Positions 1 to 64,000 of a stretch of 64,000 nucleotides of DNA are shown here, piece by piece. Source of the DNA: Miltoncostaea oceani. GTDB lineage: Bacteria; Actinomycetota; Thermoleophilia; Miltoncostaeales; Miltoncostaeaceae. Position 1 is the stretch's first letter. The number at the start of each line of letters is the position of its first letter. The stretch lies in the NCBI RefSeq assembly GCF_018141545.1, contig NZ_CP064356.1, forward strand, positions 2,307,001 through 2,371,000. Reading direction: 5' to 3'. The notes beneath the pieces were generated by a model that saw only the letters and a list, made by a program, of their open reading frames with translations, was not told the origin of the DNA and did not search any database. Position numbers and translations under genes: made by a program.

Positions 1-84
1 CACTCGGGCGACTCAGTGCTGCGGGGGCCGACGACGCCGGCCTGAGCCGGAGACGGGGCGACGGTGCGTGGAGGGGGGCGTGCG

Positions 85-106
85 GGCCCCGGCGTGCGCC
101 GGGGCC
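85..106 (-). terminator. GC-rich hairpin terminator
   Basis: A perfect 10-bp inverted repeat (GGCCCCGGCG / CGCCGGGGCC) with a 2-nt centre lies just past the stop codon of the minus-strand gene that ends at 125. It has no T-run, as is common in GC-rich genomes. It could also end a plus-strand gene lying left of the window. The remaining bases 1-84 show no gene that I can support. Confidence 0.5.
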
Positions 107-124
107 TCGTCATCCGCCCGGCGG

Positions 125-322
125 CTAGGCCGTCGTGGTGGCCGGGGCCGGCTCGTCGTCGCGCAGCCGCCGGATCAGGTCGGCCACGTCGGCCGTGCGC
201 TGCTCCAGGTCGCGCTGGTGCTCCTCGAGCCGGGCCAGCCACTCCGCGCGGTCGCCGGGCAGGCGCTCCCTGCGCGGCCCGCAGCCGTGGCCGCGGTGGT
301 GGTGCGGTCGGTGATGGGTCAT
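125..322 (-). CDS. small charged hypothetical protein (65 aa)
   Basis: The protein has a His-rich N-terminus (HHRPHHHRGHG) followed by a helical stretch rich in Glu, Arg and Leu (about residues 25-55) that could form a short coiled coil. The ATG lies 4 nt after the stop of the PadR regulator, so it is very likely co-transcribed and translationally coupled with it. The His-rich N-terminus might bind metal, but this is a guess. I do not recognise the family. A PadR-linked accessory protein is the most that context supports. Confidence 0.6.
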   Translation of the reverse strand: MTHHRPHHHRGHGCGPRRERLPGDRAEWLARLEEHQRDLEQRTADVADLIRRLRDDEPAPATTTA

Positions 323-326
323 GTCG

Positions 327-749
327 TCACCCCCTCCCCTCCTCGTAGCGGTGGATGTAGGCCCCCAGCAGCTCGCGGGCGTCGCCGAGCGCGGCGGCCC
401 ACCGGGCGAGCAGGTCGCGTCCCGCGTCGGTGAGCCCGTAGACGCGCTTGGCGGGACCGGGGAGCGCCTCGTCCCACGTGGACGTGACGATCCCCTCCTC
501 CTCGAGCGAGCGCAGCAGGCGGTAGAGGTTGCCGAGGTCGACCCGTCGCTCCTCGCGGGCGAGCCCGGGGACGTGCTCGAGGAGCTCGTACCCGTGCATC
601 GGCCGCTCGGAGAGCAGGAGCAGGAGCACCGGCTCGATGAACCGCTCGATCCGCGCGCTGACCTCCCACGTCCCGTCGGCGGCCTGCCGGCGGGTGCGGG
701 CGCCGCGCGGTCCCGGTCGGCCCCGCGGGTGTCGGTGTCCCGGTCCCAT
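327..749 (-). CDS. PadR-family transcriptional regulator
   Basis: This 140-aa protein has the PadR winged-helix signature: RFIEPVLLLLLSERPMHGYEL, then LGNLYRLLRSLEEEGIV, then the wing with AKRVYGLTDAGRDLL. PadR proteins are dimeric repressors that often sense small molecules and control efflux or detoxification genes. The ATG at 749 is preferred because a TATAGT box lies exactly 6 nt upstream, giving a leaderless transcript. An in-frame ATG further upstream would sit inside the promoter. A 65-aa protein follows 4 nt downstream. No obvious transporter target is adjacent. Confidence 0.9.
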   Translation of the reverse strand: MGPGHRHPRGRPGPRGARTRRQAADGTWEVSARIERFIEPVLLLLLSERPMHGYELLEHVPGLAREERRVDLGNLYRLLRSLEEEGIVTSTWDEALPGPAKRVYGLTDAGRDLLARWAAALGDARELLGAYIHRYEEGRG

Positions 750-784
750 GCCGCGACTATAGGTCAAATACATATGTTGAGCAA
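747..784 (-). promoter_or_regulatory. leaderless promoter with PadR-like operator
   Basis: Reading the minus strand, TTGCTC (784-779), a 17-nt spacer and TATAGT (761-756) are followed 6 nt later by the ATG of the padR-like gene. The spacer carries the palindrome ACATATGT (770-777), in an AT-rich island unlike the surrounding DNA. PadR proteins commonly bind ATGT/ACAT dyads in their own promoters, so autorepression is the likely arrangement. Confidence 0.65.
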
Positions 785-868
785 CCGGTGCCGGGCACGG
801 CGACGCCGCCGGGCCGTGCCGGCGGCGTCGATCGGTGGCGCCGGGGGCGGTCCGCGGACCGCCCGCGC

Positions 869-1543
869 CTAGCTCCGGCTGCCCTCCGGGACACGCGACG
901 AGGGCGAGCCGATGCCGTCCACGATCACGTCCACGTGGCGGCGCACGGCGTCCGGCTCGACGGCGGCGGCCCCGCCGACGACCATCGCCCGCATCAGCGG
1001 ACCGGACAGCAGGTCGGCGATGCCCTCGGGCTCGACCTCGGAGCGCACCTCGCCCTCGCGCACGCCGCGGCCGAGGATCGCCACGAGGCGCTCCCGGCGC
1101 GGGCCGAGGATGCTCGACTCGAGCTCCTGCGCGAGATCGGGGTCGGACTCGCTCTCGAAGAGGACCGACCGCAGGAAGCGGGACTCGGGACCGGCGACGA
1201 GGAGCTCGCGATCGTCCATCAGGGACCGCAGCAGGTCGGCGCGCACGGACCCGGTGTGCTCGGTGACGACGGGGGCGCGCAGGTCGACGACGGCGGCGAC
1301 CATCAGGTCGCGGCGGTTCGCCCACCGCAGGTAGATCGTCGGCTTGCCGACCCCGGACCGGTCCGCGATGGCGGACATGGATGCGCCGGCCACGCCGACG
1401 TCGGCGGCGACCGCGCGGGCGGCCGTCAGGATGCGCCGGTCGGCGCCCGGATCCCGCGGGCGGCCGCGCTTGCGCTTGGCCGGGGGCTCCGCTGAGTTCT
1501 GGTTGTCGATCGTCTTCCCTTTCCTTACGGGAGCCGACAGCAT
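869..1543 (-). CDS. TetR/AcrR-family transcriptional regulator
   Basis: The protein is about 224 aa. A basic N-terminal arm (KRKRGRPRDP) precedes a TetR helix-turn-helix (about residues 30-75: ILTAARAVAADVG, then MSAIADRSGVGKPTIYLRW). The C-terminal half is an all-helical ligand and dimer domain. The ATG at 1543 was chosen over one at 1606 because it starts just before the basic arm and follows a purine-rich stretch. A short dyad lies upstream and could be its operator. The ligand is unknown. The nearest genes (GDPD/PhoU/enoyl-CoA hydratase) run the same way but upstream of it, so the target is unclear. Confidence 0.88.
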   Translation of the reverse strand: MLSAPVRKGKTIDNQNSAEPPAKRKRGRPRDPGADRRILTAARAVAADVGVAGASMSAIADRSGVGKPTIYLRWANRRDLMVAAVVDLRAPVVTEHTGSVRADLLRSLMDDRELLVAGPESRFLRSVLFESESDPDLAQELESSILGPRRERLVAILGRGVREGEVRSEVEPEGIADLLSGPLMRAMVVGGAAAVEPDAVRRHVDVIVDGIGSPSSRVPEGSRS

Positions 1544-1554
1544 ACCCTCTTCCG

Positions 1555-1569
1555 CCTTAGCAGGTAAGG
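1555..1569. promoter_or_regulatory. candidate TetR operator dyad
   Basis: CCTTA-GCAGG-TAAGG is an inverted repeat with 5-bp arms, 12 bp upstream of the TetR start. A related half-site (CCTTACGG) occurs at 1523-1530 inside the gene's 5' end. The site fits autoregulation, but the arms are short. Confidence 0.4.
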
Positions 1570-1655
1570 GGGACGCGACGTGCAGGCCGTCAGTCTGCCG
1601 GACCATCGTCGAGCGCGGCCCGCCTGACGATCCCCCATCCGTCGCGTTCCCACGC

Positions 1656-2309
1656 TCACCGCCGTCGCCGCGCGGCCAGCCGGGCGATCAGGCCGAGGTC
1701 GTCGCAGATCAGCCCGCCGACCCCCCAGGCCGCCAGTCGCGCCGCGTCGCCGGCGTCGTCGACGGGCCACGTCATCACCGTCCCGGCGTGCGCGCGGATC
1801 GCCCGGACCGGCTCCTCGCCGAGCAGGTCGCGCCGCGCGCAGACCACCCGCGGGCGCAGGTCCCCGGGGCGGCGCAACAGGCGGGCGAGCTCCCGGGCGC
1901 CCGCCGCCGAGTGCACGACGCGCACGCCCTCCGCGTCGCGCAGCGCGTCCACCAGCTCCCAGCGCCGGGACGCGACGGTCACCTCCGCGAACCCCCGGTC
2001 GCGGCACGCGGCGAGCGCCGCCGGGGCGAGCCGGGCGGGGCCCTGCTTGAGGTCGAGCATCGGCGTGGAGCCCGGGGGCATGCGCTCCAGGACCTCCTCG
2101 AGCCGGGGGAGCCGCCGGCGGGCCGCCCACGCCACCCCCGCGCGGTCCCACAGGATCGGGCCCGCGCGACGGGGGTGGCGCACCTCCAGGCGGCCGCCGG
2201 TCATGTGCACGTCGATCTCGATGACGTCGGCGCCCGCCGCGACGGCGGGCGCGACGCCCGCCGGGTCGTTGCCCGCGCGGTGGGCGATCAGGAGGGGCCC
2301 CCCGGTCAC
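1656..2309 (-). CDS. glycerophosphodiester phosphodiesterase (GDPD) family protein
   Basis: This 217-aa cytoplasmic protein has the GDPD TIM-barrel landmarks: LIAHRAG near the N-terminus (catalytic His/Arg), VIEIDVHMT (metal-binding Glu/Asp), LDLK mid-protein, and a late TWPVD...GLICDD strand. It should hydrolyse glycerophosphodiesters to an alcohol and glycerol-3-phosphate. At about 217 aa it is slightly shorter than typical family members, and the usual second HD motif reads HP. The GTG start overlaps the PhoU-like stop as GTGA, so it is translationally coupled to that gene, which suggests a phosphate-related unit. Confidence 0.82.
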   Translation of the reverse strand: MTGGPLLIAHRAGNDPAGVAPAVAAGADVIEIDVHMTGGRLEVRHPRRAGPILWDRAGVAWAARRRLPRLEEVLERMPPGSTPMLDLKQGPARLAPAALAACRDRGFAEVTVASRRWELVDALRDAEGVRVVHSAAGARELARLLRRPGDLRPRVVCARRDLLGEEPVRAIRAHAGTVMTWPVDDAGDAARLAAWGVGGLICDDLGLIARLAARRRR

Positions 2310-2974
2310 CCCGCCTCGGCCTGCCCGCTCTCCCCCGTCACGAGGAACCGCACCCGCGCGCCGAGCTCGGCGGCGTTGTTCGCGACCCGCTCCACGTGCC
2401 GGGCCACCAGGACGGCGGCGGCCGACCACGCCCGCATCCCCGGTCCCGTGGCGGAGCGCGTCACCTCCCGCAGCACCTGGTCGAGCATGGGGCTGACGGT
2501 GCGGGCGTCGGCGACGGCGCGCTCGCCCGCCGCGAGGTCGCCGCGGGCGATCGCCTGGACCGCGTCGGCGAGGGCGTCAACGGCCCGCTCGCCCATCCCG
2601 CGGATCAGCGACCGCACCGGGTCGAGGGCCTCCTCGGGCGGCGGCACCGACCCGGCGAGGCGGGCGATCTGCACGGCGAGGTTGCCGACGCGCTCCAGGG
2701 CGACGGCCGCGATCAGGCCGACGTGCAGCAGCCGCAGGTCGCCGGCGAAGGCGCTCCAGTCGCGGTGGAGGGACAGGATGCGCTCCTCGATGCCGGCGCT
2801 GCGCGCGTCGACCTCCGCGTCGACCGCGGCGACCGCCGCCGCGGCGGACGGATCGGAGTCGTCCCACCCGGCGACGGCGCGCTCGACCTGCGACAGGACG
2901 ATCGCCGCGAGCTCGGCGAGGTCCGACCGCAGGGCCCCGAACGCGGCCGCGGGGTCGCTGCGACCCGTCGTCAC
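2306..2974 (-). CDS. PhoU-like phosphate-signalling protein
   Basis: The protein is 222 aa and all-helical, with two repeats of the PhoU three-helix pattern (about residues 10-110 and 115-215). Landmarks include LAAIVLSQVERAV, LIAAVALERVGNLAVQIARLA and VLVARHVERVANNAAELGARV, where E/D-R-x-x-N metal-binding positions repeat. PhoU proteins modulate PhoR and Pst phosphate uptake. No pst or phoR gene is next to it. A GTG start at 2974, 25 nt after the hydratase stop and behind a G-rich ribosome site, gives the expected length. It overlaps the downstream GDPD gene by 4 nt. Confidence 0.8.
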   Translation of the reverse strand: MTTGRSDPAAAFGALRSDLAELAAIVLSQVERAVAGWDDSDPSAAAAVAAVDAEVDARSAGIEERILSLHRDWSAFAGDLRLLHVGLIAAVALERVGNLAVQIARLAGSVPPPEEALDPVRSLIRGMGERAVDALADAVQAIARGDLAAGERAVADARTVSPMLDQVLREVTRSATGPGMRAWSAAAVLVARHVERVANNAAELGARVRFLVTGESGQAEAG

Positions 2975-2999
2975 CGGGGTCCCCCGCCCGCCGCCGGGC

Positions 3000-3794
3000 T
3001 CACGCGCCGTGCGACCAGACGGGCGGGCGGCGGCCGAGGAAGGCGTCGATCCCCTCGCGGGCGTCGGGGGTGGCGGCGTTGCGGCACATCGCCCGCGCCG
3101 CGTGGGCGTAGGCCTCGTCGAGCGGCAGGCCGAGGGTGTCGGCGACCGCCTGCTTGCCGATCGCGACGGTCGCGCGGCTGGCCGTCGTGATCCGGGCGGC
3201 GAGCCCGGCGGCCGCACCGTCCAGGGCGTCCGCGGGGACGACCCGGTTCACCAGGCCCCACGCGAGGGCGGTCGGGGCGTCGACGGGGTCGCCGGTGAGC
3301 AGCATCTCCATCGCCCGGGTCCGGCCGACGGCCCGCATCACCTCGACCATCGGCGTCGAGCAGAACAGGCCGATGCGCACGCCGGGGGTCGCGAACGTCG
3401 CGCCCTCGGCGGCCACCGCCAGGTCGCACGCGGCCACGAGCTGGCACCCGGCGGCCGTCGCCACGCCCTGCACCCGCGCGACGACGGGGACGGGCAGCCG
3501 GTGGATCGTCAGCATCAGCTCGGTGCAGGCGGCGAAGACCTCCTCCGCGGCCGCGGCGTCGGCGGCCGCGAGCTCGCGCAGGTCGTGGCCGGCGCAGAAC
3601 GCGGGCCCGCGGGCCCCGATCACCACGGCGCGGACGCCCGTGTCGTCGCCGGCGGCGCGGAGCGCGGCGCGCAGGGCCCGCATCGTCGCCAGGGACAGCG
3701 GGTTGCGCCGCTGCGGCTCGTCGAGCACGAGCGTCACGACGGCGCCGTCGCGCTCGACGGCGACCTGCCGGACCTCGCTGCGCACGCCGGACAT
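3000..3794 (-). CDS. enoyl-CoA hydratase/isomerase family protein
   Basis: This 264-aa crotonase-fold protein carries LDEPQRRNPLSLATMRALR, the oxyanion-hole segment AFCAGHDLREL, and the second oxyanion loop VQGVATAAGCQLVAACDLAVAAEGATFATP. The RRNPLSL and CAGHDL pattern resembles the ECHDC3-like branch more than the fatty-acid-oxidation EchA type. Activity on a specific acyl-CoA cannot be read from the sequence. The ATG has a GGGGGG ribosome site 5 nt upstream. It leads the three-gene run with PhoU and GDPD. Confidence 0.87.
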   Translation of the reverse strand: MSGVRSEVRQVAVERDGAVVTLVLDEPQRRNPLSLATMRALRAALRAAGDDTGVRAVVIGARGPAFCAGHDLRELAAADAAAAEEVFAACTELMLTIHRLPVPVVARVQGVATAAGCQLVAACDLAVAAEGATFATPGVRIGLFCSTPMVEVMRAVGRTRAMEMLLTGDPVDAPTALAWGLVNRVVPADALDGAAAGLAARITTASRATVAIGKQAVADTLGLPLDEAYAHAARAMCRNAATPDAREGIDAFLGRRPPVWSHGA

Positions 3795-3881
3795 CGGCCC
3801 CCCGGGAGGACGTCTCACCCGGCGCGAGCCTAGCGCCCCCGGACCGCCGGCGCGGCGCCCGCACCGCCCGTCGGGGATGAT

Positions 3882-4772
3882 GTGACGGTGCAGGTCCACC
3901 TGATCGACGGCACCTACGAGATCTTCCGGCAGCACATGGGGTTGCCGAGCGAGGTCGCGGCCGCCTCCACCCGCGCCGCGACGCGGGGTGTCGTGCGGTC
4001 GGTGCTGGAGCTGCTCGGCGACGGCGCGACGCACGTGGGCGTCGCCACCGACACCGTGATCGAGTCGTTCCGCAACGACCTGTGGCCCGGCTACAAGACC
4101 GGCGCGGGCATCGACCCCGTGCTGCTCGACCAGTTCCCCCTGCTCGAGGAGGCGCTCGCCGCCCTCGGCGTCACGGTCTGGGGGATGGTGGAGCTGGAGG
4201 CCGACGACGGGCTCGCGACGGCGGCCGACCGCGCCGCACGGGACGACCGCGTCGACCGGGTGATCGTGTGCACGCCGGACAAGGACCTCGCCCAATGCGT
4301 GTCGGGGACCCGGATCGTGCAGCTCGACCGCCGCCAGGGGATCACCCGCGACGAGGACGGGGTGCGCGAGAGGTTCGGCGTCGGTCCCGCGTCGATCCCC
4401 GACTACCTCGCCCTCGTCGGCGACACCGCCGACGGCTTCCCCGGGCTGCCCGGCTGGGGGGCGAAGAGCGCCGCGACGGTGCTCGCCCGCCACGGCCACA
4501 TCGACGCGATCCCCGACGACCCCGCCGACTGGGACGTCACGGTCCGCGGCGCCGCCCGCCTCGCGGACGCGCTGCGCGAGGGGCGGGAGGCCGCCGCCCT
4601 CTTCCTCGACCTGGCGACGCTGCGGCGGGAGGCCCCCGGGGTGCTCGCCGACGGGGTCGACGAGATCGCCTGGACCGGCCCGGCGGAGGGGTTCGCCGCG
4701 ATGTGCCGCACCCTCGACGCCCCCGACCTGGAGCGGCGCGCCGACGAGGTGGCGGAGGCCCGCACCGGCTGA
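3882..4772 (+). CDS. 5'-3' exonuclease / flap endonuclease-like protein
   Basis: This 296-aa protein matches the exonuclease domain of DNA polymerase I as a free-standing gene. It has an N-terminal VHLIDGTYEIFR, an acidic metal cluster (ELEADDGLATAADRA, then CTPDKDLAQCV), and the H3TH DNA-binding segment ending in GLPGWGAKSAATVLARHG. It probably removes RNA primers or flaps. The start is GTG at 3882, and a second GTG at 3888 is an equally possible start. The gene stands alone between oppositely oriented neighbours. Confidence 0.87.
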   Translation: MTVQVHLIDGTYEIFRQHMGLPSEVAAASTRAATRGVVRSVLELLGDGATHVGVATDTVIESFRNDLWPGYKTGAGIDPVLLDQFPLLEEALAALGVTVWGMVELEADDGLATAADRAARDDRVDRVIVCTPDKDLAQCVSGTRIVQLDRRQGITRDEDGVRERFGVGPASIPDYLALVGDTADGFPGLPGWGAKSAATVLARHGHIDAIPDDPADWDVTVRGAARLADALREGREAAALFLDLATLRREAPGVLADGVDEIAWTGPAEGFAAMCRTLDAPDLERRADEVAEARTG

Positions 4773-4943
4773 CCCCCACCGGCGGGGCGGGCGTCGCAAC
4801 GCGATCTTCGCGCAACCCTCACGCGGGGTTCACGGCGTCCACAGCCCCCTCTGAGGACCGGGGCGTTCGATGTCCTCACCGCGTCGCGCCCCCGCACCCC
4901 CGGGGCGCGGCCGGTCCAGGACCGAACCGAGCCGGAGGTCGAG

Positions 4944-6185
4944 ATGCCGAGGACCCGATCCATGCGCCAGGCCCTGCGCGGCGGCGCCGCGCGGACGGCG
5001 GCGATCGCGCTGTCGGCCGCCGCCATCGGCGGCGGCGTCGTCGCCGCGACCGACCTCGCTTCCGACCCGGGGCCGGCGACCGCGACCGCCTCGCCCGCCA
5101 CGGCGGCGTCGGCGACGAGCGTCGCCCGGACGACGACGGCCGCGGGGGCCGCGACGACCGTCGACTTCAGCGCCGTGTACGCGGCGCGACGCGCCGGGGT
5201 GGTGTCGGTCACCGCGACCGTCGCCGCGGGCGCCGGCGCCCCAGGCGCCCCGGGGGGCGGCGAGGCGACGGCCACCGGGTCCGGGGTCGTGATCGACGAC
5301 GAGGGCCACGTGCTCACCAACGAGCACGTCGTGGACGGCGCCCGCGCGGTGAGCGTCGAGCTCGCCGACGGCACCACCACCGCGGCGACGGTGGTGGGGA
5401 CCGACCCCTCCACGGACCTCGCCGTGCTCGACATCGACGTGCCCGCCGACGCGCTCGATCCCATCCCGCTGGGCGACGCATCGACCGTCGACGTCGGCGA
5501 CCCGGTGCTGGCCGTCGGCGACCCCTTCGGCTACCAGGCGAGCGCCAGCGCCGGGATCGTGTCCGGCCTCGACCGCAGCATCCAGGCCCCGAACGGGTTC
5601 ACGATCACCGGCGCGGTCCAGACCGACGCCGCCGTCAACCACGGCAACTCGGGCGGCGCGCTCCTCGACGCGAACGGCGAGCTGGTGGGGATCCCCGCCC
5701 AGATCGCCGACTCCGGCGTCGACGCCAACGTCGGCGTCGCGTTCGCGATCCCCGTGGACACCGCACGGCGGGTCATCGACGGGCTGCTCGCCGACGGGCG
5801 GGTCGACCACGCGTGGCTCGGCGTGACGACCGCCACGGTCGACGCGAACCTCGCCGGGACCGACGGCGTGGGCGCCGACACGGGCGCGCTCATCACCGGG
5901 GTGGTGGCGGGCGGCCCCGCCGACGACGCCGGCCTCGCGGCGGGCGACACGCCCGCCACCGACGGCGGCGCGGCCGTCTGCGTGGGCGGCGACGTGGTCA
6001 CGGCCATCGGCGACCGCGAGGTGACCGACGCCGCGACGCTGCAGGAGGCGGTCGACGCGCTCGCGCCGGGGACCTCCACGACGCTCACGGTGGTCGGCCC
6101 CGGCGGGGAGCCGCGCACCGTCGATGTCACGCTCGGCAGCCGGCCGGCGACGACCTCCGCCACCCCGGCCGCGACCTGCGGCTGA
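4944..6185 (+). CDS. secreted trypsin-like serine protease with PDZ domain (HtrA/DegP type)
   Basis: The 413-aa protein has an N-terminal signal or anchor (about residues 12-36) and a low-complexity Ala/Thr linker. Its protease domain shows the triad His128 (TNEHVV), Asp158 (STDLAVLDI) and Ser236 (GNSGGAL). A PDZ domain follows (about residues 290-400, beginning WLGVTTATVD). It should act in quality control of cell-surface proteins. Two cysteines, one inside the PDZ domain (AVCVGGD) and one three residues from the C-terminus (TCG), could form a disulfide. A GGAGG ribosome site lies 8 nt before the ATG. Confidence 0.9.
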   Translation: MPRTRSMRQALRGGAARTAAIALSAAAIGGGVVAATDLASDPGPATATASPATAASATSVARTTTAAGAATTVDFSAVYAARRAGVVSVTATVAAGAGAPGAPGGGEATATGSGVVIDDEGHVLTNEHVVDGARAVSVELADGTTTAATVVGTDPSTDLAVLDIDVPADALDPIPLGDASTVDVGDPVLAVGDPFGYQASASAGIVSGLDRSIQAPNGFTITGAVQTDAAVNHGNSGGALLDANGELVGIPAQIADSGVDANVGVAFAIPVDTARRVIDGLLADGRVDHAWLGVTTATVDANLAGTDGVGADTGALITGVVAGGPADDAGLAAGDTPATDGGAAVCVGGDVVTAIGDREVTDAATLQEAVDALAPGTSTTLTVVGPGGEPRTVDVTLGSRPATTSATPAATCG

Positions 6186-6199
6186 CGATGGAGCCCGTA

Positions 6200-6220
6200 C
6201 CGCCCCCGGCCGGGGGGCGG
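6200..6220 (+). terminator. hairpin terminator of the protease gene
   Basis: CCGCCCCC pairs with GGGGGCGG across a 5-nt loop, 15 nt past the protease stop codon. The far side of the hairpin reaches toward the convergent small membrane-protein gene ending at 6233, so it may serve both directions. Confidence 0.5.
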
Positions 6221-6232
6221 GACGGCCGGTCG

Positions 6233-6343
6233 TCAGCGGTCGCGGTCCCCGGGGTCGTCGCCCCCGAGGGTCCGGCGGACGCGGCCGACGAGGCCCGCGA
6301 CGACCACCCCGGATCCGACCATGGCCAGCAGGGCGACGCCCAT
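6233..6343 (-). CDS. small single-span membrane protein (36 aa)
   Basis: This short gene encodes MGVALLAMVGSGVVVAGLVG followed by a basic/acidic tail (RVRRTL, then DDPGDRDR). One hydrophobic helix (residues 2-20) has positive charges on its C-terminal side. Its ATG overlaps the stop codon of the upstream FMN reductase as TGATG, a strong sign of translational coupling. It is the last gene of the YceI/FMN-reductase unit. The function is unknown. It could be a membrane partner of the reductase or of a larger complex. Confidence 0.6.
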   Translation of the reverse strand: MGVALLAMVGSGVVVAGLVGRVRRTLGGDDPGDRDR

Positions 6344-6906
6344 CAGGCCGCGACCCGGGTCCGGGTCCGCTCGCGGACGGCGTCCGCGAGCTGCCCCACC
6401 ACCTCGCGGAGCTGGTCCCCGAGGTCGTGGTCGGTGAGGACCCCGTCCGCGGAGAAGCGGTCGCGGGCGTGGCCGACCGCCAGGTCGCCCTCCACCACCC
6501 GGGCGCCTGAGGCGGACAGCACCTTGCGCAGCTCCGCCTGCGCCCAGACCGCCCCGAACGCGCCGGTGCTCGCGCCGACGACGGCCACCGGCAGGAACCG
6601 CAGGGGGCTCGTGTCGCGGGGTCGCGACGCCCAGTCGAGGGCGTTCTTGAGCTGGCCGGGGATCGACGAGTTGTACTCGGGGGTGGCGATCAGGAGCGCG
6701 TCGGCCCCCGCGATCGCCTCCCGCAGCCGGGTCACGGCGTCGGGGGCGGGGTCGCGGTCGTCGTCCTCGTCGTAGGGCGGCACGTCGCGCAGGCCGTCGA
6801 AGACCCGCAGCTCGGCATCCTCCGGGAGGTGCGCCCCGGCCGCCCGCAGCAGCATGGAGTTGTGGGAGTCGCGGCGCAGGCTCCCGGAGATGCCGAGGAT
6901 CACCAT
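6343..6906 (-). CDS. NADPH-dependent FMN reductase
   Basis: The 187-aa flavodoxin-fold protein has the FMN phosphate loop GISGSLRRDSHNSMLLRAA at residues 4-22 and the flavin/substrate segment TPEYNSSIPGQLKNALDWAS. Such enzymes reduce FMN, quinones or azo compounds in the cytoplasm. The ATG follows the YceI stop by 4 nt, and the stop overlaps the next small membrane gene. The unit YceI, reductase, small membrane protein suggests a shared role in redox or quinone homeostasis, probably under the divergent MarR regulator. Confidence 0.9.
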   Translation of the reverse strand: MVILGISGSLRRDSHNSMLLRAAGAHLPEDAELRVFDGLRDVPPYDEDDDRDPAPDAVTRLREAIAGADALLIATPEYNSSIPGQLKNALDWASRPRDTSPLRFLPVAVVGASTGAFGAVWAQAELRKVLSASGARVVEGDLAVGHARDRFSADGVLTDHDLGDQLREVVGQLADAVRERTRTRVAA

Positions 6907-6910
6907 GGCG

Positions 6911-7465
6911 TCAGGCCCTCCGCATCTCGAGGTGCGCGGTGAGGCGGACGTCGTTGCCGACCGCGAAGCCGCCGCCCGGCAGCGGCGCGTTCCAGTTGAG
7001 GCCGTAGGCGGTGCGGTCGATGACGCCCTCGAGCTCGACGGCGATGACCTCGGCGTCCCCGAGGCCCACGACGGGGCCGACGATGGTGCCGGTCAGCTCG
7101 AGCGGGCGGGTGGTGCCCTTGAGGGTCAGCTCGCCGCGGACGCGCAGCGACTCGCCGTCGCGCACGATGCCCGTGGCGTGGTAGCGGACCTCGGGGAAGC
7201 GCTCGGCGTCGAAGAAGTCCGGCGACTGGATGTGGCCGGTGAGGTTGTCGTCCTGCGTGACGACGCTCGCGACGCGGCCGGCCGCCTCGAGGGTGGCGGT
7301 GCCGTCCTCGTCGCCCGTCAGGGTCGCGTCGAAGTCCGTCAGCGAACCGCGGAAGGTGGCGACGACCATGTGCTTCACGGAGAAGCCGAAGGACGAGTGC
7401 ACGGGGTCGTGCCGCCACGTCCCGGTGGGGACCGCGGTGACGACCTGCTGCTCGGTGGTGCTCAT
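6911..7465 (-). CDS. YceI-family isoprenoid-binding protein
   Basis: This 184-aa lipocalin-like protein has the YceI hallmarks: WRHDPVHSSFGFSVKHMVV at the N-terminus, GHIQSPDFFDAERFPEVRY, LTLKGTTRPLEL, and a final extended beta region. Family members bind polyprenyl quinones or other isoprenoids in a long cavity. There is no signal peptide, so the protein is cytoplasmic here. A GGAAGGG ribosome site precedes the ATG. It heads an operon with FMN reductase and is divergent from a MarR gene 63 nt away, a typical repressor-target layout. Confidence 0.92.
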   Translation of the reverse strand: MSTTEQQVVTAVPTGTWRHDPVHSSFGFSVKHMVVATFRGSLTDFDATLTGDEDGTATLEAAGRVASVVTQDDNLTGHIQSPDFFDAERFPEVRYHATGIVRDGESLRVRGELTLKGTTRPLELTGTIVGPVVGLGDAEVIAVELEGVIDRTAYGLNWNAPLPGGGFAVGNDVRLTAHLEMRRA

Positions 7466-7528
7466 GTGGTGACCCTTCCCGCTCGATGGGTTATCATTGA
7501 CTCCGCAAACAAAGCTAGCGGGTGACCC

Positions 7529-7540
7529 TTGACCAGTCAA
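7529..7540. promoter_or_regulatory. MarR-type operator dyad
   Basis: TTGAC-CA-GTCAA is a perfect 5-bp-arm inverted repeat between the divergent YceI and MarR genes. It resembles the TTGAC-N2-GTCAA sites used by many MarR regulators. It overlaps the annotated TTG start of the marR-like gene, so either the operator lies at the very start of the gene or translation begins slightly downstream. Confidence 0.55.
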
Positions 7541-8020
7541 GTGTTGAGCACACAAGCGCATGCCGCGATCGGAGCGTGGTCCCGGCTCATGGGGGCGCAC
7601 TCCGCGATGACGCGCGCCTTCAACGCCGAGCTGCAGGCGTCGAGCGGGCTGACGGTGACCGACTTCGAGGTCCTCCGCCGCCTCTCCACCGCGCCCGACG
7701 GGGCGATGCGCCGCGTCGACCTCGCCGCCGCCGTCGGCCTCACGCCCTCGGGGATCACCCGGCTGCTCGACGGCCTGCAGGCATCGGGGCTCGTCGCGAA
7801 GCGGCTCTGCACGTCCGATGCGCGGGTGACCTACGCGGAGCTCACGCCGGCGGGCCGGGCGGCCATGCTCGCCGCCGCGGAGAGCCACCTGGCCGGGCTC
7901 ACGGCCCTCTTCGGCGAGCTGTACGAGCCGGACGAGGTCGACACCCTGATCGCCCTGCTCTCGCGCCTCCCGGGCGCCGAGGACACCGAGGACGCCTGCC
8001 CGGGGGCCGGCGGGGGCTGA
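7529..8020 (+). CDS. MarR-family transcriptional regulator
   Basis: The 163-aa protein has a MarR winged helix: GLTVTDFEVLRRLS, RRVDLAAAVGLTPSGITRLLDGL (recognition helix), and a wing at DARVTYAELTPAGRA, flanked by dimerisation helices. It probably represses the divergent YceI operon in response to a phenolic, quinone or oxidant signal. The TTG start at 7529 has a weak GGTGA site. A GTG at 7541, just past the operator dyad, is the alternative. A perfect-looking terminator follows. Confidence 0.88.
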   Translation: MTSQVLSTQAHAAIGAWSRLMGAHSAMTRAFNAELQASSGLTVTDFEVLRRLSTAPDGAMRRVDLAAAVGLTPSGITRLLDGLQASGLVAKRLCTSDARVTYAELTPAGRAAMLAAAESHLAGLTALFGELYEPDEVDTLIALLSRLPGAEDTEDACPGAGGG

Positions 8021-8030
8021 TCGCGGGACG

Positions 8031-8064
8031 GCCGCCGGGCGACAAGGGGGTGTCACCCGGCGGC
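8031..8064 (+). terminator. terminator of the MarR gene
   Basis: A 14-bp stem with one mismatch (GCCGCCGGGCGACA / TGTCACCCGGCGGC) and a 6-nt loop lies 10 nt after the MarR stop. The rest of 8021-8221 shows no other feature that I can support. Confidence 0.65.
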
Positions 8065-8221
8065 CCGCCTCCCTGCGGTCCCGGCCCTCCGAGACGCCGG
8101 CGCCCGTCCGCACCCGCGTCGGTGCCGCCGTTCCCGCCCGGGGGGCGGACGAAACCACCGATCCCGTTTGCACCCACCCTCCCCGGGGTAGCCGGACCGG
8201 GACGAACGAGAGAGGGTGGAG

Positions 8222-8695
8222 ATGGCCGACGACCAGCAGACGACGGGTGACGCGCCGCACGTGGCGCAGGACCTGCCCGCCAACCCCGACGTGGAGACGC
8301 GCGAGGAGACGATCGCACGGGTGGTCGACGCCGAGGAGGCCGTCGGCGCCCATCGGGGCGGCTCCCCCGACCCCAGCACGCGCCGGGGGGTACAGCGGAC
8401 GCTCGCCCGGACCCTGGTGACGGGGGCGATCGTCGGCGCCGTCATCGGCATGGTCGCCGGGCTGATCCTGAGCCTGTCGCCCGGGCCGTTCGAGACGAGC
8501 AGCGTCGGCGGCACCATCGGCTACATGGCCCTGCTCGGCGGCGCCCTCGCCCTGGTGGTGGCGCTGCTCGCGGCGCTCTTCACGCTGGAGCGCGAGGACG
8601 GCCGCATCGAGCGCACGGTCGAGGAGGACACCGGCCGCGGGCCGGAGGGCATCGGCGACCCCGCCGACCCCGCGCACGACCTCGACAAGCGCTGA
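8222..8695 (+). CDS. hypothetical membrane protein with two TM helices
   Basis: This 157-aa protein has an acidic cytoplasmic N-terminal half (about residues 1-55). Two hydrophobic segments follow (about 64-88, LVTGAIVGAVIGMVAGLILSL, and about 100-122, MALLGGALALVVALLAALF), then an acidic, Glu/Asp-rich C-terminal tail. A GGTGGAG site precedes the ATG. The first helix is Gly/Ala-rich, like glycine-zipper membrane proteins. I do not recognise a family and the neighbours give no clue. Confidence 0.75.
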   Translation: MADDQQTTGDAPHVAQDLPANPDVETREETIARVVDAEEAVGAHRGGSPDPSTRRGVQRTLARTLVTGAIVGAVIGMVAGLILSLSPGPFETSSVGGTIGYMALLGGALALVVALLAALFTLEREDGRIERTVEEDTGRGPEGIGDPADPAHDLDKR

Positions 8696-8714
8696 CCGCG
8701 GGGGCCTGACACGC

Positions 8715-8751
8715 GGCGGGGCGCCGGTCGGATGGTGACCGGCGCCCCGCC
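8715..8751 (+). terminator. strong hairpin terminator
   Basis: A perfect 15-bp stem (GGCGGGGCGCCGGTC region pairing with GACCGGCGCCCCGCC) and a 7-nt loop lie about 20 nt after the stop of the two-TM protein. Bases 8752-8954 hold no recognisable gene. Confidence 0.7.
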
Positions 8752-8954
8752 CCTCCCCTCGCACCCCGTGCCCTGATCGACGTGCTCGCCGGCCCGGCGG
8801 GAGACTCGCCACGGTGCGGCGCCTTCACCGCCGCCGCACCGCTCGGCGGCAGGTTCCCCCGCATCGCCACGTGTCAATCACCACGATGTCGCCCGGCGAC
8901 AGGATGACGTCCCCCGCCGGTCATGTCGGGCGCCGGACCGGCCGATGGGGCGGC

Positions 8955-9482
8955 ATGACGGGCCGGATCCTGCTGGTCGTGCTGTGCGCGCTCCTGGCCG
9001 CCGTGCCGGTGGCGACCGCGGCGACCCCCGCCGACCTGATCGCCGCCTACACGGCCGGGCGCGACGCCGCGGTCACCGACGCGCGACAGCGCATCGCGGC
9101 CGCCGGCCCCGGCACGCCCGCCGCCGCGACGACCGCCGGTGACCTCCGCGCCCGCCTCGACTCCCTCGCCGCCGCGCTGCGCACCAGCACCGCCGGGACG
9201 CCTCCGGAGGTCGCCGCCGCGGTCGATTCCCGCGCGTCGGCGGACGCCGACGTCGCGGACGCCGTGGGACGCCACGCCCGCGGGGAGATCGACGCCGCCC
9301 GGCTCGACGCGCTGCTCACGCGCATCGAGGACGACCACGCGCGACGCGCCGGGGCCGCCGGGGGGTCCGGCATGGACCTCGGCGACATCGTGCAGGCCGT
9401 CGGCGGCCCCGCGCTGCTGATCGGGGTCGTGACGGTCCTGTCGTTCCGCGCCGCCCGGCGGCGGCGGCCCGCGACCCGCTGA
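8955..9482 (+). CDS. secreted/membrane-anchored hypothetical protein
   Basis: The 175-aa protein has a clear signal peptide (residues 1-24, ending PVATAATPA) and an Ala-rich helical ectodomain with repeated Asp/Arg heptads. A C-terminal hydrophobic segment (about 152-168, GGPALLIGVVTVLSF) is followed by basic residues, the topology of a membrane-anchored surface protein. The family is not recognised. It ends 3 nt from the convergent typA stop. Confidence 0.7.
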   Translation: MTGRILLVVLCALLAAVPVATAATPADLIAAYTAGRDAAVTDARQRIAAAGPGTPAAATTAGDLRARLDSLAAALRTSTAGTPPEVAAAVDSRASADADVADAVGRHARGEIDAARLDALLTRIEDDHARRAGAAGGSGMDLGDIVQAVGGPALLIGVVTVLSFRAARRRRPATR

Positions 9483-9485
9483 GCC

Positions 9486-11336
9486 CTACGAGGGGCGGGG
9501 GGCCGCCGCGCCGCCGCGCCGGGCGAGCTTCGCCCGGGCGTGCCCGACCAGCTCCACCTTGCGCAGGCGCACGACCTTCGGCGTCACCTCGACGCACTCG
9601 TCGTCGCGCACGAACTCGAGGGCCTGGTCGAGGTTGATCCTCCGGGGCGGCACCAGGCGCACCAGCTCGTCGCTGGTCGAGGAGCGCATGTTGGTGAGCT
9701 TCTTCTCCTTCGTGGGGTTGACGTCCATGTCGTCGCCCCGGCCGTTCTCACCGATGATGACGCCCTCGTAGACGTCCTCCCCCGGGCCGATGAACAGCGT
9801 GCCGCGCTCCTGGAGCCCGAACAGCGCGAAGTTCGTCGTGACGCCGGAGCGGTCGGCCACCAGGCTGCCGCGGGGACGGGTGCGGATCTCCCCCATCCAC
9901 GGCTCCCAGCGGTCGAAGACGTGGTGCAGCAGCCCGGTGCCGCGCGTCTCCGTGAGGAACTCGGTGCGGAAGCCGACGAGGCCGCGGGCCGGCAGCAGGT
10001 ACTCCATCCGCGCCCAGCCGGTGCCGTGGTTCACGATCTGCTCGAGGCGCCCCTTGCGGAGGGCCAGCATCTGGGTGACGACGCCGAGGAAGTCGTCCGG
10101 CACGTCGATGGAGGCGCGCTCGAGCGGCTCGTGGATGACCCCGTCGATCTCGCGGGTCAGGACCGTCGGCTTGCCGACGGTGAGCTCGAAGCCCTCGCGG
10201 CGCATCGTCTCGACGAGCACGGCGAGCTGGAGCTCCCCGCGGCCCTGGACCTCCCAGGCGTCGGGCCGCTCGGTCGGGAGGACGCGGATCGACACGTTGC
10301 CGATCAGCTCCTGGTCGAGGCGGTCGGACACCTGGCGCGCGGTCAGCTTGGTGCCGTCGCGCCCCGACAGCGGCGATGTGTTGATGCCGATGGTCAGCGA
10401 CAGGCTCGGCTCGTCGACGGAGATCACCGGCAGGGGCCGGGGGTCGTCGAGGTCGGCGAGCGTCTCGCCGATCGTGACCTCCGGGAGCCCGGCCACGGCG
10501 ACAATGTCGCCCGCCCAGGCGCGTTCCGCGGGGACGCGGTCGAGGGCCTCGGTGATGTAGATCTCGGTGACCTTCGCCGGTGAGATCGTGCCGTCGGCCT
10601 TGCACCACGCGACGGTCTGCCCGGAGCGGATCTCGCCCTCGTGCACCCGGCAGATCGCGAGGCGCCCGACGTAGCTGGAGGCCGCGAGGTTCGTGACGAG
10701 GGCCTGCAGAGGGGCGCCCTCGGTGTACGACGGGGCCGGGACGGTGTCGCGGAGCACCTCGAACAGCGGCTCGAGGTCCTCGCCGCGGTCGTCGGGGGTC
10801 AGCGACGCCTTCCCCTCCCGCGCCACGCAGTAGACGATCGGGAACTCGATCTGCGACTCGTCGGCGTCGAGGTCGAGGAAGAGCTCGTAGACCTCGTCCA
10901 CGACCTCCTTCACCCGCGCGTCGGGCCGGTCGACCTTGTTGACGACCAGCACCACCGGGAGCCGCGCGGCGAGGGCCTTGCGCAGCACGAAGCGGGTCTG
11001 CGGGAGCGGCCCCTCCGAGGCGTCGACGAGCAGGAGGACGCCGTCGACCATGTGCAGGCCGCGCTCCACCTCCCCGCCGAAGTCGGCGTGGCCGGGGGTG
11101 TCGATGATGTTGATGGTGATGCCGCCGTGCAGCACGGCGGTGTTCTTGGCCAGGATCGTGATGCCCTTCTCACGCTCCAGGTCCGTCGAGTCCATCACCC
11201 GCTCGTTGACGTCCTGGTTCGCCCGGAAGGCGCCCGACTGCCAGAGCATCGCGTCGACCAGCGTCGTCTTGCCGTGGTCGACGTGGGCCACGATGGCCAC
11301 GTTTCTGAGATCGTCTCGTGTGTTCACGGAGGCCAT
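9486..11336 (-). CDS. typA: ribosome-associated GTPase TypA/BipA
   Basis: The 616-aa translational GTPase has G1 AHVDHGKTTLVDAML, G2 around the REKGITILAKN segment, G3 DTPGHADFGGEV and G4 VVNKVDR. EF-G-like domains II, III and V follow, then the BipA-specific C-terminal domain (SDELVRLVPPRRINLDQALEFVRDDE). BipA acts in 50S assembly and stress adaptation. The length matches the family (about 605-620 aa). The ATG at 11336 is preferred to a GTG nine bases upstream. Confidence 0.96.
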   Translation of the reverse strand: MASVNTRDDLRNVAIVAHVDHGKTTLVDAMLWQSGAFRANQDVNERVMDSTDLEREKGITILAKNTAVLHGGITINIIDTPGHADFGGEVERGLHMVDGVLLLVDASEGPLPQTRFVLRKALAARLPVVLVVNKVDRPDARVKEVVDEVYELFLDLDADESQIEFPIVYCVAREGKASLTPDDRGEDLEPLFEVLRDTVPAPSYTEGAPLQALVTNLAASSYVGRLAICRVHEGEIRSGQTVAWCKADGTISPAKVTEIYITEALDRVPAERAWAGDIVAVAGLPEVTIGETLADLDDPRPLPVISVDEPSLSLTIGINTSPLSGRDGTKLTARQVSDRLDQELIGNVSIRVLPTERPDAWEVQGRGELQLAVLVETMRREGFELTVGKPTVLTREIDGVIHEPLERASIDVPDDFLGVVTQMLALRKGRLEQIVNHGTGWARMEYLLPARGLVGFRTEFLTETRGTGLLHHVFDRWEPWMGEIRTRPRGSLVADRSGVTTNFALFGLQERGTLFIGPGEDVYEGVIIGENGRGDDMDVNPTKEKKLTNMRSSTSDELVRLVPPRRINLDQALEFVRDDECVEVTPKVVRLRKVELVGHARAKLARRGGAAAPRPS

Positions 11337-11375
11337 GGTACGCACATGACGGCGCCGCGCCCTCCGTCCGGACGA

Positions 11376-11672
11376 TCAGCCCGCCTCGCGGCGCTCCTCG
11401 GCGACGTGCAGGAGCCGCCCGCCGACCTCGTCCACGCGGCCCGTCGCGATGAGCACGCCGAGCGCCACCGAGAGGGCGTGCGGCGCCACGTCGCCGGCCT
11501 CCACGCCGAGGTGCCCGGCGACGGCCGCGCCCAGGGAACGCGGCGGGATGCCGCCCGTCGCGGCGGCCACGCAGGCCTCCGCGGCGTCGCGCAGCACCGT
11601 CGTGTCCGTGACGGGGTCGCCGCCCACGGCCCGCAACCGCCGTCCCGCCACGCCGTTCGTCGTCCCGTCCAT
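11376..11672 (-). CDS. small hypothetical protein (98 aa)
   Basis: A strong ribosome site (GGAGGAC) precedes this ATG. The protein is Ala/Val-rich and probably helical, with a pattern reminiscent of a small winged-helix or repressor fold (GGIPPRSLGAAVAGHLG, then ALSVALGVLIATGRV, then LLHVAEE). I do not recognise a family. It lies upstream of typA on the same strand, with a 39-nt gap, so co-transcription is possible. Confidence 0.6.
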   Translation of the reverse strand: MDGTTNGVAGRRLRAVGGDPVTDTTVLRDAAEACVAAATGGIPPRSLGAAVAGHLGVEAGDVAPHALSVALGVLIATGRVDEVGGRLLHVAEERREAG

Positions 11673-11766
11673 GTCGTCCTCCGTCCTGGACCGTGGGCGG
11701 CGATCCTACCCCGCCGCCCCCACGAACACATGTTCGTCGCGCGGACCCGTCATCCTCCTGCGCACT

Positions 11767-11796
11767 TTGACGTGGGACGGGAGTGGCCACTAGCGT
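11767..11796 (+). promoter_or_regulatory. sigma-70-type promoter of the sulfhydrylase gene
   Basis: TTGACG (11767-11772) and TAGCGT (11791-11796) are separated by 18 nt in a locally AT-richer stretch. They lie about 50 nt upstream of the sulfhydrylase ATG. I looked for a SAM or cobalamin riboswitch in the short leader and saw none. Confidence 0.6.
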
Positions 11797-11848
11797 TACT
11801 CCCCAATCCCACCAAGTTTCCCGTATTTCCTCCCCACGAAGGAGCTCG

Positions 11849-13147
11849 ATGAGCACCTCCCCCACGCCCCAGCGGCCCGAGACCATCGCCCTGCACGGCG
11901 GTCAGGAGGTCGACCCGGCGACGAAGGCCCGCGCCGTGCCGATCTACCAGACGACCTCCTACGTCTTCGACGACACCCAGCACGCCGCCGACCTGTTCGG
12001 CCTGAAGGTGCCGGGCAACATCTACTCCCGGATCATGAACCCGACCTGGGACGTCCTCGAGAAGCGCATCACCGCGCTCGAGGGCGGGCTGGCCGCATGC
12101 GTCACCGCCTCGGGGCAGGCCGCGGTGCTCTACTCGGTGCAGAACGTGTGCCGCGCCGGCGACAACATCGTCGCGATCTCGACCCTCTACGGGGGCACGT
12201 ACAACCTGTTCGCGCACACGCTCCCGCAGTTCGGCGTCGAGGTCCGGTTCGTCGACCCCGACCAGCCGGGCGAGCTCGCCTCCCGCGTGGACGACAAGAC
12301 CCGCCTCGTGTTCGCCGAGACGGTCGGCAACCCGAAGGTCAACGTCGTCGACCTGCGCGCCTGGGCGGACGCCGCCCACGCCGAGGGCCTCCCGCTGATC
12401 GTGGACAACACGGTCCCCACGCCGATCCTCTGCCGCCCCTTCGAGCACGGCGTGGACGTCGTCGTCCACTCCCTCACGAAGTTCATCGGCGGCCACGGCA
12501 CGTCGATCGGCGGGATCATCGTGGACTCCGGCAACTTCGACTGGACGGCGCACTCCGACCGCTACCCGGGCCTCACGACGCCCGACCCCTCGTACCACGG
12601 GGTCGTGTGGAGCGACGCCCTCGGGCCAGCCGCCTACATCGGGCGCGTCCGGACGGTGCTGCTGCGCAACACCGGCGCCGCGCTGTCGCCGTTCAACGCG
12701 TTCATGTTCCTGCAGGGCGTCGAGACGCTGCCGCTGCGCATGGAGCGCCACACCGAGAACGCCCTCGCCGTGGCGAAGCACCTCGAGGCCGACGACCGCG
12801 TGTCGTGGGTCCTCTACCCCGGCCTGCCGTCGTCCGAGTACCACGAGGTCGCCGGGCGCATCCTGAACGGTGGGTACGGCGCGATCCTGACCTTCGGGAT
12901 CCAGGGCGGCCGCGAGAACGGGCAGCGCTTCATCGAGGCGCTGGAGCTGCACAGCCACCTCGCGAACATCGGCGACGCGAAGTCGCTCGCGATCCACCCG
13001 GCGTCCACGACGCACTCGCAGCTCGACGACGCCGAGCTCGCGCTCGCCGGCGTCACGCAGGACATGGTCCGGCTGTCCGTCGGCATCGAGCACATCGACG
13101 ACATCCTGGCCGACATCGACCAGGCGCTGGCGACCGCCACCGCCTGA
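11849..13147 (+). CDS. metY: O-acetylhomoserine sulfhydrylase (aminocarboxypropyltransferase)
   Basis: The 432-aa cystathionine-gamma-synthase-family PLP enzyme has Lys211 in HSLTKFIGGHG as the Schiff-base lysine, YSRIMNPTWDVLEKRI, and the SGQAA cofactor loop. A family-typical C-terminal block follows (SLAIHPASTTHSQL). It should form homocysteine from O-acetylhomoserine and sulfide in methionine synthesis. The sequence is closest to MetY, since the long insert SGNFDWTAHSDRYPGL is characteristic. An AAGGAG site precedes the ATG. A promoter lies upstream and a perfect hairpin downstream, so it is monocistronic. Confidence 0.95.
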   Translation: MSTSPTPQRPETIALHGGQEVDPATKARAVPIYQTTSYVFDDTQHAADLFGLKVPGNIYSRIMNPTWDVLEKRITALEGGLAACVTASGQAAVLYSVQNVCRAGDNIVAISTLYGGTYNLFAHTLPQFGVEVRFVDPDQPGELASRVDDKTRLVFAETVGNPKVNVVDLRAWADAAHAEGLPLIVDNTVPTPILCRPFEHGVDVVVHSLTKFIGGHGTSIGGIIVDSGNFDWTAHSDRYPGLTTPDPSYHGVVWSDALGPAAYIGRVRTVLLRNTGAALSPFNAFMFLQGVETLPLRMERHTENALAVAKHLEADDRVSWVLYPGLPSSEYHEVAGRILNGGYGAILTFGIQGGRENGQRFIEALELHSHLANIGDAKSLAIHPASTTHSQLDDAELALAGVTQDMVRLSVGIEHIDDILADIDQALATATA

Positions 13148-13156
13148 CCGGGTCGC

Positions 13157-13190
13157 CCCGGCACGACCGGCGTCCGCCGGTCGTGCCGGG
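13157..13190 (+). terminator. terminator of the sulfhydrylase gene
   Basis: A perfect 15-bp inverted repeat (CCCGGCACGACCGGC / GCCGGTCGTGCCGGG) with a GTCC loop sits 10 nt after the stop codon and is followed by a C-run. Confidence 0.8.
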
Positions 13191-13290
13191 CCCCCGTTCA
13201 CAGCGGACTCCGATCCGTCCCCCCGGGGCTCCACATGGGGCCGTCCTACGGTGGTGCAGGACCACCCGGATTCCGACGAGGGGGACGAAC

Positions 13291-13893
13291 GTGACGATGG
13301 GACGACGCACCAAGATCGCCATCCTGGCGGCGGGCGCGGTGGCGAGCGCCGGCATCGCCGGCGGCGCCGTGGCGGCGACGAGCGGCGGAGGGGACCAGGC
13401 GTCCGACCTGGCGGAGGCGATCAACGAGCGCGCCGGCACCCAGATCACCGCCGACGACGTCACCGGGGCCTACCAGGACCTGCTGAAGGAGCGCCTCGAC
13501 GAGGCCGTCGCCGCGGGCCGGATCACCCAGGCCCAGGCCGACGAGATGCTGGAGCGCGCGAAGGACGCCCCCGGCCTGCCCGGATTCGGCGGTCACGGGC
13601 CCGGCATGGGTCGCGGCGGCCCGGGCGGCCCCCACGGCGCCGTGCTCGACGAGGTCGCGGCGAAGCTGAAGCTCACCGAGGCCCAGATCCGCACGAAGCT
13701 CGAGGCGGGGTCGACGCTGACGAGGATCGCGAAGGCCCAGGGCGTCGCGCGAGCGGAGCTGATCGCCACGATCCGCGCCGCGCTGACGGCCGACGGCGTC
13801 CCCGCCGCCCGCACGGCGGAGCTCGCCGCGCACATCGCCGACGACACCCGCCCGGAGCCGGGCGAGCACGGCCCCCGGGGGCTTCGCCCCTAG
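13291..13893 (+). CDS. secreted/anchored hypothetical protein
   Basis: This protein of about 200 aa has a signal or anchor (residues 8-30, KIAILAAGAVASAGIAGG), an acidic helical region (residues 35-95) and a Gly/His/Pro-rich linker (GFGGHGPGMGRGGPGGP). Two helix-turn-helix-like repeats follow (VAAKLKLTEAQIRTKLEAG, then LTRIAKAQGVARAELIATI). Similar proteins are common in actinobacteria as uncharacterised surface proteins. A GAGGGGG site 6 nt upstream favours the GTG at 13291 over the ATG at 13297. Function unknown. Confidence 0.75.
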   Translation: MTMGRRTKIAILAAGAVASAGIAGGAVAATSGGGDQASDLAEAINERAGTQITADDVTGAYQDLLKERLDEAVAAGRITQAQADEMLERAKDAPGLPGFGGHGPGMGRGGPGGPHGAVLDEVAAKLKLTEAQIRTKLEAGSTLTRIAKAQGVARAELIATIRAALTADGVPAARTAELAAHIADDTRPEPGEHGPRGLRP

Positions 13894-13908
13894 GGACGCG
13901 TCACCCGG

Positions 13909-15798
13909 TCAGGGCAGCAGGTCCTGCACCCGGTCGATCAGCGCGCCCGGGTCGATGTCGATGTCATCGACCCGGGCCGCGAGGTCGCGCAGGGCGCCGC
14001 CGCCCTCGATGAGCTCCTCCACGGGGGCGCGCTGGACGACCGCCCGCAGGACGTCCGCGACGACGCCGTTCAGCGAGCCGCGGTCCTCGGCGTCGTCGAC
14101 GGCCCGGACGAGCCCGGAGCGGACCGCCCGCTCGACGGTCGGCGGGTCCCAGGGGATGTCGCGGGTGCCGGCGCCCGAGCCGAACGAGAGCACCAGCTCC
14201 TCGCGGCCGACGTCGAGCTCGCAGGCGGCGCCCGCGAGGCCGTCGAGCACGATCCCCTGGACGGTCGCGTCGATGCCGCCGCCGCGATCGGCGGTGCGCG
14301 CCGCGCACGGGTCCGTGGTGGTGGAGCGCCCCAGGTCGGGGCCGCCCGTCGCGAGCGCACCCACCACCAGCGCGCCGCCGGCGAGGACGAGGACGGCGAG
14401 CGGGGCGAGCGCGGCGGGGGGCGGGCGCGGCCGGGCGGGGCCGGCGATCGCGCGCCACCCGGCGAGCACCGGCACGAGCGCGAGGAGGGCGAACAGCGCC
14501 GACACGAGGTACCCGGCGCGGAAGCCGCGGGTGATCGCCGCCTCGATCGCGCCGACCAGGTCGTCCCGCACCTGCCGCACCGCGGGGTCGTCGGCCGCGC
14601 CGTTCGCCGCGAACACCCCCTCGAGGTCGGGGACGGCCCCGCGGGGCGTCCGGGCGAACTCGTCGGACAGGTCGATCGCGACCGGCACCTTCTGCTGCAG
14701 CCCGAGGCGGGCGTCGAGCACGACCTGCGTCGCGTTCAGGGTCGCGCGGTCGCCGGCGGTGTCGAGGTCCGCGGCCAGGACGGGGGCGACCAGCGCGAGG
14801 GCGAGCACCAGGCCGACGTGCCGGGCGCCCACCGACACCGTCCCCGCCTTGCCGAGCCCCGCCGCCCCGTCGACCGACCCCGCCGTCAGCGGCGGCACGA
14901 GCAGGCCGAAGCCGGCGCCGCAGACCACGAGGGCGGCAGCGGCCCACGCCGACGACACCTCGGGCAGGTAGGCGAGCGCCACCAGCCCGGCGGCGAGCAA
15001 CGGCGCGCCCGCGGCGGCGCTCCACGCCGCCCCCACCCGTCGCGACACGGGGCGGACGAGGACGGCGGCGAGGGGCAGCACGCTCACGACGAGGGCGCCC
15101 GGGAGCGGCCCGAGGCCCCACACCGTCACGATCATCAGGACGGCCAGGAACAGCGCGCCGACGAGCGCGCCGAACGCGAACACCAGCCCGAGGTTCGGCC
15201 AGAGCGCCACCCGCCCGCCGCGGGCCTCCGGCGCCAGGGCCCGCACCCGGGGGTCGGCGAGCACGACCAGGGCGAGCAGGGCCACCGGCGCCTGTGCGAT
15301 GAAGATCGCCCGCCAGTCGAACAGCTCGGTGAGCACGCCCCCGACGGCGGGTCCGAGCACGGCGCCGAGCGTGCCCGCCAGCCCCCACCACGCCCGCCCC
15401 GCCGACGCCGACCCGGTGACGGCGGCCATCGCCGGCAGCGACGCGGCCAGCAGGAACGCGCCGCCGAGCCCCTGGGCCGCGCGCATCGCCACGAGGAACG
15501 GGAGCGTGTCGGCGACGCCGCAGGCGAGCGAGGCGGCGAGGAACACGACGAGGCCGACGGCCAGCAGCGACGCGGGGCGCACGACCCGCAGCACGGGGAT
15601 CAGCGCGAACGCGGCCACCGCGACGACGAGGTTGTAGGCCGTGATGACCAGGGAGACGCCGGAGATGGAGGCGTCGAGCTCGCCGTAGATCTCCGGCAGG
15701 CCGAGCATGACGATCGAGGAGTCGGCGAAGGCCAGCGCGACGGCCGCGGCGAGCGGGATCGCGCCGACGCCCCCCCGCAGCACACCTCTCGTCCCCAC
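13909..15798 (-). CDS. MFS exporter (DHA2-like) with an extra C-terminal ectodomain
   Basis: The protein is about 629 aa. The N-terminal 470 or so residues are a major-facilitator transporter: helix 1 FADSSIVMLGLPEIYGELDAS, MRAAQGLGGAFLLAASLPAM, and FDWRAIFIAQAPVALLALVVL. A large loop sits before the last helices. After the final TM helix (about residues 465-485, AVLVLAGGALVVGALA) about 145 residues follow with two cysteines (DPCAART, AACELDVG), not part of the usual MFS fold. It is probably a drug/proton antiporter. A GTG start with an AGGGGGT site was chosen. It is the last gene of the operon divergent from the sigma factor. Confidence 0.85.
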   Translation of the reverse strand: MGTRGVLRGGVGAIPLAAAVALAFADSSIVMLGLPEIYGELDASISGVSLVITAYNLVVAVAAFALIPVLRVVRPASLLAVGLVVFLAASLACGVADTLPFLVAMRAAQGLGGAFLLAASLPAMAAVTGSASAGRAWWGLAGTLGAVLGPAVGGVLTELFDWRAIFIAQAPVALLALVVLADPRVRALAPEARGGRVALWPNLGLVFAFGALVGALFLAVLMIVTVWGLGPLPGALVVSVLPLAAVLVRPVSRRVGAAWSAAAGAPLLAAGLVALAYLPEVSSAWAAAALVVCGAGFGLLVPPLTAGSVDGAAGLGKAGTVSVGARHVGLVLALALVAPVLAADLDTAGDRATLNATQVVLDARLGLQQKVPVAIDLSDEFARTPRGAVPDLEGVFAANGAADDPAVRQVRDDLVGAIEAAITRGFRAGYLVSALFALLALVPVLAGWRAIAGPARPRPPPAALAPLAVLVLAGGALVVGALATGGPDLGRSTTTDPCAARTADRGGGIDATVQGIVLDGLAGAACELDVGREELVLSFGSGAGTRDIPWDPPTVERAVRSGLVRAVDDAEDRGSLNGVVADVLRAVVQRAPVEELIEGGGALRDLAARVDDIDIDPGALIDRVQDLLP

Positions 15799-15872
15799 GG
15801 CGACCCCCTGGCGGTCCGGCAGGCCCGGAGTGTCGCATCGGCCGGACGCCGCGCGCCCGGGCCGGACCCCGG

Positions 15873-16802
15873 TCAGTCCCCGGCGACCGCCGCGCGCAGC
15901 CGGGTCTCCCAGCCGGGGCTGTGGTCGATGCGCCGCTCCCGCCCGACCTCGTCGATGAGCTCGTCCTTGCCCATCGCCTCCAGGTCGTCCCAGCTGCGCT
16001 CGGTCACGTAGGTGGCGGTGTCGCCGTGGAGCCGCTCCACGACCATCCGCCCGCGGTCGGCGAAGCCGAAGACGGCGCAGCCGCGGAAGCCGGCGCGCCC
16101 CACCGCGGTGAAGTCGGGGCCGAGCTCCCGCATCCGCGCGAGGCGGTACTCGGCGACGCGGCGCTCGGTGTCGGGGAGGCCCTCGACGAGCGGGTCGAGG
16201 CCGTCCGGCCGCGGCCGGACGTCCCAGTTGAGCCGCGGCCCCGCCGTGCGGACGAGCGGCATGCGCGCCTCGTCGATGAGGGTGCACTCCTCGAACAGCT
16301 CGAGCAGGAGGTTCACGGCGTGCAGCAGCAGGTCGTCCTCGCGGCCCCGGGCGATCGGCCGGGTCGCCACCACCAGCCGGTCGGAGGGGTCGCGGCAGAC
16401 CTGCAGCTCCAGGTGCGGCGCGGGGACGTGCGCCCGGGGGAACCGCGTGTAGCTCCAGGGGCGCACCCCGCGGACCTCCCGCTGCTCGCGGCCGTGGTGC
16501 TCGATCCACCGGGCCCACGCGAGGCGGGAGACCCGCTCCTTCGGCAGGTCGCGCCGCGGCACGTCCTCCCCGTCGGCGTTGATGCGGCTGCGGGGGCCGA
16601 CGACGGCGGGCAGCAGCCTCTGCCCCGGCTCCAGCCGGGCGGGGAACCCGATCTCGCGCAGCCGGTCCGACCGCCGCGACGCGTCGGTGAGCGCGGGGGT
16701 CAGCACCGCGTCGCGCGCCACGCCCAGCAGGTGCGTGTGGAGGCGCCCGATCCGCTGCTGCGCGATCCGGACCGATGTCGGACGCCGGGGCAGCGCGCTC
16801 AG
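15873..16802 (-). CDS. hypothetical protein, possible CTG start
   Basis: I do not recognise this protein of up to 309 aa. Its C-terminal half is well-structured looking (RGCAVFGFADRGRMVVERLH, then ERSWDDLEAMGKDELIDEVG). It has no signal peptide or TM helix. No ATG or GTG lies near the start of the coding-like sequence. A CTG at 16802 overlaps the upstream stop as CTGA, mimicking the ATGA/GTGA junctions of this genome. The first conventional start is GTG 16721, which would drop 27 plausible residues. It is third in the lipoprotein operon. Confidence 0.6.
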   Translation of the reverse strand: MSALPRRPTSVRIAQQRIGRLHTHLLGVARDAVLTPALTDASRRSDRLREIGFPARLEPGQRLLPAVVGPRSRINADGEDVPRRDLPKERVSRLAWARWIEHHGREQREVRGVRPWSYTRFPRAHVPAPHLELQVCRDPSDRLVVATRPIARGREDDLLLHAVNLLLELFEECTLIDEARMPLVRTAGPRLNWDVRPRPDGLDPLVEGLPDTERRVAEYRLARMRELGPDFTAVGRAGFRGCAVFGFADRGRMVVERLHGDTATYVTERSWDDLEAMGKDELIDEVGRERRIDHSPGWETRLRAAVAGD

Positions 16803-17164
16803 CTCAGGGTCACGTTGTACGAGGTCGTCCCGGAGCCGCGGTTGTCGACCTGCCCGGTGACGCTGCCCGAGATGGAGATGTAGACCGTGTGGTAGTCGCC
16901 GTCGTTCCACTCCCACCACCCCCAGATCGCCCCGTCGGAGGGGCGGTGGAGCTGGAAGCGGTAGGGCCGCCCGGCGACGTGGAGGGACCGGGCCTGCTCC
17001 AGGGTCGGCGACGTGTGCGTGACGCAGCCGACGAAGCCGGCGCTGGCCGCGATGCCGCAGGTCGCGCTCGTCGCCCGGGCGGGCGCGGCGCCGATCGCCG
17101 CCGCGAGCACCGCCGCGACCGCGGCCGCCAGCAGCACGTGGGCGGGGCGGACGACCCGGTTCAC
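16799..17164 (-). CDS. small secreted beta-rich protein
   Basis: The 121-aa protein has a Sec signal peptide (residues 1-32, ending AAPARATSA), two cysteines (TCGIAAS, VGCVTHT) likely to pair outside the cell, and a C-terminal beta domain rich in Trp, Gly and Ser/Thr (AIWGWWEWNDGDYHTVYIS). The family is not recognised. The GTG start overlaps the lipoprotein stop as GTGA. Its place in the operon suggests it works with the lipoprotein at the cell surface. Confidence 0.75.
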   Translation of the reverse strand: MNRVVRPAHVLLAAAVAAVLAAAIGAAPARATSATCGIAASAGFVGCVTHTSPTLEQARSLHVAGRPYRFQLHRPSDGAIWGWWEWNDGDYHTVYISISGSVTGQVDNRGSGTTSYNVTLS

Positions 17165-17757
17165 GGACACGGCGGGCGCCCCCCGTCCGCGTCGAGGACC
17201 TGGCAGGCCGGCAGGTCGGGGACGTCGACCCGCGCCTCCGGGGGCAGCGGCGTCGCCGGGTCGGCCATGCCGCGCGCCATCTCCGCCGCCTCCTCGGGGC
17301 TCAGCGACCCCGGGAGCGCCACGCTCGCCGCCCGGATGGCCCCCGTGGCCGGCACCCACCCCCACGGCGCCGTCAGCGACAGCCGCAGGCCCCGTGCGGC
17401 GTCCGGCGCCTCCGCGTAGACGACCTCGACCGGCAAGGGCGGCAGTGTCCGGGTGCCCTCCGGCAGGCCGCCGCCACGCGCCGCCGCGAACAGGCGGGCG
17501 AGGGCCTGCCCGTAGTCCACGCCGGGCGGGAACTCCAGGGACGCCTGCGGCGTGACGTCGTGGATCGAGGGCGAGCCGTCCGGCTGCTCGGCCCACGGCA
17601 TCGGCTCGGGTCCGCCGTCCGCCGCCTGCACCGCGGCCGGGGCGGCCGCGACCGAGGCGTCGTCGGCGCACGAGGCGAGGGACAGGACGAGGGGGGCGGC
17701 CAGCGCCAGGGCGACGAGGAGCCGCCCGGCGCGACGGGGTGCGCGGTGATGGTCCAT
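17161..17757 (-). CDS. lipoprotein sharing a domain with the adjacent anti-sigma factor
   Basis: The 198-aa protein has a lipoprotein signal with lipobox LASC (Cys30). After a linker, residues of about 75-198 form a domain with FPPGVDYGQALARL, GTRTLPPLPVEVV, LSLTAPWGWVP, SLSPEEAAEMAR and LPACQVL. All of these blocks occur in the same order in the C-terminal ectodomain of the divergent anti-sigma protein. The two cysteines near the end could form a disulfide. It leads the operon divergent from the sigma factor, so it may be a ligand, sensor or decoy for the anti-sigma. An in-frame ATG at 17766 is also possible. Confidence 0.8.
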   Translation of the reverse strand: MDHHRAPRRAGRLLVALALAAPLVLSLASCADDASVAAAPAAVQAADGGPEPMPWAEQPDGSPSIHDVTPQASLEFPPGVDYGQALARLFAAARGGGLPEGTRTLPPLPVEVVYAEAPDAARGLRLSLTAPWGWVPATGAIRAASVALPGSLSPEEAAEMARGMADPATPLPPEARVDVPDLPACQVLDADGGRPPCP

Positions 17758-17837
17758 GCCACCCATACCCGGCGGACGGCGCCCTGCTTCCCGCGCCCGG
17801 ACCGACCTGCACGGGCCGGGCCGGCGGACCGAGGCAT

Positions 17838-17843
17838 TAGGGT
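17838..17843 (+). promoter_or_regulatory. -10 box (TAGGGT) of the sigma factor gene
   Basis: TAGGGT lies exactly 6 nt before the GTG at 17850, the leaderless geometry seen at several genes in this window. No clear -35 element is visible. Confidence 0.45.
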
Positions 17844-17849
17844 GTGACC

Positions 17850-18368
17850 GTGGACGCGATGTCACCCGATGGACGGTTGGTGGCCCGCGCACGCGGCGGC
17901 GACACCCGGGCCGCCGAGGAGCTGGCCGAGCGCCACGTGCGGGCCGCGTGGAGGGCCGCCTACGCCGTCACGGGGCGCCGCGACCTCGCCGACGACGCCG
18001 TCCAGGACGGCTTCGAGCGCGCCTTCGAGGCCCTCGACCGCTTCGACCTGTCGCGTCCGTTCGCCCCGTGGCTCGTGCGGATCGTGGTCAACCGGGCGCT
18101 CACCCTCGTCACGCGCACCGCGCCGTCGGTCGAGTTCGACGAGACGGTCCACGGGGTGTCGGAGGGCGCGGAGGCGGCCCGCGAGGTCGTCGACGCCCTC
18201 ATGCGCCTCGACCCCGACCGCCGTGCCGTCGTGGTGCTGCGCGTCGTCGTGGGGCTCTCCCCCGACGAGACCGCGGCGGCGCTCGACGTCCCCGTCGGCA
18301 CGGTGCACTCGCGCCTGCACCGCGCCCTCGCCGACCTGCGACGCGCGCTGGAGGTGACCGCCCGGTGA
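17850..18368 (+). CDS. ECF-type RNA polymerase sigma factor
   Basis: The 172-aa protein has sigma region 2 (LAERHVRAAWRAAYAVTG, then DDAVQDGFERAFEALDRFD, then WLVRIVVNRAL) and region 4 (LDPDRRAVVVLRVVVGLS, then ETAAALDVPVGTVHSRLHRAL). The domain layout and size fit extracytoplasmic-function sigma factors, which direct polymerase to stress or envelope promoters. Starts at GTG 17844, GTG 17850 and ATG 17859 are possible, and 17850 fits the leaderless box. The stop overlaps the next start as GTGA, so sigma and anti-sigma are made together. Confidence 0.92.
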   Translation: MDAMSPDGRLVARARGGDTRAAEELAERHVRAAWRAAYAVTGRRDLADDAVQDGFERAFEALDRFDLSRPFAPWLVRIVVNRALTLVTRTAPSVEFDETVHGVSEGAEAAREVVDALMRLDPDRRAVVVLRVVVGLSPDETAAALDVPVGTVHSRLHRALADLRRALEVTAR

Positions 18369-19141
18369 ACGACGACGAGCTCGAGCGCCGGATCCGCGGC
18401 TCCGTGGACGGCGTCGGACCCTCCGACGAGGTGATCGCACGGGTCCGCCGGACGGCGGCGCGCGCGGCCGGGGCGGCGCGACCGGCGGCGCGGCGCTTCC
18501 GCTCGCGGCGCGCCATCCTCGGCTACGCGCTCGCCGGCGCGGTCCTCACCGGTGGCGCCGCGACGGCCGCCGTCATGCTCTCCGGCGGCTCGAGCGCCAC
18601 CGTCCCCGTGTCGCCGGAGGCCGAGGCCGCCCTGCGGGAGTCGGTCGTCGGGCGCGCCGCGTGGCTGCGGTCGGGGTACCGCGGCTCCCCGCTCGTGCAG
18701 GTCGTGCCGCGGCTGCCCTCGTTGCGGTTCCCGGAGGGGACGACGTACGGCCAGGCGCTGCGGGGCCTCGTCGCGTCCGTGGGACGCGAGGGGACGATGC
18801 CGCGGGGGACCCGCTTCGCCCCGCCCCTCCCCCGGGGCGCCGTGTGGGCGCCGTCGCGGAGCGGCCCGCGCCTCGATCTGACCGCCCCGTTCGGGTACGG
18901 CGTGCCGCGCGGCAACATCCGCGAACCCGACTTCCGCATCTCCCCGTCGCTGACCCCGCCCCAGGCCGAGCGGCTGGCGCGGGCGTACCTCGAGGGGCGG
19001 CTCACGGCGCGCCAGGCCCGCGCGATCCGGCTCGGCGTGCCGCGCCTGCCGGCGTGCCAGGTGCTGCCCCGCCGCGCCCCGTGCGACCTCGCGCCGCCGC
19101 CCGAGCCGGGATCCGCCCCCGTCGCGGGGGCGAAGGACTAG
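18365..19141 (+). CDS. transmembrane anti-sigma factor with novel ectodomain
   Basis: The 258-aa protein has a short cytoplasmic N-terminus (residues 1-47, NDDELERRIRGSV, then DEVIARVRRTA), one TM helix (about 50-73) and an extracytoplasmic part. Residues of about 118-240 match the divergent lipoprotein's domain: RFPEGTTYGQALRGL, GTRFAPPLPRG, LDLTAPFGY, SLTPPQAERLAR, LPACQVL. The zinc-type HxxxCxxC anti-sigma motif is absent, so it is assigned by position (GTGA overlap with the ECF gene) and topology. The ectodomain probably senses the envelope signal. Confidence 0.8.
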   Translation: MNDDELERRIRGSVDGVGPSDEVIARVRRTAARAAGAARPAARRFRSRRAILGYALAGAVLTGGAATAAVMLSGGSSATVPVSPEAEAALRESVVGRAAWLRSGYRGSPLVQVVPRLPSLRFPEGTTYGQALRGLVASVGREGTMPRGTRFAPPLPRGAVWAPSRSGPRLDLTAPFGYGVPRGNIREPDFRISPSLTPPQAERLARAYLEGRLTARQARAIRLGVPRLPACQVLPRRAPCDLAPPPEPGSAPVAGAKD

Positions 19142-19144
19142 CGG

Positions 19145-19300
19145 CTAGGCCCGGACGTCCACGCGGGCGCCGGCGCCGGGTGCGGCGGCGGGCGGCGGCG
19201 CCGTCATCGTCTCGAGCAGGGGCAGCACGGCGCGCTGCTGCTGCAGGGCCGCCGCCATCGCCGTGAGGGCGCTCATCTGGGTCGCCGAGATCCCGTTCAT
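19145..19300 (-). CDS. 51-aa protein coupled to the SpoIIE phosphatase
   Basis: This small gene begins with an ATG that overlaps the phosphatase stop as ATGA. The N-terminal 35 residues form one amphipathic helix (SATQMSALTAMAAALQQQRA, then LPLLETM), and the tail is Pro/Ala-rich. The helix pattern is faintly like the YjfB-type putative motility proteins, but the match is weak. It could be a partner or regulator of the phosphatase. Confidence 0.6.
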   Translation of the reverse strand: MNGISATQMSALTAMAAALQQQRAVLPLLETMTAPPPAAAPGAGARVDVRA

Positions 19301-20844
19301 CCCACCACTGCATCGGCGGGCGCGTCCGGATCCTGGAGGGACGCCCGCACGACGACGATCGCGAGGTCGTCGTGGAGGGGCCCGTCCGCGAAGGCGACGG
19401 CGGCGTCCTCGAGGCGGCGGGCGAGGTCCTGGGCGGCGAGGCCCCCGGCGCCGGTGAGCGCGGCCCGCACCCCGGCCGCGCCGAGCTCCTCGTCGCCACG
19501 GCGGGCCTCGGTGATGCCGTCGGTGAAGAGGACGAGGGCGTCGCCCGGTCCGAGGTGGACCTCGGCGTCGTCGAACCTCACGTCGTCGAACACGCCGAGC
19601 AGCCCGCCGCGGCCGTCGACCTCCTCCACGTCGCCCGACGCCCGCACCACCAGCGGGACCGGGTGGCCGGCGCGGGCGCACGCCACGCGGGCGCCGGCGC
19701 GGTCGGCGGTGACGCGGGCGACCGCCGCCGTCAGGAACGTGAGGTCCCGCCGCGCACGCCCGACGAGGGACCGGTTGACGACGCGCAGCAGGCCCGCGGG
19801 GGACGCCCCGGGGTCGGAGAGGGCGCGGATGGTCCACCGCGCCTCCGCGGTCACCGCCGCCGCCTCGGGGCCCTTCCCGCACACGTCGCCGATCACCAGG
19901 AGCCAGCCGTCGCCCTCGGGGAAGACGTCGTAGAAGTCGCCGCCGACGTCGTGCCCCTCCCCCTGCGCCCGGTACCGGGCGGCGAGCTCAAGCCCCGCCG
20001 GAGCGGGGAGCGCCGGGGGCATCAGGCTCTCCTGGAGCGTCTGGGCGATCTGGCGGTGACGCTCCTCGGACCGGCGCCGGGCCGTGATGTTCTCGTGGGT
20101 GACGACCACCCGCGTGGCCCCGTCGCTCTCGAAGCGCGCCCCGCGGGCGAGGAACCAGCGCTGCTCCGTCGGAGAGTGGCACGGGTACTCGTACTCGACG
20201 TGGTCGCGGCTCCCCGCGATCAGCTCGCGGAGGCCCGCCGCGAAACCGTCGGGCCCGCCCTCGAGCTCGGCGTCGCCGTGGGTGATGCAGGCGGCGAGGT
20301 AGCTCTCGCCGACGAAGTCCCGCCGGCCCGGGTCGTTCTCGAGGGCGAACGCACGCCACGCCCGGTTGACCATCATGATCCGGCCGGCCTCGTCGAGCAC
20401 CGCGAGCTCGGTCGCCAGCGCGTCGATCGACTCCCGCGCGAGGATCCGCTCGGTGAGCAGGCGGTCGAGCGCGTCCCGCTCGCCGTCGACCACCGCCTGG
20501 GCGTCCTCGACGACGGCCCGCGCCTCGTCGGCGACCGTCGCGGGTTCCGGCGGCGGCGGCGGCAGGGACGCCGGCGTGCCGCCGCGGCGCGCGGCGATCG
20601 CCGCCTCGAGCGCCGCGATCAGGTCGGGGCGCACGAGGTCCGACCGGCGTGCGCGCTCCAGCGCGAGGTTGGCGTGCAGCAGCCGCAGCTCGGCCTGCGC
20701 CGGACCCGTCCCGAGGGGCGGCGCCAGGTCGGTCACGCCCAGCAGCATCCGCTCGACGTCGAGGTCGGCCTGCCGGCGCCCCGCCGCCCCGTCCTCCGCC
20801 GGGGCCCCCGGCCCCGGGTGACTGTCCATCCGTTCCGTCGTCAT
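19297..20844 (-). CDS. PAS-SpoIIE (PP2C-type) phosphatase
   Basis: The 515-aa cytoplasmic protein has a helical N-terminus (about residues 25-150, coiled-coil-like), a PAS domain (about 140-265: ELAVLDEAGRIMMVNRAWRAF, and VVVTHENITARRRSEERHRQ) and a PP2C/SpoIIE catalytic domain (about 270-505). The last carries the metal motifs GGDFYDVFPEGDGW, VIGDVCGKG, LVLFTDGITEAR and DDLAIVVV. Such enzymes dephosphorylate anti-anti-sigma factors in partner-switching pathways. An anti-sigma-type kinase (24512-24931) lies about 4 kb away and could belong to the same network. It is coupled to a 51-aa protein downstream. Confidence 0.92.
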   Translation of the reverse strand: MTTERMDSHPGPGAPAEDGAAGRRQADLDVERMLLGVTDLAPPLGTGPAQAELRLLHANLALERARRSDLVRPDLIAALEAAIAARRGGTPASLPPPPPEPATVADEARAVVEDAQAVVDGERDALDRLLTERILARESIDALATELAVLDEAGRIMMVNRAWRAFALENDPGRRDFVGESYLAACITHGDAELEGGPDGFAAGLRELIAGSRDHVEYEYPCHSPTEQRWFLARGARFESDGATRVVVTHENITARRRSEERHRQIAQTLQESLMPPALPAPAGLELAARYRAQGEGHDVGGDFYDVFPEGDGWLLVIGDVCGKGPEAAAVTAEARWTIRALSDPGASPAGLLRVVNRSLVGRARRDLTFLTAAVARVTADRAGARVACARAGHPVPLVVRASGDVEEVDGRGGLLGVFDDVRFDDAEVHLGPGDALVLFTDGITEARRGDEELGAAGVRAALTGAGGLAAQDLARRLEDAAVAFADGPLHDDLAIVVVRASLQDPDAPADAVVG

Positions 20845-20903
20845 GCCCGTCCTATGTTCCCCGACGGGCGCGGATCCTCACCCGTCGGCCGGTCCCGCGC
20901 CGG

Positions 20904-20909
20904 TACCCT
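20904..20909 (+). promoter_or_regulatory. -10 box (TACCCT) of the methyltransferase gene
   Basis: TACCCT ends 6 nt before the GTG at 20916, which has no ribosome-binding site, so a leaderless transcript is likely. Confidence 0.45.
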
Positions 20910-20915
20910 CGCCGG

Positions 20916-21815
20916 GTGCGCATCGTCACGGCCCCGACGGCGGCGGCCCTGCGGCTCGACGACGACCTCGTCGTGCACGGGGACAACGCCCACGTGCTCC
21001 CCCTGCTGCCGGACGCCGCGTTCGACCTCGTCTACGTCGACCCCCCGTTCAACACGGGGTCGCGGAGGACGCGCCGGGGGATCGTCACCGAGCGCGACGA
21101 GGACGGCGACCGCACCGGGTTCGGCGGTGCCCGGTACCGCACGCGGACCGTGGGCGGCGGCTGGTACCCGGACGCCATCGACGACTACCCCGCCTTCATC
21201 CGCCCGCGGCTGGAGCAGGCGCGGCGGCTCCTCGCGCCGTGGGGGACGTTGTACGTGCACCTCGACTACCGCGAGGCGCACCACGTCAAGGTCATGCTCG
21301 ACGAGGTCTTCGGCCGCGACCACTTCCTCAACGAGATCATCTGGGCCTACGACTACGGCGCCCGCACCACGCGCCGCTGGCCCGCCAAGCACGACACGAT
21401 CCTCGTCTACGTGCGCGACCGGAGCCGGTACCACTTCGACGCGGGCGAGGTCGACCGGGAGCCCTACATGGCGCCCGGGCTCGTGACGCCCGAGAAGGCG
21501 GCGCGGGGCAAGCTCCCCACCGACGTGTGGTGGCACACCATCGTCGGCACCAGCAGCCGCGAGAAGACCGGGTACCCGACCCAGAAGCCAGAGGGGATCG
21601 TGCGCAGGATCGTGACGGCGTCGTCGCGACCGGGCGGCTGGTGCCTCGACTTCTTCGCCGGCAGCGGCACGCTCGGCGCCGTCGCGGCGGGGCTGGGCCG
21701 CCGGTACGTCCTCGTGGACGAGAGCGCCGAGGCGGTGGCCGTGATGCGCCACCGCCTCGACGGGGGCGCCGGCGTCAGCCGCCCGGCGCCGGCGGACGAC
21801 CCGGCAGGTCCGTGA
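20916..21815 (+). CDS. orphan site-specific DNA methyltransferase (beta-class, N4/N6)
   Basis: The 299-aa protein has the catalytic motif VDPPFNTGS at residues 41-49 and the AdoMet-binding motif CLDFFAGSGTLGAVA near the C-terminus (about 245-258). This is the beta-class order, with motif IV before motif I. YPTQKPEGIVRRIV just before it is also family-typical. It should methylate adenine N6 or cytosine N4 in a short target. No restriction endonuclease gene is adjacent, so it looks solitary and perhaps regulatory. Its last 41 nt overlap the end of the convergent peroxidase gene. Confidence 0.9.
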   Translation: MRIVTAPTAAALRLDDDLVVHGDNAHVLPLLPDAAFDLVYVDPPFNTGSRRTRRGIVTERDEDGDRTGFGGARYRTRTVGGGWYPDAIDDYPAFIRPRLEQARRLLAPWGTLYVHLDYREAHHVKVMLDEVFGRDHFLNEIIWAYDYGARTTRRWPAKHDTILVYVRDRSRYHFDAGEVDREPYMAPGLVTPEKAARGKLPTDVWWHTIVGTSSREKTGYPTQKPEGIVRRIVTASSRPGGWCLDFFAGSGTLGAVAAGLGRRYVLVDESAEAVAVMRHRLDGGAGVSRPAPADDPAGP

Positions 21816-23328
21816 CGCCCAGCCCGTGCCCGGCGAACGCGATCAGGTCGGGCATCGCGAAGTCACCGGGGGTCGCGGACGGCAGGAACGGCCGCCAGTC
21901 CGGTTCGTTGCGCAGGTACGACGAGGGGTCCGCCTCCATCAGGCCGAGGAACACCTCGGCCACGATGCGTCCCCCCACCTCACCGAGGTGCTCGCCGTCG
22001 GCACGCACCTCGGCCTCCCGGAGGATGTAGAACCAGAGCGGCGCGGGTCCCCCTCCGGGCAGGCCCAGCTCGTCGTCGGTGAGGACGTCCGCCCCCATCC
22101 GGCCGGCCACGTCCTGACCGGAGGGCAGCAGCATCCGCGCGCCGCGGGTGAGGTTGCGGTCGATCAGCGACGGCCGGGCGCCGCCGATCTCCGGCGGCAG
22201 GGCCTTCAGCGGGTCCGCGAGGCGCGTGTCGATGCGGCGTGACAGCTGGAGGTCCGCGGAGCCCGCGCCCTGCACCTCGAAGAACCTCCCCCACTCGATC
22301 GTCCAGAACGGCGGCAGGATGCGGAACCCACCGAAGTGGCCGAGCGGCTGCGCGGCGACGGGGTCCGGGAGGAACGTCGGGAGCGGGCCGACGAGCGTGT
22401 TCAGGCGGTACCGGCCGCGGATCTGCGAATGGCCGAACCGGTACGCCGCGACCGAGAACTCGACCGGCATGAACGGCTCGTTGCGCCAGTCGTAGAACCG
22501 GCGGTCCACGCGCGGCACGGGCCCGTCCTCGTCGAGGACGTCGGCGAGCATCTCCTCACCGACGGTGCGGCGCAGGAAGTCGTGGATCACGAGCCACTGG
22601 TAGTGCCAGCGCACGACCCGCTGCGCGGCGTCGAAGAGCGTCTCGCTGCCGCGCCGCATGGACGGGTCGCCGGAGACGGCGTCCACCACGGCGTTGTGGA
22701 ACTTCAGCATCGTGAGCTGAAGCTGGCTGACGAAGATGTTCTCGTCGTTGCGCGGATCGCCGATGAGGGCGGTGTCCTGCACGTTGCGCGGCAGGTCGTC
22801 CTCGTCGTCGTGGCGGCCGATCAGCATCTTCTGCCCGTCGGCGGTCCGGTCGTAGAGGAACGGGTCGTCGACGGGCCCGCGCCCGTAGACGCAGTCCAGG
22901 TCGAAGCGCGGGCTGCGGAAGTTCGTCAGGGCGTCGGGGTCGTTCTGCCGTTCCAGGCTCGACGCCGGATCGAACGTCAGGTCGTGGTCGATGAACTGGC
23001 CGAGGTACGTGTACCCGGCCGGGATCGTGGGGTTGTCGAGCTCGGGCGTCGGCCCGGTCGCGTTCTCGGGGATCGTCGCGGCGATCTCCGCGATGCGGGC
23101 GTCGCTCGGCACGAACGGCGTCAGCCGGAACATCCGGCCGAAGCGGCCCTCGTGGAGCCGGGACACCGGTACGTAGGAGGCCCCGCGCATCTCGTAGCCG
23201 TGGCCGCGGGCGGAGCGCGAGCCGCACCCCATCTCGTGGGCGGCGGTGGCCGTGGCCATCAGCTGCTCGGTGGTGCGCGGCGCGTGGATCTGGCGGGTGG
23301 CCACACCGTTCTCGTGGACGATCGACAT
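21775..23328 (-). CDS. animal-type haem peroxidase
   Basis: The 517-aa protein has the cyclooxygenase/myeloperoxidase-superfamily landmarks. Distal His115 is in GQFIDHDLTFD, followed by TNFRSPRFDLDCVYG. GDPRNDENIFVSQLQLTMLK follows, then the proximal His in AAYRFGHSQIRG. There is no signal peptide or TM helix, so it is probably cytoplasmic or released by another route. Bacterial members oxidise halides, phenols or lipids, and the substrate is unknown here. It stands between an SRPBCC gene upstream and the convergent methyltransferase. Confidence 0.92.
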   Translation of the reverse strand: MSIVHENGVATRQIHAPRTTEQLMATATAAHEMGCGSRSARGHGYEMRGASYVPVSRLHEGRFGRMFRLTPFVPSDARIAEIAATIPENATGPTPELDNPTIPAGYTYLGQFIDHDLTFDPASSLERQNDPDALTNFRSPRFDLDCVYGRGPVDDPFLYDRTADGQKMLIGRHDDEDDLPRNVQDTALIGDPRNDENIFVSQLQLTMLKFHNAVVDAVSGDPSMRRGSETLFDAAQRVVRWHYQWLVIHDFLRRTVGEEMLADVLDEDGPVPRVDRRFYDWRNEPFMPVEFSVAAYRFGHSQIRGRYRLNTLVGPLPTFLPDPVAAQPLGHFGGFRILPPFWTIEWGRFFEVQGAGSADLQLSRRIDTRLADPLKALPPEIGGARPSLIDRNLTRGARMLLPSGQDVAGRMGADVLTDDELGLPGGGPAPLWFYILREAEVRADGEHLGEVGGRIVAEVFLGLMEADPSSYLRNEPDWRPFLPSATPGDFAMPDLIAFAGHGLGVTDLPGRPPAPGG

Positions 23329-23445
23329 GGAGTCCTCCTGTCGGCGTCGATCGGTTGGCGGTCGGGTGGCGTGGGTGACCGGTCGCCGTGCACACCGGCG
23401 GCGCGGTCCACGTCGATCATCCCCCGGCGGTGCGTGCGCGGGGAA

Positions 23446-23928
23446 TCACCCGCCCCGGGGATCGGGCGGCCGCCCGACGCCGCTCTCCGGCGGAGTGCCC
23501 CCGCCGGGCGGCGGCGTGCGGGCGAGGTGGCGGCGGAAGGCCAGCATCTGCCGCCGCCAGTACCAGCGGACCAGGGGGCGCAGGAGCCGGGCGCCGGGAC
23601 CCGTGAACGTCTCCTCGCTGCGGATCGCGCAACCGCCCGGCCGGGCCGGGAACCGGAACGCGTGGTGCCCCTGGATGCCGAGGCCGGGCGCCTCCCACAC
23701 GACCACCCGGGGCGGGTCGGCGACGGTGACGACGCCGACGAACGTGAAGGGCCGGTGGCCGAGGCGGAGGCGCGCCCCGACGGTCCAGGGGTCGCCGTCG
23801 ACCCACGCGGCGTCCCGCGAGCCCATCCAGTCCCAAACGGGCCAGTCCTCGACCCGGGCAAACACCTCCCAGGCGTGGCCGGGATCAACCGGCAGCGGCA
23901 GCTCGCCCACGACACGCAGGGTGCTCAT
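23446..23928 (-). CDS. SRPBCC (START-like) family protein
   Basis: The 160-aa protein has the SRPBCC pattern: LPLPVDPGHAWEVFARVEDWPVWD at the N-terminus, beta strands with RLRLGHRPFTFVGVV and RVVVWEAPG, and a long C-terminal helix (LLRPLVRWYWRRQMLAFRRHLA). The fold binds hydrophobic ligands in a deep pocket. The Pro-rich last 20 residues look disordered. It lies 117 nt upstream of the peroxidase gene on the same strand. Confidence 0.82.
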   Translation of the reverse strand: MSTLRVVGELPLPVDPGHAWEVFARVEDWPVWDWMGSRDAAWVDGDPWTVGARLRLGHRPFTFVGVVTVADPPRVVVWEAPGLGIQGHHAFRFPARPGGCAIRSEETFTGPGARLLRPLVRWYWRRQMLAFRRHLARTPPPGGGTPPESGVGRPPDPRGG

Positions 23929-24511
23929 GGGCGGCGACGACCCTCGAGCATCACTCGATCCATGGCCCGTCGGGCGCGCGGCGGGTGCCCCCGGAGGTCG
24001 GGCGCGTCGGGAGGCCTCGGAGGGTGATACGACAACACGTACGCTCGCGAGGTCACATCTTGACAGGCTGAGATGGCCGTCACGAAGGGATTCTGCAGGA
24101 TGCACGGCGCCGGATGCGGTAAGACGTCGGGCCGCGCCGCCGGGCTCGGGCATCCCGTCCCACGCGGGTCGTGGAAACACTCGATGCGACGTCGAGTGTG
24201 GGCTGCAGAGTCTCGACTGATGATCGAGGGTCCCTCGTCCGCGACGGTCCGGGCGGGACGGGGTCCCGCGCGTGTGCGCCACCACGACTTCGCCGTGCGG
24301 CGGCCGGTCCCTCTCCCCCGCCCCCCGGTCCGGGACGCGAGGGAAAACGACGAGAACCTCACTTACGTGGAAAGGTCGGGCCCCGGCGGGGACGACACGG
24401 ACGGGGGCGTCGTCGTATCGTCGTGGTGCCCCCGGGGTCGCGCCCGGGAGTGGATGCGCACCGCGGGGTCGGGAGGGTGGTCCTGCCGGCCCCGCACCTG
24501 CGCGCCGCGCC
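23929..24511. other. 583-bp intergenic region, lower GC, no gene seen
   Basis: No open frame here has convincing protein-like composition or a ribosome site. The stretch 24040-24240 is visibly less GC-rich than its surroundings and carries several CTCGA/TCGAG dyads, listed separately. A TTGACA hexamer at 24060-24065 has no good -10 partner. It could hold the promoter of the SRPBCC gene, a small RNA or a binding region. Confidence 0.5.
24177..24228. promoter_or_regulatory. two spaced CTCGA-N7-TCGAG dyads
   Basis: ACACTCGA-TGCGACG-TCGAGTGT (24177-24199) has 8-bp arms. CTCGA-CTGATGA-TCGAG (24212-24228) has 5-bp arms. Both have a 7-nt spacer and their centres are 32 bp apart, about three helical turns. 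A further CTCGAGCATCACTCGA lies at 23943-23958. The set looks like operator sites for one dimeric regulator acting cooperatively. Confidence 0.5.
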
Positions 24512-24931
24512 TCAGTCCGCGGGGGTCGGCACCACGTGCAGGTGACCGGCGCGGGCGGGCGGGGCGGGTTCGCGCAGCTCGGCCCAGACGCGGGTCGGCT
24601 CGCAGCTCTCCAGGCCCCACCGCTCGGAGAGGCCGGCGACGATCAGGAGTCCGCGGCTCTCGCACCCGTCGGCGAGGGGGCGGAAGCGGAACCCGAGGCC
24701 GTCGTCCTCGACCTCGACCCGGACGCGGTCGGCGCCCTGGACGACGCGCAGGCGGATCGCCTGGCCGTCGGCGAGGCCGGCGTGCAGCACGGAGTTGGTG
24801 ACGAGCTCCGACACCACGAGCACGAGGTGCTCGAACACGTCGGCGTCGAGGCGCTCCCACGACCGTCGCCGGAGGGCGTCGCGCGCCGAGGCGGGGGCCC
24901 GGTCGGTGGCGGCGAGGCTCTCGTCGACCAT
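24512..24931 (-). CDS. anti-sigma-type histidine-kinase-like ATPase (SpoIIAB/RsbW family)
   Basis: The 139-aa protein has a Bergerat ATP-binding fold: N-box VSELVTNSVLHAG, G1 box VEVEDDGLGFRF, and G2 box SRGLLIVAGLSERWG. It has no histidine-phosphotransfer domain, so it is of the RsbW/SpoIIAB kind that binds a sigma factor or phosphorylates an anti-sigma antagonist. It is last in an operon with two PRC-barrel proteins and a small membrane protein, 13 nt after the previous stop. The ATG at 24931 was chosen, and a GTG six bases upstream is possible. Confidence 0.87.
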   Translation of the reverse strand: MVDESLAATDRAPASARDALRRRSWERLDADVFEHLVLVVSELVTNSVLHAGLADGQAIRLRVVQGADRVRVEVEDDGLGFRFRPLADGCESRGLLIVAGLSERWGLESCEPTRVWAELREPAPPARAGHLHVVPTPAD

Positions 24932-24944
24932 CACCACGGCTGGA

Positions 24945-25433
24945 TCACGCGGCCCCGGCGGGGCCGGGCGTCCCGGCGGGGAGGGCGGCCGGCTCGGGGG
25001 CGGCACGCACGACGACGCAGTAGGGGCCGACGGCGCGCAGTCGCGCACCGGCGATCTCGTCCTCACCGCAGACGATCGCGGTGATCTCCCCCGTCGCCTC
25101 GTCGAAGACGACGTCGGTGAGGGCGCCGACCGCGTTGCCGTCGTCGCCGAGCACGAGGCGCCCGTCGAGGTCGAGGTCCCCGTGGACGACGGCCTTCTCG
25201 TGGTCGTCGGCGGGGGCGCGGAGGGAGTCCTCGCCGGTGACCACGATGCCGTCGGGGCCGAAGCCGACGATGTCCGCCCACGCGACGAGCTCGGCCTTCC
25301 GGCGTCGTCCGCCGACGTGGAGCGCGGTGATGCGGTGGGCGCCGACGTCGACGACGACGTGCTTGAGGTCGCCGACCGTCTCGGCGCTGGCCCGGCTGAG
25401 CACGGGGCGCCCGTCGGCCTCGCTGAGGCGCAT
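24945..25433 (-). CDS. PRC-barrel domain protein (second copy)
   Basis: The 162-aa protein shows two PRC-like beta units: DLKHVVVDVGAHRITALHVGG with VAWADIVGFGPDGIVV, and ALTDVVFDEATGEITAIVCG with GARLRAVGPYCVVV. PRC barrels bind RNA, photosynthetic complexes or membranes. Here the role is unknown but probably stress-linked, given the downstream anti-sigma kinase. Its start overlaps the upstream PRC gene (TGATG, or GTG at 25436). The Ala/Pro-rich tail is likely disordered. Confidence 0.8.
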   Translation of the reverse strand: MRLSEADGRPVLSRASAETVGDLKHVVVDVGAHRITALHVGGRRRKAELVAWADIVGFGPDGIVVTGEDSLRAPADDHEKAVVHGDLDLDGRLVLGDDGNAVGALTDVVFDEATGEITAIVCGEDEIAGARLRAVGPYCVVVRAAPEPAALPAGTPGPAGAA

Positions 25434-26014
25434 CACGACGTGCCCTCCTTCAGCCGGGCCCGGAAGTCGGCGACGGCGCTGCCGAACCCGGAGAGGTCGT
25501 CGTGCACGAACTGCTCGGTGGCGGCGGGGACCATCAGGGTGGTGCCGGACACGGCGATGGTGTCGTCGACGGGGATCAGGAGGGTCGCGGCGGTGCGGTC
25601 GCGCGCGACGTCGGGGCCGTCGACCTCGAAGCCGACGATCGACGCGTCGTCGCCGACCTCGACGATCACGTCGACGACGGTGCCGAGTGCGGTGCCGGCG
25701 TCGGTCATGACGGTCGCGCCGATGACGTCGCGCTCACGGGCCTCGGCGGAGGCCGCGTCCATGACGGGGTCGCTCGCCACGAGGGCGCCGCCGTCGATCA
25801 TGACGGCGTCGCGGCCGAGGGCGCCGACGGCGCTCCACGGCAGCACCTCCTTGAGGGGCGAGCCGAGGAAGCCGCGCTTGTTGAGCGTGAAGCCGACGAG
25901 CGACGCCGAGCCGTGGGCGATGACGACATCCTTGACCTCGGCGATCGCCTCCCCGCCGTCGCGGGTCACCACCGGGCGACCGGTGATCTCACGGGCCCGC
26001 ATGAGGACGCTCAT
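25433..26014 (-). CDS. PRC-barrel domain protein (first copy)
   Basis: The 193-aa protein has MRAREITGRPVVTRDGGEAI, then a PRC core (VKDVVIAHGSASLVGFTLNK, then VLPWSAVGALGRDAVMI), then a second barrel (VIGATVMTDAGTALGTVVDV, then SIVGFEVDG). It is a distant paralogue of the next gene. The ATG overlaps the small membrane protein's stop as ATGA, and its own stop overlaps the next start, so the four genes form one coupled operon. Confidence 0.83.
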   Translation of the reverse strand: MSVLMRAREITGRPVVTRDGGEAIAEVKDVVIAHGSASLVGFTLNKRGFLGSPLKEVLPWSAVGALGRDAVMIDGGALVASDPVMDAASAEARERDVIGATVMTDAGTALGTVVDVIVEVGDDASIVGFEVDGPDVARDRTAATLLIPVDDTIAVSGTTLMVPAATEQFVHDDLSGFGSAVADFRARLKEGTS

Positions 26015-26130
26015 CGCCCGCGCCGCTTCCGCGCCGCGACCACGCCACCGGCGCGGCGCCGACGCTGCGCGACGACGCCGATCGCGCCGACGACCAGGAC
26101 GAGCACCACGATCGTGAGAAGGATCTCCAT
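26011..26130 (-). CDS. small single-span membrane protein (39 aa)
   Basis: This short gene encodes MEILLTIVVLVLVVGAIGVV followed by a very basic tail (AQRRRR, then AARKRRGR). It has one TM helix with a positively charged cytoplasmic end. A GGTGGGGGTGG ribosome site precedes the ATG, and the stop overlaps the first PRC gene as ATGA. The layout suggests it anchors or recruits the PRC-barrel proteins at the membrane. Confidence 0.7.
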   Translation of the reverse strand: MEILLTIVVLVLVVGAIGVVAQRRRRAGGVVAARKRRGR

Positions 26131-26246
26131 GCCGCCACCCCCACCGAAGGACCGGAACCTGCGGTGGGTGATGCCCCCGGGCGGCCCGCGGGACACCAGG
26201 CACCCGTCCCGCGGCGCGTCGCCCCGCCCCCGGCCGCGGGCGCCGG

Positions 26247-26591
26247 TCAGTCGAGGTCCCACCCGAAGTAGACCTCGATGGTCCGGATGCGGTCCCCGTC
26301 GAAGCCGAGGATCTCGGTGTTGCGGAACCGGGTGCCGTCGGCGCGCGTGCACTCGTACGTCACGAGCACCTCGTCGCCCGGGATCTCCCGGAGCCGGACG
26401 AACGCGAAGCCGGTGAGGGTCCCGGCGCCCGGCCAGCACCGGTCGAACCAGGCGGCGCGGTCGATGCCGACGTCGGGGGGCGCCGAGAACACAAGGTCGT
26501 GGTGGAGCAGTCCCTCGACGGCGTCGCGGTCGCCGGCGGCGAACGCCGCGTAGGAGGCGCGGGCGAGGGCGGTGCGGTCCGTGGTGGTCAT
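26247..26591 (-). CDS. SnoaL-like (NTF2-fold) protein
   Basis: The 114-aa protein has the NTF2-like pattern: ARASYAAFAAGDRDAVEGLLHHDLVFSAP at the N-terminus, a mid FDRCWPGAGTLTGFAF, and closing strands VTYECTRADGTRFRNTEIL and IRTIEVYFGWDL. Family members include SnoaL cyclases and steroid isomerases, but most are unassigned. A GGAGACCCG site precedes the ATG. It lies 116 nt upstream of the PRC operon on the same strand. Confidence 0.85.
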   Translation of the reverse strand: MTTTDRTALARASYAAFAAGDRDAVEGLLHHDLVFSAPPDVGIDRAAWFDRCWPGAGTLTGFAFVRLREIPGDEVLVTYECTRADGTRFRNTEILGFDGDRIRTIEVYFGWDLD

Positions 26592-26826
26592 CGGGTCTCC
26601 AGGTGTCGTGGCGGGGTCCCGGGTCGACCGGGCGCGGCGGCGGGGGTCATCGGTGGCGGTCGCGCCGCGACGCGTCCGGATCCGCGGATGTCCGGATCCG
26701 TGGCCGACGCGTCCTTGCCCCGCCCGGCCGCGGGACGGAGGGTCGCGGTGCGGTCGCCCTCCCGGCGCGGCGGGTCCCCCCGCCCCGAGACCGCTCACGG
26801 TGACCACACACGGAGAGGTGTGACGC

Positions 26827-27648
26827 ATGGGAACGGACACGGGTGAGCGCGGCACGATCGTCATGATCCACGGCTTCTGGGTGACCCCCCGCAGCTGGGA
26901 GAACTTCGTGGCCCACTACGAGGCGAAGGGGTACCGGGTGCTGACACCCGCCTACCCGGGGTTCGAGGTGGAGGTGGAGGCGCTCAACGCCGACACCGGG
27001 CCGATCGAGTCGATCACGGTGCCGCAGATCGTGGAGCACCTCGAGGCGGTGGTCGGGGCGCTGCACACGCCCCCCATCCTGATCGGCCACTCGGCGGGCG
27101 GCGTCTTCACGCAGGTCCTGCTCGACCACGGGTACGGCGCCTGCGGCGTCGCGATCAACTCGGCGCCCACGGAGGGCGTGGCGGTGGTGCCGCCGTCGCA
27201 GGTGAAGGCGGCGTTCCCGGTGCTGAAGAACCCCTTCAAGCGGCACGGGGCGGTCGGCCTCGACGCCGAGCAGTGGCACTACGCGTTCACGAACGGCATG
27301 GACGAGGAGCGCTCCCGGGCGCTGTGGGAGCGGTACCACGTGCCCGCCTCGGCGAGCATCTTCTGGGAGAGCGCCCTCGCCACCCTCCAGCCCGGCCACC
27401 AGGGCTAGTGGGTCGATTACCACAACGCCGACCGTGCCCCGCTCCTCTTCATCTCCGGCAGCGACGACCACCTGATGCCGCCGTCCGTGCAGCGCTCCAA
27501 CGCGAAGCACTACAAGGCCGAGGGGACGGTCACCGAGATCGTGGAGTTCCCCGGACCGCACCTGCTGCCCGCCGCCGACGGCTGGGAGGCCGTCGCCGAC
27601 CACGCGCTGGAGTGGGCCGAGCGCCACGCGCGGACGACGGCCGGCTGA
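26827..27648 (+). pseudogene. alpha/beta hydrolase interrupted by an in-frame amber codon
   Basis: The first 193 codons encode an alpha/beta hydrolase (IVMIHGFWVTPRSWENF, nucleophile Ser in IGHSAGGVF, and FKRHGAVGLDAEQWHYAFTN). A TAG at 27406-27408 stops this frame. The same frame then continues for 79 codons with the expected rest of the family: VDYHNADRAPLLFISGSDDH (acid Asp), MPPSVQRSNAKHYK, and FPGPHLLPAADGWEAVADHAL (catalytic His). Without the stop the protein would be 273 aa. It is a nonsense mutation, a sequencing error or a read-through. GGAGAGGTG is the ribosome site. Confidence 0.85.
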
Positions 27649-27671
27649 CGGGGACGGCACCGCGTCCGGGG

Positions 27672-28463
27672 GTGGAGCCCCTCCGCATCACGCACGTCGG
27701 GGGGCCGACCGCGCTCATCGAGGCCGGCGGGTGGCGTCTGCTCACCGACCCCACCTTCGACCCGGCCGGTGGCGCGTACCGGTTCGGTTGGGGCACCGGG
27801 TCGCGGAAGACGGCCGGCCCGGCGGTGCCCGCCGCCGACCTCCTCCCCGTCGACGCGGTGCTGCTCACCCACGACCACCACGGCGACAACCTCGACGTCG
27901 CCGGGAGGGCGTTCCTGCCGTCCGCGGGCGTCGTCGTCACGACCGCCTCCGGCGCCCGGCGCCTCGGCGGGGCGGCCCGCGGGCTGCACCCCGGGGACGC
28001 GACGACGCTGGAGGCGCCCGGGCGTCCGGCCGTCGAGGTCACCGCCACCCCCTGCCGCCACGGACCGCCGCTCAGCCGCCCGGTGGTCGGCGACGTGATC
28101 GGCTTCGCCCTGGCGTGGGAGGGGCGGCGGGGCGTCCGGCTGTGGATCACGGGCGACACCGTCATGTTCGCCGGGCTCCGGGATGCCGCCGCGGCGATGG
28201 ACGTCGACGTGGTGGTGCTCCACATGGGCGGCGTGCGGTTCCCCGTGACCGGCCCCGTCCGGTACACCCTGACGGCCCGCGAGGCGATCGAGCTGATCGC
28301 CCTCGCGGACCCGCGCGTCGCGGTGCCCGTCCACTACGAGGGGTGGCGCCACTTCCGCCAGGGCCGCCCCGCCATCTCCCGCGCGCTGGCCCGCGCGCCC
28401 GCCGACGTCGCCCGCCGTGTCCGCTGGCTGCCGATCGGGGAGCCCACCACCGTCGATCCCTAG
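27672..28463 (+). CDS. MBL-fold metal-dependent hydrolase (UlaG-like)
   Basis: The 263-aa protein has LRITHVGGPTALIEAGGWRLLTDPTFD, the zinc motif LTHDHHGDNLD (HxHxxD), a later ATPCRHGP, the metal Asp in WITGDTVMF, and a C-terminal His in VPVHYEGWRHF. The set is typical of UlaG-like lactonases or phosphodiesterases of the metallo-beta-lactamase superfamily. The substrate is unknown. The GTG start lies 23 nt after the broken hydrolase gene. Confidence 0.88.
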   Translation: MEPLRITHVGGPTALIEAGGWRLLTDPTFDPAGGAYRFGWGTGSRKTAGPAVPAADLLPVDAVLLTHDHHGDNLDVAGRAFLPSAGVVVTTASGARRLGGAARGLHPGDATTLEAPGRPAVEVTATPCRHGPPLSRPVVGDVIGFALAWEGRRGVRLWITGDTVMFAGLRDAAAAMDVDVVVLHMGGVRFPVTGPVRYTLTAREAIELIALADPRVAVPVHYEGWRHFRQGRPAISRALARAPADVARRVRWLPIGEPTTVDP

Positions 28464-28495
28464 ACGGGCGGGCGCCACCGGGCGGCCGGCGCGTC

Positions 28496-28501
28496 CATAC
28501 T
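28496..28501 (+). promoter_or_regulatory. -10-like box (CATACT) of the AraC-family gene
   Basis: CATACT ends 6 nt before the GTG at 28508, matching the leaderless spacing seen elsewhere in the window. There is no ribosome site. It is a weak match to TANNNT. Confidence 0.35.
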
Positions 28502-28507
28502 GCGGGG

Positions 28508-29500
28508 GTGCCCCACCGCACGGTCATGCTCCTGGCCTTCGAGGGCGCCGGCCTGCTCGACGTGTCGGGTCCGGCGGAGGTCTTCGCGGTCGCGAACGCC
28601 ATCACGCTGGGAGACGCGTACCGCGTCGTCATCGCCTCGCCCGACGGCCGCGACCCGGTGAGCAGCTCGGGGTTCCGGATCGGGGTGGCCGGCGCCGCCG
28701 GCGACGTCGCCGGCCCCCTCGACACGGTGATGGTCCCGGGCACGTGGACCTGGCCGGAGGCCATCGGCGACGCCGCGTTGCTCGCCGCGGTCTCCGACGC
28801 CGCCGCCCGCAGCCGCCGCGTCGCGGGGGTCTGCGTCGGCGCCCTCATCCTGGCGGCGGCGGGCCTGCTCGACGGCCGGCGGGCCACCACCCACTGGCAG
28901 TTCCTCGACGAGCTCGCCGGGCGCTTCCCCGCCGTGCGGGTCGAGCGCGGCCCGATCTTCGTCCGCGACGACGGCGTCTACACGTCCGCCGGCGTCAGCG
29001 CCGGCATCGACCTGGCGCTCGCGCTGGTCGAGGACGACCTCGGCGCCGCCGTCGCCCGCCGCGTCGCGCGCCACCTCGTGGTCTTCATGCAACGCCCGGG
29101 CGGCCAGTCGCAGTTCAGCGTCCGCCTCCGGGCCGAGCCGCCGGAGCGCTCCCCGCTGCGGGCCCTCCTCGACGCCGTCGCCGACGACCCCGCGGGCGAC
29201 CACCGCCTCGCCGCCCTCAGCGCGCGGGCGGGGTTCAGCGAACGGCACCTCACCCGCGTCTTCGCGCGCGAGCTGTCGACCACCCCCGGGCGGTACGTGG
29301 AGCAGGTGCGCGTCGAGGCCGCCCGGGCGATGCTCGAATCGTCGGACGCGTCCCTCGACGTCATCGCCCGCCGCTGCGGCCTCGGGTCGGCCGAGACGCT
29401 CCGCCGCGCGTTCGCCCGCACCGTGGGCGTCACCCCCCACGCCTACCGGCGGCGCTTCGCGACGACCGGCGTCGCCGCCCTCGCGCTCGACGAGGCCTGA
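28508..29500 (+). CDS. GlxA/FtrA-like AraC regulator with DJ-1/PfpI domain
   Basis: The 330-aa protein has an N-terminal DJ-1/PfpI domain (about residues 5-190: FEGAGLLDVSGPAEVFAVAN, then the nucleophile-elbow-like VAGVCVGALILAAAGLLDGR, then TSAGVSAGIDLALALVED). Its C-terminal AraC region has two HTHs (about 220-320: LAALSARAGFSERHLTRVFA, then LDVIARRCGLGSAETLRRAF). It probably senses a small metabolite and activates nearby genes. A YjbR gene follows after 9 nt. Confidence 0.92.
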   Translation: MPHRTVMLLAFEGAGLLDVSGPAEVFAVANAITLGDAYRVVIASPDGRDPVSSSGFRIGVAGAAGDVAGPLDTVMVPGTWTWPEAIGDAALLAAVSDAAARSRRVAGVCVGALILAAAGLLDGRRATTHWQFLDELAGRFPAVRVERGPIFVRDDGVYTSAGVSAGIDLALALVEDDLGAAVARRVARHLVVFMQRPGGQSQFSVRLRAEPPERSPLRALLDAVADDPAGDHRLAALSARAGFSERHLTRVFARELSTTPGRYVEQVRVEAARAMLESSDASLDVIARRCGLGSAETLRRAFARTVGVTPHAYRRRFATTGVAALALDEA

Positions 29501-29509
29501 GGAGCCCCC

Positions 29510-29866
29510 GTGGCCACCGAGGACGACGTCCGCCGCATCGCCCTGTCGCTGCCGCGGACGACCGAGAAGCCGTCGTACGGCGCCCCGGGGTTCCGGGTGG
29601 GGGACCGCCTGTTCGCGCGCATCCACCAGGACGGGGGCCTCCTCGTGGTGTGGTGCGAGGACGAGGCCGAGAAGGAGTCCCTCCTCGACGGCGACCCCGC
29701 CGTGTTCACGACGACCCCGCACTACGACGGGCACCCCATGGTGCTCGTGCGCCTCGACGCCGTCGGCGACGACCAGCTCGACGCGCTCCTCACCGACTCG
29801 TGGCGCATCCGCGCGCCCGCCCGGGTGCGCGCGGCCCTCGACGCCGCACGCGACCGGGGCGCCTGA
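29510..29866 (+). CDS. MmcQ/YjbR-family protein
   Basis: The 118-aa protein has the YjbR fold pattern: LSLPRTTEKPSYGAPGFRVGDRLFARIH, VVWCEDEAEKESLL, HYDGHPMVLVRLDAV, and LLTDSWRIRAPARVRAAL. The fold is double-wing-like, and DNA binding has been suggested for the family. A GAGGAGC site precedes the GTG. It is in an operon with the AraC regulator and a small membrane protein. Confidence 0.88.
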   Translation: MATEDDVRRIALSLPRTTEKPSYGAPGFRVGDRLFARIHQDGGLLVVWCEDEAEKESLLDGDPAVFTTTPHYDGHPMVLVRLDAVGDDQLDALLTDSWRIRAPARVRAALDAARDRGA

Positions 29867-30228
29867 TCCCCCGGGGCGCCACGGCGGCGGCCGCGTTCGT
29901 GCTCGCCTGCCTCGGGGCGTGGCTCGGCGTCGCGACCCTCGACTCGTGGCTCCTCGGCGTGGTCCTCGCGATCGGGTGCGCGTCGACGGTCCCCGCCGTC
30001 ACCGCGATGCCCGCCCGCCGCGGCCCCCGCCCCGCCCGTCCGGCGGCGGCCGGCGCATGGACCGCCGGGCGCCTCGCGCGCGGGGCCGGTCTCGCGGTCG
30101 CCGTCGTCGCGGGCGCCGCGCTCGTCGGCGTGGCGCTCGGCCTGCGGGACGGGGACCTCGCGGTCTTCGTCGCGGCCGTCGCGGCCGGCGCCGGCGCCGC
30201 GGCCGCGGGGGTGTCCCCCGGCGGCTGA
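29863..30228 (+). CDS. small membrane protein, possible CTG start
   Basis: The protein has up to 121 aa with about four hydrophobic helices (FVLACLGAWLGVATL, SWLLGVVLAIGCASTV, GAGLAVAVVAGAALVGVAL, LAVFVAAVAAGAGAAAAGV). No ATG precedes the first helix. A CTG at 29863 overlaps the YjbR stop as CTGA. The first GTG (29899) falls inside helix 1. Start assignment is therefore uncertain. Function unknown. Confidence 0.6.
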   Translation: MIPRGATAAAAFVLACLGAWLGVATLDSWLLGVVLAIGCASTVPAVTAMPARRGPRPARPAAAGAWTAGRLARGAGLAVAVVAGAALVGVALGLRDGDLAVFVAAVAAGAGAAAAGVSPGG

Positions 30229-30288
30229 GCGGACCGCCGGACCCGCCGCCCCGCGGCGCGTCCGCCGCCGTCTCTAGGGTCCCCGGTC

Positions 30289-30861
30289 ATGCGCATCGTC
30301 CCCCGCCACGGCGGCTGGCTCGAGGTCGTCTGCGGGCCCATGTTCTCGGGGAAGTCCGAGGAGCTCATGCGCCGGCTGACCCGCGCCACCATCGCCCGGC
30401 AGCGCGTCGAGCTGCTGCGCCCCGCCGCCGACACCCGCCACGGCCCGGACGAGCTCGTCAGCCACGCCGGGCAGCGGATGGACGGCCGCCGCATCGCCGA
30501 CCTCGACCAGATCGCCGCCCTCGAGGCCGACGTCATCGGGTTCGACGAGGTGCAGTTCTTCCCCGAGGGGATCGTCGACGTCATCGACGACCTCACGCAG
30601 CGCGGGGTACGGGTCGTCTGCTGCGGCCTCGACATGGACTACCGCCGGCGCCCGTGGCCCGTCACGCAGGCCCTGCTCGCCCGGGCCGAGTTCGCCGACA
30701 AGCTCCAGGCCGTCTGCCTCGTCTGCGGGGGTCCGGCCACGCTCAGCCAGCGCCTCGAGGCGGACGGATCGCCGGCCAGCGACGCCGGTCCGACCGTCGA
30801 GATCGGCAACGGGGAGCGGTACGAGGCGCGCTGCCGGGCGTGCTTCCGCAGCGGCGCCTGA
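30289..30861 (+). CDS. tdk: thymidine kinase
   Basis: The 190-aa type-II thymidine kinase has the P-loop VVCGPMFSGKSEELMRRL, the DE(VQ) Walker B GFDEVQFF, the lasso segment CCGLDMDYRRRPW, and a zinc site built from VCLVCGG and CRACF. It phosphorylates thymidine for dTMP salvage. A TAGGGT box lies 8 nt before the ATG, so the mRNA leader is absent or nearly so. Confidence 0.96.
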   Translation: MRIVPRHGGWLEVVCGPMFSGKSEELMRRLTRATIARQRVELLRPAADTRHGPDELVSHAGQRMDGRRIADLDQIAALEADVIGFDEVQFFPEGIVDVIDDLTQRGVRVVCCGLDMDYRRRPWPVTQALLARAEFADKLQAVCLVCGGPATLSQRLEADGSPASDAGPTVEIGNGERYEARCRACFRSGA

Positions 30862-30865
30862 GCGG

Positions 30866-30884
30866 GCCCGGCGGAACACCGGGC
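30866..30884 (+). terminator. weak hairpin after tdk
   Basis: A 6-bp stem (GCCCGG / CCGGGC) with a 7-nt loop lies 4 nt past the stop codon. It is short, so this is a tentative terminator. Confidence 0.35.
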
Positions 30885-30954
30885 GCACACGTCGCCTGGA
30901 CCGCCGCCACGGCCCGGGCGTAGGGTCGGTCCACCCGGACGGAGGGGCGGTGCG

Positions 30955-32865
30955 ATGGGCGCGTACCAGGAGACCTACGACCGCTGGCGGGCCGACCCCG
31001 AGGCGTTCTGGGACGCCGCGGCGCAGGCGATCGAGTGGGACCGCGCGCCCGACGCCGTGCTCGACCGCACGCGCGCGCCCCTCTACGACTGGTTCCCCGG
31101 CGGCCGCCTGAACACCTGCGCGAACGCCCTCGACCGCCACGTGCGCGACGGCCGCGGCGAGCAGATCGCCCTCATCCACGACAGCCCGGTGACGGGGCGA
31201 GCGTCGTCGTGCACCTACCGCGAGCTGCGGGACGAGGTCGCGCGCGTCGCGGGGGCCTTCGCGCGCCTCGGCGTCGGCCGCGGCGACCGCGTCGTCATCT
31301 ACATGCCGATGGTGCCCGAGGCGGTGATGGCGATGCTCGCCTGCGCGCGGCTCGGGGCGATCCACTCGGTCGTCTTCGGGGGGTTCGCGGCGTCGGAGCT
31401 GGCGTCGCGGATCGAGGACTCCCGGCCGGCGCTGATCGTGTCGGCGTCGTGCGGGGTCGAGCCGGGGCGCATCGTCGAGTACGGCCCCCTCCTCGACCGG
31501 GCGCTCGCCCTCGCCGACGTCCCGCCGCCGCCCTGCGTGATCCTCCAGCGCCCCGAGCACCGGTCGACGATGACGACGGGTCGCGACGTGACGTGGGAGG
31601 AGGCCCTCGACGGCGCGCCCCCCGCGGACCCCGTCCCCGTCGCGGCGACCGACCCGCTCTACGTGCTCTACACCTCCGGGACGACGGGACTGCCGAAGGG
31701 CATCGTCCGCGACAACGGCGGGCACGCCGTCGCGTTGCGGTGGTCGATGGAGGCCGTCTTCGGGGCGCGCCCCGGCGACGTCTTCTGGGCGGCGTCCGAC
31801 ATCGGGTGGGTCGTCGGCCACTCGTACATCGTCTACGGGCCGCTGCTCGCCGGATGCACGACCGTCCTCTACGAGGGGAAGCCCGTCGGGACGCCCGACG
31901 CCGGCGCGTTCTGGCGGGTCTGCGCCGCCCACGGGGTCGACGTCATGTTCACCGCGCCGACCGCGATCCGCGCGATCAAGCGGGTCGACCCGCGGGGGGA
32001 GCTCGCCGCGGCGTACGACCTGTCGCGCCTGCGGGCGCTGTTCCTCGCGGGGGAGCGGTGCGACCCCGACACCCTCGCGTGGGCGGAGCGCCTCCTCGAC
32101 CGCCCCGTGATCGACCACTGGTGGCAGACCGAGACGGGGTGGCCGGTCGCGGCGAACTGCCTCGGCATCGAGGCCCTGCCGGTGAAGCCCGGGTCACCCG
32201 CGAAGGCGGTCCCGGGGTACGAGATCACCGTGCGCGGCGAGGACAACGATGAGGTGGCCGCCGGGGAGATCGGCGCGATCTGCCTCACCCTGCCGCTGCC
32301 GCCCGGGTGCGCGCCGACGTTGTGGGGGAGCGACGAGCGGTGGATCGAGGCGTACCTGACGCGCCACCCCGGCCACTACATGACCGCCGACGCCGGCTAC
32401 CTCGACGAGGACGGCTACCTCTACGTCATGAGCCGGATGGACGACATCATCAACACCGCCGGCCACCGCCTCTCGACGGGGGCGATGGAGGAGGTGCTGT
32501 CCGGTCACCCCGACATCGCGGAGTGCGCCGTCGTCGGCCTCTCCGACCCGTTGAAGGGTCAGGTGCCGGTCGGGTTCGTGGTGCTGAAGGCCGGCGTCGA
32601 CCGCCCCGAGGCCGAGGTGGCCGCCGAGCTCGTGGCCCGGGTGCGCGACGAGATCGGGCCGGTGGCCTCGTTCAAGGAGGCCCGCACGCTGCGGGGGCTG
32701 CCGAAGACGCGCTCCGGCAAGGTGCTGCGCGGCACGATCCGCCGGATGGGCGACGGCGAGGAGTGGCGGATGCCGGCGACGATCGAGGACCCCGCCGTGC
32801 TCGACGACGTGCGGCGGGTGCTGGCGGAGATGGGGCGGCCGGAGGCGCCGCCGCCGAGCGGCTGA
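30955..32865 (+). CDS. prpE: propionyl-CoA synthetase-like acyl-CoA ligase
   Basis: The 636-aa adenylate-forming enzyme carries the PrpE-type blocks SVVFGGFAASELASRI, SASCGVEPGRIVEYGPLLD, VLYTSGTTGLPKGIVRDNGGH (A3 motif), ASDIGWVVGHSYIVYGPLL, and the A10 lysine region TRSGKVLRGTIRR. The GIVRDNGGH and SCGVEP patterns separate propionyl-CoA synthetases from acetyl-CoA synthetase. It should activate propionate or another short acid. No methylcitrate-cycle gene is adjacent. It is followed by repeats and a hairpin. Confidence 0.92.
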   Translation: MGAYQETYDRWRADPEAFWDAAAQAIEWDRAPDAVLDRTRAPLYDWFPGGRLNTCANALDRHVRDGRGEQIALIHDSPVTGRASSCTYRELRDEVARVAGAFARLGVGRGDRVVIYMPMVPEAVMAMLACARLGAIHSVVFGGFAASELASRIEDSRPALIVSASCGVEPGRIVEYGPLLDRALALADVPPPPCVILQRPEHRSTMTTGRDVTWEEALDGAPPADPVPVAATDPLYVLYTSGTTGLPKGIVRDNGGHAVALRWSMEAVFGARPGDVFWAASDIGWVVGHSYIVYGPLLAGCTTVLYEGKPVGTPDAGAFWRVCAAHGVDVMFTAPTAIRAIKRVDPRGELAAAYDLSRLRALFLAGERCDPDTLAWAERLLDRPVIDHWWQTETGWPVAANCLGIEALPVKPGSPAKAVPGYEITVRGEDNDEVAAGEIGAICLTLPLPPGCAPTLWGSDERWIEAYLTRHPGHYMTADAGYLDEDGYLYVMSRMDDIINTAGHRLSTGAMEEVLSGHPDIAECAVVGLSDPLKGQVPVGFVVLKAGVDRPEAEVAAELVARVRDEIGPVASFKEARTLRGLPKTRSGKVLRGTIRRMGDGEEWRMPATIEDPAVLDDVRRVLAEMGRPEAPPPSG

Positions 32866-32877
32866 CGGCGGGGCGGA

Positions 32878-32908
32878 CCGGCGGGACGGCCCGCGCCCGG
32901 CCCGCCGG
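32878..32908 (+). terminator. candidate prpE terminator
   Basis: CCGGCGGG and CCCGCCGG form a perfect 8-bp stem with a 15-nt loop, 12 nt past the stop codon. The long loop makes this moderate evidence. Confidence 0.4.
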
Positions 32909-32912
32909 CCGC

Positions 32913-33009
32913 TCCGTGGGCCGTCCGTGGCCCGTGGGTCGCCGTCCGTGGCGCGGGACCCGTCCGTGGGTCGACCGTGCCGTCCGTGGCGTGACCGGCC
33001 CATCCGTGG
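32913..33009. repeat. six TCCGTGG repeats, about 20-bp period
   Basis: TCCGTGG occurs at 32913, 32924, 32945, 32963, 32983 and 33003, mostly 18-21 bp apart, within similar contexts (GTCCGTGGCG, CGTCCGTGGGTCG). The stretch lies between the ends of the convergent prpE and transpeptidase genes and is not coding. It may be decaying tandem repeats or phased protein-binding sites. Confidence 0.6.
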
Positions 33010-33124
33010 GCCGGTTCCCTCCGCGTCCCGGTGGACCGGGCGTGGTGGGGGTCTGATCCGTCCATCGGCGGGGCGGCCGCCGGATCGATCGTCCGATCGG
33101 TCGAACGACCGGATGAACCCGCGG

Positions 33125-33850
33125 TCACGACACGACGGTGACCGGCACGCCCGGGGCGATGCGCGCCGCGAGCCAGGTGATCGCCGCGTCGTCGAGGCGG
33201 ACGCAGCCGTGCGAGACGGCCGTGCCGAGCAGACCCCCGACGCCCATGCGCCCGTGCAGCGCGATCTGGCCCGGCCCTCCCGCGAACTCCTGCAGCACAC
33301 CCGAACGGGCGCTCAGCGCCAGGGCGAACGGTCCGCCGGCGCGGTCGGCGGGCATGCGGACGTTCTCCTCCACGAACCACGTCCCCCGCGGCGTCGGCGT
33401 GGACGGCGCGCCCACCACGACGCGCACCGAGCGCCGCAGCCGGCCGGCGTGCCAGACGCGGAGGCGCCGGTCCGAGAGGTCGACGACGAGGTGCCAGGCG
33501 GTCGTGCGCACCCGCGTGCCGCGCGCGCTGATCCAGCCGGCCCGCACGGGGGCGGCGCGCCCGATGACGCGGCCCGGCAGGCGCACCTTCAGCCACCCGC
33601 CACCGCGGGCGTCGACCGCGTGGGCGAGGACCGGGAGCACCGTCCGCGTCCCCGTGATCGGCCGCCGGTCGCGGACGAGGCCGACCTGCCGGCCGGCGGC
33701 GTCGGGACGCGCCCGCGCCGGGTGGGTGCCGCGCACCTCGGTGACCTCCTGCCGGGGGGGCGGGGCGGGCGCCGGGGCCGCCACGGCCACGGGGGTGACC
33801 GTGGCCGTGGCGGCGAGGAGCAGGCAGGCGGCGACCGCCGGCCGTCTCAC
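33125..33850 (-). CDS. L,D-transpeptidase (YkuD family)
   Basis: The 241-aa secreted protein has a signal peptide (residues 1-25) and a small N-terminal beta domain (about 60-110). Its YkuD catalytic domain shows WHLVVDLSDRRLRVWHAGRL, then GAPSTPTPRGTW, then IALHGRMGVGGLLGTAVSHGCVRL with the catalytic Cys. It cross-links peptidoglycan 3-3 or anchors proteins. Its stop is convergent with prpE. It lies 19 nt downstream of the ice-binding-like gene and is probably co-transcribed with it. Confidence 0.93.
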   Translation of the reverse strand: MRRPAVAACLLLAATATVTPVAVAAPAPAPPPRQEVTEVRGTHPARARPDAAGRQVGLVRDRRPITGTRTVLPVLAHAVDARGGGWLKVRLPGRVIGRAAPVRAGWISARGTRVRTTAWHLVVDLSDRRLRVWHAGRLRRSVRVVVGAPSTPTPRGTWFVEENVRMPADRAGGPFALALSARSGVLQEFAGGPGQIALHGRMGVGGLLGTAVSHGCVRLDDAAITWLAARIAPGVPVTVVS

Positions 33851-33869
33851 CCTCGGGACGGGGACGGCA

Positions 33870-35060
33870 TCAGCCGGTGAAGCCGCCGGGACCGCGCGGC
33901 GGCAGCGAGACCGACGGCGGGGTGACGACGGCCTGGGCGGGTGCGCACGCCTGGTAGCGCAGGCGGCGGGTCACGGCCGGCGTGGCGTCGGTGAAGGTGA
34001 TCCGCGCGGTGAGCACGCGGACGCCGGCGCGGGCGCGCACCATCGTCGCGAACGGGCCGGCGGTGCGCCGCGCGATGCGGCGGCCGTCGAGCGAGAACAC
34101 GACCGAGCGGATCCGCAGGCCCGTCACGACGGCGCGGAAGTTGCGTGCGACGCAGCGGGACGTGCCGTACCGGGCGATCGTGCGGGCGACGGCCCGGGGC
34201 GACGTGGTGAAGAGGCTCGACCCGTTGCGGGCGTCGAGGGAGCCGCCGCCGGGGGTGCCGGGGGCGCCGGGCCCACCGGGGCCGGAGCCGTCACCGGGGG
34301 TGGCGTTGCGGGGGGTGACGGGGGTGGAGCAGCGGCCGACGGTGATCGTGTCGTTGATCAGCGTGACCGCGCCGTTCCGGGCCAGGGCGCGGCCCCGGAC
34401 CGTGACCGCGTCGTTCATCGAGATCGACGTCAGCGCCAGGATGTTGCCGGCGAACGTCGAGGACGTCCCGAGCGTCGCGGAGCTGCCGACCTGCCAGAAG
34501 ACGTTGCAGGGCTGGGCGCCGTTGATGAGGCTCACCCGGCTGGCGCTGGCGGTGGTCAGGCTCGACGCGGCCTTCAGGATGAAGACGGCGTCGGGGTCGC
34601 CCTGCGCGTCGAGCGTCAGGGTGCCCGTGAGGCCGAGCGCGGAGGCGGAGGCGTACACGCCGGCGGTGAGCGTCAGCCCACCCAGCTCGGACGGGACCGC
34701 GAGGGCGGGGGTGCGGCCCGCGGCGTCGTCATAGGCGAGGGTCAGGTCGCTCGTCGCCTGGGCCGCCTCGGCGTCGGCGGCGTGGACGGTGCCGTTGATC
34801 GTGCCGGGCGGGAAGCCGGAGATCGCGGTCCCCGGGCTGAGGCCGACGTCGCCGTTGATCGTCGAGGGCCCGGTGTTCGTGATGGCGGAGCCGGCGATCA
34901 CGGCGTAGGAGTCGGCGGTGCCGAGCCCCACGGGGGGCTGGGCGGCGAGCGCCGCGGACGACGTCAGGGCGAACCCGGCGAGGGCGGCGGCGAGGGTGAC
35001 CACCCGGAGGGGGCGTCGCCCGCGGACGCGGTCCGGGGCGGGGGTCGGTGCGGTGGTCAT
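33870..35060 (-). CDS. secreted ice-binding-like (DUF3494) protein
   Basis: The 396-aa protein has a signal peptide (about residues 15-40) followed by a DUF3494 beta-solenoid (about 42-240): LGTADSYAVIAGSAITNTG, STINGDVGLSPGTAISGFPP, DAVFILKAASSLTT, CNVFWQVGSSATLGTSS, FAGNILALTSISM. A Gly/Pro linker leads to a C-terminal beta domain with paired cysteines (RCVARNF, YQACAP). The family includes bacterial ice-binding and adhesin proteins. In a non-polar organism it could act as an adhesin. A GAGAGGGAC site precedes the ATG. Confidence 0.9.
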   Translation of the reverse strand: MTTAPTPAPDRVRGRRPLRVVTLAAALAGFALTSSAALAAQPPVGLGTADSYAVIAGSAITNTGPSTINGDVGLSPGTAISGFPPGTINGTVHAADAEAAQATSDLTLAYDDAAGRTPALAVPSELGGLTLTAGVYASASALGLTGTLTLDAQGDPDAVFILKAASSLTTASASRVSLINGAQPCNVFWQVGSSATLGTSSTFAGNILALTSISMNDAVTVRGRALARNGAVTLINDTITVGRCSTPVTPRNATPGDGSGPGGPGAPGTPGGGSLDARNGSSLFTTSPRAVARTIARYGTSRCVARNFRAVVTGLRIRSVVFSLDGRRIARRTAGPFATMVRARAGVRVLTARITFTDATPAVTRRLRYQACAPAQAVVTPPSVSLPPRGPGGFTG

Positions 35061-35103
35061 CGGGCGTCCCTCTCGGTCGTCACGGCGGTCGCCGGGGGAG
35101 GCG

Positions 35104-35201
35104 ATCCGATCGGGGTGCCGCGTCGCCGCGGCGGCCCACACCGGGGTCATCGACGGCGGGGGACGTCCGATCGCCATCCGATCGGATCATCCGATCGGAT
35201 G
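35104..35201. promoter_or_regulatory. repeated ATCCGATCGGAT palindromes
   Basis: Two tandem 13-bp copies of CATCCGATCGGAT (35175-35200) each contain the perfect 12-bp palindrome ATCCGATCGGAT. A near copy (ATCCGATCGGGG) is at 35104-35115. They sit between the divergent ice-binding gene and the hybrid kinase. A related TCCGATCGG occurs at 33092 past the transpeptidase gene. The sites look like operators for one regulator. Confidence 0.55.
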
Positions 35202-35289
35202 ATCCGGGCGCGGAGCCGCCACGATCGGGGGTGATCCCGGACGGTCGCCCCCGGGGCCACCGTCCGCTCCCCCCGGACGCACCCCTCGC

Positions 35290-35295
35290 TAGTCT
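35290..35295 (+). promoter_or_regulatory. -10 box (TAGTCT) of the hybrid kinase gene
   Basis: TAGTCT lies 7 nt before the ATG at 35303, and there is no ribosome-binding site, so a leaderless transcript is likely. No clear -35 element is visible. Confidence 0.45.
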
Positions 35296-35302
35296 CGGGG
35301 CG

Positions 35303-37273
35303 ATGCGCGAGCCCGTGAACGGTGACGACCACGCGCTGCTCCGGACCGCCGCCCACCTCGGCCGGGTCGGCGGCTGGGCGATCCACCTCCCCGGCCGGGA
35401 GGTCTACTGGTCCGAGCAGATCTTCGAGATCCTCGACTGGCCGTCGCCCGAGCAGGCCGCCCTCCCGGAGGCGCTCGACCTGTACGTCCCCCCGCACCGG
35501 GACGCGGTGGACGCCGCCGTCGAGCGGTGCGCCGCCGACGGGACGCCGTTCGACCTGGAGGTGGAGATGCGCACCGCGGCGGGCCGGTCCGTCTGGGCGC
35601 GGGTCGTCGGCGCCGCCGAGCGCGACGCGTCCGGGGTGATCGTCCGGCTCGCCGGGGCGCTGCAGGACATCACCGGCCAGCGCCGCGCGGCGGCCCTCCT
35701 CGCCGCGAGCGAGGAGCGGTTCCGCTACATCGCCCACGCCGCGGCCGACGCGATCTGGGACTGGGACCTCGCGACCGACGACGTGTGGTGGAGCGCGGGC
35801 ATGCGGACCCTGTTCGGTCACGAGATCGGCGAGGTCGCCACGGTCGAGGGGTCGTGGACCTCCCGGATCCACCCGGACGATCTCGGGCGCGTCGTCTCCG
35901 GCGTCGAGGCCGTGATCGCGGGCGGGGACGGCGAGTGGATGGACGAGTACCGGTTCCTCCGCAGCGACGGCACGTACGCCACGGTCACCGACCGGGGACT
36001 GGTCATCCGCGACGACGCCGGCACACCCGTCCGGATGGTGGGCGGCATGCGCGACGTGACGGAGGCCCGCGCCCGGCAGGAGCGCCAGCGCCAGTCGCAG
36101 CGCCTCGAGGCGCTCGGCCAGCTCACCGGCGGCGTCGCCCACGACTTCAACAACCTGCTGACGGTGATCCTCGGGAACTCCGAGCTGCTCCGGTCCGACC
36201 TCGCCCGCTGGCCCGAGCTGCAGGAGCTGGCGACGATGAGCGCGGAGGCGGCCCGCCGCGGCGCCGACCTCACCCGGGGCCTGCTCGCGTTCGCCCGCCG
36301 CCAGCCGCTGACGCCGAGCGCGGTCGACGTGAACGCCCTCGTCCGGGGCATGGAGCCGATGCTGCGACGGGCGCTCGGACCGGGCGTCGCGGTCGTGCCG
36401 GATCTCGCCGAGGGCCTGCCGCCGGCGCGGGTCGACGCGTCGCAGCTCGAGATCGCCCTCCTCAACCTCGCCATCAACGCACGGGATGCGATGCCCCGCG
36501 GCGGGCGCCTCACGATCTCGACGTCCGCGGCGCCGGCGGCCGAGGGGGCGCCCGGGCAGCCGGCCGCGGGGGACGCGGTCGTCGTGCGGGTGGCGGACAC
36601 CGGCGTCGGCATCGTCCCGGAGGACCTCGGCCGGGTCTTCGACCCGTTCTTCACCACGAAGGAGGCCGGCGGGGGGTCCGGGCTGGGCCTGAGCATGGTC
36701 TACGGCTTCGCCGCCCAGTCGCAGGGGCACGTCACGATCGCGTCGGAGCCGGGCCGGGGCACGACGGTGGGCCTCCACCTGCCGCGCGACGCGGCGGCGG
36801 CGCCCCCGGCGGCACCCCCTCCCCCGCCCCCCGCGCCCCCGCGGGGCGCCGAGGGCGTGCTCGTCGTCGACGACGAGGCGCTCGTGCGCCGCTACGCGGG
36901 CGAGCAGCTCCGGGCGCTGGGGTACCGCGTCCGCGTCGCCGCCGACGGGGCGGAGGCGCTCGCCGTGCTCCGCGGCCGCGACCCGGTCGAGCTGCTGTTC
37001 ACCGACCTCGGGATGCCGGGCATGGACGGCCGGACCCTCGCCGGGGCGGCCCTCCGGTTGCGGCCGGGCCTGCGGGTGCTGCTGACCTCCGGCGGCGCGG
37101 ACCTGGAGGACGGGGACGTCGGCGACGACGGCCCCGCCGTCCTGCCGAAGCCCTACGGCGGCGCGGAGCTGGCCGCCGCGGTCCGGGCGGTCCTCGACAC
37201 GCCGGTCAGGCGGGGAGCGTCCAGTCCATCGGCGGGCGCCCCATCTCCGCACGCAGCGCGTCGAAGCGGCTGA
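35303..37273 (+). CDS. PAS-containing hybrid histidine kinase with C-terminal receiver
   Basis: The 656-aa soluble protein has two PAS domains (about residues 12-125 and 133-258). The HisKA helix has His280 in GGVAHDFNNLL. The HATPase domain has N392 in NLAINARDAMP, ADTGVGI, FFTTKEAGGGSGLGLSMVYG. After a Pro/Ala linker (about 498-514), a receiver has the DD pair, Asp568 (FTDLGMPGMDG) and Lys616 (LPKPYG). It has no TM helix, so it senses a cytoplasmic signal such as redox or light. No dedicated response regulator is adjacent. Its end overlaps ung by 68 nt. Confidence 0.93.
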   Translation: MREPVNGDDHALLRTAAHLGRVGGWAIHLPGREVYWSEQIFEILDWPSPEQAALPEALDLYVPPHRDAVDAAVERCAADGTPFDLEVEMRTAAGRSVWARVVGAAERDASGVIVRLAGALQDITGQRRAAALLAASEERFRYIAHAAADAIWDWDLATDDVWWSAGMRTLFGHEIGEVATVEGSWTSRIHPDDLGRVVSGVEAVIAGGDGEWMDEYRFLRSDGTYATVTDRGLVIRDDAGTPVRMVGGMRDVTEARARQERQRQSQRLEALGQLTGGVAHDFNNLLTVILGNSELLRSDLARWPELQELATMSAEAARRGADLTRGLLAFARRQPLTPSAVDVNALVRGMEPMLRRALGPGVAVVPDLAEGLPPARVDASQLEIALLNLAINARDAMPRGGRLTISTSAAPAAEGAPGQPAAGDAVVVRVADTGVGIVPEDLGRVFDPFFTTKEAGGGSGLGLSMVYGFAAQSQGHVTIASEPGRGTTVGLHLPRDAAAAPPAAPPPPPPAPPRGAEGVLVVDDEALVRRYAGEQLRALGYRVRVAADGAEALAVLRGRDPVELLFTDLGMPGMDGRTLAGAALRLRPGLRVLLTSGGADLEDGDVGDDGPAVLPKPYGGAELAAAVRAVLDTPVRRGASSPSAGAPSPHAARRSG

Positions 37274-37898
37274 ACGGACGCGACCCGACGAAGGGCACGG
37301 GCGGGCGGCGGGCCGACAGCGGCGAGGGGTGGTTGGAGACGATCGCCCGGTGGCGGTCGTCGAGCAGCGGCAGGACGAGCGACTGGGCGTGGGTGCCCCA
37401 GCAGATGAAGACGAGCCCCTCGTGGCGGCGCACGATCTCGCGGAGCAGGTGGCGGGTGACGTCGTGCCACCCGGAGCGCGCGTGGGCGCCGGCGACCCCG
37501 ACGGCGGTCGTGGCGGCGCTGTTCCAGAGCAGCAGCCCGTGGCGGGCCCACGGCTCCAGGTCGGCCCGCGGGGGACGGGGCCGCCCGAGGTCCTCCGCGT
37601 ACTCGGCGAGGATGGTGCGCGCCGATGGCGACATCTCGCCGTCGGGAAGGTCGAAGGCCAGACCCGTCGGCTGCCCCGCCCGGGGGTAGGGGTCCTGGCC
37701 CACGGCGGCGCCGGTGAGGCGGTCCGGGTGGCAGAGGTCGAGCGCCCGGAGGATCCGGCCCCGGTCGGGGTGCCACGGGCGGCCGGCCTCCTCCTCGGCG
37801 CGCAGGTAGGCGTCGACCCGCTCGAGCGCGTCGCAGCCCGCGAGGTACGGCGTCCACGGGGGCGGGACGAGGTCCCGCAGGGGGACGTCGGACGGCAC
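37206..37898 (-). CDS. ung: uracil-DNA glycosylase (family 1)
   Basis: The 230-aa repair enzyme has the catalytic motif VGQDPYPRAGQPTGLAF (the Pro variant of GQDPYH, usual in actinobacteria), the water-activating Asp within it, WARHGLLLWNSAATTAVG, and the DNA-intercalating HPSPLSARR near the C-terminus. It removes uracil from DNA. The GTG start lies 5 nt after the upstream membrane-protein stop. Confidence 0.94.
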   Translation of the reverse strand: MPSDVPLRDLVPPPWTPYLAGCDALERVDAYLRAEEEAGRPWHPDRGRILRALDLCHPDRLTGAAVGQDPYPRAGQPTGLAFDLPDGEMSPSARTILAEYAEDLGRPRPPRADLEPWARHGLLLWNSAATTAVGVAGAHARSGWHDVTRHLLREIVRRHEGLVFICWGTHAQSLVLPLLDDRHRAIVSNHPSPLSARRPPVPFVGSRPFSRFDALRAEMGRPPMDWTLPA

Positions 37899-37903
37899 GC
37901 CGC

Positions 37904-39904
37904 TCAGGCGGTCGCGGGGATCTCCGGGGGGAGGTCCCCCGCCGGCTCCACCTCGGCGGCCGAGAGCTCGTGCCGGACCCGGAGGTCGAAGTAGAGGTAC
38001 GCCATCGTGAGGGCCGCGAACGGCAGCGCCGTGACGTAGACGAGCGCGGCGATCATGTTCACGAGGTCGAACGCGGCGCCGGTGACGAGCAGGGCAAGCA
38101 CGCCGACGACGGGGCCGGACAGGAGCGCGAACCCGGTCACGCCGAGGACGACGGCGGCGACGCGCCACCAGTGGCCCCGGGTGAGCGCCGAGCTGCGCCG
38201 CAGCAGCGCGATCGGGGACCCGCCCTCGACGGATGCGACGACGCCGATCAGGGACCAGCGCACGAGCAGGAACACCGCGACGGGCACCAGCACGATCGTG
38301 AGGTCGAGGAGCACCTGGACCCCGACGACGATGAGCAGGGCGAGCACGAGCGGCTGCAGCCGGCCGAGCACCGAGCGGTACGCGGTGAGTGCGGTCACGG
38401 GCCGTCCCGCGTCGATCTCGACGAGGGCGCGGGCGGCGGCGGCCTGCACCACGGCGAACCCGAGGAACGTGAACGCGAGGCCGACCCCGAGCGCGAGGAC
38501 GTCGACGAAGGCGTTCGTCTCACCCGCCTCCTCCACGAGGGGGGCGAACACCGCGACCCGGAACAGCAGCCACTGGATGAAGGTGATCAGGATCCCGACC
38601 GGGACGAACAGCAGCCCGATCCCGAGGAACACCCGCGGATGGCCGCGCATCACGCGGGCCGAGGCGGTGAGCAGCTGCCCCCACGCCCGGCGGCGCGCGA
38701 TCCGCAGCGGCGCCCCCGGCTCCCAGTGGGTGCGCGACAGGGCCCACAGCAGGAGGACGACGAGCCCGCCGATGACGAGGGCGGAGCGGCCGGGGTTGAC
38801 CTTCACCTGGCGCAGGACCTCCGACCCGATCGCGACGACGCTGCAGAACACGTCGGTGGCCGACGTGTTCACCGAGCCCCCCGCCGGGACGTCGAAGCTG
38901 GTGTCGCGCCAGCTCTCCTGCGCCCACGTGAACGGCTGGGTCCACTGGGTCTTCATGTTCGGGCCGGTCGGGCCGTTGAAGAACGAGCGCTGGCGCTCGC
39001 CCCACCGTCCCTCGAACGCGAGCCACGGGTACGCCTCGAGGTAGGCGTCGCGGTCGGTGGGGATCGTGCGGACGACGGGACGGACGGTCGACGAGGGTCC
39101 GAGCGTGTTGTCGCACCCCACCCCCTCCGCCTGGCTGCGCATGAGGTAGAGCCGCGACTCGTAGAAGTTGGCCTGCGACCCCGCCGCCGGGTAGACGACG
39201 GGGTGGGTGCCGTCGACGACCTCCAGCTTCTCGTCGCCCCAGGCGGCCCGCTCGGCGCTGGAGTGCTGGCTGTAGCCGACCTCCGTCGGTCCCCGCTCCA
39301 GGGCCTCGGCCGGCGTCGCGGCGTCGAAGACGATCTGGATCATCTCCCAGTCGCCCTCGTGCTTGTTGTTCCAGTCGTTGAAGACGTAGTAGAACCAGTA
39401 CTGGAGCGCGAGCCGGCCGGGGTGGCCGTCCTCGGTGACGACGCGCGCGTAGGTGGTGGGCGTGCCCTCCGCCTGCAGGCGCGCCTCCCACTCCTCGTAG
39501 GTGCACCCCGGGTCGAGCGTGTCCCCGGGGAAGTCGAGGTGGTGCTCCCACAGCCCACGCCGCAGGTCGGACCCCTCGGGTCCGATGGCGACGAGGTCGG
39601 TCCCGTCCCACGGACCGCGCAGCGCGACCTCCTCGTTGCCGAGGAGCAGGTCGATGTCGATCGGCTCGTAGGGGACCCCGCCCTCGCAGGAGTCCGGCTG
39701 CTCCCGCAGCCGCACGATCGGCGCGTACGCCTCCGCCAGCGCGACCTCCGCCGGGGTCGCGGCCGCCGGCGCCGACGGTTCCTGTGCCGCGGCCCGCGCG
39801 GTGGGCCACCCCGCGAGCAGGGCGACGGCGGCCGCGACGAGCACGGCGACGCCCGCGAGGCGCGCGGCCGGCAACCGGCGCCGGGGGGCGGTTGTGCGGT
39901 TCAT
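37904..39904 (-). CDS. Vps62-like domain protein with multi-pass membrane C-terminus
   Basis: The 666-aa protein has a signal sequence (about residues 15-40) and an extracytoplasmic domain (about 50-350). The latter has the Vps62-like signature QYWFYYVFNDWNNKHEGDWEMIQI and GYSQHSSAERAAW, and LAEAYAPIVRL at its start. A TM helix (about 370-388) and a C-terminal bundle of about six helices follow, resembling the membrane domain attached to some phosphodiesterases. Vps62 domains are mostly eukaryotic or actinobacterial and of unknown function. It is probably transcribed with ung. Confidence 0.8.
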   Translation of the reverse strand: MNRTTAPRRRLPAARLAGVAVLVAAAVALLAGWPTARAAAQEPSAPAAATPAEVALAEAYAPIVRLREQPDSCEGGVPYEPIDIDLLLGNEEVALRGPWDGTDLVAIGPEGSDLRRGLWEHHLDFPGDTLDPGCTYEEWEARLQAEGTPTTYARVVTEDGHPGRLALQYWFYYVFNDWNNKHEGDWEMIQIVFDAATPAEALERGPTEVGYSQHSSAERAAWGDEKLEVVDGTHPVVYPAAGSQANFYESRLYLMRSQAEGVGCDNTLGPSSTVRPVVRTIPTDRDAYLEAYPWLAFEGRWGERQRSFFNGPTGPNMKTQWTQPFTWAQESWRDTSFDVPAGGSVNTSATDVFCSVVAIGSEVLRQVKVNPGRSALVIGGLVVLLLWALSRTHWEPGAPLRIARRRAWGQLLTASARVMRGHPRVFLGIGLLFVPVGILITFIQWLLFRVAVFAPLVEEAGETNAFVDVLALGVGLAFTFLGFAVVQAAAARALVEIDAGRPVTALTAYRSVLGRLQPLVLALLIVVGVQVLLDLTIVLVPVAVFLLVRWSLIGVVASVEGGSPIALLRRSSALTRGHWWRVAAVVLGVTGFALLSGPVVGVLALLVTGAAFDLVNMIAALVYVTALPFAALTMAYLYFDLRVRHELSAAEVEPAGDLPPEIPATA

Positions 39905-40104
39905 CGGCGGCCACGATACCCGGGGGCGTGGGCGGCGGGGAACCCCTGCGGCGCCCCCGTCGGCTGATCCCCGTCCCCCCGGCGCCCGTGGACGGGGCAC
40001 GGCGGTGGTCCCGCCGGACACGCCCCGGACCTCGGCGACGTCATGGGGGATCGGCCCCCGGCGCATCGGTGCGCGCCACGCCGCCACCCTCGGGAGCCGC
40101 CACC

Positions 40105-41392
40105 GTGTCGATCCACACCGCCCCCTCCGCCATCCCGGCGGCTCGCCGGTTCGACCGTCCAGGGGACGGCGAGGCCCTCGACCGGGTGCTCCGGGAGGGC
40201 GGGGTGCACGCCGTCTACCAGCCGATCGTCGACCTGGCGTCCGGCGCGACGGTCGCGGTGGAGGCCCTCGCCCGGGGCCCGCGCGGCGGCGACCTGGAGG
40301 CCCCGGTCGCGTTGTTCGCCGCGGCCCGGGAGCACGGCCGGGCGGCGGAGCTGGAGGAGCGGTGCCAGATGGCGGCGGTCACCGGGGCCCGTCGCGCCGG
40401 CATCGCGGTCCCCCTCTTCCTGAACGTGGAGGCGGAGCTGCTGGAGCACGACCTGGGGGAGCCTGGCGCGGGCCGCCGCGATCCTCGGCGGGCGCGTCCC
40501 CCTCGTCGTCGAGATCACCGAGAGGGCGCTCACCGCGCGCCCGTCGGAGCTGATCGCGTTCCTCGCCCGCGTGCGGCGGATGGGGTGGGGGGTCGCGCTC
40601 GACGACGTCGGCGTCGACCCGTGCTCCCTCGCCCTGCTGCCCGTGGTGCGGCCGGACGTGGTGAAGCTCGACCGCAGCCTCCTGCAGGGGCCCCGCAGCC
40701 GGGACACGGCCGCGATCCTGCGCGCCGTCGCGGCCGAGTGCGAGCGCACGGGGGCCCTGATGCTCGCGGAGGGCATCGAGGACGGCGGTCACCGCCGGCT
40801 GGCGGCGGCGTCGGGTGCCGTGCTCGGCCAGGGCTGGTACTTCGGCCGGCCGGGGCCCCTCGCCGCGGGGGTGCGGACGGGGTGGCGGCCGCCGCGGCTG
40901 CCGGAGCTGCACGCGGCGACGGACGGGTCGACGCCGTTCACGGTGGTCGCCGCGGGACGTGCCGTCCGCCGGGCGGGGTGGCGCACCCTGCTGGAGGTCA
41001 GTGACGTCCTCGAGACCCACGCCCGCCACCAGGGTCCCGAGGCGCTGGTGGTGTCGGCGTTCCAGGATGCGTCGCGGTTCACCCCGCGGACGGCGGAGCG
41101 GTACCGCCTCCTCGCGCGGGACGCGGCGTTCGTCGCGGCCCTCGGCGTCGGGATGGCGCGGACGCCGGTGGCGGGGGTGCGGGGCGCGACGTTGCGCCCC
41201 GACGATCCCCTGCGCGGGGAGTGGAGCGTCGTCGTCCTCGGCCCCCGCTTCGCGGGGGCCCTCGTCTCGCGGGAGGTGCCGGACGACCGACCCGGCCGTC
41301 CCGTGTTCGACTTCGCGGTCACCTACGACCGCGACCTCGTCGTCCGCGCGGCCACCGCGCTCCTGCGGCAGGTCGTCCGGCACGACGCCTGA
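40105..41392 (+). pseudogene. EAL-DICT domain gene with a frameshift
   Basis: The first part encodes the N-terminal half of an EAL phosphodiesterase domain (YQPIVDLASGATVAVEALAR, then FLNVEAELLEHDLG). Right after it the frame is lost in a G5 run at 40455-40459. Reading one base off restores LARAAAILGGRVPLVVEITERAL, then ALDDVGVDPCSLALLPVVRPD, KLDRSLL and AEGIEDGGH. A DICT sensory domain follows (about the last 150 aa). Removing one G gives an intact protein of about 428 aa. It is either a real frameshift or a homopolymer error. It would bind or cleave c-di-GMP, although DDFG is DDVG and QGY is QGW. Confidence 0.85.
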
Positions 41393-41642
41393 CGGGCCCC
41401 GTCGCGGCGCGCGGAACGGCCACGGGGACGGACGACCGTGGGCGCTCCGGAGGCTCAGTCGAGGAGAGGGGGCCGGCGCCGGTCGGAGGGCGGGACTCCC
41501 GACGATAGGACGCCCTCCCGCACCCCCGTCGCCGTGTCCGTGTCGACTCCGCGCCGTCCCCGAGCCACCTCCCGGCACGGACCACGGCGGAGCGACCGCG
41601 TCGCCGGCCCAGTCCCCGTGAATGTTCGATCGGCCCCGCCTC

Positions 41643-42165
41643 CGAGGTCCGATTGGCCGACGCCCCGAGGTCCGCTTGGCCAGGAGCGAGATCCGATGCA
41701 GGGACGAGCCAGGGCCGGCCCCGGGACGCCTGGGGTGGGCCGATTGGCCGCGACCGCGAGGTCCATTTGGACGCAGACCCGCACGGACGTGCTCGGCGAA
41801 CCGGTTCCCACGGGCGCCGGGCTCGTCACGGATCGGTCGGTCGGAGGGCCGAGGTCCATTTGGCCGGCACGCCCGGGTCCATTTGGACCCGACCTCGAGA
41901 TCCGATGGGCCGGGACGGAAGGTGGCCGGCCCCCGGTCCCCGTGGGGGTCGGTCAATTGGCCGACGCAGCGAGGTCCATTTGGCCGCAGACCCCGCAGGA
42001 CGACAGGGCGAACCGGTTCCCGGGCGGTCAGGGTCACCGTGGTCGATCAGCCGGCGAGCCGAGGTCCGATCGGCCGAGCGAACCAGGGACCGGCCGATCG
42101 AGGACCGATCCCACCGCCATCGAGGGGTTGGCGAATTGACCGGTGCGCCGAGGTCCATTTGGACC
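41643..42165. repeat. non-coding array of GAGGTCCATTTGG motifs
   Basis: Between the EAL-DICT gene and the GTPase genes lie 837 bp without a gene (41393-42229). Within it CGAGGTCCATTTGG or close variants occur at 41643, 41666, 41757, 41850, 41874, 41970, 42060 and 42149, with degenerate copies at 41896 and 42099. The best forms are dyads (GTCCA-TT-TGGAC). A larger unit repeats at 41739, 41949 and 42129 (ATTGGCCG...GCGAGGTCCATTTGG), and GGCGAACCGGTTCCC recurs at 41796 and 42007. Bases 41393-41642 show nothing I can name. Confidence 0.8.
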
Positions 42166-42229
42166 ATGACGGCGACGCGGGCCCCGGGACGCGATCCGGG
42201 CCTCGATGGCGACGGCCGCCCCCCCGGGT

Positions 42230-43837
42230 TCAGCTCAGGGCGGCCCTCAGGCGTTGCCGGCGGGTGGGGGTCCGCGTGAGGGAACCGAGCGCTCGGGCGA
42301 GGCGGTCGTGGGCGTCGAGCTCGGCCTCGACGGGGGCGACGACCAGGTCCGCGCCGACGACCTCGACGCGCCGTCGCAGCGCCCTCCCCGCGGCCCGGCC
42401 GCGGCGGCGCGCGGAGGCGCCGTTCACGAGGCGGGCGACGAAACCGGCGACGACCCCGGCGAGGGCTCCGCCGAGCAGCAGGGCCGTCGGCACCGGGATG
42501 CCCCACACCTCGGGAAGCGGCACCACGTCCTCGATCCTCAGCAGGCGCAGGCCGGCGAGCGCCACCAACCAGAGCGCGCCGGCGGCGACGACCAGCGCGA
42601 ACACCCACTGGAGCGCCCCCGCGGCCGCCCACCACCGCGGCGCGCCCACCCCGAGGTCGGTGCCGGCCACGGCGCGGTCCAGGGCGTCCGGCAGGGCGTC
42701 ACGCGAACCGAGGGCGGCGTCGCGCACCAGGCCCGGCCACGGGGCGGGCAACCCGTCGGACACCCCCGCGGCGAGGGCGCGGGCCGCGTTCTCGACGCCC
42801 GCGAGCGCCGCCGGGGACGGCGGGGCCATCGAGGTCCGCACCGCCTCCTGCGGGGACTCGGGCAGACGCAGCCGGCGCAGCGGATCGGGCCGCAGGCGCC
42901 GGACCCAGCGGACGAACGGCCACCCGGTCGCGAGGACACCGCGGCGCCGGTGCGCGCGCTCGACGGCGTCGACGACGGTCGGGGCGCCCGCGGCGACGGC
43001 GAGCGCGTCGACGAGGCGGTCGCGGGCGGCGCCGTCGACGCGGCGGGCGCCCTCCGGTCCGCACGACGCCGCGAGGGCCGCGGCGGTCGCGTCGACGTCG
43101 GCGTCGAGCCGCACCAGCGCCGCCTCCCGGGCGGCGACCCGCTCCGCGACGAGGCGGCGGACCGCGTCCACGCCCTCCCCCGTCCGCACCGACGCGGCGA
43201 GCACCGGGACGCCCGGGAGGTCATCGTCGGCGAGGAGACGCACCAGGTCCCCGCGGGCCCGGTCGCGGTCGCCGGCCGCCAGCAGGTCGACCTGGTTCAG
43301 CACCACCGCCATCGCGGCGGAGTGGGAGGCGAGACGGCGGAGGTAGCGGTCGTGCCACGCCGCGTCCGCGTACTTCTGGGGGTCGGTGACCCACACGACG
43401 AGGTCGACGAGGCCGACGAGCCGGTCGACCTCGGTGCGGTGGGCGCCCTCGACGGAGTCGAAGTCCGGCAGGTCGACGAGCACCAGCCCGTCGAGCGCCG
43501 GGTCGGCGGGGGCGCGGTGGCGGCGGCCGACCTCCAGCCAGTCGAGGAGGGCGGGGTTCGCCTCGCCCCACAGGGCGGCCGACGCCGCCGACGTCGTGGG
43601 ACGGCGGCGGCCGGCGGTCGCGACCTCCTCCCCCACCAGCGCGTTGAACAGCGACGACTTGCCCGCCCCCGTCGGTCCGGCGAGGGCGACGACGGTGGAC
43701 GCGAGGCCGAGGCCGAGGCGCGTACCGGCGCGGTCGACGACGGCGCGGGCGGGGCCGACGACGTCCTCCTCGAGGCGCCCGGTCGCGGCGGTGACGGCGT
43801 CGCCGAGCGCGGCGAGCCGGCCCTCGAGGTCGCTCAC
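42230..43837 (-). CDS. dynamin-like GTPase with C-terminal membrane helices (YfjP-like)
   Basis: The 535-aa protein has Walker A AGPTGAGKSSLFNAL (about residues 53-67), switch II DLPDFDSVEGAHR, and an NQVD specificity motif (VVLNQVDLL). A helical middle follows. Two TM segments (about 405-425, WVFALVVAAGALWLVALAGL, and about 445-465, ALLLGGALAGVVAGFVARL) lie near the C-terminus. Paired GTPases of this type act in membrane remodelling in actinobacteria. The GTG start overlaps the partner's stop as GTGA. Confidence 0.88.
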   Translation of the reverse strand: MSDLEGRLAALGDAVTAATGRLEEDVVGPARAVVDRAGTRLGLGLASTVVALAGPTGAGKSSLFNALVGEEVATAGRRRPTTSAASAALWGEANPALLDWLEVGRRHRAPADPALDGLVLVDLPDFDSVEGAHRTEVDRLVGLVDLVVWVTDPQKYADAAWHDRYLRRLASHSAAMAVVLNQVDLLAAGDRDRARGDLVRLLADDDLPGVPVLAASVRTGEGVDAVRRLVAERVAAREAALVRLDADVDATAAALAASCGPEGARRVDGAARDRLVDALAVAAGAPTVVDAVERAHRRRGVLATGWPFVRWVRRLRPDPLRRLRLPESPQEAVRTSMAPPSPAALAGVENAARALAAGVSDGLPAPWPGLVRDAALGSRDALPDALDRAVAGTDLGVGAPRWWAAAGALQWVFALVVAAGALWLVALAGLRLLRIEDVVPLPEVWGIPVPTALLLGGALAGVVAGFVARLVNGASARRRGRAAGRALRRRVEVVGADLVVAPVEAELDAHDRLARALGSLTRTPTRRQRLRAALS

Positions 43838-45531
43838 ACCCGGGCCCGCAGCAGCGCCGCCCGTGCCTCCAGCAGGGCGGCGAGGGCGTCCGGGGTCGCG
43901 ACGACCGGTTCGAGGAGGGCCTCGAAGCGTGCTGCCTCGGCCGCCATCACGGCGCGGACGCGGGTGAGCAGGTCGTCGCGGGCGCGGGCGGCGAGGGAGC
44001 GGACCGCCTGGTCGCCGAAGATCGCCTCCAGCACCTTCTGGCCGACCGCGGACGTGCCGCCGGCGACGACGACCTCGGCGCCGGTGAGCCCGCCGGTCTG
44101 CACGAACACGGCGAGCATCACGGTGAGGCCGGCCCCGTTGACGCCGAGCGACGCGAGCCGGGCGGTGGAGCGCTTGTCGGCGCCCTCGGTGCGCACGAGG
44201 TCGAAGACGTGGCCCTGCCACGCACGCACCTCGCGCTCCAGCTCCTCGCGCAGGCCGGGGGATGCGCCGTCGAGGCCGGCCTGCGCGGCGCCGAGCGCCC
44301 GGCCGGCGGGGTCGTCGTGCCACGCCCGGGTCGCGCGTTCGGCGGCCCGCTCCGCCGCGGCGCGGACGAGGGCCTCGACGCTGGTCTCGACGGCGGCGGC
44401 GACCTCCTCCTCGGGCCTGCGGCCCGAGAACGCCTGCTTGATGCGGTCGCGCGCCCGGCTGACGGTCGACTCGAGGCCCCGCATGACGTCGCCGGTGCCG
44501 ACCACCTCGTGCCACCGCGCGAGCACCTCGCCGCGCAGCAGCGCCCCCCCGCGCAGGGCGTCGTCGACCTCGCGGACGGCGCGGTCGTAGGCGCCGTCGA
44601 CCTCGGAGCGCAGCCGCCGGGCGGCGGTGTCCTCCTCCCCCACCGCGCGCTCCACGGCGGCGACGCGCGGGCCGACGCTGCCCATCGCGCCGGCGAGCGT
44701 CCGCTGGATCAGCGCGGCGCGGGCCTGCGCGTCCGCGGCGAGGGCGTCGAGCCACCGGCGGACGGGGGCGAGGGCCTCGTCCGGCAGCATCCCGCGCTCA
44801 CCCAGCTCCGCCTCGGGAACGACGAGCAGCTCGGTGTCCCCCAGCCCGCGGTCGGCGAGCATCGCCCGCAGGTGCACGGAGATCTCGTCGCCGGCGTCGT
44901 CGGGGACCCGGTCGAGCACCAGGGCGAGCGCGGTGCCGCGTTCGCGGGCGGCGTGCAGCAGCTCCCACGGGACGGCGTCGGCGTAGCGGGCGGCGGTGGT
45001 GACGAACAGCCACGCGTCGGCGGCCGCGAGCAGCTGGCGCGCGAGGGCGCGGTTCTCCTCCCGCACCGAGTCGACGTCGGGCGAGTCGAGCAGCGCGAGA
45101 CCGGCGGGCAGGGCGTCGGTGGGTGCGAGCACCAATGTCCCGGGTCCCACCTCCCCACCGGTGACGCGCGCGAGCCCCGGTAGGACGCGGTCGTCGGCGA
45201 ACCACGGCACGTCGGCGGGGTTGAGGGCGAGCACGGGGGCGCGCGTCGTGGGCCGCAGGACCCCGGCCGCGGACACCTCCGCCCCGAGGAGGCTGTTGAC
45301 GAGCGTGGACTTGCCGGCGCCCGTGGAGCCGCCGACGACCATCAGCAGGGGCGCGTCCCGTTGCCGCAGCCGCGGGAGGAGGTAGTCGTCGATCTGCGCG
45401 ACGAGGGCGTCGCGCACCCGCCGGCCCTCCTCCGACCCCGCGATCTCCAGGCCGAGTCGTACCCGCTGCAGCGCGTCACGCGCCTGCTCGAGCGCGGCGA
45501 CGGGTCCGTCGGGTGCCGCGGGGGATGTCAT
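43834..45531 (-). CDS. dynamin-like GTPase (partner of the membrane GTPase)
   Basis: The 565-aa protein has a short N-terminal helical region, then Walker A VGGSTGAGKSTLVNSLLG (about residues 67-84), RPTTRAP (switch I Thr), LLDSPDVDSVREEN (switch II) and LALVLDRVPDD (variant of NKxD). A long coiled-coil stalk runs from about 260 to 430. A weakly hydrophobic loop near 470-490 (GVNGAGLTVMLAVFVQTGG) may be a membrane paddle. It is co-translated with the following GTPase, suggesting a heteromeric dynamin pair used in division, sporulation-like processes or membrane repair. Confidence 0.88.
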   Translation of the reverse strand: MTSPAAPDGPVAALEQARDALQRVRLGLEIAGSEEGRRVRDALVAQIDDYLLPRLRQRDAPLLMVVGGSTGAGKSTLVNSLLGAEVSAAGVLRPTTRAPVLALNPADVPWFADDRVLPGLARVTGGEVGPGTLVLAPTDALPAGLALLDSPDVDSVREENRALARQLLAAADAWLFVTTAARYADAVPWELLHAARERGTALALVLDRVPDDAGDEISVHLRAMLADRGLGDTELLVVPEAELGERGMLPDEALAPVRRWLDALAADAQARAALIQRTLAGAMGSVGPRVAAVERAVGEEDTAARRLRSEVDGAYDRAVREVDDALRGGALLRGEVLARWHEVVGTGDVMRGLESTVSRARDRIKQAFSGRRPEEEVAAAVETSVEALVRAAAERAAERATRAWHDDPAGRALGAAQAGLDGASPGLREELEREVRAWQGHVFDLVRTEGADKRSTARLASLGVNGAGLTVMLAVFVQTGGLTGAEVVVAGGTSAVGQKVLEAIFGDQAVRSLAARARDDLLTRVRAVMAAEAARFEALLEPVVATPDALAALLEARAALLRARV

Positions 45532-45607
45532 CGCCGCACGGTACCCCTCCGGGGGGCGCGGCGAACCGCTCCCGCCCGGATCGCGTTCGCACGCCCGTCG
45601 ACGACGA

Positions 45608-45632
45608 CGGCCGGCCCCGGGGGGGCCGGCCG
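45608..45632 (-). terminator. hairpin downstream of the tRNA
   Basis: CGGCCGGCCCC and GGGGCCGGCCG form a perfect 11-bp stem with a GGG loop, 8 nt past the 3' end of the tRNA gene. Confidence 0.7.
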
Positions 45633-45639
45633 CGTCCGA

Positions 45640-45723
45640 TGCGCGTGAGAGGACTCGAACCTCCACATGGTTGCCCATACAGCGACCTGAACGCTGCGCG
45701 TCTACCAATTCCGCCACACGCGC
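45640..45723 (-). tRNA. tRNA-Leu (anticodon CAG)
   Basis: The 84-nt class-II tRNA folds with a 7-bp acceptor stem (GCGCGTG / CACGCGC), a D-arm with GAATTGGTAGA, an anticodon stem CAGCG/CGCTG around loop TTCAGGT (anticodon CAG), a long variable arm (ATGG-GCAA-CCAT), and a T-loop TTCGAGT. The discriminator is A. The long variable arm and discriminator A are leucine-specific. CCA is not encoded. Confidence 0.97.
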
Positions 45724-45879
45724 GTGGGGCCAGGGGAGGATACCGGTTCCCCCGCCGGGTGCGCGCACCCGGGCGCCGCCCCGGCCCGCGGACGGCCCCG
45801 ATCGCGCCTCCGGCACCGGGCGGGGTGGTGCTCCGGGGACGGGCCGGGAATAGACTCGCGGGGTCACCGGGAGCCGCCG

Positions 45880-46710
45880 ATGTCGCTGCCACCCAGCGTG
45901 TTCCGCGAGGACCCGTCGCAGTTCGACGGGAGGGGCCTCGGTCGGCGCGACCCGGCGTACATCCGGGAGCTGCTGCCGGTGATGGAGCTGTTCTACCGGT
46001 ACTACTTCCGCGCGTCGGCGACCGGGCTCGAGAACCTGCCGCGGACGGGGCCCGCGCTCGTCGTCGGGAACCACAGCGGCGGGATCATGACCCCCGACAC
46101 CGCCATGACGCTGCACGCGTGGATGACGGCGCTCGGACCGGAGTCGCCGGTCTACGGGCTGGTGCACCCCGCGATCTTCGGGATCCCCTGGCTCAACGTG
46201 CACACCATGAAGATCGGGGGCATCAGCGCCCACCCCCGGCAGGCGATGGAGGCCCTCGACGACGGGGCCGTGGTGCTCGTCTACCCGGGCGGCGGCGACG
46301 AGGTGTACCGCAGCTACGCCCGCCGCAACGAGGTCGACCTGATGGGCCGCACCGGGTTCATCAAGCTGGCGGTCCGCCACGGCGCGCCGATCGTCCCGCT
46401 GGTCGCCGTCGGCGGGCACGAGACGCTGATCGTGGTGCACGACGGCGAGGGCCTCGCCCGCCGGCTCGGCCTCGACCGCCGCGGGCTCCCCCGGTTGCCG
46501 GTGGCCCTCACCTGGCCGTGGGGCGTCAGCGTCGGCTTCACCTACAACATCCCCTTCCCGGCGCGGATCGACATCCGCGTCGGGGAACCGATCGACCTCG
46601 GCGTCGGGCCCTCCGACATGCGCGACCGCCGCGTGGTGCGCGCCTGCTACGAGCGGGTCGAGGGCCGGATGCAGGAGATGATGGACGAGATGGTCGCCGC
46701 CCGGGCATGA
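45880..46710 (+). CDS. PlsC-type acyltransferase (hemolysin/DAGAT-like)
   Basis: The 276-aa protein has the acyltransferase block VVGNHSGGIMTPDTAM (HX4D variant), block II around GLVHPAIFGIPWL, block III VLVYPGGGDEVYRSYARR, and IVPLVAVGGHETL. The pattern is of the family that includes diacylglycerol acyltransferase-like bacterial proteins. A TAGACT box lies upstream with a short leader, and CGGGAGC serves as ribosome site. Its stop overlaps the polyprenyl synthase start as ATGA, so acyl transfer and isoprenoid synthesis are coupled here. Confidence 0.9.
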   Translation: MSLPPSVFREDPSQFDGRGLGRRDPAYIRELLPVMELFYRYYFRASATGLENLPRTGPALVVGNHSGGIMTPDTAMTLHAWMTALGPESPVYGLVHPAIFGIPWLNVHTMKIGGISAHPRQAMEALDDGAVVLVYPGGGDEVYRSYARRNEVDLMGRTGFIKLAVRHGAPIVPLVAVGGHETLIVVHDGEGLARRLGLDRRGLPRLPVALTWPWGVSVGFTYNIPFPARIDIRVGEPIDLGVGPSDMRDRRVVRACYERVEGRMQEMMDEMVAARA

Positions 46711-47804
46711 CCTCGGCCGCCCGCACCGCCACCGGGTCCTCCATGCGCGACAAGGAGCGGGCGGGCCGGGAGGGGTCCGGCCACGACCTCTTCTTCGAGA
46801 CGCTCGCCCGGTACCGCGAGGAGGTCCTGGAGGAGCTGCGGGCGCTCATCCCCGACAACGGGTACCGGGGCGTCCTCTACGACCTGATGCTCGAGTACCC
46901 CCTGCGCGAGGGGAAGGGGTTCCGGCCCGCCCTGTGCCTCGCGACGTGCCAGGGCTGCGGGGGGCGCCTCGCCGACGCGGTCACCTCCGCCGCCGCCCTC
47001 GAGCTGTTCCACAACGCGTTCCTGATCCACGACGACCTGGAGGACGGGTCGCTGGACCGCCGCGGCCGGCCGACCCTCCACGCCACCCACGGCGTCGCGA
47101 TCGCGGCGAACGTCGGCGACGGGATGAACGTGCTCGCGCTCGGGACGCTGCTGCGCAACGTGGAGATCATCGGGCTGCAGCGGGCGCTCGCCACGGTGCG
47201 GGAGGCGGAGCGGATGGCGCGGGAGTCGGTCGAGGGCCAGGCCATCGAGCTGGACTGGATCCGGCGCAACAGCCCGGACCTCGGGGTGCGCGACTACCTG
47301 ACGATGTGCCGCAAGAAGACCTGCTGGTACACGTGCATCGCCCCGATGCGGATCGGGGCGCTGATCGCGGGGGTCCCGCCGGCCCGCCTGCGCGCGTTCG
47401 ACGGGTTCGGCTTCCACGTGGGGGCGGCGTTCCAGATCCAGGACGACGTGCTGAACCTGACGGCGGAGGAGGACCTCTACGGGAAGGAGATCGGCGGGGA
47501 CATCGCGGAGGGCAAGCGGACGGTGATGGTCGTGCACGCCCTGCGCACCGCGCGTCCGCGCGACCGGGCCCGCCTGCTGCGCATCTACGGCAAGGAGCGC
47601 CGGGACAAGACCGACGCCGAGATCGCGTTCGTCCGCGCGACGATGGACGCGTGCGGGTCGATCGACTTCGCCCGCGCCCTCGCCCACCGGCTCGCGCTGC
47701 GGGCGGAGGCGTCGTTCGAGCGGGACCTCCGCTGGATCCCGTCGTCGCCCCACCGGCGCTTCCTCGGGCAGATGATCGACTACATGGTCACGCGGCGGAT
47801 GTAG
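46707..47804 (+). CDS. polyprenyl (isoprenyl) diphosphate synthase
   Basis: The protein is about 365 aa from the ATGA overlap, or 353 aa from ATG 46743. It is a trans-isoprenyl synthase: YPLREGKGFRPALCLA, the first Asp-rich motif LIHDDLEDGS (DDxED), RRGRPTLHATHG, and the second QIQDDVLNLTAEEDLYGKE (DDxxN). A KRTVMVVHAL segment follows. The second motif lacks the canonical final Asp, as in some carotenoid-type and variant synthases. The product length cannot be read directly. It could supply a geranylgeranyl-type lipid to the neighbouring CrtC-like protein. Confidence 0.92.
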   Translation: MTSAARTATGSSMRDKERAGREGSGHDLFFETLARYREEVLEELRALIPDNGYRGVLYDLMLEYPLREGKGFRPALCLATCQGCGGRLADAVTSAAALELFHNAFLIHDDLEDGSLDRRGRPTLHATHGVAIAANVGDGMNVLALGTLLRNVEIIGLQRALATVREAERMARESVEGQAIELDWIRRNSPDLGVRDYLTMCRKKTCWYTCIAPMRIGALIAGVPPARLRAFDGFGFHVGAAFQIQDDVLNLTAEEDLYGKEIGGDIAEGKRTVMVVHALRTARPRDRARLLRIYGKERRDKTDAEIAFVRATMDACGSIDFARALAHRLALRAEASFERDLRWIPSSPHRRFLGQMIDYMVTRRM

Positions 47805-48234
47805 GCGCCCCGGGAGCCACGGCCCGGTAGTCGTCGAGCAGCAGCCGCACCCCCGCGGAGCGGACGGCCCCGTCGACGAACGCCACCAGCGCGCGCGCCA
47901 GGGCGAGCGCCGTCCCGAGGTCGCCGCGCACGTCCAGCCGGCCCGCCTCGACGGCGCCGAGCAGGTCGAGCCGCCCGTCGATCAGGTCGAGCACCACCCC
48001 CTCGCCCGCGGTGACCCACCCCGACGGGGGCCGCGTCCCGCGCCGGCGCACGCGCACCCGGTCGCCGTGCACCTCCACGGTGACGCGCTCGCCGCCGACG
48101 TCGAGGCGGGTGGCGCCGGCGCGCAGCTCGTCGACCAGGCGGTGGAACGCCGCCGGGGCCTCGGCCTCCAGCAGCACCAGCGCCCGCCGCAGGAACACGG
48201 CGGTGGTCGCGTCCGGCGGCGGCGCGCCCGCCAT
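47788..48234 (-). CDS. SCP2-like sterol/lipid-carrier domain protein
   Basis: The 148-aa protein has an N-terminal helix and a beta core GERVTVEVHGDRVRVRRRG, then GVVLDLIDGRLDLLGAVEAG and RLDVRGDLGTALALARALVAF. This last SCP2 pattern (a G-x-hydrophobic strand, then the helix that closes a lipid cavity) is suggestive rather than certain. It is the last gene of the eight-gene operon, starting 1 nt after the previous stop, and overlaps the end of the convergent polyprenyl synthase by 17 nt. Confidence 0.7.
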   Translation of the reverse strand: MAGAPPPDATTAVFLRRALVLLEAEAPAAFHRLVDELRAGATRLDVGGERVTVEVHGDRVRVRRRGTRPPSGWVTAGEGVVLDLIDGRLDLLGAVEAGRLDVRGDLGTALALARALVAFVDGAVRSAGVRLLLDDYRAVAPGAPTSAA

Positions 48235-48235
48235 G

Positions 48236-49279
48236 TCAGGCGCCCATGAACTCGACGACGGCGCGGGCGCGGAACGCGACGTCGCGACCGGCGACGCGGC
48301 CGTCGACGTCCATGTCGCCGACGACCTCGGCGAGGCGGACGAACCCCGTCCCCATCTCGCTCGGCACGAGGACCTCGATCGCGTCGTCCGGGACGAACCG
48401 GAGCGCGAGGCCGTCCGCGCCGTCCCCGGCCTCCGCCTCCAGCACCGCGGGGATGCCGGACGCGGCGCCCTGGGCCAGCAGCCCCATCACGCCGGGCACC
48501 CGCGGCGGCGGCGGGCCGCCGCGGCGTCCCCGCATCCGCGCCCGCAGGTCGTGGCGGGTGAACACCCGCACCAGGTCGGACCCGCTCCAGACCGACAGCG
48601 TGTGCTCCTTCGCGACGGCGCCGCCCCGGTCGGACGTCCGGTCGTAGACGACGGTGAGGGGCGGGCCGTCCGGGCCGCCGGCGGGTTCGCGCGCGACGCC
48701 CCACTGCCAGCCGAAGTCCTCGCCCCACCACCACCGGCCCCAGTTGTGGTCGTGGTAGCCGCGCCAGCCGTCGAGGGCGCCCCGCCGGCCCGGCAGGCGG
48801 GCCACCCCCTCCACCGTGAGGTCGGGGACGATGAGCCAGTTTACGTGCCCGCTGCCGACGGGCGTGTCGTGCCAGATCATCGCGGGCGCCGCCGCGGGGG
48901 TGAGCACCGCCCGCACCGCCACCGAGCGGTCGCGCAGCGCCGCCGACACGTGGTATCGGCCGCCCCGGTAGCCGACGCGCTGGCGCCCCACCCGCAGCGC
49001 GGGCGAGCGCGCCGACAGGCGGGCGTCACCGCCGTCGTAGAGGTCGACGCCCCCCGCCCACCCCCCGGGTCCGTGCGCGAGGAGCACCACCTTCGCCTGG
49101 CCGCCCCCGGATCCCGCCAGGTCGCCGTCGACGCTGAGGTTGACGATCACGGTGCGGTCGCCGCCGTCGAACAGGACGAAGTGCTGCCACTCCTTGTACC
49201 GGACGGCGTCCGGCGCCCCCGGCTCGGGCGGGTGCAGCCGGTCGGCGACGGACAGGACCATGCCGGCGGAGGTCGTCAC
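48236..49279 (-). CDS. CrtC/AttH-like lipocalin-type protein
   Basis: The 347-aa protein from GTG 49279 (GTGA overlap) has a two-domain beta architecture with the family signature RGYHDHNWGRWWWGEDFGWQWG, preceded by WLIVPDLTVEG. The family contains hydroxyneurosporene synthase (carotenoid 1,2-hydratase) and AttH. It binds or hydrates long hydrophobic isoprenoids. There is no signal peptide, so it is cytoplasmic. It lies beside an SCP2-like protein and a convergent isoprenyl synthase, which supports an isoprenoid or lipid substrate. An ATG at 49261 is an alternative start. Confidence 0.82.
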   Translation of the reverse strand: MTTSAGMVLSVADRLHPPEPGAPDAVRYKEWQHFVLFDGGDRTVIVNLSVDGDLAGSGGGQAKVVLLAHGPGGWAGGVDLYDGGDARLSARSPALRVGRQRVGYRGGRYHVSAALRDRSVAVRAVLTPAAAPAMIWHDTPVGSGHVNWLIVPDLTVEGVARLPGRRGALDGWRGYHDHNWGRWWWGEDFGWQWGVAREPAGGPDGPPLTVVYDRTSDRGGAVAKEHTLSVWSGSDLVRVFTRHDLRARMRGRRGGPPPPRVPGVMGLLAQGAASGIPAVLEAEAGDGADGLALRFVPDDAIEVLVPSEMGTGFVRLAEVVGDMDVDGRVAGRDVAFRARAVVEFMGA

Positions 49280-49425
49280 CGCAGCAGCGGGCCGTCGTCG
49301 TGGCGGGCCGGCGGGACCCACGGGTCCGGGGGCCCGGCGCCGAGGGCGTCGTCGGCGAGCGCGACGAGCCCCAGCATCGCGAGCAGGAACGGGTCGCGCT
49401 CGTCGAACTCGTCGTCGTCAGGCAC
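49276..49425 (-). CDS. 49-aa acidic protein in the eight-gene operon
   Basis: This short gene encodes an acidic N-terminus (PDDDEFDERDPF), one hydrophobic helix (LLAMLGLVALADDALGAG) and a Pro-rich tail (PPDPWVPPARHDD). The GTG lies 8 nt inside the upstream gene, and its stop overlaps the CrtC-like start as GTGA. The tight packing on both sides makes it a real coding gene. The short helix may be a docking segment. Family unknown. Confidence 0.7.
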   Translation of the reverse strand: MPDDDEFDERDPFLLAMLGLVALADDALGAGPPDPWVPPARHDDGPLLR

Positions 49426-49780
49426 GCCCGGCCGTCCCGACGGTCACCCGCAGCGCCGGTCCCGGCGGCGCGGCGTCCTCCGCGGCGAGCAACGCCAGGA
49501 TGTCGTCGGCCATCGCGCGCGGCGAGCCCGGCCCCCGGTCCGCGCCGGTCAGGAACAGGCCGAGGCCGGCCGCGTCCCAGCGGGCCCGGCCGTCGCGCGC
49601 CAGCGACCCCTCGCGCAGCACGTGCCGCCACCTCTCGCCGGCGGGCGTCGCGGCGAAGCGGCGACCCTCGTCGATCAGGGCGAGCAACAGGCCCCGCAGC
49701 AGCGCCCGCTCGAGGCGATCCCCCCCGCCCGCGGCCCCCGCGGGGACACCGACGACGCGCAGGACGGGGGGCGCGGTCAC
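49418..49780 (-). CDS. 120-aa helical hypothetical protein in the eight-gene operon
   Basis: The protein is mostly helical: RLERALLRGLLLALIDEGRR, then GERWRHVLREGSLARDG, then MADDILALLAAEDA. A short beta end follows (ALRVTVGTAG). It has no signal or TM helix. It starts with GTG in a GTGA overlap with the lysine-tail gene upstream and overlaps the 49-aa gene downstream. The family is not recognised. Confidence 0.75.
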   Translation of the reverse strand: MTAPPVLRVVGVPAGAAGGGDRLERALLRGLLLALIDEGRRFAATPAGERWRHVLREGSLARDGRARWDAAGLGLFLTGADRGPGSPRAMADDILALLAAEDAAPPGPALRVTVGTAGRA

Positions 49781-50643
49781 GTCCCCTCCCCGGCCGGTCG
49801 CCTCGCCGCCCGCGTCGTGGCCGCCGGTCTCCCGGTCGCGGGTCTCTTCGTCGCGGCCGTCTTCGCCGCGGGTTTCTTCGCCGCAGGCTTCTTCGCCGCA
49901 GGCTTCTTCGCCGCGGGCTTCTTCGCCGCGGGCTTCCCGGCCGCGGGGGTCCGCGCGGCGGGGGCCGGGGCGGGGCGGTCCTCCACGTCGAGGCGCACCG
50001 CGATGCGGACCGCGTCGACGCCGGCGGCGGAGATGGTGCTGCGGTGGGTCGTGCCGGGCTCGAGGTCGGCGGGGACGGGCACGATCACCGTCACGGGGAC
50101 CTCCTGCCCCGGGGTGAGCTCGGCCCGGGGCGGGTCGAAGGCGACGGCCGGCCGGGTGACGTCGTCCGACCCGTCGCGGCGGAACGGACCGGCGACGAGC
50201 TCCACGGTCATCACCGTGGTCGTGGTGTTCTCGACCCGGAACGCGGCCCGCGCGGTGCCGCCGGGCGGGGCGGCGAGGCGCATCTCCGGGTCCTCCGCCG
50301 CCGGCGTCGCCTCCTCCGCGGGCCCGGCGCCGAGGAGGGCCCGTGTGCGCTCGTGGAACTCGGCCGTCATGTCCACGAGGGCGGAGTAGTACTCGAGGTG
50401 GAGCCGCACGAGCTCCTTAACGACCCCGTCGCCGGGGGGAGCGGCCGCCACCGCCGCCGCTCCCCCCGCCGGGCGGCCACCGTTTGCATCCGCATGCCAG
50501 CGGCCGAGGAGGTCCGCGCCACCCCGGATCGCCGCGAGGTCGGCCTTCAGCTTGCGGGCGACGAGGTCGCCCACCATCCGCCGCACCTCCGGGTCACCGA
50601 GGATCACCCCGAGACCGGTCGGATCGGGCGGCAGGCCCGACAT
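49777..50643 (-). CDS. helical/Ig-like protein with a histone-H1-like lysine tail
   Basis: The 288-aa protein has an N-terminal helical part (about residues 15-48 and 73-105, VVKELVRLHLEYYSALVDMT), an Ig/CARDB-like beta domain (about 125-222: AAFRVENTTTTVMTVELVAG, then LTPGQEVPVTVIVPVP), and a C-terminal tail (about 232-288) of KKPAA repeats plus RRPAG. Such tails bind DNA or RNA in H1-like proteins and in the polyester-granule protein PhaF. It may tether a lipid or polymer granule to the chromosome, but that is an inference. Its start overlaps the upstream stop as TGATG. Confidence 0.8.
   Translation of the reverse strand: MSGLPPDPTGLGVILGDPEVRRMVGDLVARKLKADLAAIRGGADLLGRWHADANGGRPAGGAAAVAAAPPGDGVVKELVRLHLEYYSALVDMTAEFHERTRALLGAGPAEEATPAAEDPEMRLAAPPGGTARAAFRVENTTTTVMTVELVAGPFRRDGSDDVTRPAVAFDPPRAELTPGQEVPVTVIVPVPADLEPGTTHRSTISAAGVDAVRIAVRLDVEDRPAPAPAARTPAAGKPAAKKPAAKKPAAKKPAAKKPAAKTAATKRPATGRPAATTRAARRPAGEGT
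49859..49933 (-). repeat. 15-bp tandem repeat encoding KKPAA
   Basis: Five in-frame copies of TTCTTCGCCGC(A/G)GG(C/T) on the plus strand (units at 49859, 49874, 49889, 49904 and 49919) encode the lysine-alanine-proline tail. The last four are identical except for one A/G position, so the tract is likely to expand and contract. Confidence 0.85.
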
Positions 50644-51206
50644 CACCGCGCCGGTCGGGCGGGCGACCTCCGCCGGGGGCCGGGCGGCGCGTCGCCCGCG
50701 CAGCACACGCCGAACGTCGGGGCGCGCCCGTCGGGGCGCACCCGCAGGCGCACCCTCAGGACCTGCGGGTCGCAGCACCTCGACGTCACCGTGACGGTCG
50801 ACGTGTACTCGTACCCGGTGCCGAACGCGGGCGTCACCTCGACGCCGATCACGACGAGCCCGCTCGCGGTCTCGAGCAGGTCGAGGGTGCCCGGGTCGAT
50901 GGTCGGCACGCCCCCGGCGACGCCGTCCTCGCGCAGCAGCGGCCCGGCGCTCAGCACCAGGGCGCGGCGCCGGCCGGAGCGGTTGCGCAGCATCACCGGG
51001 ATGCGGATCGTCTCGCCCACGAACGCGTCGCGCGTCACCGTGCCGAGGTGGGGGTCGCAGTCGTGGTGCTCGACCGGGCGGCACACGGCGAGCCGCAGCC
51101 CCGCGGCGTCCGCGAGCGTCCACGTCGTGCTGCGGATCTGGCGCAGGTTGCGGTGGACCACGCCGGGCAGCCCGCCCCTCCCCCGCGCCAGCGGTCGCGC
51201 GCTCAC
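50643..51206 (-). CDS. cysteine-rich beta protein in the eight-gene operon
   Basis: The 187-aa protein has a beta-sandwich-like middle (ETIRIPVMLRNRSGRRRALVL, then GVEVTPAFGTGYEYTSTVTV) and six cysteines in pairs: C42/C50, C144-C145 and C168-C169. Lacking a signal peptide, these may bind metal rather than form disulfides. The GTG start overlaps the upstream Ig-like gene as GTGA. The family is not recognised. Confidence 0.77.
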   Translation of the reverse strand: MSARPLARGRGGLPGVVHRNLRQIRSTTWTLADAAGLRLAVCRPVEHHDCDPHLGTVTRDAFVGETIRIPVMLRNRSGRRRALVLSAGPLLREDGVAGGVPTIDPGTLDLLETASGLVVIGVEVTPAFGTGYEYTSTVTVTSRCCDPQVLRVRLRVRPDGRAPTFGVCCAGDAPPGPRRRSPARPAR

Positions 51207-52036
51207 GGCCGTGGCCGCGGCGCCGCGCGGCGGGTCCGTGGCCGGGACGGGGCCGGCGCGACCGGCTCGGGGGCCTCGTCGGCGGCGACGCCCTCGGCGG
51301 TCACCTCCACCAGCAGCGCGGCGCCGACGAGTCGCAGCAGCCCCGAGTAGGTGCGCCCGGCGGCCATGTCCGGCGGCAGGTGCAGCTCCAGGTCGACGGC
51401 GCGCGTCGCGCCGGGTTCGATCGCGGCGGGCTCGGCGGCCCGCACCCGCATGCGGTCGACGCGCGTCCGGGCGATCCGGCGGACCGCCTCGTCGAGGACG
51501 GCCCGGTGGCCGTGCTCGCCCTCGGCGCGCAGCGCCCCCTCGAGGCTGCGGCAGACCCCGCCGCGCTCCTCGACGGTCACCGCCCCGAGGCGGTCGAGCG
51601 GGACGGGCACGTTCCCGAGGTTCGCCACCACGACCCGCGCGGTCACCGTCGTCCCGGGCGCCCCGCGCACCGCCAGCTCCGCGGGCGAGATGCGGGCCCG
51701 CGGGTGCGCGGCGACCTCGACGACCGCCGTCGTCCGGGCCCCGCCCACCACGACCTCCACCTCGTGGCGGCCGGGGGGCGTGCAGGGGTCGAGCCGCAGG
51801 CGGACGGGCACGCGCGCCGACCGCCCGGCCGGCAGGCGCGACATGACCGGGACGGTGCCCGCGCCGCCGGCGGCGTCCGGTCCGAGGGCGGCGCCCGAGA
51901 CCTCGACGGTGCGCAGCAGCACGTCGTCCCTCCCGGCGTTCTCGACCTCCACGTGCCCGCTCACCCGGCGGGGCTGCCCCGCCAGCAGGGACGCGCTCGC
52001 GCGCACGGTGGGCTTCCGGGCCCGCGTGGTCGACAT
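51203..52036 (-). CDS. tandem Ig-like (CARDB/COG1470-type) protein
   Basis: The 277-aa protein has two Ig-like beta sandwiches (about residues 10-112, with VSGHVEVENAGRDDVLLRTV and RVPVRLRLDPCTPPGRHEVEV; and about 115-245, with ISPAELAVRGAPGTTVTARV, then VVANLGNVPVPL). A basic Pro/Arg tail ends it (RPRTRRAAPRPRP). It has no signal peptide. Such folds usually mediate assembly or binding. It is second in the operon, 13 nt after the first gene. Confidence 0.78.
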   Translation of the reverse strand: MSTTRARKPTVRASASLLAGQPRRVSGHVEVENAGRDDVLLRTVEVSGAALGPDAAGGAGTVPVMSRLPAGRSARVPVRLRLDPCTPPGRHEVEVVVGGARTTAVVEVAAHPRARISPAELAVRGAPGTTVTARVVVANLGNVPVPLDRLGAVTVEERGGVCRSLEGALRAEGEHGHRAVLDEAVRRIARTRVDRMRVRAAEPAAIEPGATRAVDLELHLPPDMAAGRTYSGLLRLVGAALLVEVTAEGVAADEAPEPVAPAPSRPRTRRAAPRPRP

Positions 52037-52049
52037 CGTCGCCCCCCTC

Positions 52050-52523
52050 TCAGCCCTTCGGTGGCCGGTCGTCGCCCTCGGCGCACGGCTCCTCGCAGTC
52101 CGGGACGCAGTCGTCGCGGATCACGGCGGGCTCGCCGCACACGGAGAACGTGAGGGCGTCGATGCCGAGCAGCGTCAGCGGGAAGACCGACAGCCCCACG
52201 TTGACGTCCACGGGGAAGCGGATGCGCGAGCGCGCCAACGTCACGGTGCGCAGCAGCTCGGTGATCTGCTCGAACGTCAGGTGCGGCAGGTTGCGCAGGT
52301 CGAGGTCGATGCCCGCGTTCGCGGTGATCGGCGCCTTCGGGTCGCCCTTCAGGGTGGCGGCGACCTCCAGCGGGTCGAGCCGCATCGCGATCGGCGCGTC
52401 CCGGTCTCCGGTGAGCACGGCGCTCGTGGTGGCCGTGACGTCGGCCGTCGACGCCGTCGTGACCGTCGCATCCACCCCCACGTCGAACTCGGTGGGGATG
52501 AGCTTGATCTCGGGCGAGCCCAT
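52050..52523 (-). CDS. first gene of the eight-gene operon, unknown beta-rich protein
   Basis: The 157-aa protein starts MGSPEIKLIPTEFDVGVDAT and is rich in short beta strands with many Thr/Ala repeats (VTTASTADVTATTSAV), then a possible helix FEQITELLRTVTLARSRI. Its Cys-rich C-terminus (VCGEPAV, then DDCVPDCEEPCAEG) has four spaced cysteines that could hold a metal ion. It has no signal peptide. A GAGGAGG site lies 9 nt before the ATG and a palindrome lies upstream. Function unknown. Confidence 0.75.
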   Translation of the reverse strand: MGSPEIKLIPTEFDVGVDATVTTASTADVTATTSAVLTGDRDAPIAMRLDPLEVAATLKGDPKAPITANAGIDLDLRNLPHLTFEQITELLRTVTLARSRIRFPVDVNVGLSVFPLTLLGIDALTFSVCGEPAVIRDDCVPDCEEPCAEGDDRPPKG

Positions 52524-52544
52524 GAGACGGGGCCTCCTCGGAAT

Positions 52545-52556
52545 ACGGACGTCCGT
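52545..52556. promoter_or_regulatory. 12-bp palindrome upstream of the eight-gene operon
   Basis: ACGGACGTCCGT is perfectly palindromic and lies 22 bp before the operon's first ATG, next to TATTCC on the coding strand. It could be the operator that controls the operon. Confidence 0.5.
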
Positions 52557-52624
52557 GACCGGGGGCGGTTCGCGAGTGATCCGACTCTATTCGCGTCCCC
52601 GCGGCGGCGTCCACCGCCCGCCGG

Positions 52625-53305
52625 TCACGGGCGGGACAGCACCAGCACCTCGTCCGCGCCCGCCTGGAAGGCGTAGTCGACGCGGCGCACCTCGCTCGCG
52701 ACGCCGTCGCGCTCCAGGGCGCTCCGCAGGTCGTCGATGCCCGGATACCGCACGTAGGCGGTGTCGATGAGCGGGTAGACGCGCACCTCGCCGGCGACCC
52801 TCAGCAGCTCCCGCAGGGCCGCCTCGTGCGCCTCGGGGTCGAGGTGGTCGGGGTAGGCGAACAGCAGGTAGCCGCTCAACGCCAGCCGGAAGGCCCCGTC
52901 GGCGAACGGCAGGTCGGGGAGGGCGGCGGGGACGTAGCGGGGGTCGGCGAGGTCGCGGCGGTCGCGGGCGAAGGCGTCGAGCGCGCCGAGCCGCCGCTCC
53001 GCGAGGTCCTCCGCCGAGTCGAACCACGTCCAGACGTAGCTGTCGCGGTTCTCCGCGAGGTAGCGCAGGCCGTGCTCCAGTCCGGCGCGGGAGCGGGCGA
53101 CGAGCGCGGCGGGGTCCTCGGCGTACGCCGGGTCGGCGCTGACCACCTCGCCGCCGCGCGCCCGCAGGCCCGCGGCGAACCCGCCGGCCCCGCCGGGGCA
53201 GTCGAGCACGGGGCCGGCGAGCAGCTCCGCGTCGGTCAGCCCGAACATGTCGCGGTACTCCTCGTACGGCCGGCTGCTCACGATGATGTCCCCGATCCCG
53301 CGCAC
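52625..53305 (-). CDS. SAM-dependent methyltransferase-like protein
   Basis: The 226-aa protein has a Rossmann-type start GPVLDCPGGAGGFAAGLRARGGEVVSADP (motif I and post-I Asp). A PDLPFADGAFRLALSGYLLF segment (motif IV region) and a C-terminal EVRVYPLID strand follow. The family is widespread and uncharacterised. The GTG start has a strong GGAGGGAGG site. It stands upstream of the eight-gene operon on the same strand, separated by about 100 nt. Confidence 0.83.
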   Translation of the reverse strand: MRGIGDIIVSSRPYEEYRDMFGLTDAELLAGPVLDCPGGAGGFAAGLRARGGEVVSADPAYAEDPAALVARSRAGLEHGLRYLAENRDSYVWTWFDSAEDLAERRLGALDAFARDRRDLADPRYVPAALPDLPFADGAFRLALSGYLLFAYPDHLDPEAHEAALRELLRVAGEVRVYPLIDTAYVRYPGIDDLRSALERDGVASEVRRVDYAFQAGADEVLVLSRP

Positions 53306-53377
53306 CGCGTCCTCCCTCCGGGGCTGCCACGTCCGCCGGGGATCGTCCCAGACGGCGGGCGGTCCGTGTCCGGCCGG

Positions 53378-53785
53378 CTACGCCCGGGGGGCGCCGCCCG
53401 CGCGTGCGATGGCGCGCAGCAGGGCGTCCGGGTCCGCGTCGCGGGGCAGCGCGGTGACGGCGCCCATGGCGCCGCATCCCGCGCCGAAGATCTCGGCGGG
53501 CGCGGCGCTCATCAGGATCACGGGGATCCCCGGCCGTGGGGCGCCGTGCGCCGGCGTGCCGGGGAGGGGGCCGGCGCCGAGGCCCGGCGTGCGGGCGTCG
53601 AGCACCGCGACGTCCGGGAGCATCCGCAGGCCGAGGGCGAGGGCGGCGCCCGCGTCGCCGGCGACGCCGACGACCTCCAGCCCCGGGTGGGCGTCGATGT
53701 GCCGGGCGAGCGAGGCGAGGGACGCCCGCCGGTCGTCGGCGATCAGCACGCGCGCCGGCCGGGGGCCGGGCGGGTGCGGGGTCAC
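53378..53785 (-). CDS. degenerate response-regulator receiver domain
   Basis: The 135-aa stand-alone receiver has the acidic pair D17-D18 (VLIADDRRA) and the phospho-acceptor D63 (VAVLDARTPG). The usual K-P after strand 5 is missing (ALPRDAD), so phosphorylation-dependent signalling is doubtful. The GTG start overlaps the TetR stop as GTGA, an unusual TetR-receiver coupling. No output domain is present. It might act as a protein-protein switch. Confidence 0.75.
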   Translation of the reverse strand: MTPHPPGPRPARVLIADDRRASLASLARHIDAHPGLEVVGVAGDAGAALALGLRMLPDVAVLDARTPGLGAGPLPGTPAHGAPRPGIPVILMSAAPAEIFGAGCGAMGAVTALPRDADPDALLRAIARAGGAPRA

Positions 53786-54414
53786 GGTCGCGCGCGCCCC
53801 GGCGTCGCGAGGGCGACGTCCCGCACGTTCGCGGGGACGGGCCGGCCGGTGATGATCGCGGTGAGGACGGCCCCGTGGAGCACCTCGACGGCGGCGTCGA
53901 GGTCGGCGGCGGCCGTCCCCCCCACCCCCGTCTCGCGCATGAGCGCGACGCGCAGGCGGTCGCGCATCGGCGCGAGCAGGATGCGCTCGACGTCGGCGGC
54001 GAGGGCGGGGTCGTCGCCGGCGGCGAAGACCACGTGCCGCACGAAGGGGCGGGCCCGCCCGGCGGTGAGCGCGGCGAGGGTGGTCGCCACGGACGGGGCG
54101 TCCCCCTCCCCGCCGGTGCCGGCGGCGTCGCCGCCGATGTCCTCGAGGGCGTCGAGGATCAGGGCACGCGCCGACGGCCAGCGGCGGGCGATGGCGGGGA
54201 CGCCACAGCCGACGCGGCGCGCCACCCGGGTGAACGTGACGTCGGCGGGCCCGACGTCACCGACCACCTCGCGGGTCGCGTCGAGGATGCGACGCCGGAG
54301 GTGGGGGTCGAGGGGCCGGCCCGGTCGCCGGGCCGGAGGGCACCGCCCGGCGACATCGGTGCGGGACGGCGACGCCGGGGATGTGCGCCGCGCTCGGGTC
54401 GGTGTCTCGGCCAT
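53782..54414 (-). CDS. TetR-family transcriptional regulator
   Basis: The 210-aa protein has a disordered basic start, then RRILDATREVVGDVGPADVTFTRVARRVGCGVPAIARRW, a TetR HTH with an atypical recognition helix (VGCGVPAIARRW in place of the usual SKGTLYRYF pattern). The C-terminal domain resembles TetR_C_11/AcrR. It is co-translated with the degenerate receiver. The CorC-like/MFS pair lies upstream on the same strand and could be a target. Confidence 0.83.
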   Translation of the reverse strand: MAETPTRARRTSPASPSRTDVAGRCPPARRPGRPLDPHLRRRILDATREVVGDVGPADVTFTRVARRVGCGVPAIARRWPSARALILDALEDIGGDAAGTGGEGDAPSVATTLAALTAGRARPFVRHVVFAAGDDPALAADVERILLAPMRDRLRVALMRETGVGGTAAADLDAAVEVLHGAVLTAIITGRPVPANVRDVALATPGRARP

Positions 54415-54496
54415 GCCCTTCCATCGGCCGGGGCGGGGCGCGTCCCATACCCCGATCGGTCAGACCGTCCGGATGAGGGCCCCCCGGCGCGGGGCG

Positions 54497-55792
54497 TCAG
54501 GCCGGGCTGGCCGCCCGCGCCGTGCACCGGACCCGCAGGATGCGCGTGCCCCGCGCCTCCTCGACCCGCAGCGACCAGTCGCCGACGTCGACGATGTCCC
54601 CGACCCGGCCGGGCCGGCCGAGGTGGGTGAAGATGAGCCCGCCGATGCTCGTGACGCCCTCCGCGGCGAGGTCGGGGCCGTGCTCGCGCAGATCGTCGAG
54701 GGAGACGTGCCCGCGGGCGAGGATCTCCCCGTCGCCGGTCGTCGTCACGTCGGGCTCGGGGTCGCGCTCGTCGTGGATCTCCCCGACGATCTCCTCCAGG
54801 ACGTCCTCGAGGCTGACGACGCCCGCGAGCTCGCCGTACTCGTCGAGCACGACCGCGAGCGAGGCACGCGCCTGCCGCATCCCCGCGAGCAGGATGTCGA
54901 GGGGTTGCGACTCGGGGACGAGGTGGACCTGGTCCATCATCCCGCTGACGGGCGTGTCGGGGGTCTCGACGTAGCCGCGGCTGAGGGCGCTGAGGTGCAC
55001 CACCCCGAGCGGCTCCCCCGCGGGTCCGACGACGGGGAACCGGCTGTGGGGGGTGCCGAGCACGGCGAGGAGGGCCTCCCGGGCGGGCTGGTCCCCGGCG
55101 ATGGTCGTGACGGACGGGGCCGGGGTCATGACCTGGCGGGCCGAGGTCTCGTGCAGCTCGAGCACGCCCTCGATCATCCCGGCCTCCTCCGCGTCGAGGG
55201 TGCCGCCACGCTCGCTGTCGGCGACGAGCCGCTGGATGTCCTCGGGGGTGAGGGCCATCTCGTGCTCGGACGCGGGCTGCACGCCGAGGAGGCGGACGAG
55301 CCGGACGCCGGCGCCGTTCAGCACCGCGATGATCGGGGCGAACACGAGGCGGAACGCCTCGAGCGGGAACGCCAGGCGGATGGCGGTGGCCTCGGCCTTC
55401 TGGATCGCGAGGGTCTTCGGGGCGAGCTCACCCACCACCACGTGCAGCACGGTGATCACCGCGAACGCGATGGCCCCCGCGGCGAACACCCCGGCGGCCT
55501 CCCCCGCGCCGACCTGCTCGAAGAGCGGCTCCAGCAGGCTGGCGACCGCCGGCTTGCCGAGCCAGCCGAGACCGAGGGCGGTGACGGTGATGCCGAGCTG
55601 GCAGGCGGCGAGGTAGCGGTCGATCTCGTGGGACTGGCGGGTGGCGAGGGCCGCCGCGCGGGACCCCTCCCCCGCCAGCGCCTCGAGCCGCACGACCCGC
55701 GCACGGGCGAGGGCGAACTCGGCCGCGACGAAGAACCCCGTCGCGAGGATCAGTACGACGACGGCGACGAGGCCGACGATGGTGCCGCTCAT
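54497..55792 (-). CDS. CorC/HlyC-type CBS-domain membrane protein
   Basis: The 431-aa protein has an N-terminal CNNM/DUF21 membrane domain (about residues 1-190: LILATGFFVAAEFALARARVVRL, LAACQLGITVTALGLGWLG, LHVVVGELAPKTLAIQ). Two CBS domains follow (about 205-330: TSARQVMTPAPSVTTI, then ASLAVVLDEYGELAGVVSLEDVLEEIVGEI), then a CorC_HlyC domain. The family is linked to Mg/Co efflux. The ATG overlaps the MFS stop as ATGA. Confidence 0.93.
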   Translation of the reverse strand: MSGTIVGLVAVVVLILATGFFVAAEFALARARVVRLEALAGEGSRAAALATRQSHEIDRYLAACQLGITVTALGLGWLGKPAVASLLEPLFEQVGAGEAAGVFAAGAIAFAVITVLHVVVGELAPKTLAIQKAEATAIRLAFPLEAFRLVFAPIIAVLNGAGVRLVRLLGVQPASEHEMALTPEDIQRLVADSERGGTLDAEEAGMIEGVLELHETSARQVMTPAPSVTTIAGDQPAREALLAVLGTPHSRFPVVGPAGEPLGVVHLSALSRGYVETPDTPVSGMMDQVHLVPESQPLDILLAGMRQARASLAVVLDEYGELAGVVSLEDVLEEIVGEIHDERDPEPDVTTTGDGEILARGHVSLDDLREHGPDLAAEGVTSIGGLIFTHLGRPGRVGDIVDVGDWSLRVEEARGTRILRVRCTARAASPA

Positions 55793-57288
55793 GTGCGTTG
55801 CGCTCCCGGTGGGTGACCCACCACGGTACCGGGACCCCGGGGCGTCGTGGCCGGCGCCCGTCCGCGACGACCGCGGTGCGCGCCGGCGGCGATCGCCGTC
55901 GCCGCGGCGATCAGCACGACCGCGACGGCGAAAGTGAGGTGCGTGCCCGCCGCGACGGCCCCCGGCGCCGCGCCCGACGGGCGCGGCGACCCCACACCGA
56001 GGGCGAACACGGCCCCCATGACCGACGCGCCGGTGACCAGCCCGAGGTTCCGGGAGAGGCCGAGCAGCCCGGAGGTGACCCCGCGCCCGTCCGGGTCGGC
56101 GCGGGCCATGACGGCGGCGGTGTTCGCGGTCTGGAAGAGCGCGTATCCGAGGGTCAGCACGACGACCGGCACGACCCAGCCGGGGACCCCGAGCCCGGTC
56201 GGCGCGACCGCCAGGCCGAGCGCGCCCGCGGCCATCGTCAGCAGCCCGGCGAGTCCGACGCGGCCGGCGCCGACACGGTCGGCGAGGCGGCCGGCGGGCA
56301 GACCGGCCAGCACCACGACCGCCGGGCCGGCGGACATGACGAGCCCGGTGGCCGCGGCGCCGAGGCCGAGGGCCCGGGAGAGGTGGAACGGCCCGACGAC
56401 GAGGGTCGCCATCATCACGGTGGACACGAGGGCGCTCGTGGCGAGCCCGGCGCGGAGCGCAGGGTCGCGCAGCGTCGCGGGCCGCACGAGCGGCGCCGCC
56501 GCCCGCGCCTGGGCGACGGCGAACAGCACCGCCCCGGTGGCCGCGACGCCGAGGAGCGCCGCCCCCGTCGCGCCGGGGCGGCCCCGTCCGGTCGTCATCG
56601 CCAGGCAGTAGGCGCCGAGGGTGGCGGCGAGCAGCAGGGTCCCGGTGACGTCGGAGCGGGGCGGGGCGGCCCCGGCCGTGCGCGGGTCGCGGGGGAGGTG
56701 CCGGTGGGCGAGGGCGAGGGCGATCAGCCCGAGCGGCACGTTCACGAGGAAGATCGCCCGCCAGCCGGGGCCGCCGACGAGGACCCCGCCGAGGGAGGGT
56801 CCGAGGGCCGTGCCGATCGCCGACGTCGTGCCGAGCAGCCCCATCGCCGTGCCGGTGCGGGCCGCGGGCACGACCGCCGCGGCGAACGCGAGCGTCAGGG
56901 CCATCATGAGCGCCGCGCCGACGCCCTGCACGGCGCGCGCCGCGACGAGGATGGCCAGCGTCGGCGCGGCGGCGCAGAGCGCGGACGCCGCGGTGAACAC
57001 GGCCACGCCGGCGAGCAGGAGCCGGCGACGGCCGACGAGGTCGCCGAGGCGCCCGGCGCTGACCACGAGGGTGGTGACGGCGAGCAGGTAGGCGAGCACC
57101 ACCCACTGGACCCGGCCGAAGGTGGCGCCGAACTCGTCCTCGAGGGTCGGCAGGGCGACGTTCGCGACGCTGGTGCCGAGGGACGACAGCAGCATCGCGA
57201 GCGACAGCGCGGCGAGCGCCCGGCGCGCGCGGGACGACATCGCGGGTGGGGCCCCGGCGCTCCGGCGTCTGTGTCCGTGAGACGTCAT
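55789..57288 (-). CDS. MFS efflux transporter (DHA2/EmrB-like)
   Basis: The 499-aa protein has about 14 hydrophobic helices, including LAALSLAMLLSSLGTSVANVALPTLE (helix 1 with motif D1), WVVLAYLLAVTTLVVSAGRLGDLVGRRRLLLAG (motif A), and GWRAIFLVNVPLGLIALAL. It should export drugs or metabolites with proton antiport. It is divergent from a LysR gene and carries half of a duplicated 48-bp element in its upstream region, so LysR regulation is likely. It is coupled to the CorC-like gene downstream. Confidence 0.92.
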   Translation of the reverse strand: MTSHGHRRRSAGAPPAMSSRARRALAALSLAMLLSSLGTSVANVALPTLEDEFGATFGRVQWVVLAYLLAVTTLVVSAGRLGDLVGRRRLLLAGVAVFTAASALCAAAPTLAILVAARAVQGVGAALMMALTLAFAAAVVPAARTGTAMGLLGTTSAIGTALGPSLGGVLVGGPGWRAIFLVNVPLGLIALALAHRHLPRDPRTAGAAPPRSDVTGTLLLAATLGAYCLAMTTGRGRPGATGAALLGVAATGAVLFAVAQARAAAPLVRPATLRDPALRAGLATSALVSTVMMATLVVGPFHLSRALGLGAAATGLVMSAGPAVVVLAGLPAGRLADRVGAGRVGLAGLLTMAAGALGLAVAPTGLGVPGWVVPVVVLTLGYALFQTANTAAVMARADPDGRGVTSGLLGLSRNLGLVTGASVMGAVFALGVGSPRPSGAAPGAVAAGTHLTFAVAVVLIAAATAIAAGAHRGRRGRAPATTPRGPGTVVGHPPGAQRT

Positions 57289-57317
57289 GGGTCCGACGCT
57301 AGGCCTGCGTCGGACAG

Positions 57318-57365
57318 GGCGGAAGACGCACGACCCGCACGTGATCGTTGCGTCCGACGCCATGT
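57318..57365. promoter_or_regulatory. 48-bp element, copy 1 (MFS/LysR intergenic)
   Basis: The block begins GGCGGAAGACGCACGACC and ends CGACGCCATGT, with exactly 37 bp between the starts of these two parts. The same block recurs at 59092-59139 upstream of the DUF4386 gene (40 of 48 bases equal by my count). Copy 1 lies between the divergent MFS and LysR genes, as expected for a LysR target. Confidence 0.7.
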
Positions 57366-57383
57366 CCGTGGGAGGTTGGCGGC

Positions 57384-58280
57384 ATGACCCGCCCCGACTT
57401 CAACCTCCTCGCGACCCTCGACGTGCTGCTCGAGGAGGGCAGCGTCGCGGGCGCCGCGCGCCGGCTCGGGCTGAGCCCCTCCGCGATGAGCCGGTCGCTG
57501 GCGCGCCTGCGCGAGACCACCGGCGATCCGCTGCTCGTGCGGGCGGGGCGCGGCCTGGTGCCGACGCCGCGGGCGATCGAGCTGCGCGCGCGGGTCCCGC
57601 AGCTCGTGCGGGAGGCCGAGGCGGTCCTGCGGCCCGCCCGGGAACCCGACCTCGCGACCCTGACCCGGACGTTCACGCTCCGCACGAGCGAGGGCTTCGT
57701 CGAGAACTTCGGGCCGGACCTGATCGCGCGCGTCCTGGCGGAGGCGCCGGGCGTGCGCCTGCGGTTCGTGCCGAAGCCGGACAAGGACGCCGCGCCGCTC
57801 CGCGAGGGGACGGTCGACCTCGAGACGGGGGTGATCGAGCCGACGACCGGCCCCGAGCTCCGCGCCCGGGCGCTCTTCCGGGACCACATGGTCGGCGTCG
57901 TGCGCGACGGTCACCCGCTGGCGGGCGCGACCGTGACGCGCCGGCGCTACCTCGCGGCCCGGCACGTCGCCGTGTCCCGCGGGGCCGTGGCGCAGTGGCC
58001 GGTCGACGACGCCCTGGAGACCCTCGGGCTGGGGCGGGACGTCGTGACCGTCGTGGGCGGCTTCGCGACGGCCGTCGGCCTCGCCCGCGCCTCGGACCTG
58101 ATCGCAACCGTCCCCGGGCGGCACACCGCGAACCTGCGGGACGGGATGCACAGCTTCCCGCTGCCGTTCCCGACCCCGGAGTTCACGGTGTCGCTGCTCT
58201 GGCACCCCCGGCTCGACGCGGACCCTGCGCACCGGTGGCTGCGCAGGGTCCTGCGGGAGACGTGCGCGGCCCCCGGCTGA
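57384..58280 (+). CDS. LysR-family transcriptional regulator
   Basis: The 298-aa protein has the LysR HTH (FNLLATLDVLLEEGSVAGAARRLGLSPSAMSRSLARLRETTG, residues about 5-46) and a periplasmic-binding-like effector domain (RTFTLRTSEGFVENFGPDL onward). A GGAGGTTGG site precedes the ATG. It is divergent from the MFS exporter and convergent with the DUF4386 gene, whose upstream region carries the second copy of the shared element. It probably controls both. Confidence 0.93.
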   Translation: MTRPDFNLLATLDVLLEEGSVAGAARRLGLSPSAMSRSLARLRETTGDPLLVRAGRGLVPTPRAIELRARVPQLVREAEAVLRPAREPDLATLTRTFTLRTSEGFVENFGPDLIARVLAEAPGVRLRFVPKPDKDAAPLREGTVDLETGVIEPTTGPELRARALFRDHMVGVVRDGHPLAGATVTRRRYLAARHVAVSRGAVAQWPVDDALETLGLGRDVVTVVGGFATAVGLARASDLIATVPGRHTANLRDGMHSFPLPFPTPEFTVSLLWHPRLDADPAHRWLRRVLRETCAAPG

Positions 58281-58283
58281 GCG

Positions 58284-59000
58284 CTACGCCGTCACGGGCC
58301 GCGGATCGGCCGGCGCGGCGGCGCCGCGGCCGGCGGACGGCCGGGCGAGTCCCTGCACGGTGAGGTACACGCCGAGCGAGAGCTCCCAGAGGAACTCGGG
58401 GACCGTGGCGAGGCTCTGGACGATGCCACCGGCCTCGACGACGCCGAACAGCACCGCGATCCCGGAGGCCAGCAGGACGGGGCCGCCGACGACGCCGAGC
58501 AGGGCCATGCGCCGCGGCACGAGCCCCGACCGGAGCAGGAGCCACCCGAGGATGAGGCCGTTGCCGATCTCGACGACGCCGGGGCCGAGCAGGAACGTCC
58601 CGTCCTTGGTCGCGGCGAGGGACACGGCGAGCGAGCCGGCGCCGGGGTCGTCGTGCCCCAGCGAGACGATCGCGAGGACGCAGAGGATCCCGGCCGCGAT
58701 GAAGACGGACTCGACGATGCGGGCGGTCACGAAGCCGAGCGACAGCGCTTCGCTCTGCCGCTTCAGGACGGGGTACAGCACCACGGCGGTCCCGATGTTG
58801 GCGGCGATCAGCAGCAGCTCCAGCAGGACGCCGAGGTGGATCCGGCCGTCCTGCCCGGTGCCGGCGATGTACCCGGCGGGATCGTCGAGCACCGGCTGGA
58901 ACAGGGCGTACGCCGCGATCGACGTGACGTAGGTGATGAGGAAGAGCACCCCGGCGGCGAGTGAGACCCGCCGGGGGAGGATGAGCCGTTCGGCGTGCAT
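58284..59000 (-). CDS. DUF4386-family membrane protein
   Basis: The 238-aa protein has about six TM helices with the DUF4386 pattern: RVSLAAGVLFLITYVTSIAAY, ELLLIAANIGTAVVLYPVLKRQ, VESVFIAAGILCVLAI, GNGLILGWLLLRSGLVPRRMALLG, and a final EFLWELSLGVYLTVQGLA. Family function is unknown. It is often found with regulators. It lies 4 nt from the LysR gene's stop (convergent) and about 90 nt downstream of the second 48-bp element. Confidence 0.9.
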   Translation of the reverse strand: MHAERLILPRRVSLAAGVLFLITYVTSIAAYALFQPVLDDPAGYIAGTGQDGRIHLGVLLELLLIAANIGTAVVLYPVLKRQSEALSLGFVTARIVESVFIAAGILCVLAIVSLGHDDPGAGSLAVSLAATKDGTFLLGPGVVEIGNGLILGWLLLRSGLVPRRMALLGVVGGPVLLASGIAVLFGVVEAGGIVQSLATVPEFLWELSLGVYLTVQGLARPSAGRGAAAPADPRPVTA

Positions 59001-59091
59001 GTCGACCTCCGTCCTCTCGCTGGGACGTGGAGTGGTGTCGTGGGACCGCGTCGGGCGGGTCCGCGACGACCGTAGGCCGCGAGGGGGTCAT

Positions 59092-59139
59092 GGCGGAAGA
59101 CGCACGACCTGCACGTCACCCGTGCACGCGACGCCATGT
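59092..59139. promoter_or_regulatory. 48-bp element, copy 2 (upstream of DUF4386)
   Basis: Same layout as copy 1 at 57318: GGCGGAAGACGCACGACC, then GCACGT, then CGACGCCATGT at the same 37-bp offset. The middle differs at about seven positions. It lies between the DUF4386 and cupin genes, both on the minus strand. Confidence 0.7.
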
Positions 59140-59187
59140 GAGGGGGTCCCGGGACCGGCGGGGCTGCGGTCCCCGCGCGCGCGGTTG

Positions 59188-59595
59188 CTAGCCGGCGGCG
59201 TCCCACCAGTCGCGGAGTCCCTCGACGTCGTCGCGCCGGCCGTCGCCGAGGCTCGGAGCGCCGAAGACCAGGATCTCGAGCCCGTCCGGGCCGGCCTCGT
59301 AACCGCGCCACGTGCCGGCGGGCACCCGCACCGCATCCCATTCGGCGAGGGCGACGACCTCGTCGTCGAGCTTCACCCGGCCACTGCCGCGCACGACGAC
59401 GTAGACCTCCTCCTGACGCGCGTGCGTGTGGCCGTATGGGAAGCGGTACCCCGGCGGGATGCGCTGGTAGCTGAGGCCGGACTCCGCGAGCCCGAGCGCG
59501 TCGGTCGCGAGGCGGAACTCGAGGTCCGGGGCGCCGTCGAACCGGGCGCCGACGTCCTCCGGGTCCCTCCTGAGGTTCCGGTGGGTGAACGGCAT
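59188..59595 (-). CDS. cupin-domain protein
   Basis: The 135-aa protein has a cupin barrel with metal-binding histidines in PYGHTHARQEEVYVVVRGSGRVKLDDE (GX5HXH-X-E pattern) and the second motif PAGTWRGYEAGPDGLEILVFG, which lacks the usual final His. It could bind a divalent metal or a small sugar or ligand. Reaction unknown. It lies upstream of the DUF4386 gene with the 48-bp element between them, so it may be in a separate unit. Confidence 0.88.
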   Translation of the reverse strand: MPFTHRNLRRDPEDVGARFDGAPDLEFRLATDALGLAESGLSYQRIPPGYRFPYGHTHARQEEVYVVVRGSGRVKLDDEVVALAEWDAVRVPAGTWRGYEAGPDGLEILVFGAPSLGDGRRDDVEGLRDWWDAAG

Positions 59596-59621
59596 GTCGC
59601 GATGCTACCCCCGGCCCCCGG

Positions 59622-60227
59622 TCACGCCCCGGGCGGCGTCAGCCCCCTCCGCATCGCGCCGCGCTTCCAGACGAAGTCGAGGATGCCGGGCCGCCAGAAG
59701 ATGCGGGCGTCCATGAAGCCGCCGCCGTGGACGAACGCGATGTCGATGACGTGCTCCGCGGCCACCGCGATCGGGATCTCGGTGCGCAGCGCCCCGATGT
59801 CGATGACGACGGTGCCGGTCATGCCGGTGAACGGCCAGGTCTGGACGGTGAGGCTGAGGAGCCGCGCGCCCTGACCGACGCCCTGGAAGTTGAGGTTGAC
59901 GCCCGACATGAACTCGGTCGGGAACGTCGCCGGCAGCCGCCACCAGACCTGGTCGTTGCCGGGCCCCGCGCCCCACGACCCCTCGAACGCGTCCACCCAG
60001 GCCCCCGGGTCCGCCTGGTACGGCGCCTGCGGCGAGAGGCGGTGCGACGCCGTGCCGAAGACCGCCGCGGTCGCGCCATAGCCGAGCCCGCGGATGCGGG
60101 CGGCGCGCGTCGTCGCGCGGAGCGCGCCGGGGACGGGGAAGGACCTCAGCGTGCCGCTCGCCGGGTCGGCGACGTCGTGGATCCGCTGCCCCGGCCCGTC
60201 GGATCGGGCCACACCCGTCGTGCCCAT
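59622..60227 (-). CDS. hypothetical beta-rich protein (201 aa)
   Basis: The protein has an unrecognised fold rich in beta strands: VWWRLPATFPTEFMSGVNLNF, SLTVQTWPFTGMTGTVVIDIG, IPIAVAAEHVIDIAFVHGG, DARIFWRPGILDFVWKRG. It has no signal peptide. A strong GGAGGTG site precedes the ATG. It is in the same direction as the VanY-like gene upstream but separated by 44 nt. Function unknown. Confidence 0.72.
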   Translation of the reverse strand: MGTTGVARSDGPGQRIHDVADPASGTLRSFPVPGALRATTRAARIRGLGYGATAAVFGTASHRLSPQAPYQADPGAWVDAFEGSWGAGPGNDQVWWRLPATFPTEFMSGVNLNFQGVGQGARLLSLTVQTWPFTGMTGTVVIDIGALRTEIPIAVAAEHVIDIAFVHGGGFMDARIFWRPGILDFVWKRGAMRRGLTPPGA

Positions 60228-60271
60228 CGGCACCTCCGGAACGTCGGGGGCCGAGGATACCCCGGGTGGGG

Positions 60272-60937
60272 TCACCCCCGCATCCGGGGGTCCTGCGTGG
60301 GATCGGCGTAGGGGGGCGGGCACCCCCTGGCGGCGGCGTCGGGTCGCAGCTCGTAGTGCCAGGGTTCGTTGCGGTAGGTCTGGCAGAGCCCGTGGGCGCG
60401 TCCGTACGCGGACAGCCACGCCATCGCGTCGGCGCCTCCGATGTCGACGGCGTCGCCGGACACGTGCGCGGACGTCTCGGGGGTGGCGACCCACCGCGCG
60501 GCCTCCGCCTCCGAGCCGTACCTCGCGATGGCCTCGTCGAGCAGGCGTCGCTGGTACGCGGGGGACCTCCGGCCGCTGTCGACGAGGATCGCGACGCCGT
60601 CGCCCGCGGCGTCGGTCGCGGCGGCCCGGAGGGCGCGGAGCAGGGCGGGGTCGAGGCCGGCGACGCCGGGGACGTCGTCGTCGAAGACGGTGGTGTCGTC
60701 GGGGACGGCGCCGTCGGCCGCCCCGAGGTCACCCGGGTCCGCGGGGCGTGGGACGTCGGCGGCTGGCGTGGCGGGCGGCGACGCCGCCACGGTCGCGGAC
60801 GGAGACGGGGACGGCGACGCCGGGACCATGTGGCCGACGGCCACGGCGAGCGCGACGACCGCCGCGAGAAGGCCGGTGGCGCGGGCCCGGCGGATCCGGA
60901 TGCGGCGCGCCGGGGGGGCTCGTCGGACGTGGGGCAT
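60272..60937 (-). CDS. secreted M15 D-Ala-D-Ala carboxypeptidase (VanY-like)
   Basis: The 221-aa protein has a signal anchor (about residues 20-40, ATGLLAAVVALAVAVGHMV), a Ser/Pro linker, and a VanY/M15 zinc domain. Landmarks are SGRRSPAYQRRLLDEAI, SAHVSGDAVDIGG (HX6D) and NEPWHYEL (ExxWH zinc ligand). It trims peptidoglycan stems by removing D-Ala. It is divergent from a two-component system 85 nt away. That VanY-VanRS-like layout suggests the system controls it. Confidence 0.9.
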   Translation of the reverse strand: MPHVRRAPPARRIRIRRARATGLLAAVVALAVAVGHMVPASPSPSPSATVAASPPATPAADVPRPADPGDLGAADGAVPDDTTVFDDDVPGVAGLDPALLRALRAAATDAAGDGVAILVDSGRRSPAYQRRLLDEAIARYGSEAEAARWVATPETSAHVSGDAVDIGGADAMAWLSAYGRAHGLCQTYRNEPWHYELRPDAAARGCPPPYADPTQDPRMRG

Positions 60938-60969
60938 GCCCCCATGGAAGGCGGCACGGTGTTGCCCGC

Positions 60970-60999
60970 GCGTATCCGGTTCCCGATACGCCCGCGATA
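60970..60999. promoter_or_regulatory. direct GATAC repeats, response-regulator site
   Basis: Two direct GATAC repeats start at 60984 and 60995, spaced 11 bp, one helical turn, as OmpR/PhoB-family regulators prefer. A CGTATC at 60970 makes an inverted partner. They lie between the divergent VanY-like and response-regulator genes. Confidence 0.6.
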
Positions 61000-61009
61000 C
61001 ACCCCCTCG

Positions 61010-61015
61010 TTAGCA
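61010..61015 (+). promoter_or_regulatory. -10 box (TAGCAT) of the response regulator gene
   Basis: TAGCAT ends 7 nt before the ATG at 61023, again leaderless spacing. The upstream direct repeats fit activation by the regulator itself. Confidence 0.45.
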
Positions 61016-61022
61016 TCGGGGG

Positions 61023-61700
61023 ATGCGCGTGCTGCTCGTCGAGGACGAGCCCTACCTGGCGGACGCGATCCGGGACGGCCTGCGCCTGGAGGCGATCGCG
61101 GCGGACGTCGCCGGCGACGGCGACACCGCCCTGGCGCTGCTGGGCGTGACCGCGTACGACATCGCCGTCCTCGACCGCGACATCCCCGGCCCCTCCGGCG
61201 ACGAGGTCGCGGCGCGGATCGTCGCGTCGGGCAGCGGCATGCCGATCCTGATGCTGACCGCCGCCGACCGCCTCGACGACAAGGCGTCGGGGTTCGAGCT
61301 CGGCGCCGACGACTACCTGACGAAGCCGTTCGAGCTGCGCGAGCTCGTCCTCCGCCTCCGGGCGCTCGACCGGCGGCGGGCGCACAACCGGCCGCCGGTG
61401 CGGGAGATCGCCGGCCTGCGCCTCGACCCGTTCCGCCGGGAGGTCCACCGCGACGGCCGGTACGTGCCGCTCACCCGCAAGCAGTTCGCGGTGCTGGAGG
61501 TGCTCGTCGCCGCCGACGGCGGCGTGGTCAGCGCCGAGGAGCTGCTCGAGCGGGCGTGGGACGAGAACGCCGACCCGTTCACCAACGCCGTGCGCATCAC
61601 CGTGTCCGGTCTGCGGAAGCGGCTCGGCGAGCCGCGGGTCATCGGGACGGTGCCGGGGGTCGGTTACCGCATCGACGCCGGACCGGCCGAGGGGGGCTGA
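61023..61700 (+). CDS. OmpR-family response regulator
   Basis: The 225-aa protein has a receiver (residues 1-115) with the acidic pair in LLVEDEPYLADAI, the phospho-acceptor Asp51 (VLDRDIPG) and Lys101 (LTKPFE). A winged-helix output domain (about 130-218) carries LTRKQFAVLEVLVAADGGVV and AVRITVSGLRKRL. It pairs with the kinase starting 1 nt after its stop. The likely target is the divergent VanY-like gene and itself. Confidence 0.95.
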   Translation: MRVLLVEDEPYLADAIRDGLRLEAIAADVAGDGDTALALLGVTAYDIAVLDRDIPGPSGDEVAARIVASGSGMPILMLTAADRLDDKASGFELGADDYLTKPFELRELVLRLRALDRRRAHNRPPVREIAGLRLDPFRREVHRDGRYVPLTRKQFAVLEVLVAADGGVVSAEELLERAWDENADPFTNAVRITVSGLRKRLGEPRVIGTVPGVGYRIDAGPAEGG

Positions 61701-61701
61701 C

Positions 61702-62868
61702 GTGGCGCGCCCCCCCGGGTTGAGCGTCCGCATGAGGCTCACCCTCAGCTACGCGGGGTTCCTGATGCTCGCCGGAGGCCTGCTGCTGGCCGCCGTCTGG
61801 GTGTTCCTGCTGCGGTACGTCCCGGACCGCGCGATGCTGATCAACGCCGAGCCGAACAGCTTCGACGTCTTCCCGGTCCGGTCGGAGCTGCTGCGGGTCT
61901 TCGCCCCGCGCGCGGCGGTGGTGCTGCTGGTCCTGCTGGTGTTCGGCCTGGTGGGCGGGTGGTTCCTGGCGGGCCGGATGCTCGCCCCCCTCGGCCGCAT
62001 CACGGACGCGACGCGCACCGCGGCGGCGGGGTCCCTGTCGCACCGGATCGCGCTGGAGGGCCGGCAGGACGAGTTCCGCGAGCTGGCCGACGCGTTCGAC
62101 GCGATGCTGGCGCGGCTGGAGGCGCACGTCGCGGAGCAGCAGCGGTTCGCCGCCAACGCGTCCCACGAGCTGCGCACGCCGCTGGCGACCACGCAGACGC
62201 TGCTCGACGTCGCCCGCCGGGACCCCGACACCGACCCCGCGGAGCTGGTCGAGCGCCTCCACGCCGTGAACGCCCGCGCGATCGACCTGACGGAGGCGCT
62301 CCTCCTGCTGGGCCGCGCCGACCGGCGGGCGTTCACCCGCGAGGACGTCGACCTGTCCCTCGCGGTGGAGGAGGCGGTCGAGACCCTCCTCCCCCTCGCG
62401 GAGGACCGCGGCGTGACGATCGCGACCTCCGGCGACGTGACGCCCACCACCGGCTCGCACGCCCTGCTGCTGCAGCTGACGACGAACCTCGTGCACAACG
62501 CGATCGTCCACAACCTCCCCCGGGACGGCGCCGTGTGGGTCGCGACCGCCACGGGCCCGGCGGGGGCGGTCGTCACGGTCGAGAACACCGGAGGGGAGCT
62601 CACCCCCGAGGTCGTCGCCACGCTCGTCGAGCCGTTCCAGCGCGGCACCGAACGCGTCCGCGGCGCCCACGCCGGCGCCGGCCTCGGCCTGGCGATCGTG
62701 AGGAGCATCACCGAGGCCCACGACGGGACCCTCACGCTCGAGCCCCGCGCCGGCGGAGGGCTCCGCGTCACGGTCGCGCTGCCCGCGGCGGCCCCCGGGG
62801 GCGGCCCGCCGCCGGTCGCACGTCCCGTCGCCGCCCTCCCCCACCGCGGGCGGGTCACGGGCCCCTGA
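61702..62868 (+). CDS. sensor histidine kinase
   Basis: The 388-aa membrane kinase has TM1 (about residues 14-36) and a short extracytoplasmic loop (about 38-68). TM2 (about 70-92), HAMP (about 93-145), HisKA with His155 (ANASHELRTPL) and HATPase (TTNLVHNAIVHN, VENTGGEL, HAGAGLGLAIVRSI) follow. The short periplasmic loop suggests it senses a membrane or cell-wall change. It pairs with the preceding response regulator. Confidence 0.94.
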   Translation: MARPPGLSVRMRLTLSYAGFLMLAGGLLLAAVWVFLLRYVPDRAMLINAEPNSFDVFPVRSELLRVFAPRAAVVLLVLLVFGLVGGWFLAGRMLAPLGRITDATRTAAAGSLSHRIALEGRQDEFRELADAFDAMLARLEAHVAEQQRFAANASHELRTPLATTQTLLDVARRDPDTDPAELVERLHAVNARAIDLTEALLLLGRADRRAFTREDVDLSLAVEEAVETLLPLAEDRGVTIATSGDVTPTTGSHALLLQLTTNLVHNAIVHNLPRDGAVWVATATGPAGAVVTVENTGGELTPEVVATLVEPFQRGTERVRGAHAGAGLGLAIVRSITEAHDGTLTLEPRAGGGLRVTVALPAAAPGGGPPPVARPVAALPHRGRVTGP

Positions 62869-62885
62869 ACGACGGGCGGTCCGCT

Positions 62886-62968
62886 CGTCCCATCGGGACG
62901 ATGCGTCGCGACGGCGCCCCCCGGATGCTCCGCGCGAGGACGGCGCGCCGTGCCGTCCGTCCGGACGG
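62886..62968. promoter_or_regulatory. two dyads upstream of the P-type ATPase
   Basis: CGTCCC-ATC-GGGACG (62886-62900) and the perfect palindrome CCGTCCGGACGG (62957-62968) lie in the 169-nt gap before the ATPase GTG. They may be operators. Otherwise the gap holds nothing I can name. Confidence 0.45.
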
Positions 62969-63037
62969 GAGGGCGAGGGTGGCACGCACGATCCCCGTTG
63001 CGCCGATCACGCCGGGCCCCGCGCCCGGGTCCGGCCC

Positions 63038-64000
63038 GTGAGGGCCCCGGCGGCCGCCGGCGAGGCGACCGTCCCACCCCACGCGCACGACGCCGACGGG
63101 GTCGTCGGCGACCTGGGCTCGGACGCCGCCTCCGGCCTGACCGCGGCCGAGGCCGCCGACCGGCTGGGCCGGCTCGGCCCGAACGAGATCGCCGCCGAGG
63201 CGCCCCCGTCGATCGGGCAGATCGCCCTCGCCCAGCTGCGCGAGCCGATGAACATCATGCTCGTCGCGGTGACGGTGGTGAGCCTGGTGATCGGCGAGGT
63301 GTCGACCGCCGTGATCGTCGCCCTCCTGATCCTGCTCAACCTGGTGCTCGGGACCCGGCAGGAGCTGCAGGCGCGCGCCACGATCGACGCGCTCGCGAAC
63401 CTCCAGGTGACGCAGGCGAAGGTGGTGCGCGACGGGACGGTGGCCCTGATCCCGGCGACGGGGGTGGTCCCCGGCGATCTCGTGCAGCTCGAGGCGGGCG
63501 ACATCGTCCCCGCCGATGGGCGCCTCGTGCGCGCCGCGACGCTGGAGGCGCAGGAGGCGGCGCTGACCGGCGAGAGCGCCCCGGTCGCGAAGGACGCCGC
63601 GGTGGTCCTCCCGCCGGACACCCCCGTCGGCGACCGCGCCAACATGCTCTTCCAGAACACGGCGGTGACCCGCGGGGCGGCGTCGATGGTGGTCACCGCG
63701 ACCGGCATGGGGACCCAGATGGGTCAGATCGCGACGATGCTGACCTCGGTCACCCGCACCCGGTCCCCCCTGCAACGGGAGCTGGACACGCTCACGAAGG
63801 TGCTGGGGGTGGTCGCGTGGACGGCGGTGGCCGTCATCGTCGTCGTCGGCCTGGCGCGCGGCGAGTCGTTCACCGACGTCGTCCTGCTCGGCACGGCGAT
63901 GGCGATCTCGGCGATCCCGACCGGCATGCCCGCGTTCGTGTCGGGGCTCCTGTCGCTCGGCTCGAAGCAGCTCGCCGAGGCGAAGGCCGTCGTGAAGAAC
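63038..64000 (+). CDS. P-type cation-transporting ATPase (partial, runs off the end)
   Basis: About 321 codons are visible. The cytoplasmic N-terminus has GLTAAEAADRLGRLGPNEIAA. TM1 and TM2 follow (MNIMLVAVTVVSLVIGEVST, AVIVALLILLNLVLG), then the actuator domain with the TGES loop (ALTGESAPVAKDAAVV) and TM3/TM4 with AISAIPTGMPAFVSGLL in place of PEGLP. The window ends at AKAVVKN, just before the expected DKTGT. The PTGMP motif fits a cation-pump subgroup of unclear ion. Confidence 0.9.
   Translation, partial: MRAPAAAGEATVPPHAHDADGVVGDLGSDAASGLTAAEAADRLGRLGPNEIAAEAPPSIGQIALAQLREPMNIMLVAVTVVSLVIGEVSTAVIVALLILLNLVLGTRQELQARATIDALANLQVTQAKVVRDGTVALIPATGVVPGDLVQLEAGDIVPADGRLVRAATLEAQEAALTGESAPVAKDAAVVLPPDTPVGDRANMLFQNTAVTRGAASMVVTATGMGTQMGQIATMLTSVTRTRSPLQRELDTLTKVLGVVAWTAVAVIVVVGLARGESFTDVVLLGTAMAISAIPTGMPAFVSGLLSLGSKQLAEAKAVVKN

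Follow-up and report, generated by a model that had tools for sequence, protein, structure and literature searches.

A domain shared by an anti-sigma factor and a divergently encoded lipoprotein in Miltoncostaea oceani points to an ECF module that may feed back on its own sensor

The window considered here is a stretch of 64,000 nucleotides from Miltoncostaea oceani (contig NZ_CP064356.1, positions 2,307,001 to 2,371,000), in which the genes of an ECF sigma factor and its putative anti-sigma factor lie back to back with a lipoprotein operon. The features of this locus, in positions of the window, are as follows.

13909..15783, minus strand: probable MFS-type multi-drug exporter, likely the fourth gene of the operon; its identity is taken from sequence character only
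15873..16793, minus strand: conserved protein of about 306 aa; its gene is likely the third in the operon, here and in genomes G001 and G002
16799..17170, minus strand: small secreted protein with two conserved cysteines; GTG start at 17164 or 17170
17161..17757, minus strand: lipoprotein of 198 aa; ATG at 17757, lipobox L-A-S-C, shared domain at 17164-17598
17766..17792, minus strand: ECF-type promoter GGGAAGCAGGGCGCCGTCCGCCGGGTA, 8 bp from the lipoprotein ATG
17838..17843, plus strand: possible housekeeping -10 element (TAGGGT), just 5' of the sigma GTG starts, recognized by eye
17850..18368, plus strand: ECF sigma factor of 172 aa with sigma2 and sigma4 domains; GTG start at 17844 or 17850
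18365..19141, plus strand: putative anti-sigma factor with a cytosolic part of about 50 aa, one transmembrane segment, a linker and an ectodomain; shared domain at 18659-19102

The sigma factor is composed of sigma2 and sigma4 domains only (Pfam Sigma70_r2, 7e-15; Sigma70_r4_2, 4e-15), which identifies it as a member of the ECF group. The gene that follows begins within its 3' end with an overlap of 4 nt, and this overlap, together with the gene order, suggests that its product acts as an anti-sigma factor. Class I anti-sigma factors carry an N-terminal four-helix anti-sigma domain (ASDI) of more than 50 aa (PMC7406223). The cytosolic part here, of about 45-55 aa and with no Pfam match, does not conform to this type, and at about 50 aa it appears to fall below class I length and to be closer to class II in size. 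On the opposite strand, the lipoprotein is characterized by a signal peptide and a lipobox cysteine (LASC in the window), the cysteine being found also in its counterparts at a second locus of the host genome (L010) and in G001 and G002; in the G016 protein of the same clade, a transmembrane anchor takes its place. The lipoprotein and anti-sigma genes had been described in the original prediction as divergent and about 600 bp apart, as the coordinates confirm, with the ECF gene in between, and the positions and sequence blocks given there are correct as well.

The central claim of that prediction, that the lipoprotein and the anti-sigma ectodomain have a domain in common, is confirmed by alignment. 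The two copies of this domain of about 145 aa are significantly similar (43% identity, 60/140, 72 bits, E 4e-20 by BLASTP), and their Smith-Waterman score of 210 compares with a mean of 39 (sd 7.3, maximum 70) in 2000 shuffles. The paired C-terminal cysteines, likewise anticipated in both proteins, are invariant in 21/21 family members. The domain had further been proposed to be undescribed, and this is borne out by the searches: neither the lipoprotein nor the anti-sigma factor matches any family in Pfam or NCBIfam, Pfam gives no convincing match to the 21 domain members, and sequence searches of the PDB and of PHROGs return no relative. In particular, the PknH-like sensor domain (PF14032) matches 0/21 members at E<=1. 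AlphaFold2 models reach a pLDDT of 93.8 for the lipoprotein domain and 88.4 for the anti-sigma domain, with predicted secondary-structure elements in the same order. Foldseek finds no PDB match at E<=0.001 for either model, the lipoprotein model gives nothing at Z>=2 with VIA-align, and the anti-sigma model has no match in BFVD. An identity as a GerMN-like domain, an idea derived from the order of motifs, was rejected for want of a Pfam or fold match. The domain is a new extracellular family, whose predicted fold is new in the sense of having no match among solved structures.

The domain occurs in 21 copies in all, comprising 12 anti-sigma ectodomains, five paired lipoproteins and four standalone exported or orphan proteins, the last of which (4/21) have no ECF gene nearby. 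Nine copies are located in the 4.5-Mb host genome. The divergent arrangement of lipoprotein, sigma factor and anti-sigma factor is found at five loci in two genera, namely the window, L010 (a second complete set in the host genome, on contig C2), G001, G002 (where the set is split across two contigs) and G016 (which represents the second genus). In addition, the host carries a near-identical sigma/anti-sigma pair without a lipoprotein at L009 (G000:C2:249000-257500), with an ectodomain 89% identical to that of the window, as well as copies in the ectodomains of other ECF-coupled proteins (two at L011, one at L013) and one orphan (L012). When 399 genomes sampled from the class and 396 from the phylum were scanned, the domain was seen in the Miltoncostaeaceae (Thermoleophilia) alone, with the reservation that these scans scored about 10 candidates per genome and may miss distant copies. 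A search of genome contigs with the anti-sigma factor yielded nothing, one with the lipoprotein profile yielded three matches, all at previously identified loci, and no copy was found in viral contigs. A wide occurrence of the domain in unrelated contexts, which would have spoken against a dedicated pair, is not observed, because all copies stay within one bacterial family. The notion of such a pair is supported: every lipoprotein found (5/5 loci) adjoins an ECF/anti-sigma pair divergently and traces back to one ancient duplication, although the domain itself is not exclusive to the pair.

Two further arrangements of the domain were observed. At L011 (G000:C1:234000-245000), three ECF/anti-sigma pairs lie within 11 kb, two of them bearing the shared domain with long C-terminal extensions and the third a different ectodomain, an arrangement that reads as modular ectodomain swapping. 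In G001, an anti-sigma factor with the domain (L040, 3207-4562, minus strand) continues in frame into a thioredoxin/redoxin-like domain (GGVVVVSLFASWCEPC), a fusion that suggests a redox-linked variant.

The history of the pair can be read from the tree of the 21 domains, which groups the five lipoprotein-type copies in one clade (98/96) and the six partner anti-sigma copies in another (98/96); the sigma factors of the six pairs likewise fall into a single clade (98/97). The separation of the two domain clades therefore indicates, at the level of sequence, one ancient duplication that has since been kept as a co-inherited pair. Cognate lipoprotein and anti-sigma domains are 35-40% identical and non-cognate ones 26-38%, which is about alike and as expected from one old duplication, and, across 10 pairs that are not independent of each other, identities within the two groups are correlated (Spearman 0.73). 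Across the 11 lipoprotein and anti-sigma domains, 15 positions, both cysteines among them, are fixed in 11/11, and at four more each class has its own fixed residue (E58/G60, S74/D73, W81/Y80 and P119/A120, lipoprotein residue first). The regularity of these differences (E/G, S/D, W/Y, P/A) shows that the lipoprotein copy is under a constraint of its own, and the class-specific changes could mean that it binds something other than the anti-sigma ectodomain does.

The lipoprotein genes are also connected by their promoters. The motif GGGAAGCA-N16-GTA, identical in its 8+3 bases and in their spacing, precedes 5/5 lipoprotein-clade genes and persists at L009 (3043-3089, minus strand) even though neither the lipoprotein gene nor the secreted-protein gene is left there, the L009 copy being either a relic or a rewired target. 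In an alignment of these six upstream regions, no other extended block is identical in 6/6. Exact-match scans find the lipoprotein site as the sole match in G001 and in G002, two sites in G016 (one at the lipoprotein, the other before a 134-aa hypothetical protein) and eight in the host genome, of which two precede lipoproteins and one is the L009 copy; reversed-pattern controls give 0 matches in these four genomes. Two host sites inside coding sequence (L059 and L062) were considered chance. The GGAA core of the -35 element and the GTA of the -10 element agree with the form of ECF promoters (PMC8103513), and GGGAAGCA-N16-GTA thus represents a conserved promoter of the -35/-10 type at the presumed target. 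It is probably the promoter used by the sigma factor of the window.

The remaining host sites are intergenic, two before the paralogous pair L060/L061 and one before the gene at L063, and these, together with the second G016 site, could be further targets of the sigma factor. L060 (2476, plus strand) and L061 (4920, minus strand) are paralogous short genes (109-130 aa, possible helix-turn-helix) that follow GGGAAGCAGGGGGCTTACGG...GAGTAGTCCGTAAG, and the motif there overlaps the inverted repeat CTTACGG/CCGTAAG. None of the intergenic regions read has a copy of the motif directed towards the sigma gene, and a sign that the sigma factor controls its own operon, as is common though not universal among ECF sigma factors, is therefore not seen. 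A TANNNT hexamer lies near the sigma start at five of the six loci by eye (window, L009, L010, G001 and G002), the case of G016 not being clear. At the presumed sigma gene start of G016, an inverted repeat, CACGAGA-N4-TCTCGTG (L042, 4123-4175, minus strand), is a possible operator.

The 3' end of the lipoprotein gene overlaps the start of the secreted-protein gene by 4-10 nt, and this small two-cysteine protein is present at 5/5 lipoprotein loci, its gene in G016 being split between two contigs, with the start at the extreme end of one and the body at the beginning of the other. Strong matches to it are absent elsewhere in 61 relatives and in the class and phylum samples. Weak matches (E 1e-4 to 1e-2 per genome, about 400 genomes), mostly covering signal-peptide stretches, were regarded as chance, the best-scoring of them (L112) having been inspected and rejected, and secreted-looking proteins near L009 have no homology to it by profile. 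The protein of about 306 aa, which has no match in Pfam, NCBIfam or PHROGs, keeps its syntenic place after the secreted protein and before the exporter in three genomes (window, G001 and G002), where a four-gene operon of lipoprotein, secreted protein, ~306-aa protein and exporter is likely. Because this protein and the transporter follow in these three genomes, the output of the operon would not be only regulatory.

With the shared domain, the conserved layout, the single duplication, the conserved promoter and the overlap with the secreted-protein gene as its basis, a circuit may be proposed. At rest, the membrane-bound anti-sigma factor would hold the sigma factor, and the sigma factor would be set free once the extracellular domain senses a ligand or a change in the envelope. 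It would then transcribe mainly one operon, the divergent one beside its own gene. The first product would be the lipoprotein, a diverged paralogue of the sensor domain tethered on the outer membrane face, and the second the small secreted disulfide protein. As a copy of the sensor, the induced lipoprotein would most likely act back on it and dampen the response, either as a decoy that soaks up the same ligand or as a co-inhibitor that pairs with the anti-sigma ectodomain and stabilizes it. Such negative feedback would be the likeliest role of the lipoprotein. The recurrence of the pair at other loci, the operon headed by the lipoprotein gene and its ECF-type promoter were not part of the original prediction, in which the lipoprotein may titrate, mimic or relay the signal sensed by the anti-sigma factor; the promoter in particular raises the likelihood of an action back on the sensor. 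Since the sensor-bearing lipoprotein heads a presumed dedicated target operon, feedback of the circuit on its own sensor is probable. The sigma/anti-sigma part can evidently exist alone, because the L009 pair persists without the lipoprotein. Taken together, a self-contained one-component ECF module, with a lipoprotein that feeds back most simply as decoy or co-inhibitor, stands about an even chance of being correct. The broader description, in which the dedicated output of an ECF factor is a membrane-tethered sensor copy, in effect an encoded decoy receptor, with a co-translated secreted protein and an undescribed extracellular fold, is offered more tentatively, as somewhat short of evenly balanced.

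Alternatively, the lipoprotein may be an effector that, together with the secreted protein, binds, captures or neutralizes the sensed compound, the shared domain then simply reflecting shared ligand binding, as is the case for the carbohydrate-binding modules (CBMs) of RsgI anti-sigma factors and cellulosomal proteins. Co-transcription of the two genes, as the layout suggests at 5/5 loci, agrees with this role, and the MFS-type exporter at three loci would fit detoxification or secretion; however, L010 and G016 lack both the exporter and the third gene after the secreted protein. Standalone copies of the domain in exported proteins far from ECF genes, and the precedent of anti-sigma factors with CBMs on the outer surface (PMC4711584), also point towards a binding function, but neither a catalytic signature nor a known family accompanies it, and we regard an effector role, although the main rival, as rather unlikely. 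It is more doubtful still, and on balance improbable, that the secreted protein is itself the ligand, captured by the lipoprotein and then presented to or withheld from the anti-sigma ectodomain, as in cell-density sensing or positive feedback. Its strong matches do occur only where the lipoprotein occurs (5/5, with overlapping genes), yet many domain-bearing anti-sigma factors, including those at L009, L011 and L013, have no secreted protein anywhere nearby, so that it cannot be the general ligand. That a generic envelope domain stands beside the ECF pair by happenstance, with no functional link, draws on the 4/21 copies unlinked to ECF genes but is very improbable, as it is already contradicted by the conserved promoter, the linkage retained at five diverged loci and the co-inherited clades.

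For most ECF/anti-sigma systems, the signal that is sensed and the way of resetting are poorly known. Since the apparent target operon here encodes a sensor paralogue, a handful of purified domains and a single promoter would suffice to test the preferred reading of the lipoprotein as decoy or co-inhibitor. A further gain is an extracellular domain family, confidently modelled and with no match among solved folds, from a bacterial family on which hardly any experiments have been done. As regards known systems, CnrY does not, to our knowledge, carry such an ectodomain. A small cytosolic part (about 50 aa here) and one transmembrane segment are nevertheless features in common with CnrY-type class II anti-sigma factors (PMC7406223), a resemblance in size and layout.

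In Mycobacterium tuberculosis, the PknH sensor domain is also found on the lipoproteins LppH, LpqQ, LprH and LpqA (PMC4118811), a comparable case of a transmembrane signalling protein whose extracellular sensor domain, with intramolecular disulfides in PknH, recurs on lipoproteins; PknH, however, is a Ser/Thr kinase receptor rather than an anti-sigma factor, and its domain is a different one. In Streptomyces, loss of the lipoprotein CseA of the sigmaE-CseBC system raises sigE promoter activity (PMC6767563), which provides an example of a lipoprotein in an ECF sigma neighbourhood that dampens signalling from the outer membrane face, although CseA lies within the sigE operon and acts via a two-component system, not an anti-sigma factor. 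CseA is described as of unknown function, and a shared sensor domain is not reported for it (PMC6767563). In the case of MucB/RseB with MucA/RseA, the anti-sigma factor is likewise modulated by another protein outside the cytoplasm, but MucB/RseB is not reported to be paralogous to the periplasmic domain of the anti-sigma factor (PMC7400510). The RsgI anti-sigma factors of C. thermocellum bear CBMs on the cell surface (PMC4711584), an ectodomain type found also on extracellular proteins of the sensed response, but they belong to the SigI family, with known sugar-binding modules and enzyme targets. None of the systems compared is the same as the present one, in which the presumed target operon of a sigma factor begins with the gene for a paralogue of the ectodomain of its own anti-sigma factor.

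Follow-up and report, generated by a model that had tools for sequence, protein, structure and literature searches.

An internal amber codon in an accessory alpha/beta hydrolase gene of Miltoncostaea oceani is probably a recent nonsense allele

In-frame stop codons are reported, in the accessible part of a survey (PMC7918605), to be widespread in bacterial genes and often tolerated, with many of them keeping a dN/dS below 1, and the same part of that source describes them as tending to be short-lived, at the scale of population polymorphism. The gene considered here belongs with the serine-type alpha/beta hydrolases of the Abhydrolase_6 family (PF12697) and carries such a stop. It lies in a stretch of 64,000 nucleotides, referred to below as the window, that corresponds to positions 2307001-2371000 of the first contig (C1) of a 4.54-Mb genome in three contigs.

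The hydrolase frame occupies positions 26827-27648 of the forward strand, from an ATG at 26827 to a TGA at 27646-27648, and comprises 274 codons in all. Its sole internal stop is a TAG at 27406-27408 (codon 194), with TGG as the next codon, and the first-pass annotation, which had described an amber codon splitting an otherwise intact frame, placed it correctly. The 5' part, from the ATG to the in-frame TAG (26827-27408), holds 193 residues, among them the nucleophile motif GHSAG at residues 87-91. The 3' remainder (27409-27648), 79 sense codons and the TGA, carries the aligned Asp214 and His245, both of which are invariant in a seven-sequence alignment, and the Ser-Asp-His triad is not contained within one translated product unless the TAG is read through. 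When the stop is entered as X, the match to the Abhydrolase_6 profile found by hmmscan crosses it, covering residues 11-258 at 67.4 bits (cut-off 26.3). Third-position GC is 0.98 before the TAG and 0.96 after it. The open stretch after the TAG is no evidence by itself, because in this window of 76% GC the called genes run on similarly, staying open for 5 to 918 codons beyond their own stops. Each of 26 close relatives, however, shares 55-83% identity with the 79 codons of the 3' part over 69-73 columns, and on grounds of homology both sides of the TAG are one alpha/beta hydrolase gene. The earlier claim that the downstream part retains the catalytic Asp and His and matches its family is borne out, the 3' part aligning to all 26. 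A deletion near the catalytic His (GPH, where some relatives have GRSH) was considered as a second sign of damage and rejected, the short form being common to L112, L085, L086, L087 and others. The structure model predicted from seven sequences was poor (mean pLDDT 49.9), and a search of solved structures with the hydrolase sequence at an E-value of 1e-5 gave no match.

A scan of public genomes yielded six relatives (L029-L034), in Herbidospora, Streptomyces, Nonomuraea and Actinomadura, that match the hydrolase over residues 10-268, and further relatives came from two overlapping genome samples, one of the class (299 genomes) and one of the phylum (396 genomes). Of 62 other loci, 26 were aligned, being at least 55% identical, spanning the gene and having no frame-shift; the 36 left out were L098, a frame-shifted copy, and 35 loci below 55% identity, which include L102. 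No relative among the 26 has a stop in the amber column, where 19 have Thr, three Ser, two Asn and two Ala. The amber codon thus falls at a variable position, directly before the segment with Asp214 and His245. Thr, the residue of this column in 19 of the 26 relatives, has no codon closer than two changes to TAG, which is a point against the nonsense reading.

The part of the gene behind the stop bears no sign of decay. Ranked by mean identity among the 27 aligned sequences, the window copy is second behind the stop and nineteenth before it. At columns invariant in the other 26 sequences it departs at none of 20 behind the stop and at two of 38 before it. Its terminal branch measures 0.047 on the tree of the 3' part and 0.27 on the separate tree of the 5' part, these being raw FastTree lengths taken without a significance test. 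Relaxed selection behind the stop was accordingly rejected on all three measures; the 3' part is not accelerated and, if anything, the opposite is the case. It follows that the stop is young, or is a base-calling error, or is read through, and the conservation figures do not decide among a young stop, a wrong sequence and a 3' part that is still translated. Young is meant here relative to the distance that separates the gene from its relatives, about 30% of residues. We consider it probable that the TAG is a real and recent nonsense allele of an accessory hydrolase gene, little time having passed since the stop arose because the 3' part is among the best kept; against this it must be said that the lack of decay fits a base error and read-through equally well.

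If a mistake in base calling or assembly had produced the TAG, the organism would have an intact gene, and a 3' part kept as well as in intact relatives is what would be expected. A wrong base is possible, and the sequence comes from one assembly of one strain. In favour of an error, the hydrolase TAG stands alone: when the window was scanned coarsely for stops flanked on both sides by coding-like sequence, three candidates came up, and the other two are the junction of an AraC regulator with a YjbR protein and the junction of a response-regulator-like protein with a protein without a family match. The same scan, however, revealed no crop of other broken genes, and the assembly appears sound, with 3 contigs, completeness 100 and contamination 3.87. 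Moreover, one wrong base cannot turn the Thr found in 19 of the 26 close relatives into TAG, with the reservation that the ancestral residue of the window copy may itself differ. We therefore regard a sequencing or assembly error as rather unlikely, while giving it serious weight.

It is also conceivable that near-cognate decoding of UAG serves as a low-level switch, in which case a little full-length hydrolase would be made and the 3' part would remain under selection. Such read-through would suit both the unusually good preservation of the 3' part, which is the better conserved part of the window copy, and the reported abundance of in-frame stops with dN/dS below 1. None of the tests that were run supports it. 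A shared stop was sought in the 26 close relatives and found in none. The genome has 85 tRNA matches to Rfam, and ARAGORN, run on the stretches around all of them, called 84 tRNAs, namely 83 of the 85 and one more (C2:355819); 44 of these are on C1 stretches, 39 on the second contig (C2) and one in the window. The two Rfam matches that ARAGORN did not call are a shortened one with the loop CAU and a degenerate one, and the anticodon CUA occurs neither in these two nor in the 84. A search of the genome for PylS (TIGR02367) at an E-value of 0.001 gave no match. The gene for release factor 1, prfA, is intact and above the cut-off (432.1 bits against 423.25), and TAG terminates 10 of the 65 called genes in the window, that is, nine besides the hydrolase. 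Of 200 shuffled versions of the 101 bases from the stop on, 196 reach a fold no less stable than the original (z = +1.75), which is not the behaviour of a stimulating structure. We know of no reason to count TGG as a read-through signal when it is the following codon. Amber reassignment, pyrrolysine insertion and a suppressor tRNA were rejected on the absence of a CUA tRNA and of PylS, a prfA above its cut-off and the ordinary use of TAG, and low-level near-cognate decoding appears improbable to us. Of the three explanations offered by the first-pass annotation, a recent nonsense mutation, which we favour, and a base-calling error thus survive, and programmed read-through, which the annotation had held to be notable, finds no support.

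The preferred explanation, a recent nonsense mutation, can be set out as follows. A mutation would have created an in-frame TAG at a variable position, shortly ahead of the enzyme's final segment, ribosomes would stop at codon 194, and the resulting product of 193 residues would keep the nucleophile Ser and miss the acid and the His. Without these two residues the product should be inactive, as far as can be predicted from its sequence. The presence of the stop in the organism itself, its recent origin and the inactivity of what it leaves are inferred; the stop in the sequence, the homologous remainder, the intact relatives, the lack of decay behind the TAG and the failure to find an amber-decoding tRNA are observed. 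The opposite view, in which the truncated protein is functional, for example as a binding protein or a regulator, and the stop is adaptive, can draw on the fact that the first 193 residues still match Abhydrolase_6 at 58.9 bits, which is over the cut-off. It is opposed by the loss of two of three catalytic residues, by the finding that none of the 26 close relatives ends at this point and by a remainder without visible relaxation, and we find it hardly credible.

The hydrolase gene is followed, 23 bases after its final stop, by an intact gene for a metallo-beta-lactamase-fold hydrolase of 263 amino acids (Lactamase_B_2; 27672-28463, forward strand). With a start codon of its own, this partner may still be produced despite the stop, perhaps in a lower amount. 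A Lactamase_B_2 partner lies beside the hydrolase on the same strand in eight of the 62 other related loci (six of the 27 that reach 55% identity). The matched stretches of the pair are 9-82 bases apart, and the two genes form a conserved two-gene unit in those eight. Further downstream is a gene for an AraC-family regulator with a DJ-1/PfpI domain (28508-29500, forward strand), and upstream, in divergent orientation, a gene for a SnoaL-like protein (26247-26591, reverse strand); neither has a match in the 62 other loci, most of which come with only 1.5 kb of flank.

A search of 36 other genomes of the family found no close copy of the gene, the best match by E-value (4.6e-11) being 28% identical. 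The hydrolase is likewise missing from the other three genomes of the genus, two of which are only 86-92% complete. At the DNA level, one genome of the genus (G001) matches window positions 24984-26142, to the left of the hydrolase, at 77%, and within the hydrolase the comparison with the genus gives just short matches of 29 and 44 bases. When plasmids were searched with the hydrolase protein, 35 records matched, three at 60-80% identity, and they contributed nothing further. Judged from its occurrence, the gene is accessory, and it is probably dispensable. Its loss recurs: two of the 12 other genomes with matches of at least 60% hold it only in pieces: in G259 (C1:3298308-3299103) it continues in two abutting frames at residue 90, and in G227 (C1:2848808-2849342) it consists of pieces 9-104 and 172-272, with residues 105-171 missing. 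These broken copies could themselves be assembly errors. In the more distant L102 (41% identical) there is an in-frame stop at aligned residue 18.

The inventory of tRNA genes drew attention to the second contig. C2 (0.816 Mb) carries tRNA arrays at 351661-362802, 489089-502221 and 671024-671634 (L065, L066 and L067), and its 39 ARAGORN tRNAs with 36 anticodons are nearly a second set beside that of the chromosome; ordinary tRNAs for Lys, Leu (caa, taa, tag), Ser (cga, gga) and Val (tac) are absent from it. The accessible part of one source reports plasmid-borne tRNA arrays in mycobacteria (PMC5966550). Coverage of the main C2 array reaches 80% in no plasmid record, the matches being to single tRNA genes or a few of them. 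The same contig also has a third class-I release-factor-like gene (L147 6771-7442, minus strand; G000:C2:766770-767441) with RF-1 and PCRF domains and the motif GPGGQ, the two others being prfA and a weaker match on the chromosome. The earliest start codon of the C2 gene falls within the PCRF domain, whereas the profile match extends upstream to 767606; to judge from the reading frame, this gene may encode a variant factor or be a 5'-truncated copy.

The chromosome carries tRNA-Lys genes with the anticodons CTT and TTT, and ARAGORN finds no ordinary tRNA-Lys on C2. C2 has instead two units on the minus strand, at C2:501872-501786 (L066 15873-15787) and C2:501650-501565 (L066 15651-15566), in which a 3' half of 38 bases is followed by a linker of 14 or 12 bases and a 5' half of 35 or 36 bases, the break in both falling after the second anticodon base. 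The halves resemble those of tRNA-Lys, and we checked this by joining them. Joined in normal order, the halves are called by ARAGORN as tRNA-Lys(CTT) for unit 1 and tRNA-Lys(TTT) for unit 2, and crosswise joins are called as tRNA-Lys too. The T-stems of the two units differ at both partners of a base pair that is maintained. Such paired changes speak against simple decay, although the units could also descend from different isoacceptors. A point against a clean tRNA is that in minimum-energy folding joined unit 1 forms a cloverleaf in part only and joined unit 2 does not form one. With introns allowed, ARAGORN reads the region otherwise, taking a 5' half from unit 1 and a 3' half from unit 2 to make an intron-bearing tRNA-Glu. 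One more such 'intron tRNA' call, on L065 (13233-13402), was put down to chance in view of its sequence. A further tRNA-like sequence, degenerate and shortened in its anticodon arm (L066 15719-15653, minus strand, 31.7 bits), lies directly between the two units.

The pattern of a 3' end, a linker and a 5' start occurs in the genome at these two places only, and a reversed control pattern at none. With one mismatch allowed, the junction of the 5' half is absent from all other genomes in the samples of the class (398) and the phylum (395), the reversed control giving one match each in three phylum genomes, and in its exact form it is absent from viral contigs; the junction and linker patterns are narrow, and diverged permuted genes would be missed. 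A blastn search gave no plasmid match and, against phages, matches of at most 14% coverage at ordinary tRNA-Lys genes, records of the genome itself being possibly omitted there. RtcB ligase was not found in the genome. We regard the two units as candidate circularly permuted tRNA-Lys genes on the strength of their arrangement, and broken or interrupted tandem tRNA genes are a possible reading of them. Permuted tRNA genes are listed for archaea and algae, and none for bacteria, in the accessible part of a 2014 review (PMC4033280), a literature search at the level of titles found no bacterial case, and a permuted, two-piece tmRNA is known in bacteria according to the part of a further source that was available (PMC3978253). 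Set in a bacterial tRNA array, these units are of more interest than the hydrolase stop.

The hydrolase by itself matters little, since it only adds another case of an accessory gene with a young nonsense allele or a base error, and its stop looks like an ordinary one that calls for no new reading of the genetic code. It does serve as a warning that a conserved open frame behind a stop does not indicate read-through. Compared with the Abhydrolase_6 family, the window hydrolase is alike in its profile, in its GHSAG motif and in the order of the acid and the His, and differs in being broken by a TAG before these last two. Its relatives L029-L034 are 66-71% identical to it and none of the six is interrupted within the matched stretch, whereas the window copy has the TAG; three of them (L030, L032 and L033) are then followed by the same metallo-beta-lactamase-fold partner. 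The in-frame stops described in the accessible part of PMC7918605 likewise have a conserved remainder behind them, and that survey focuses on stops shared by at least two species, whereas the stop in the window is found in a single genome.
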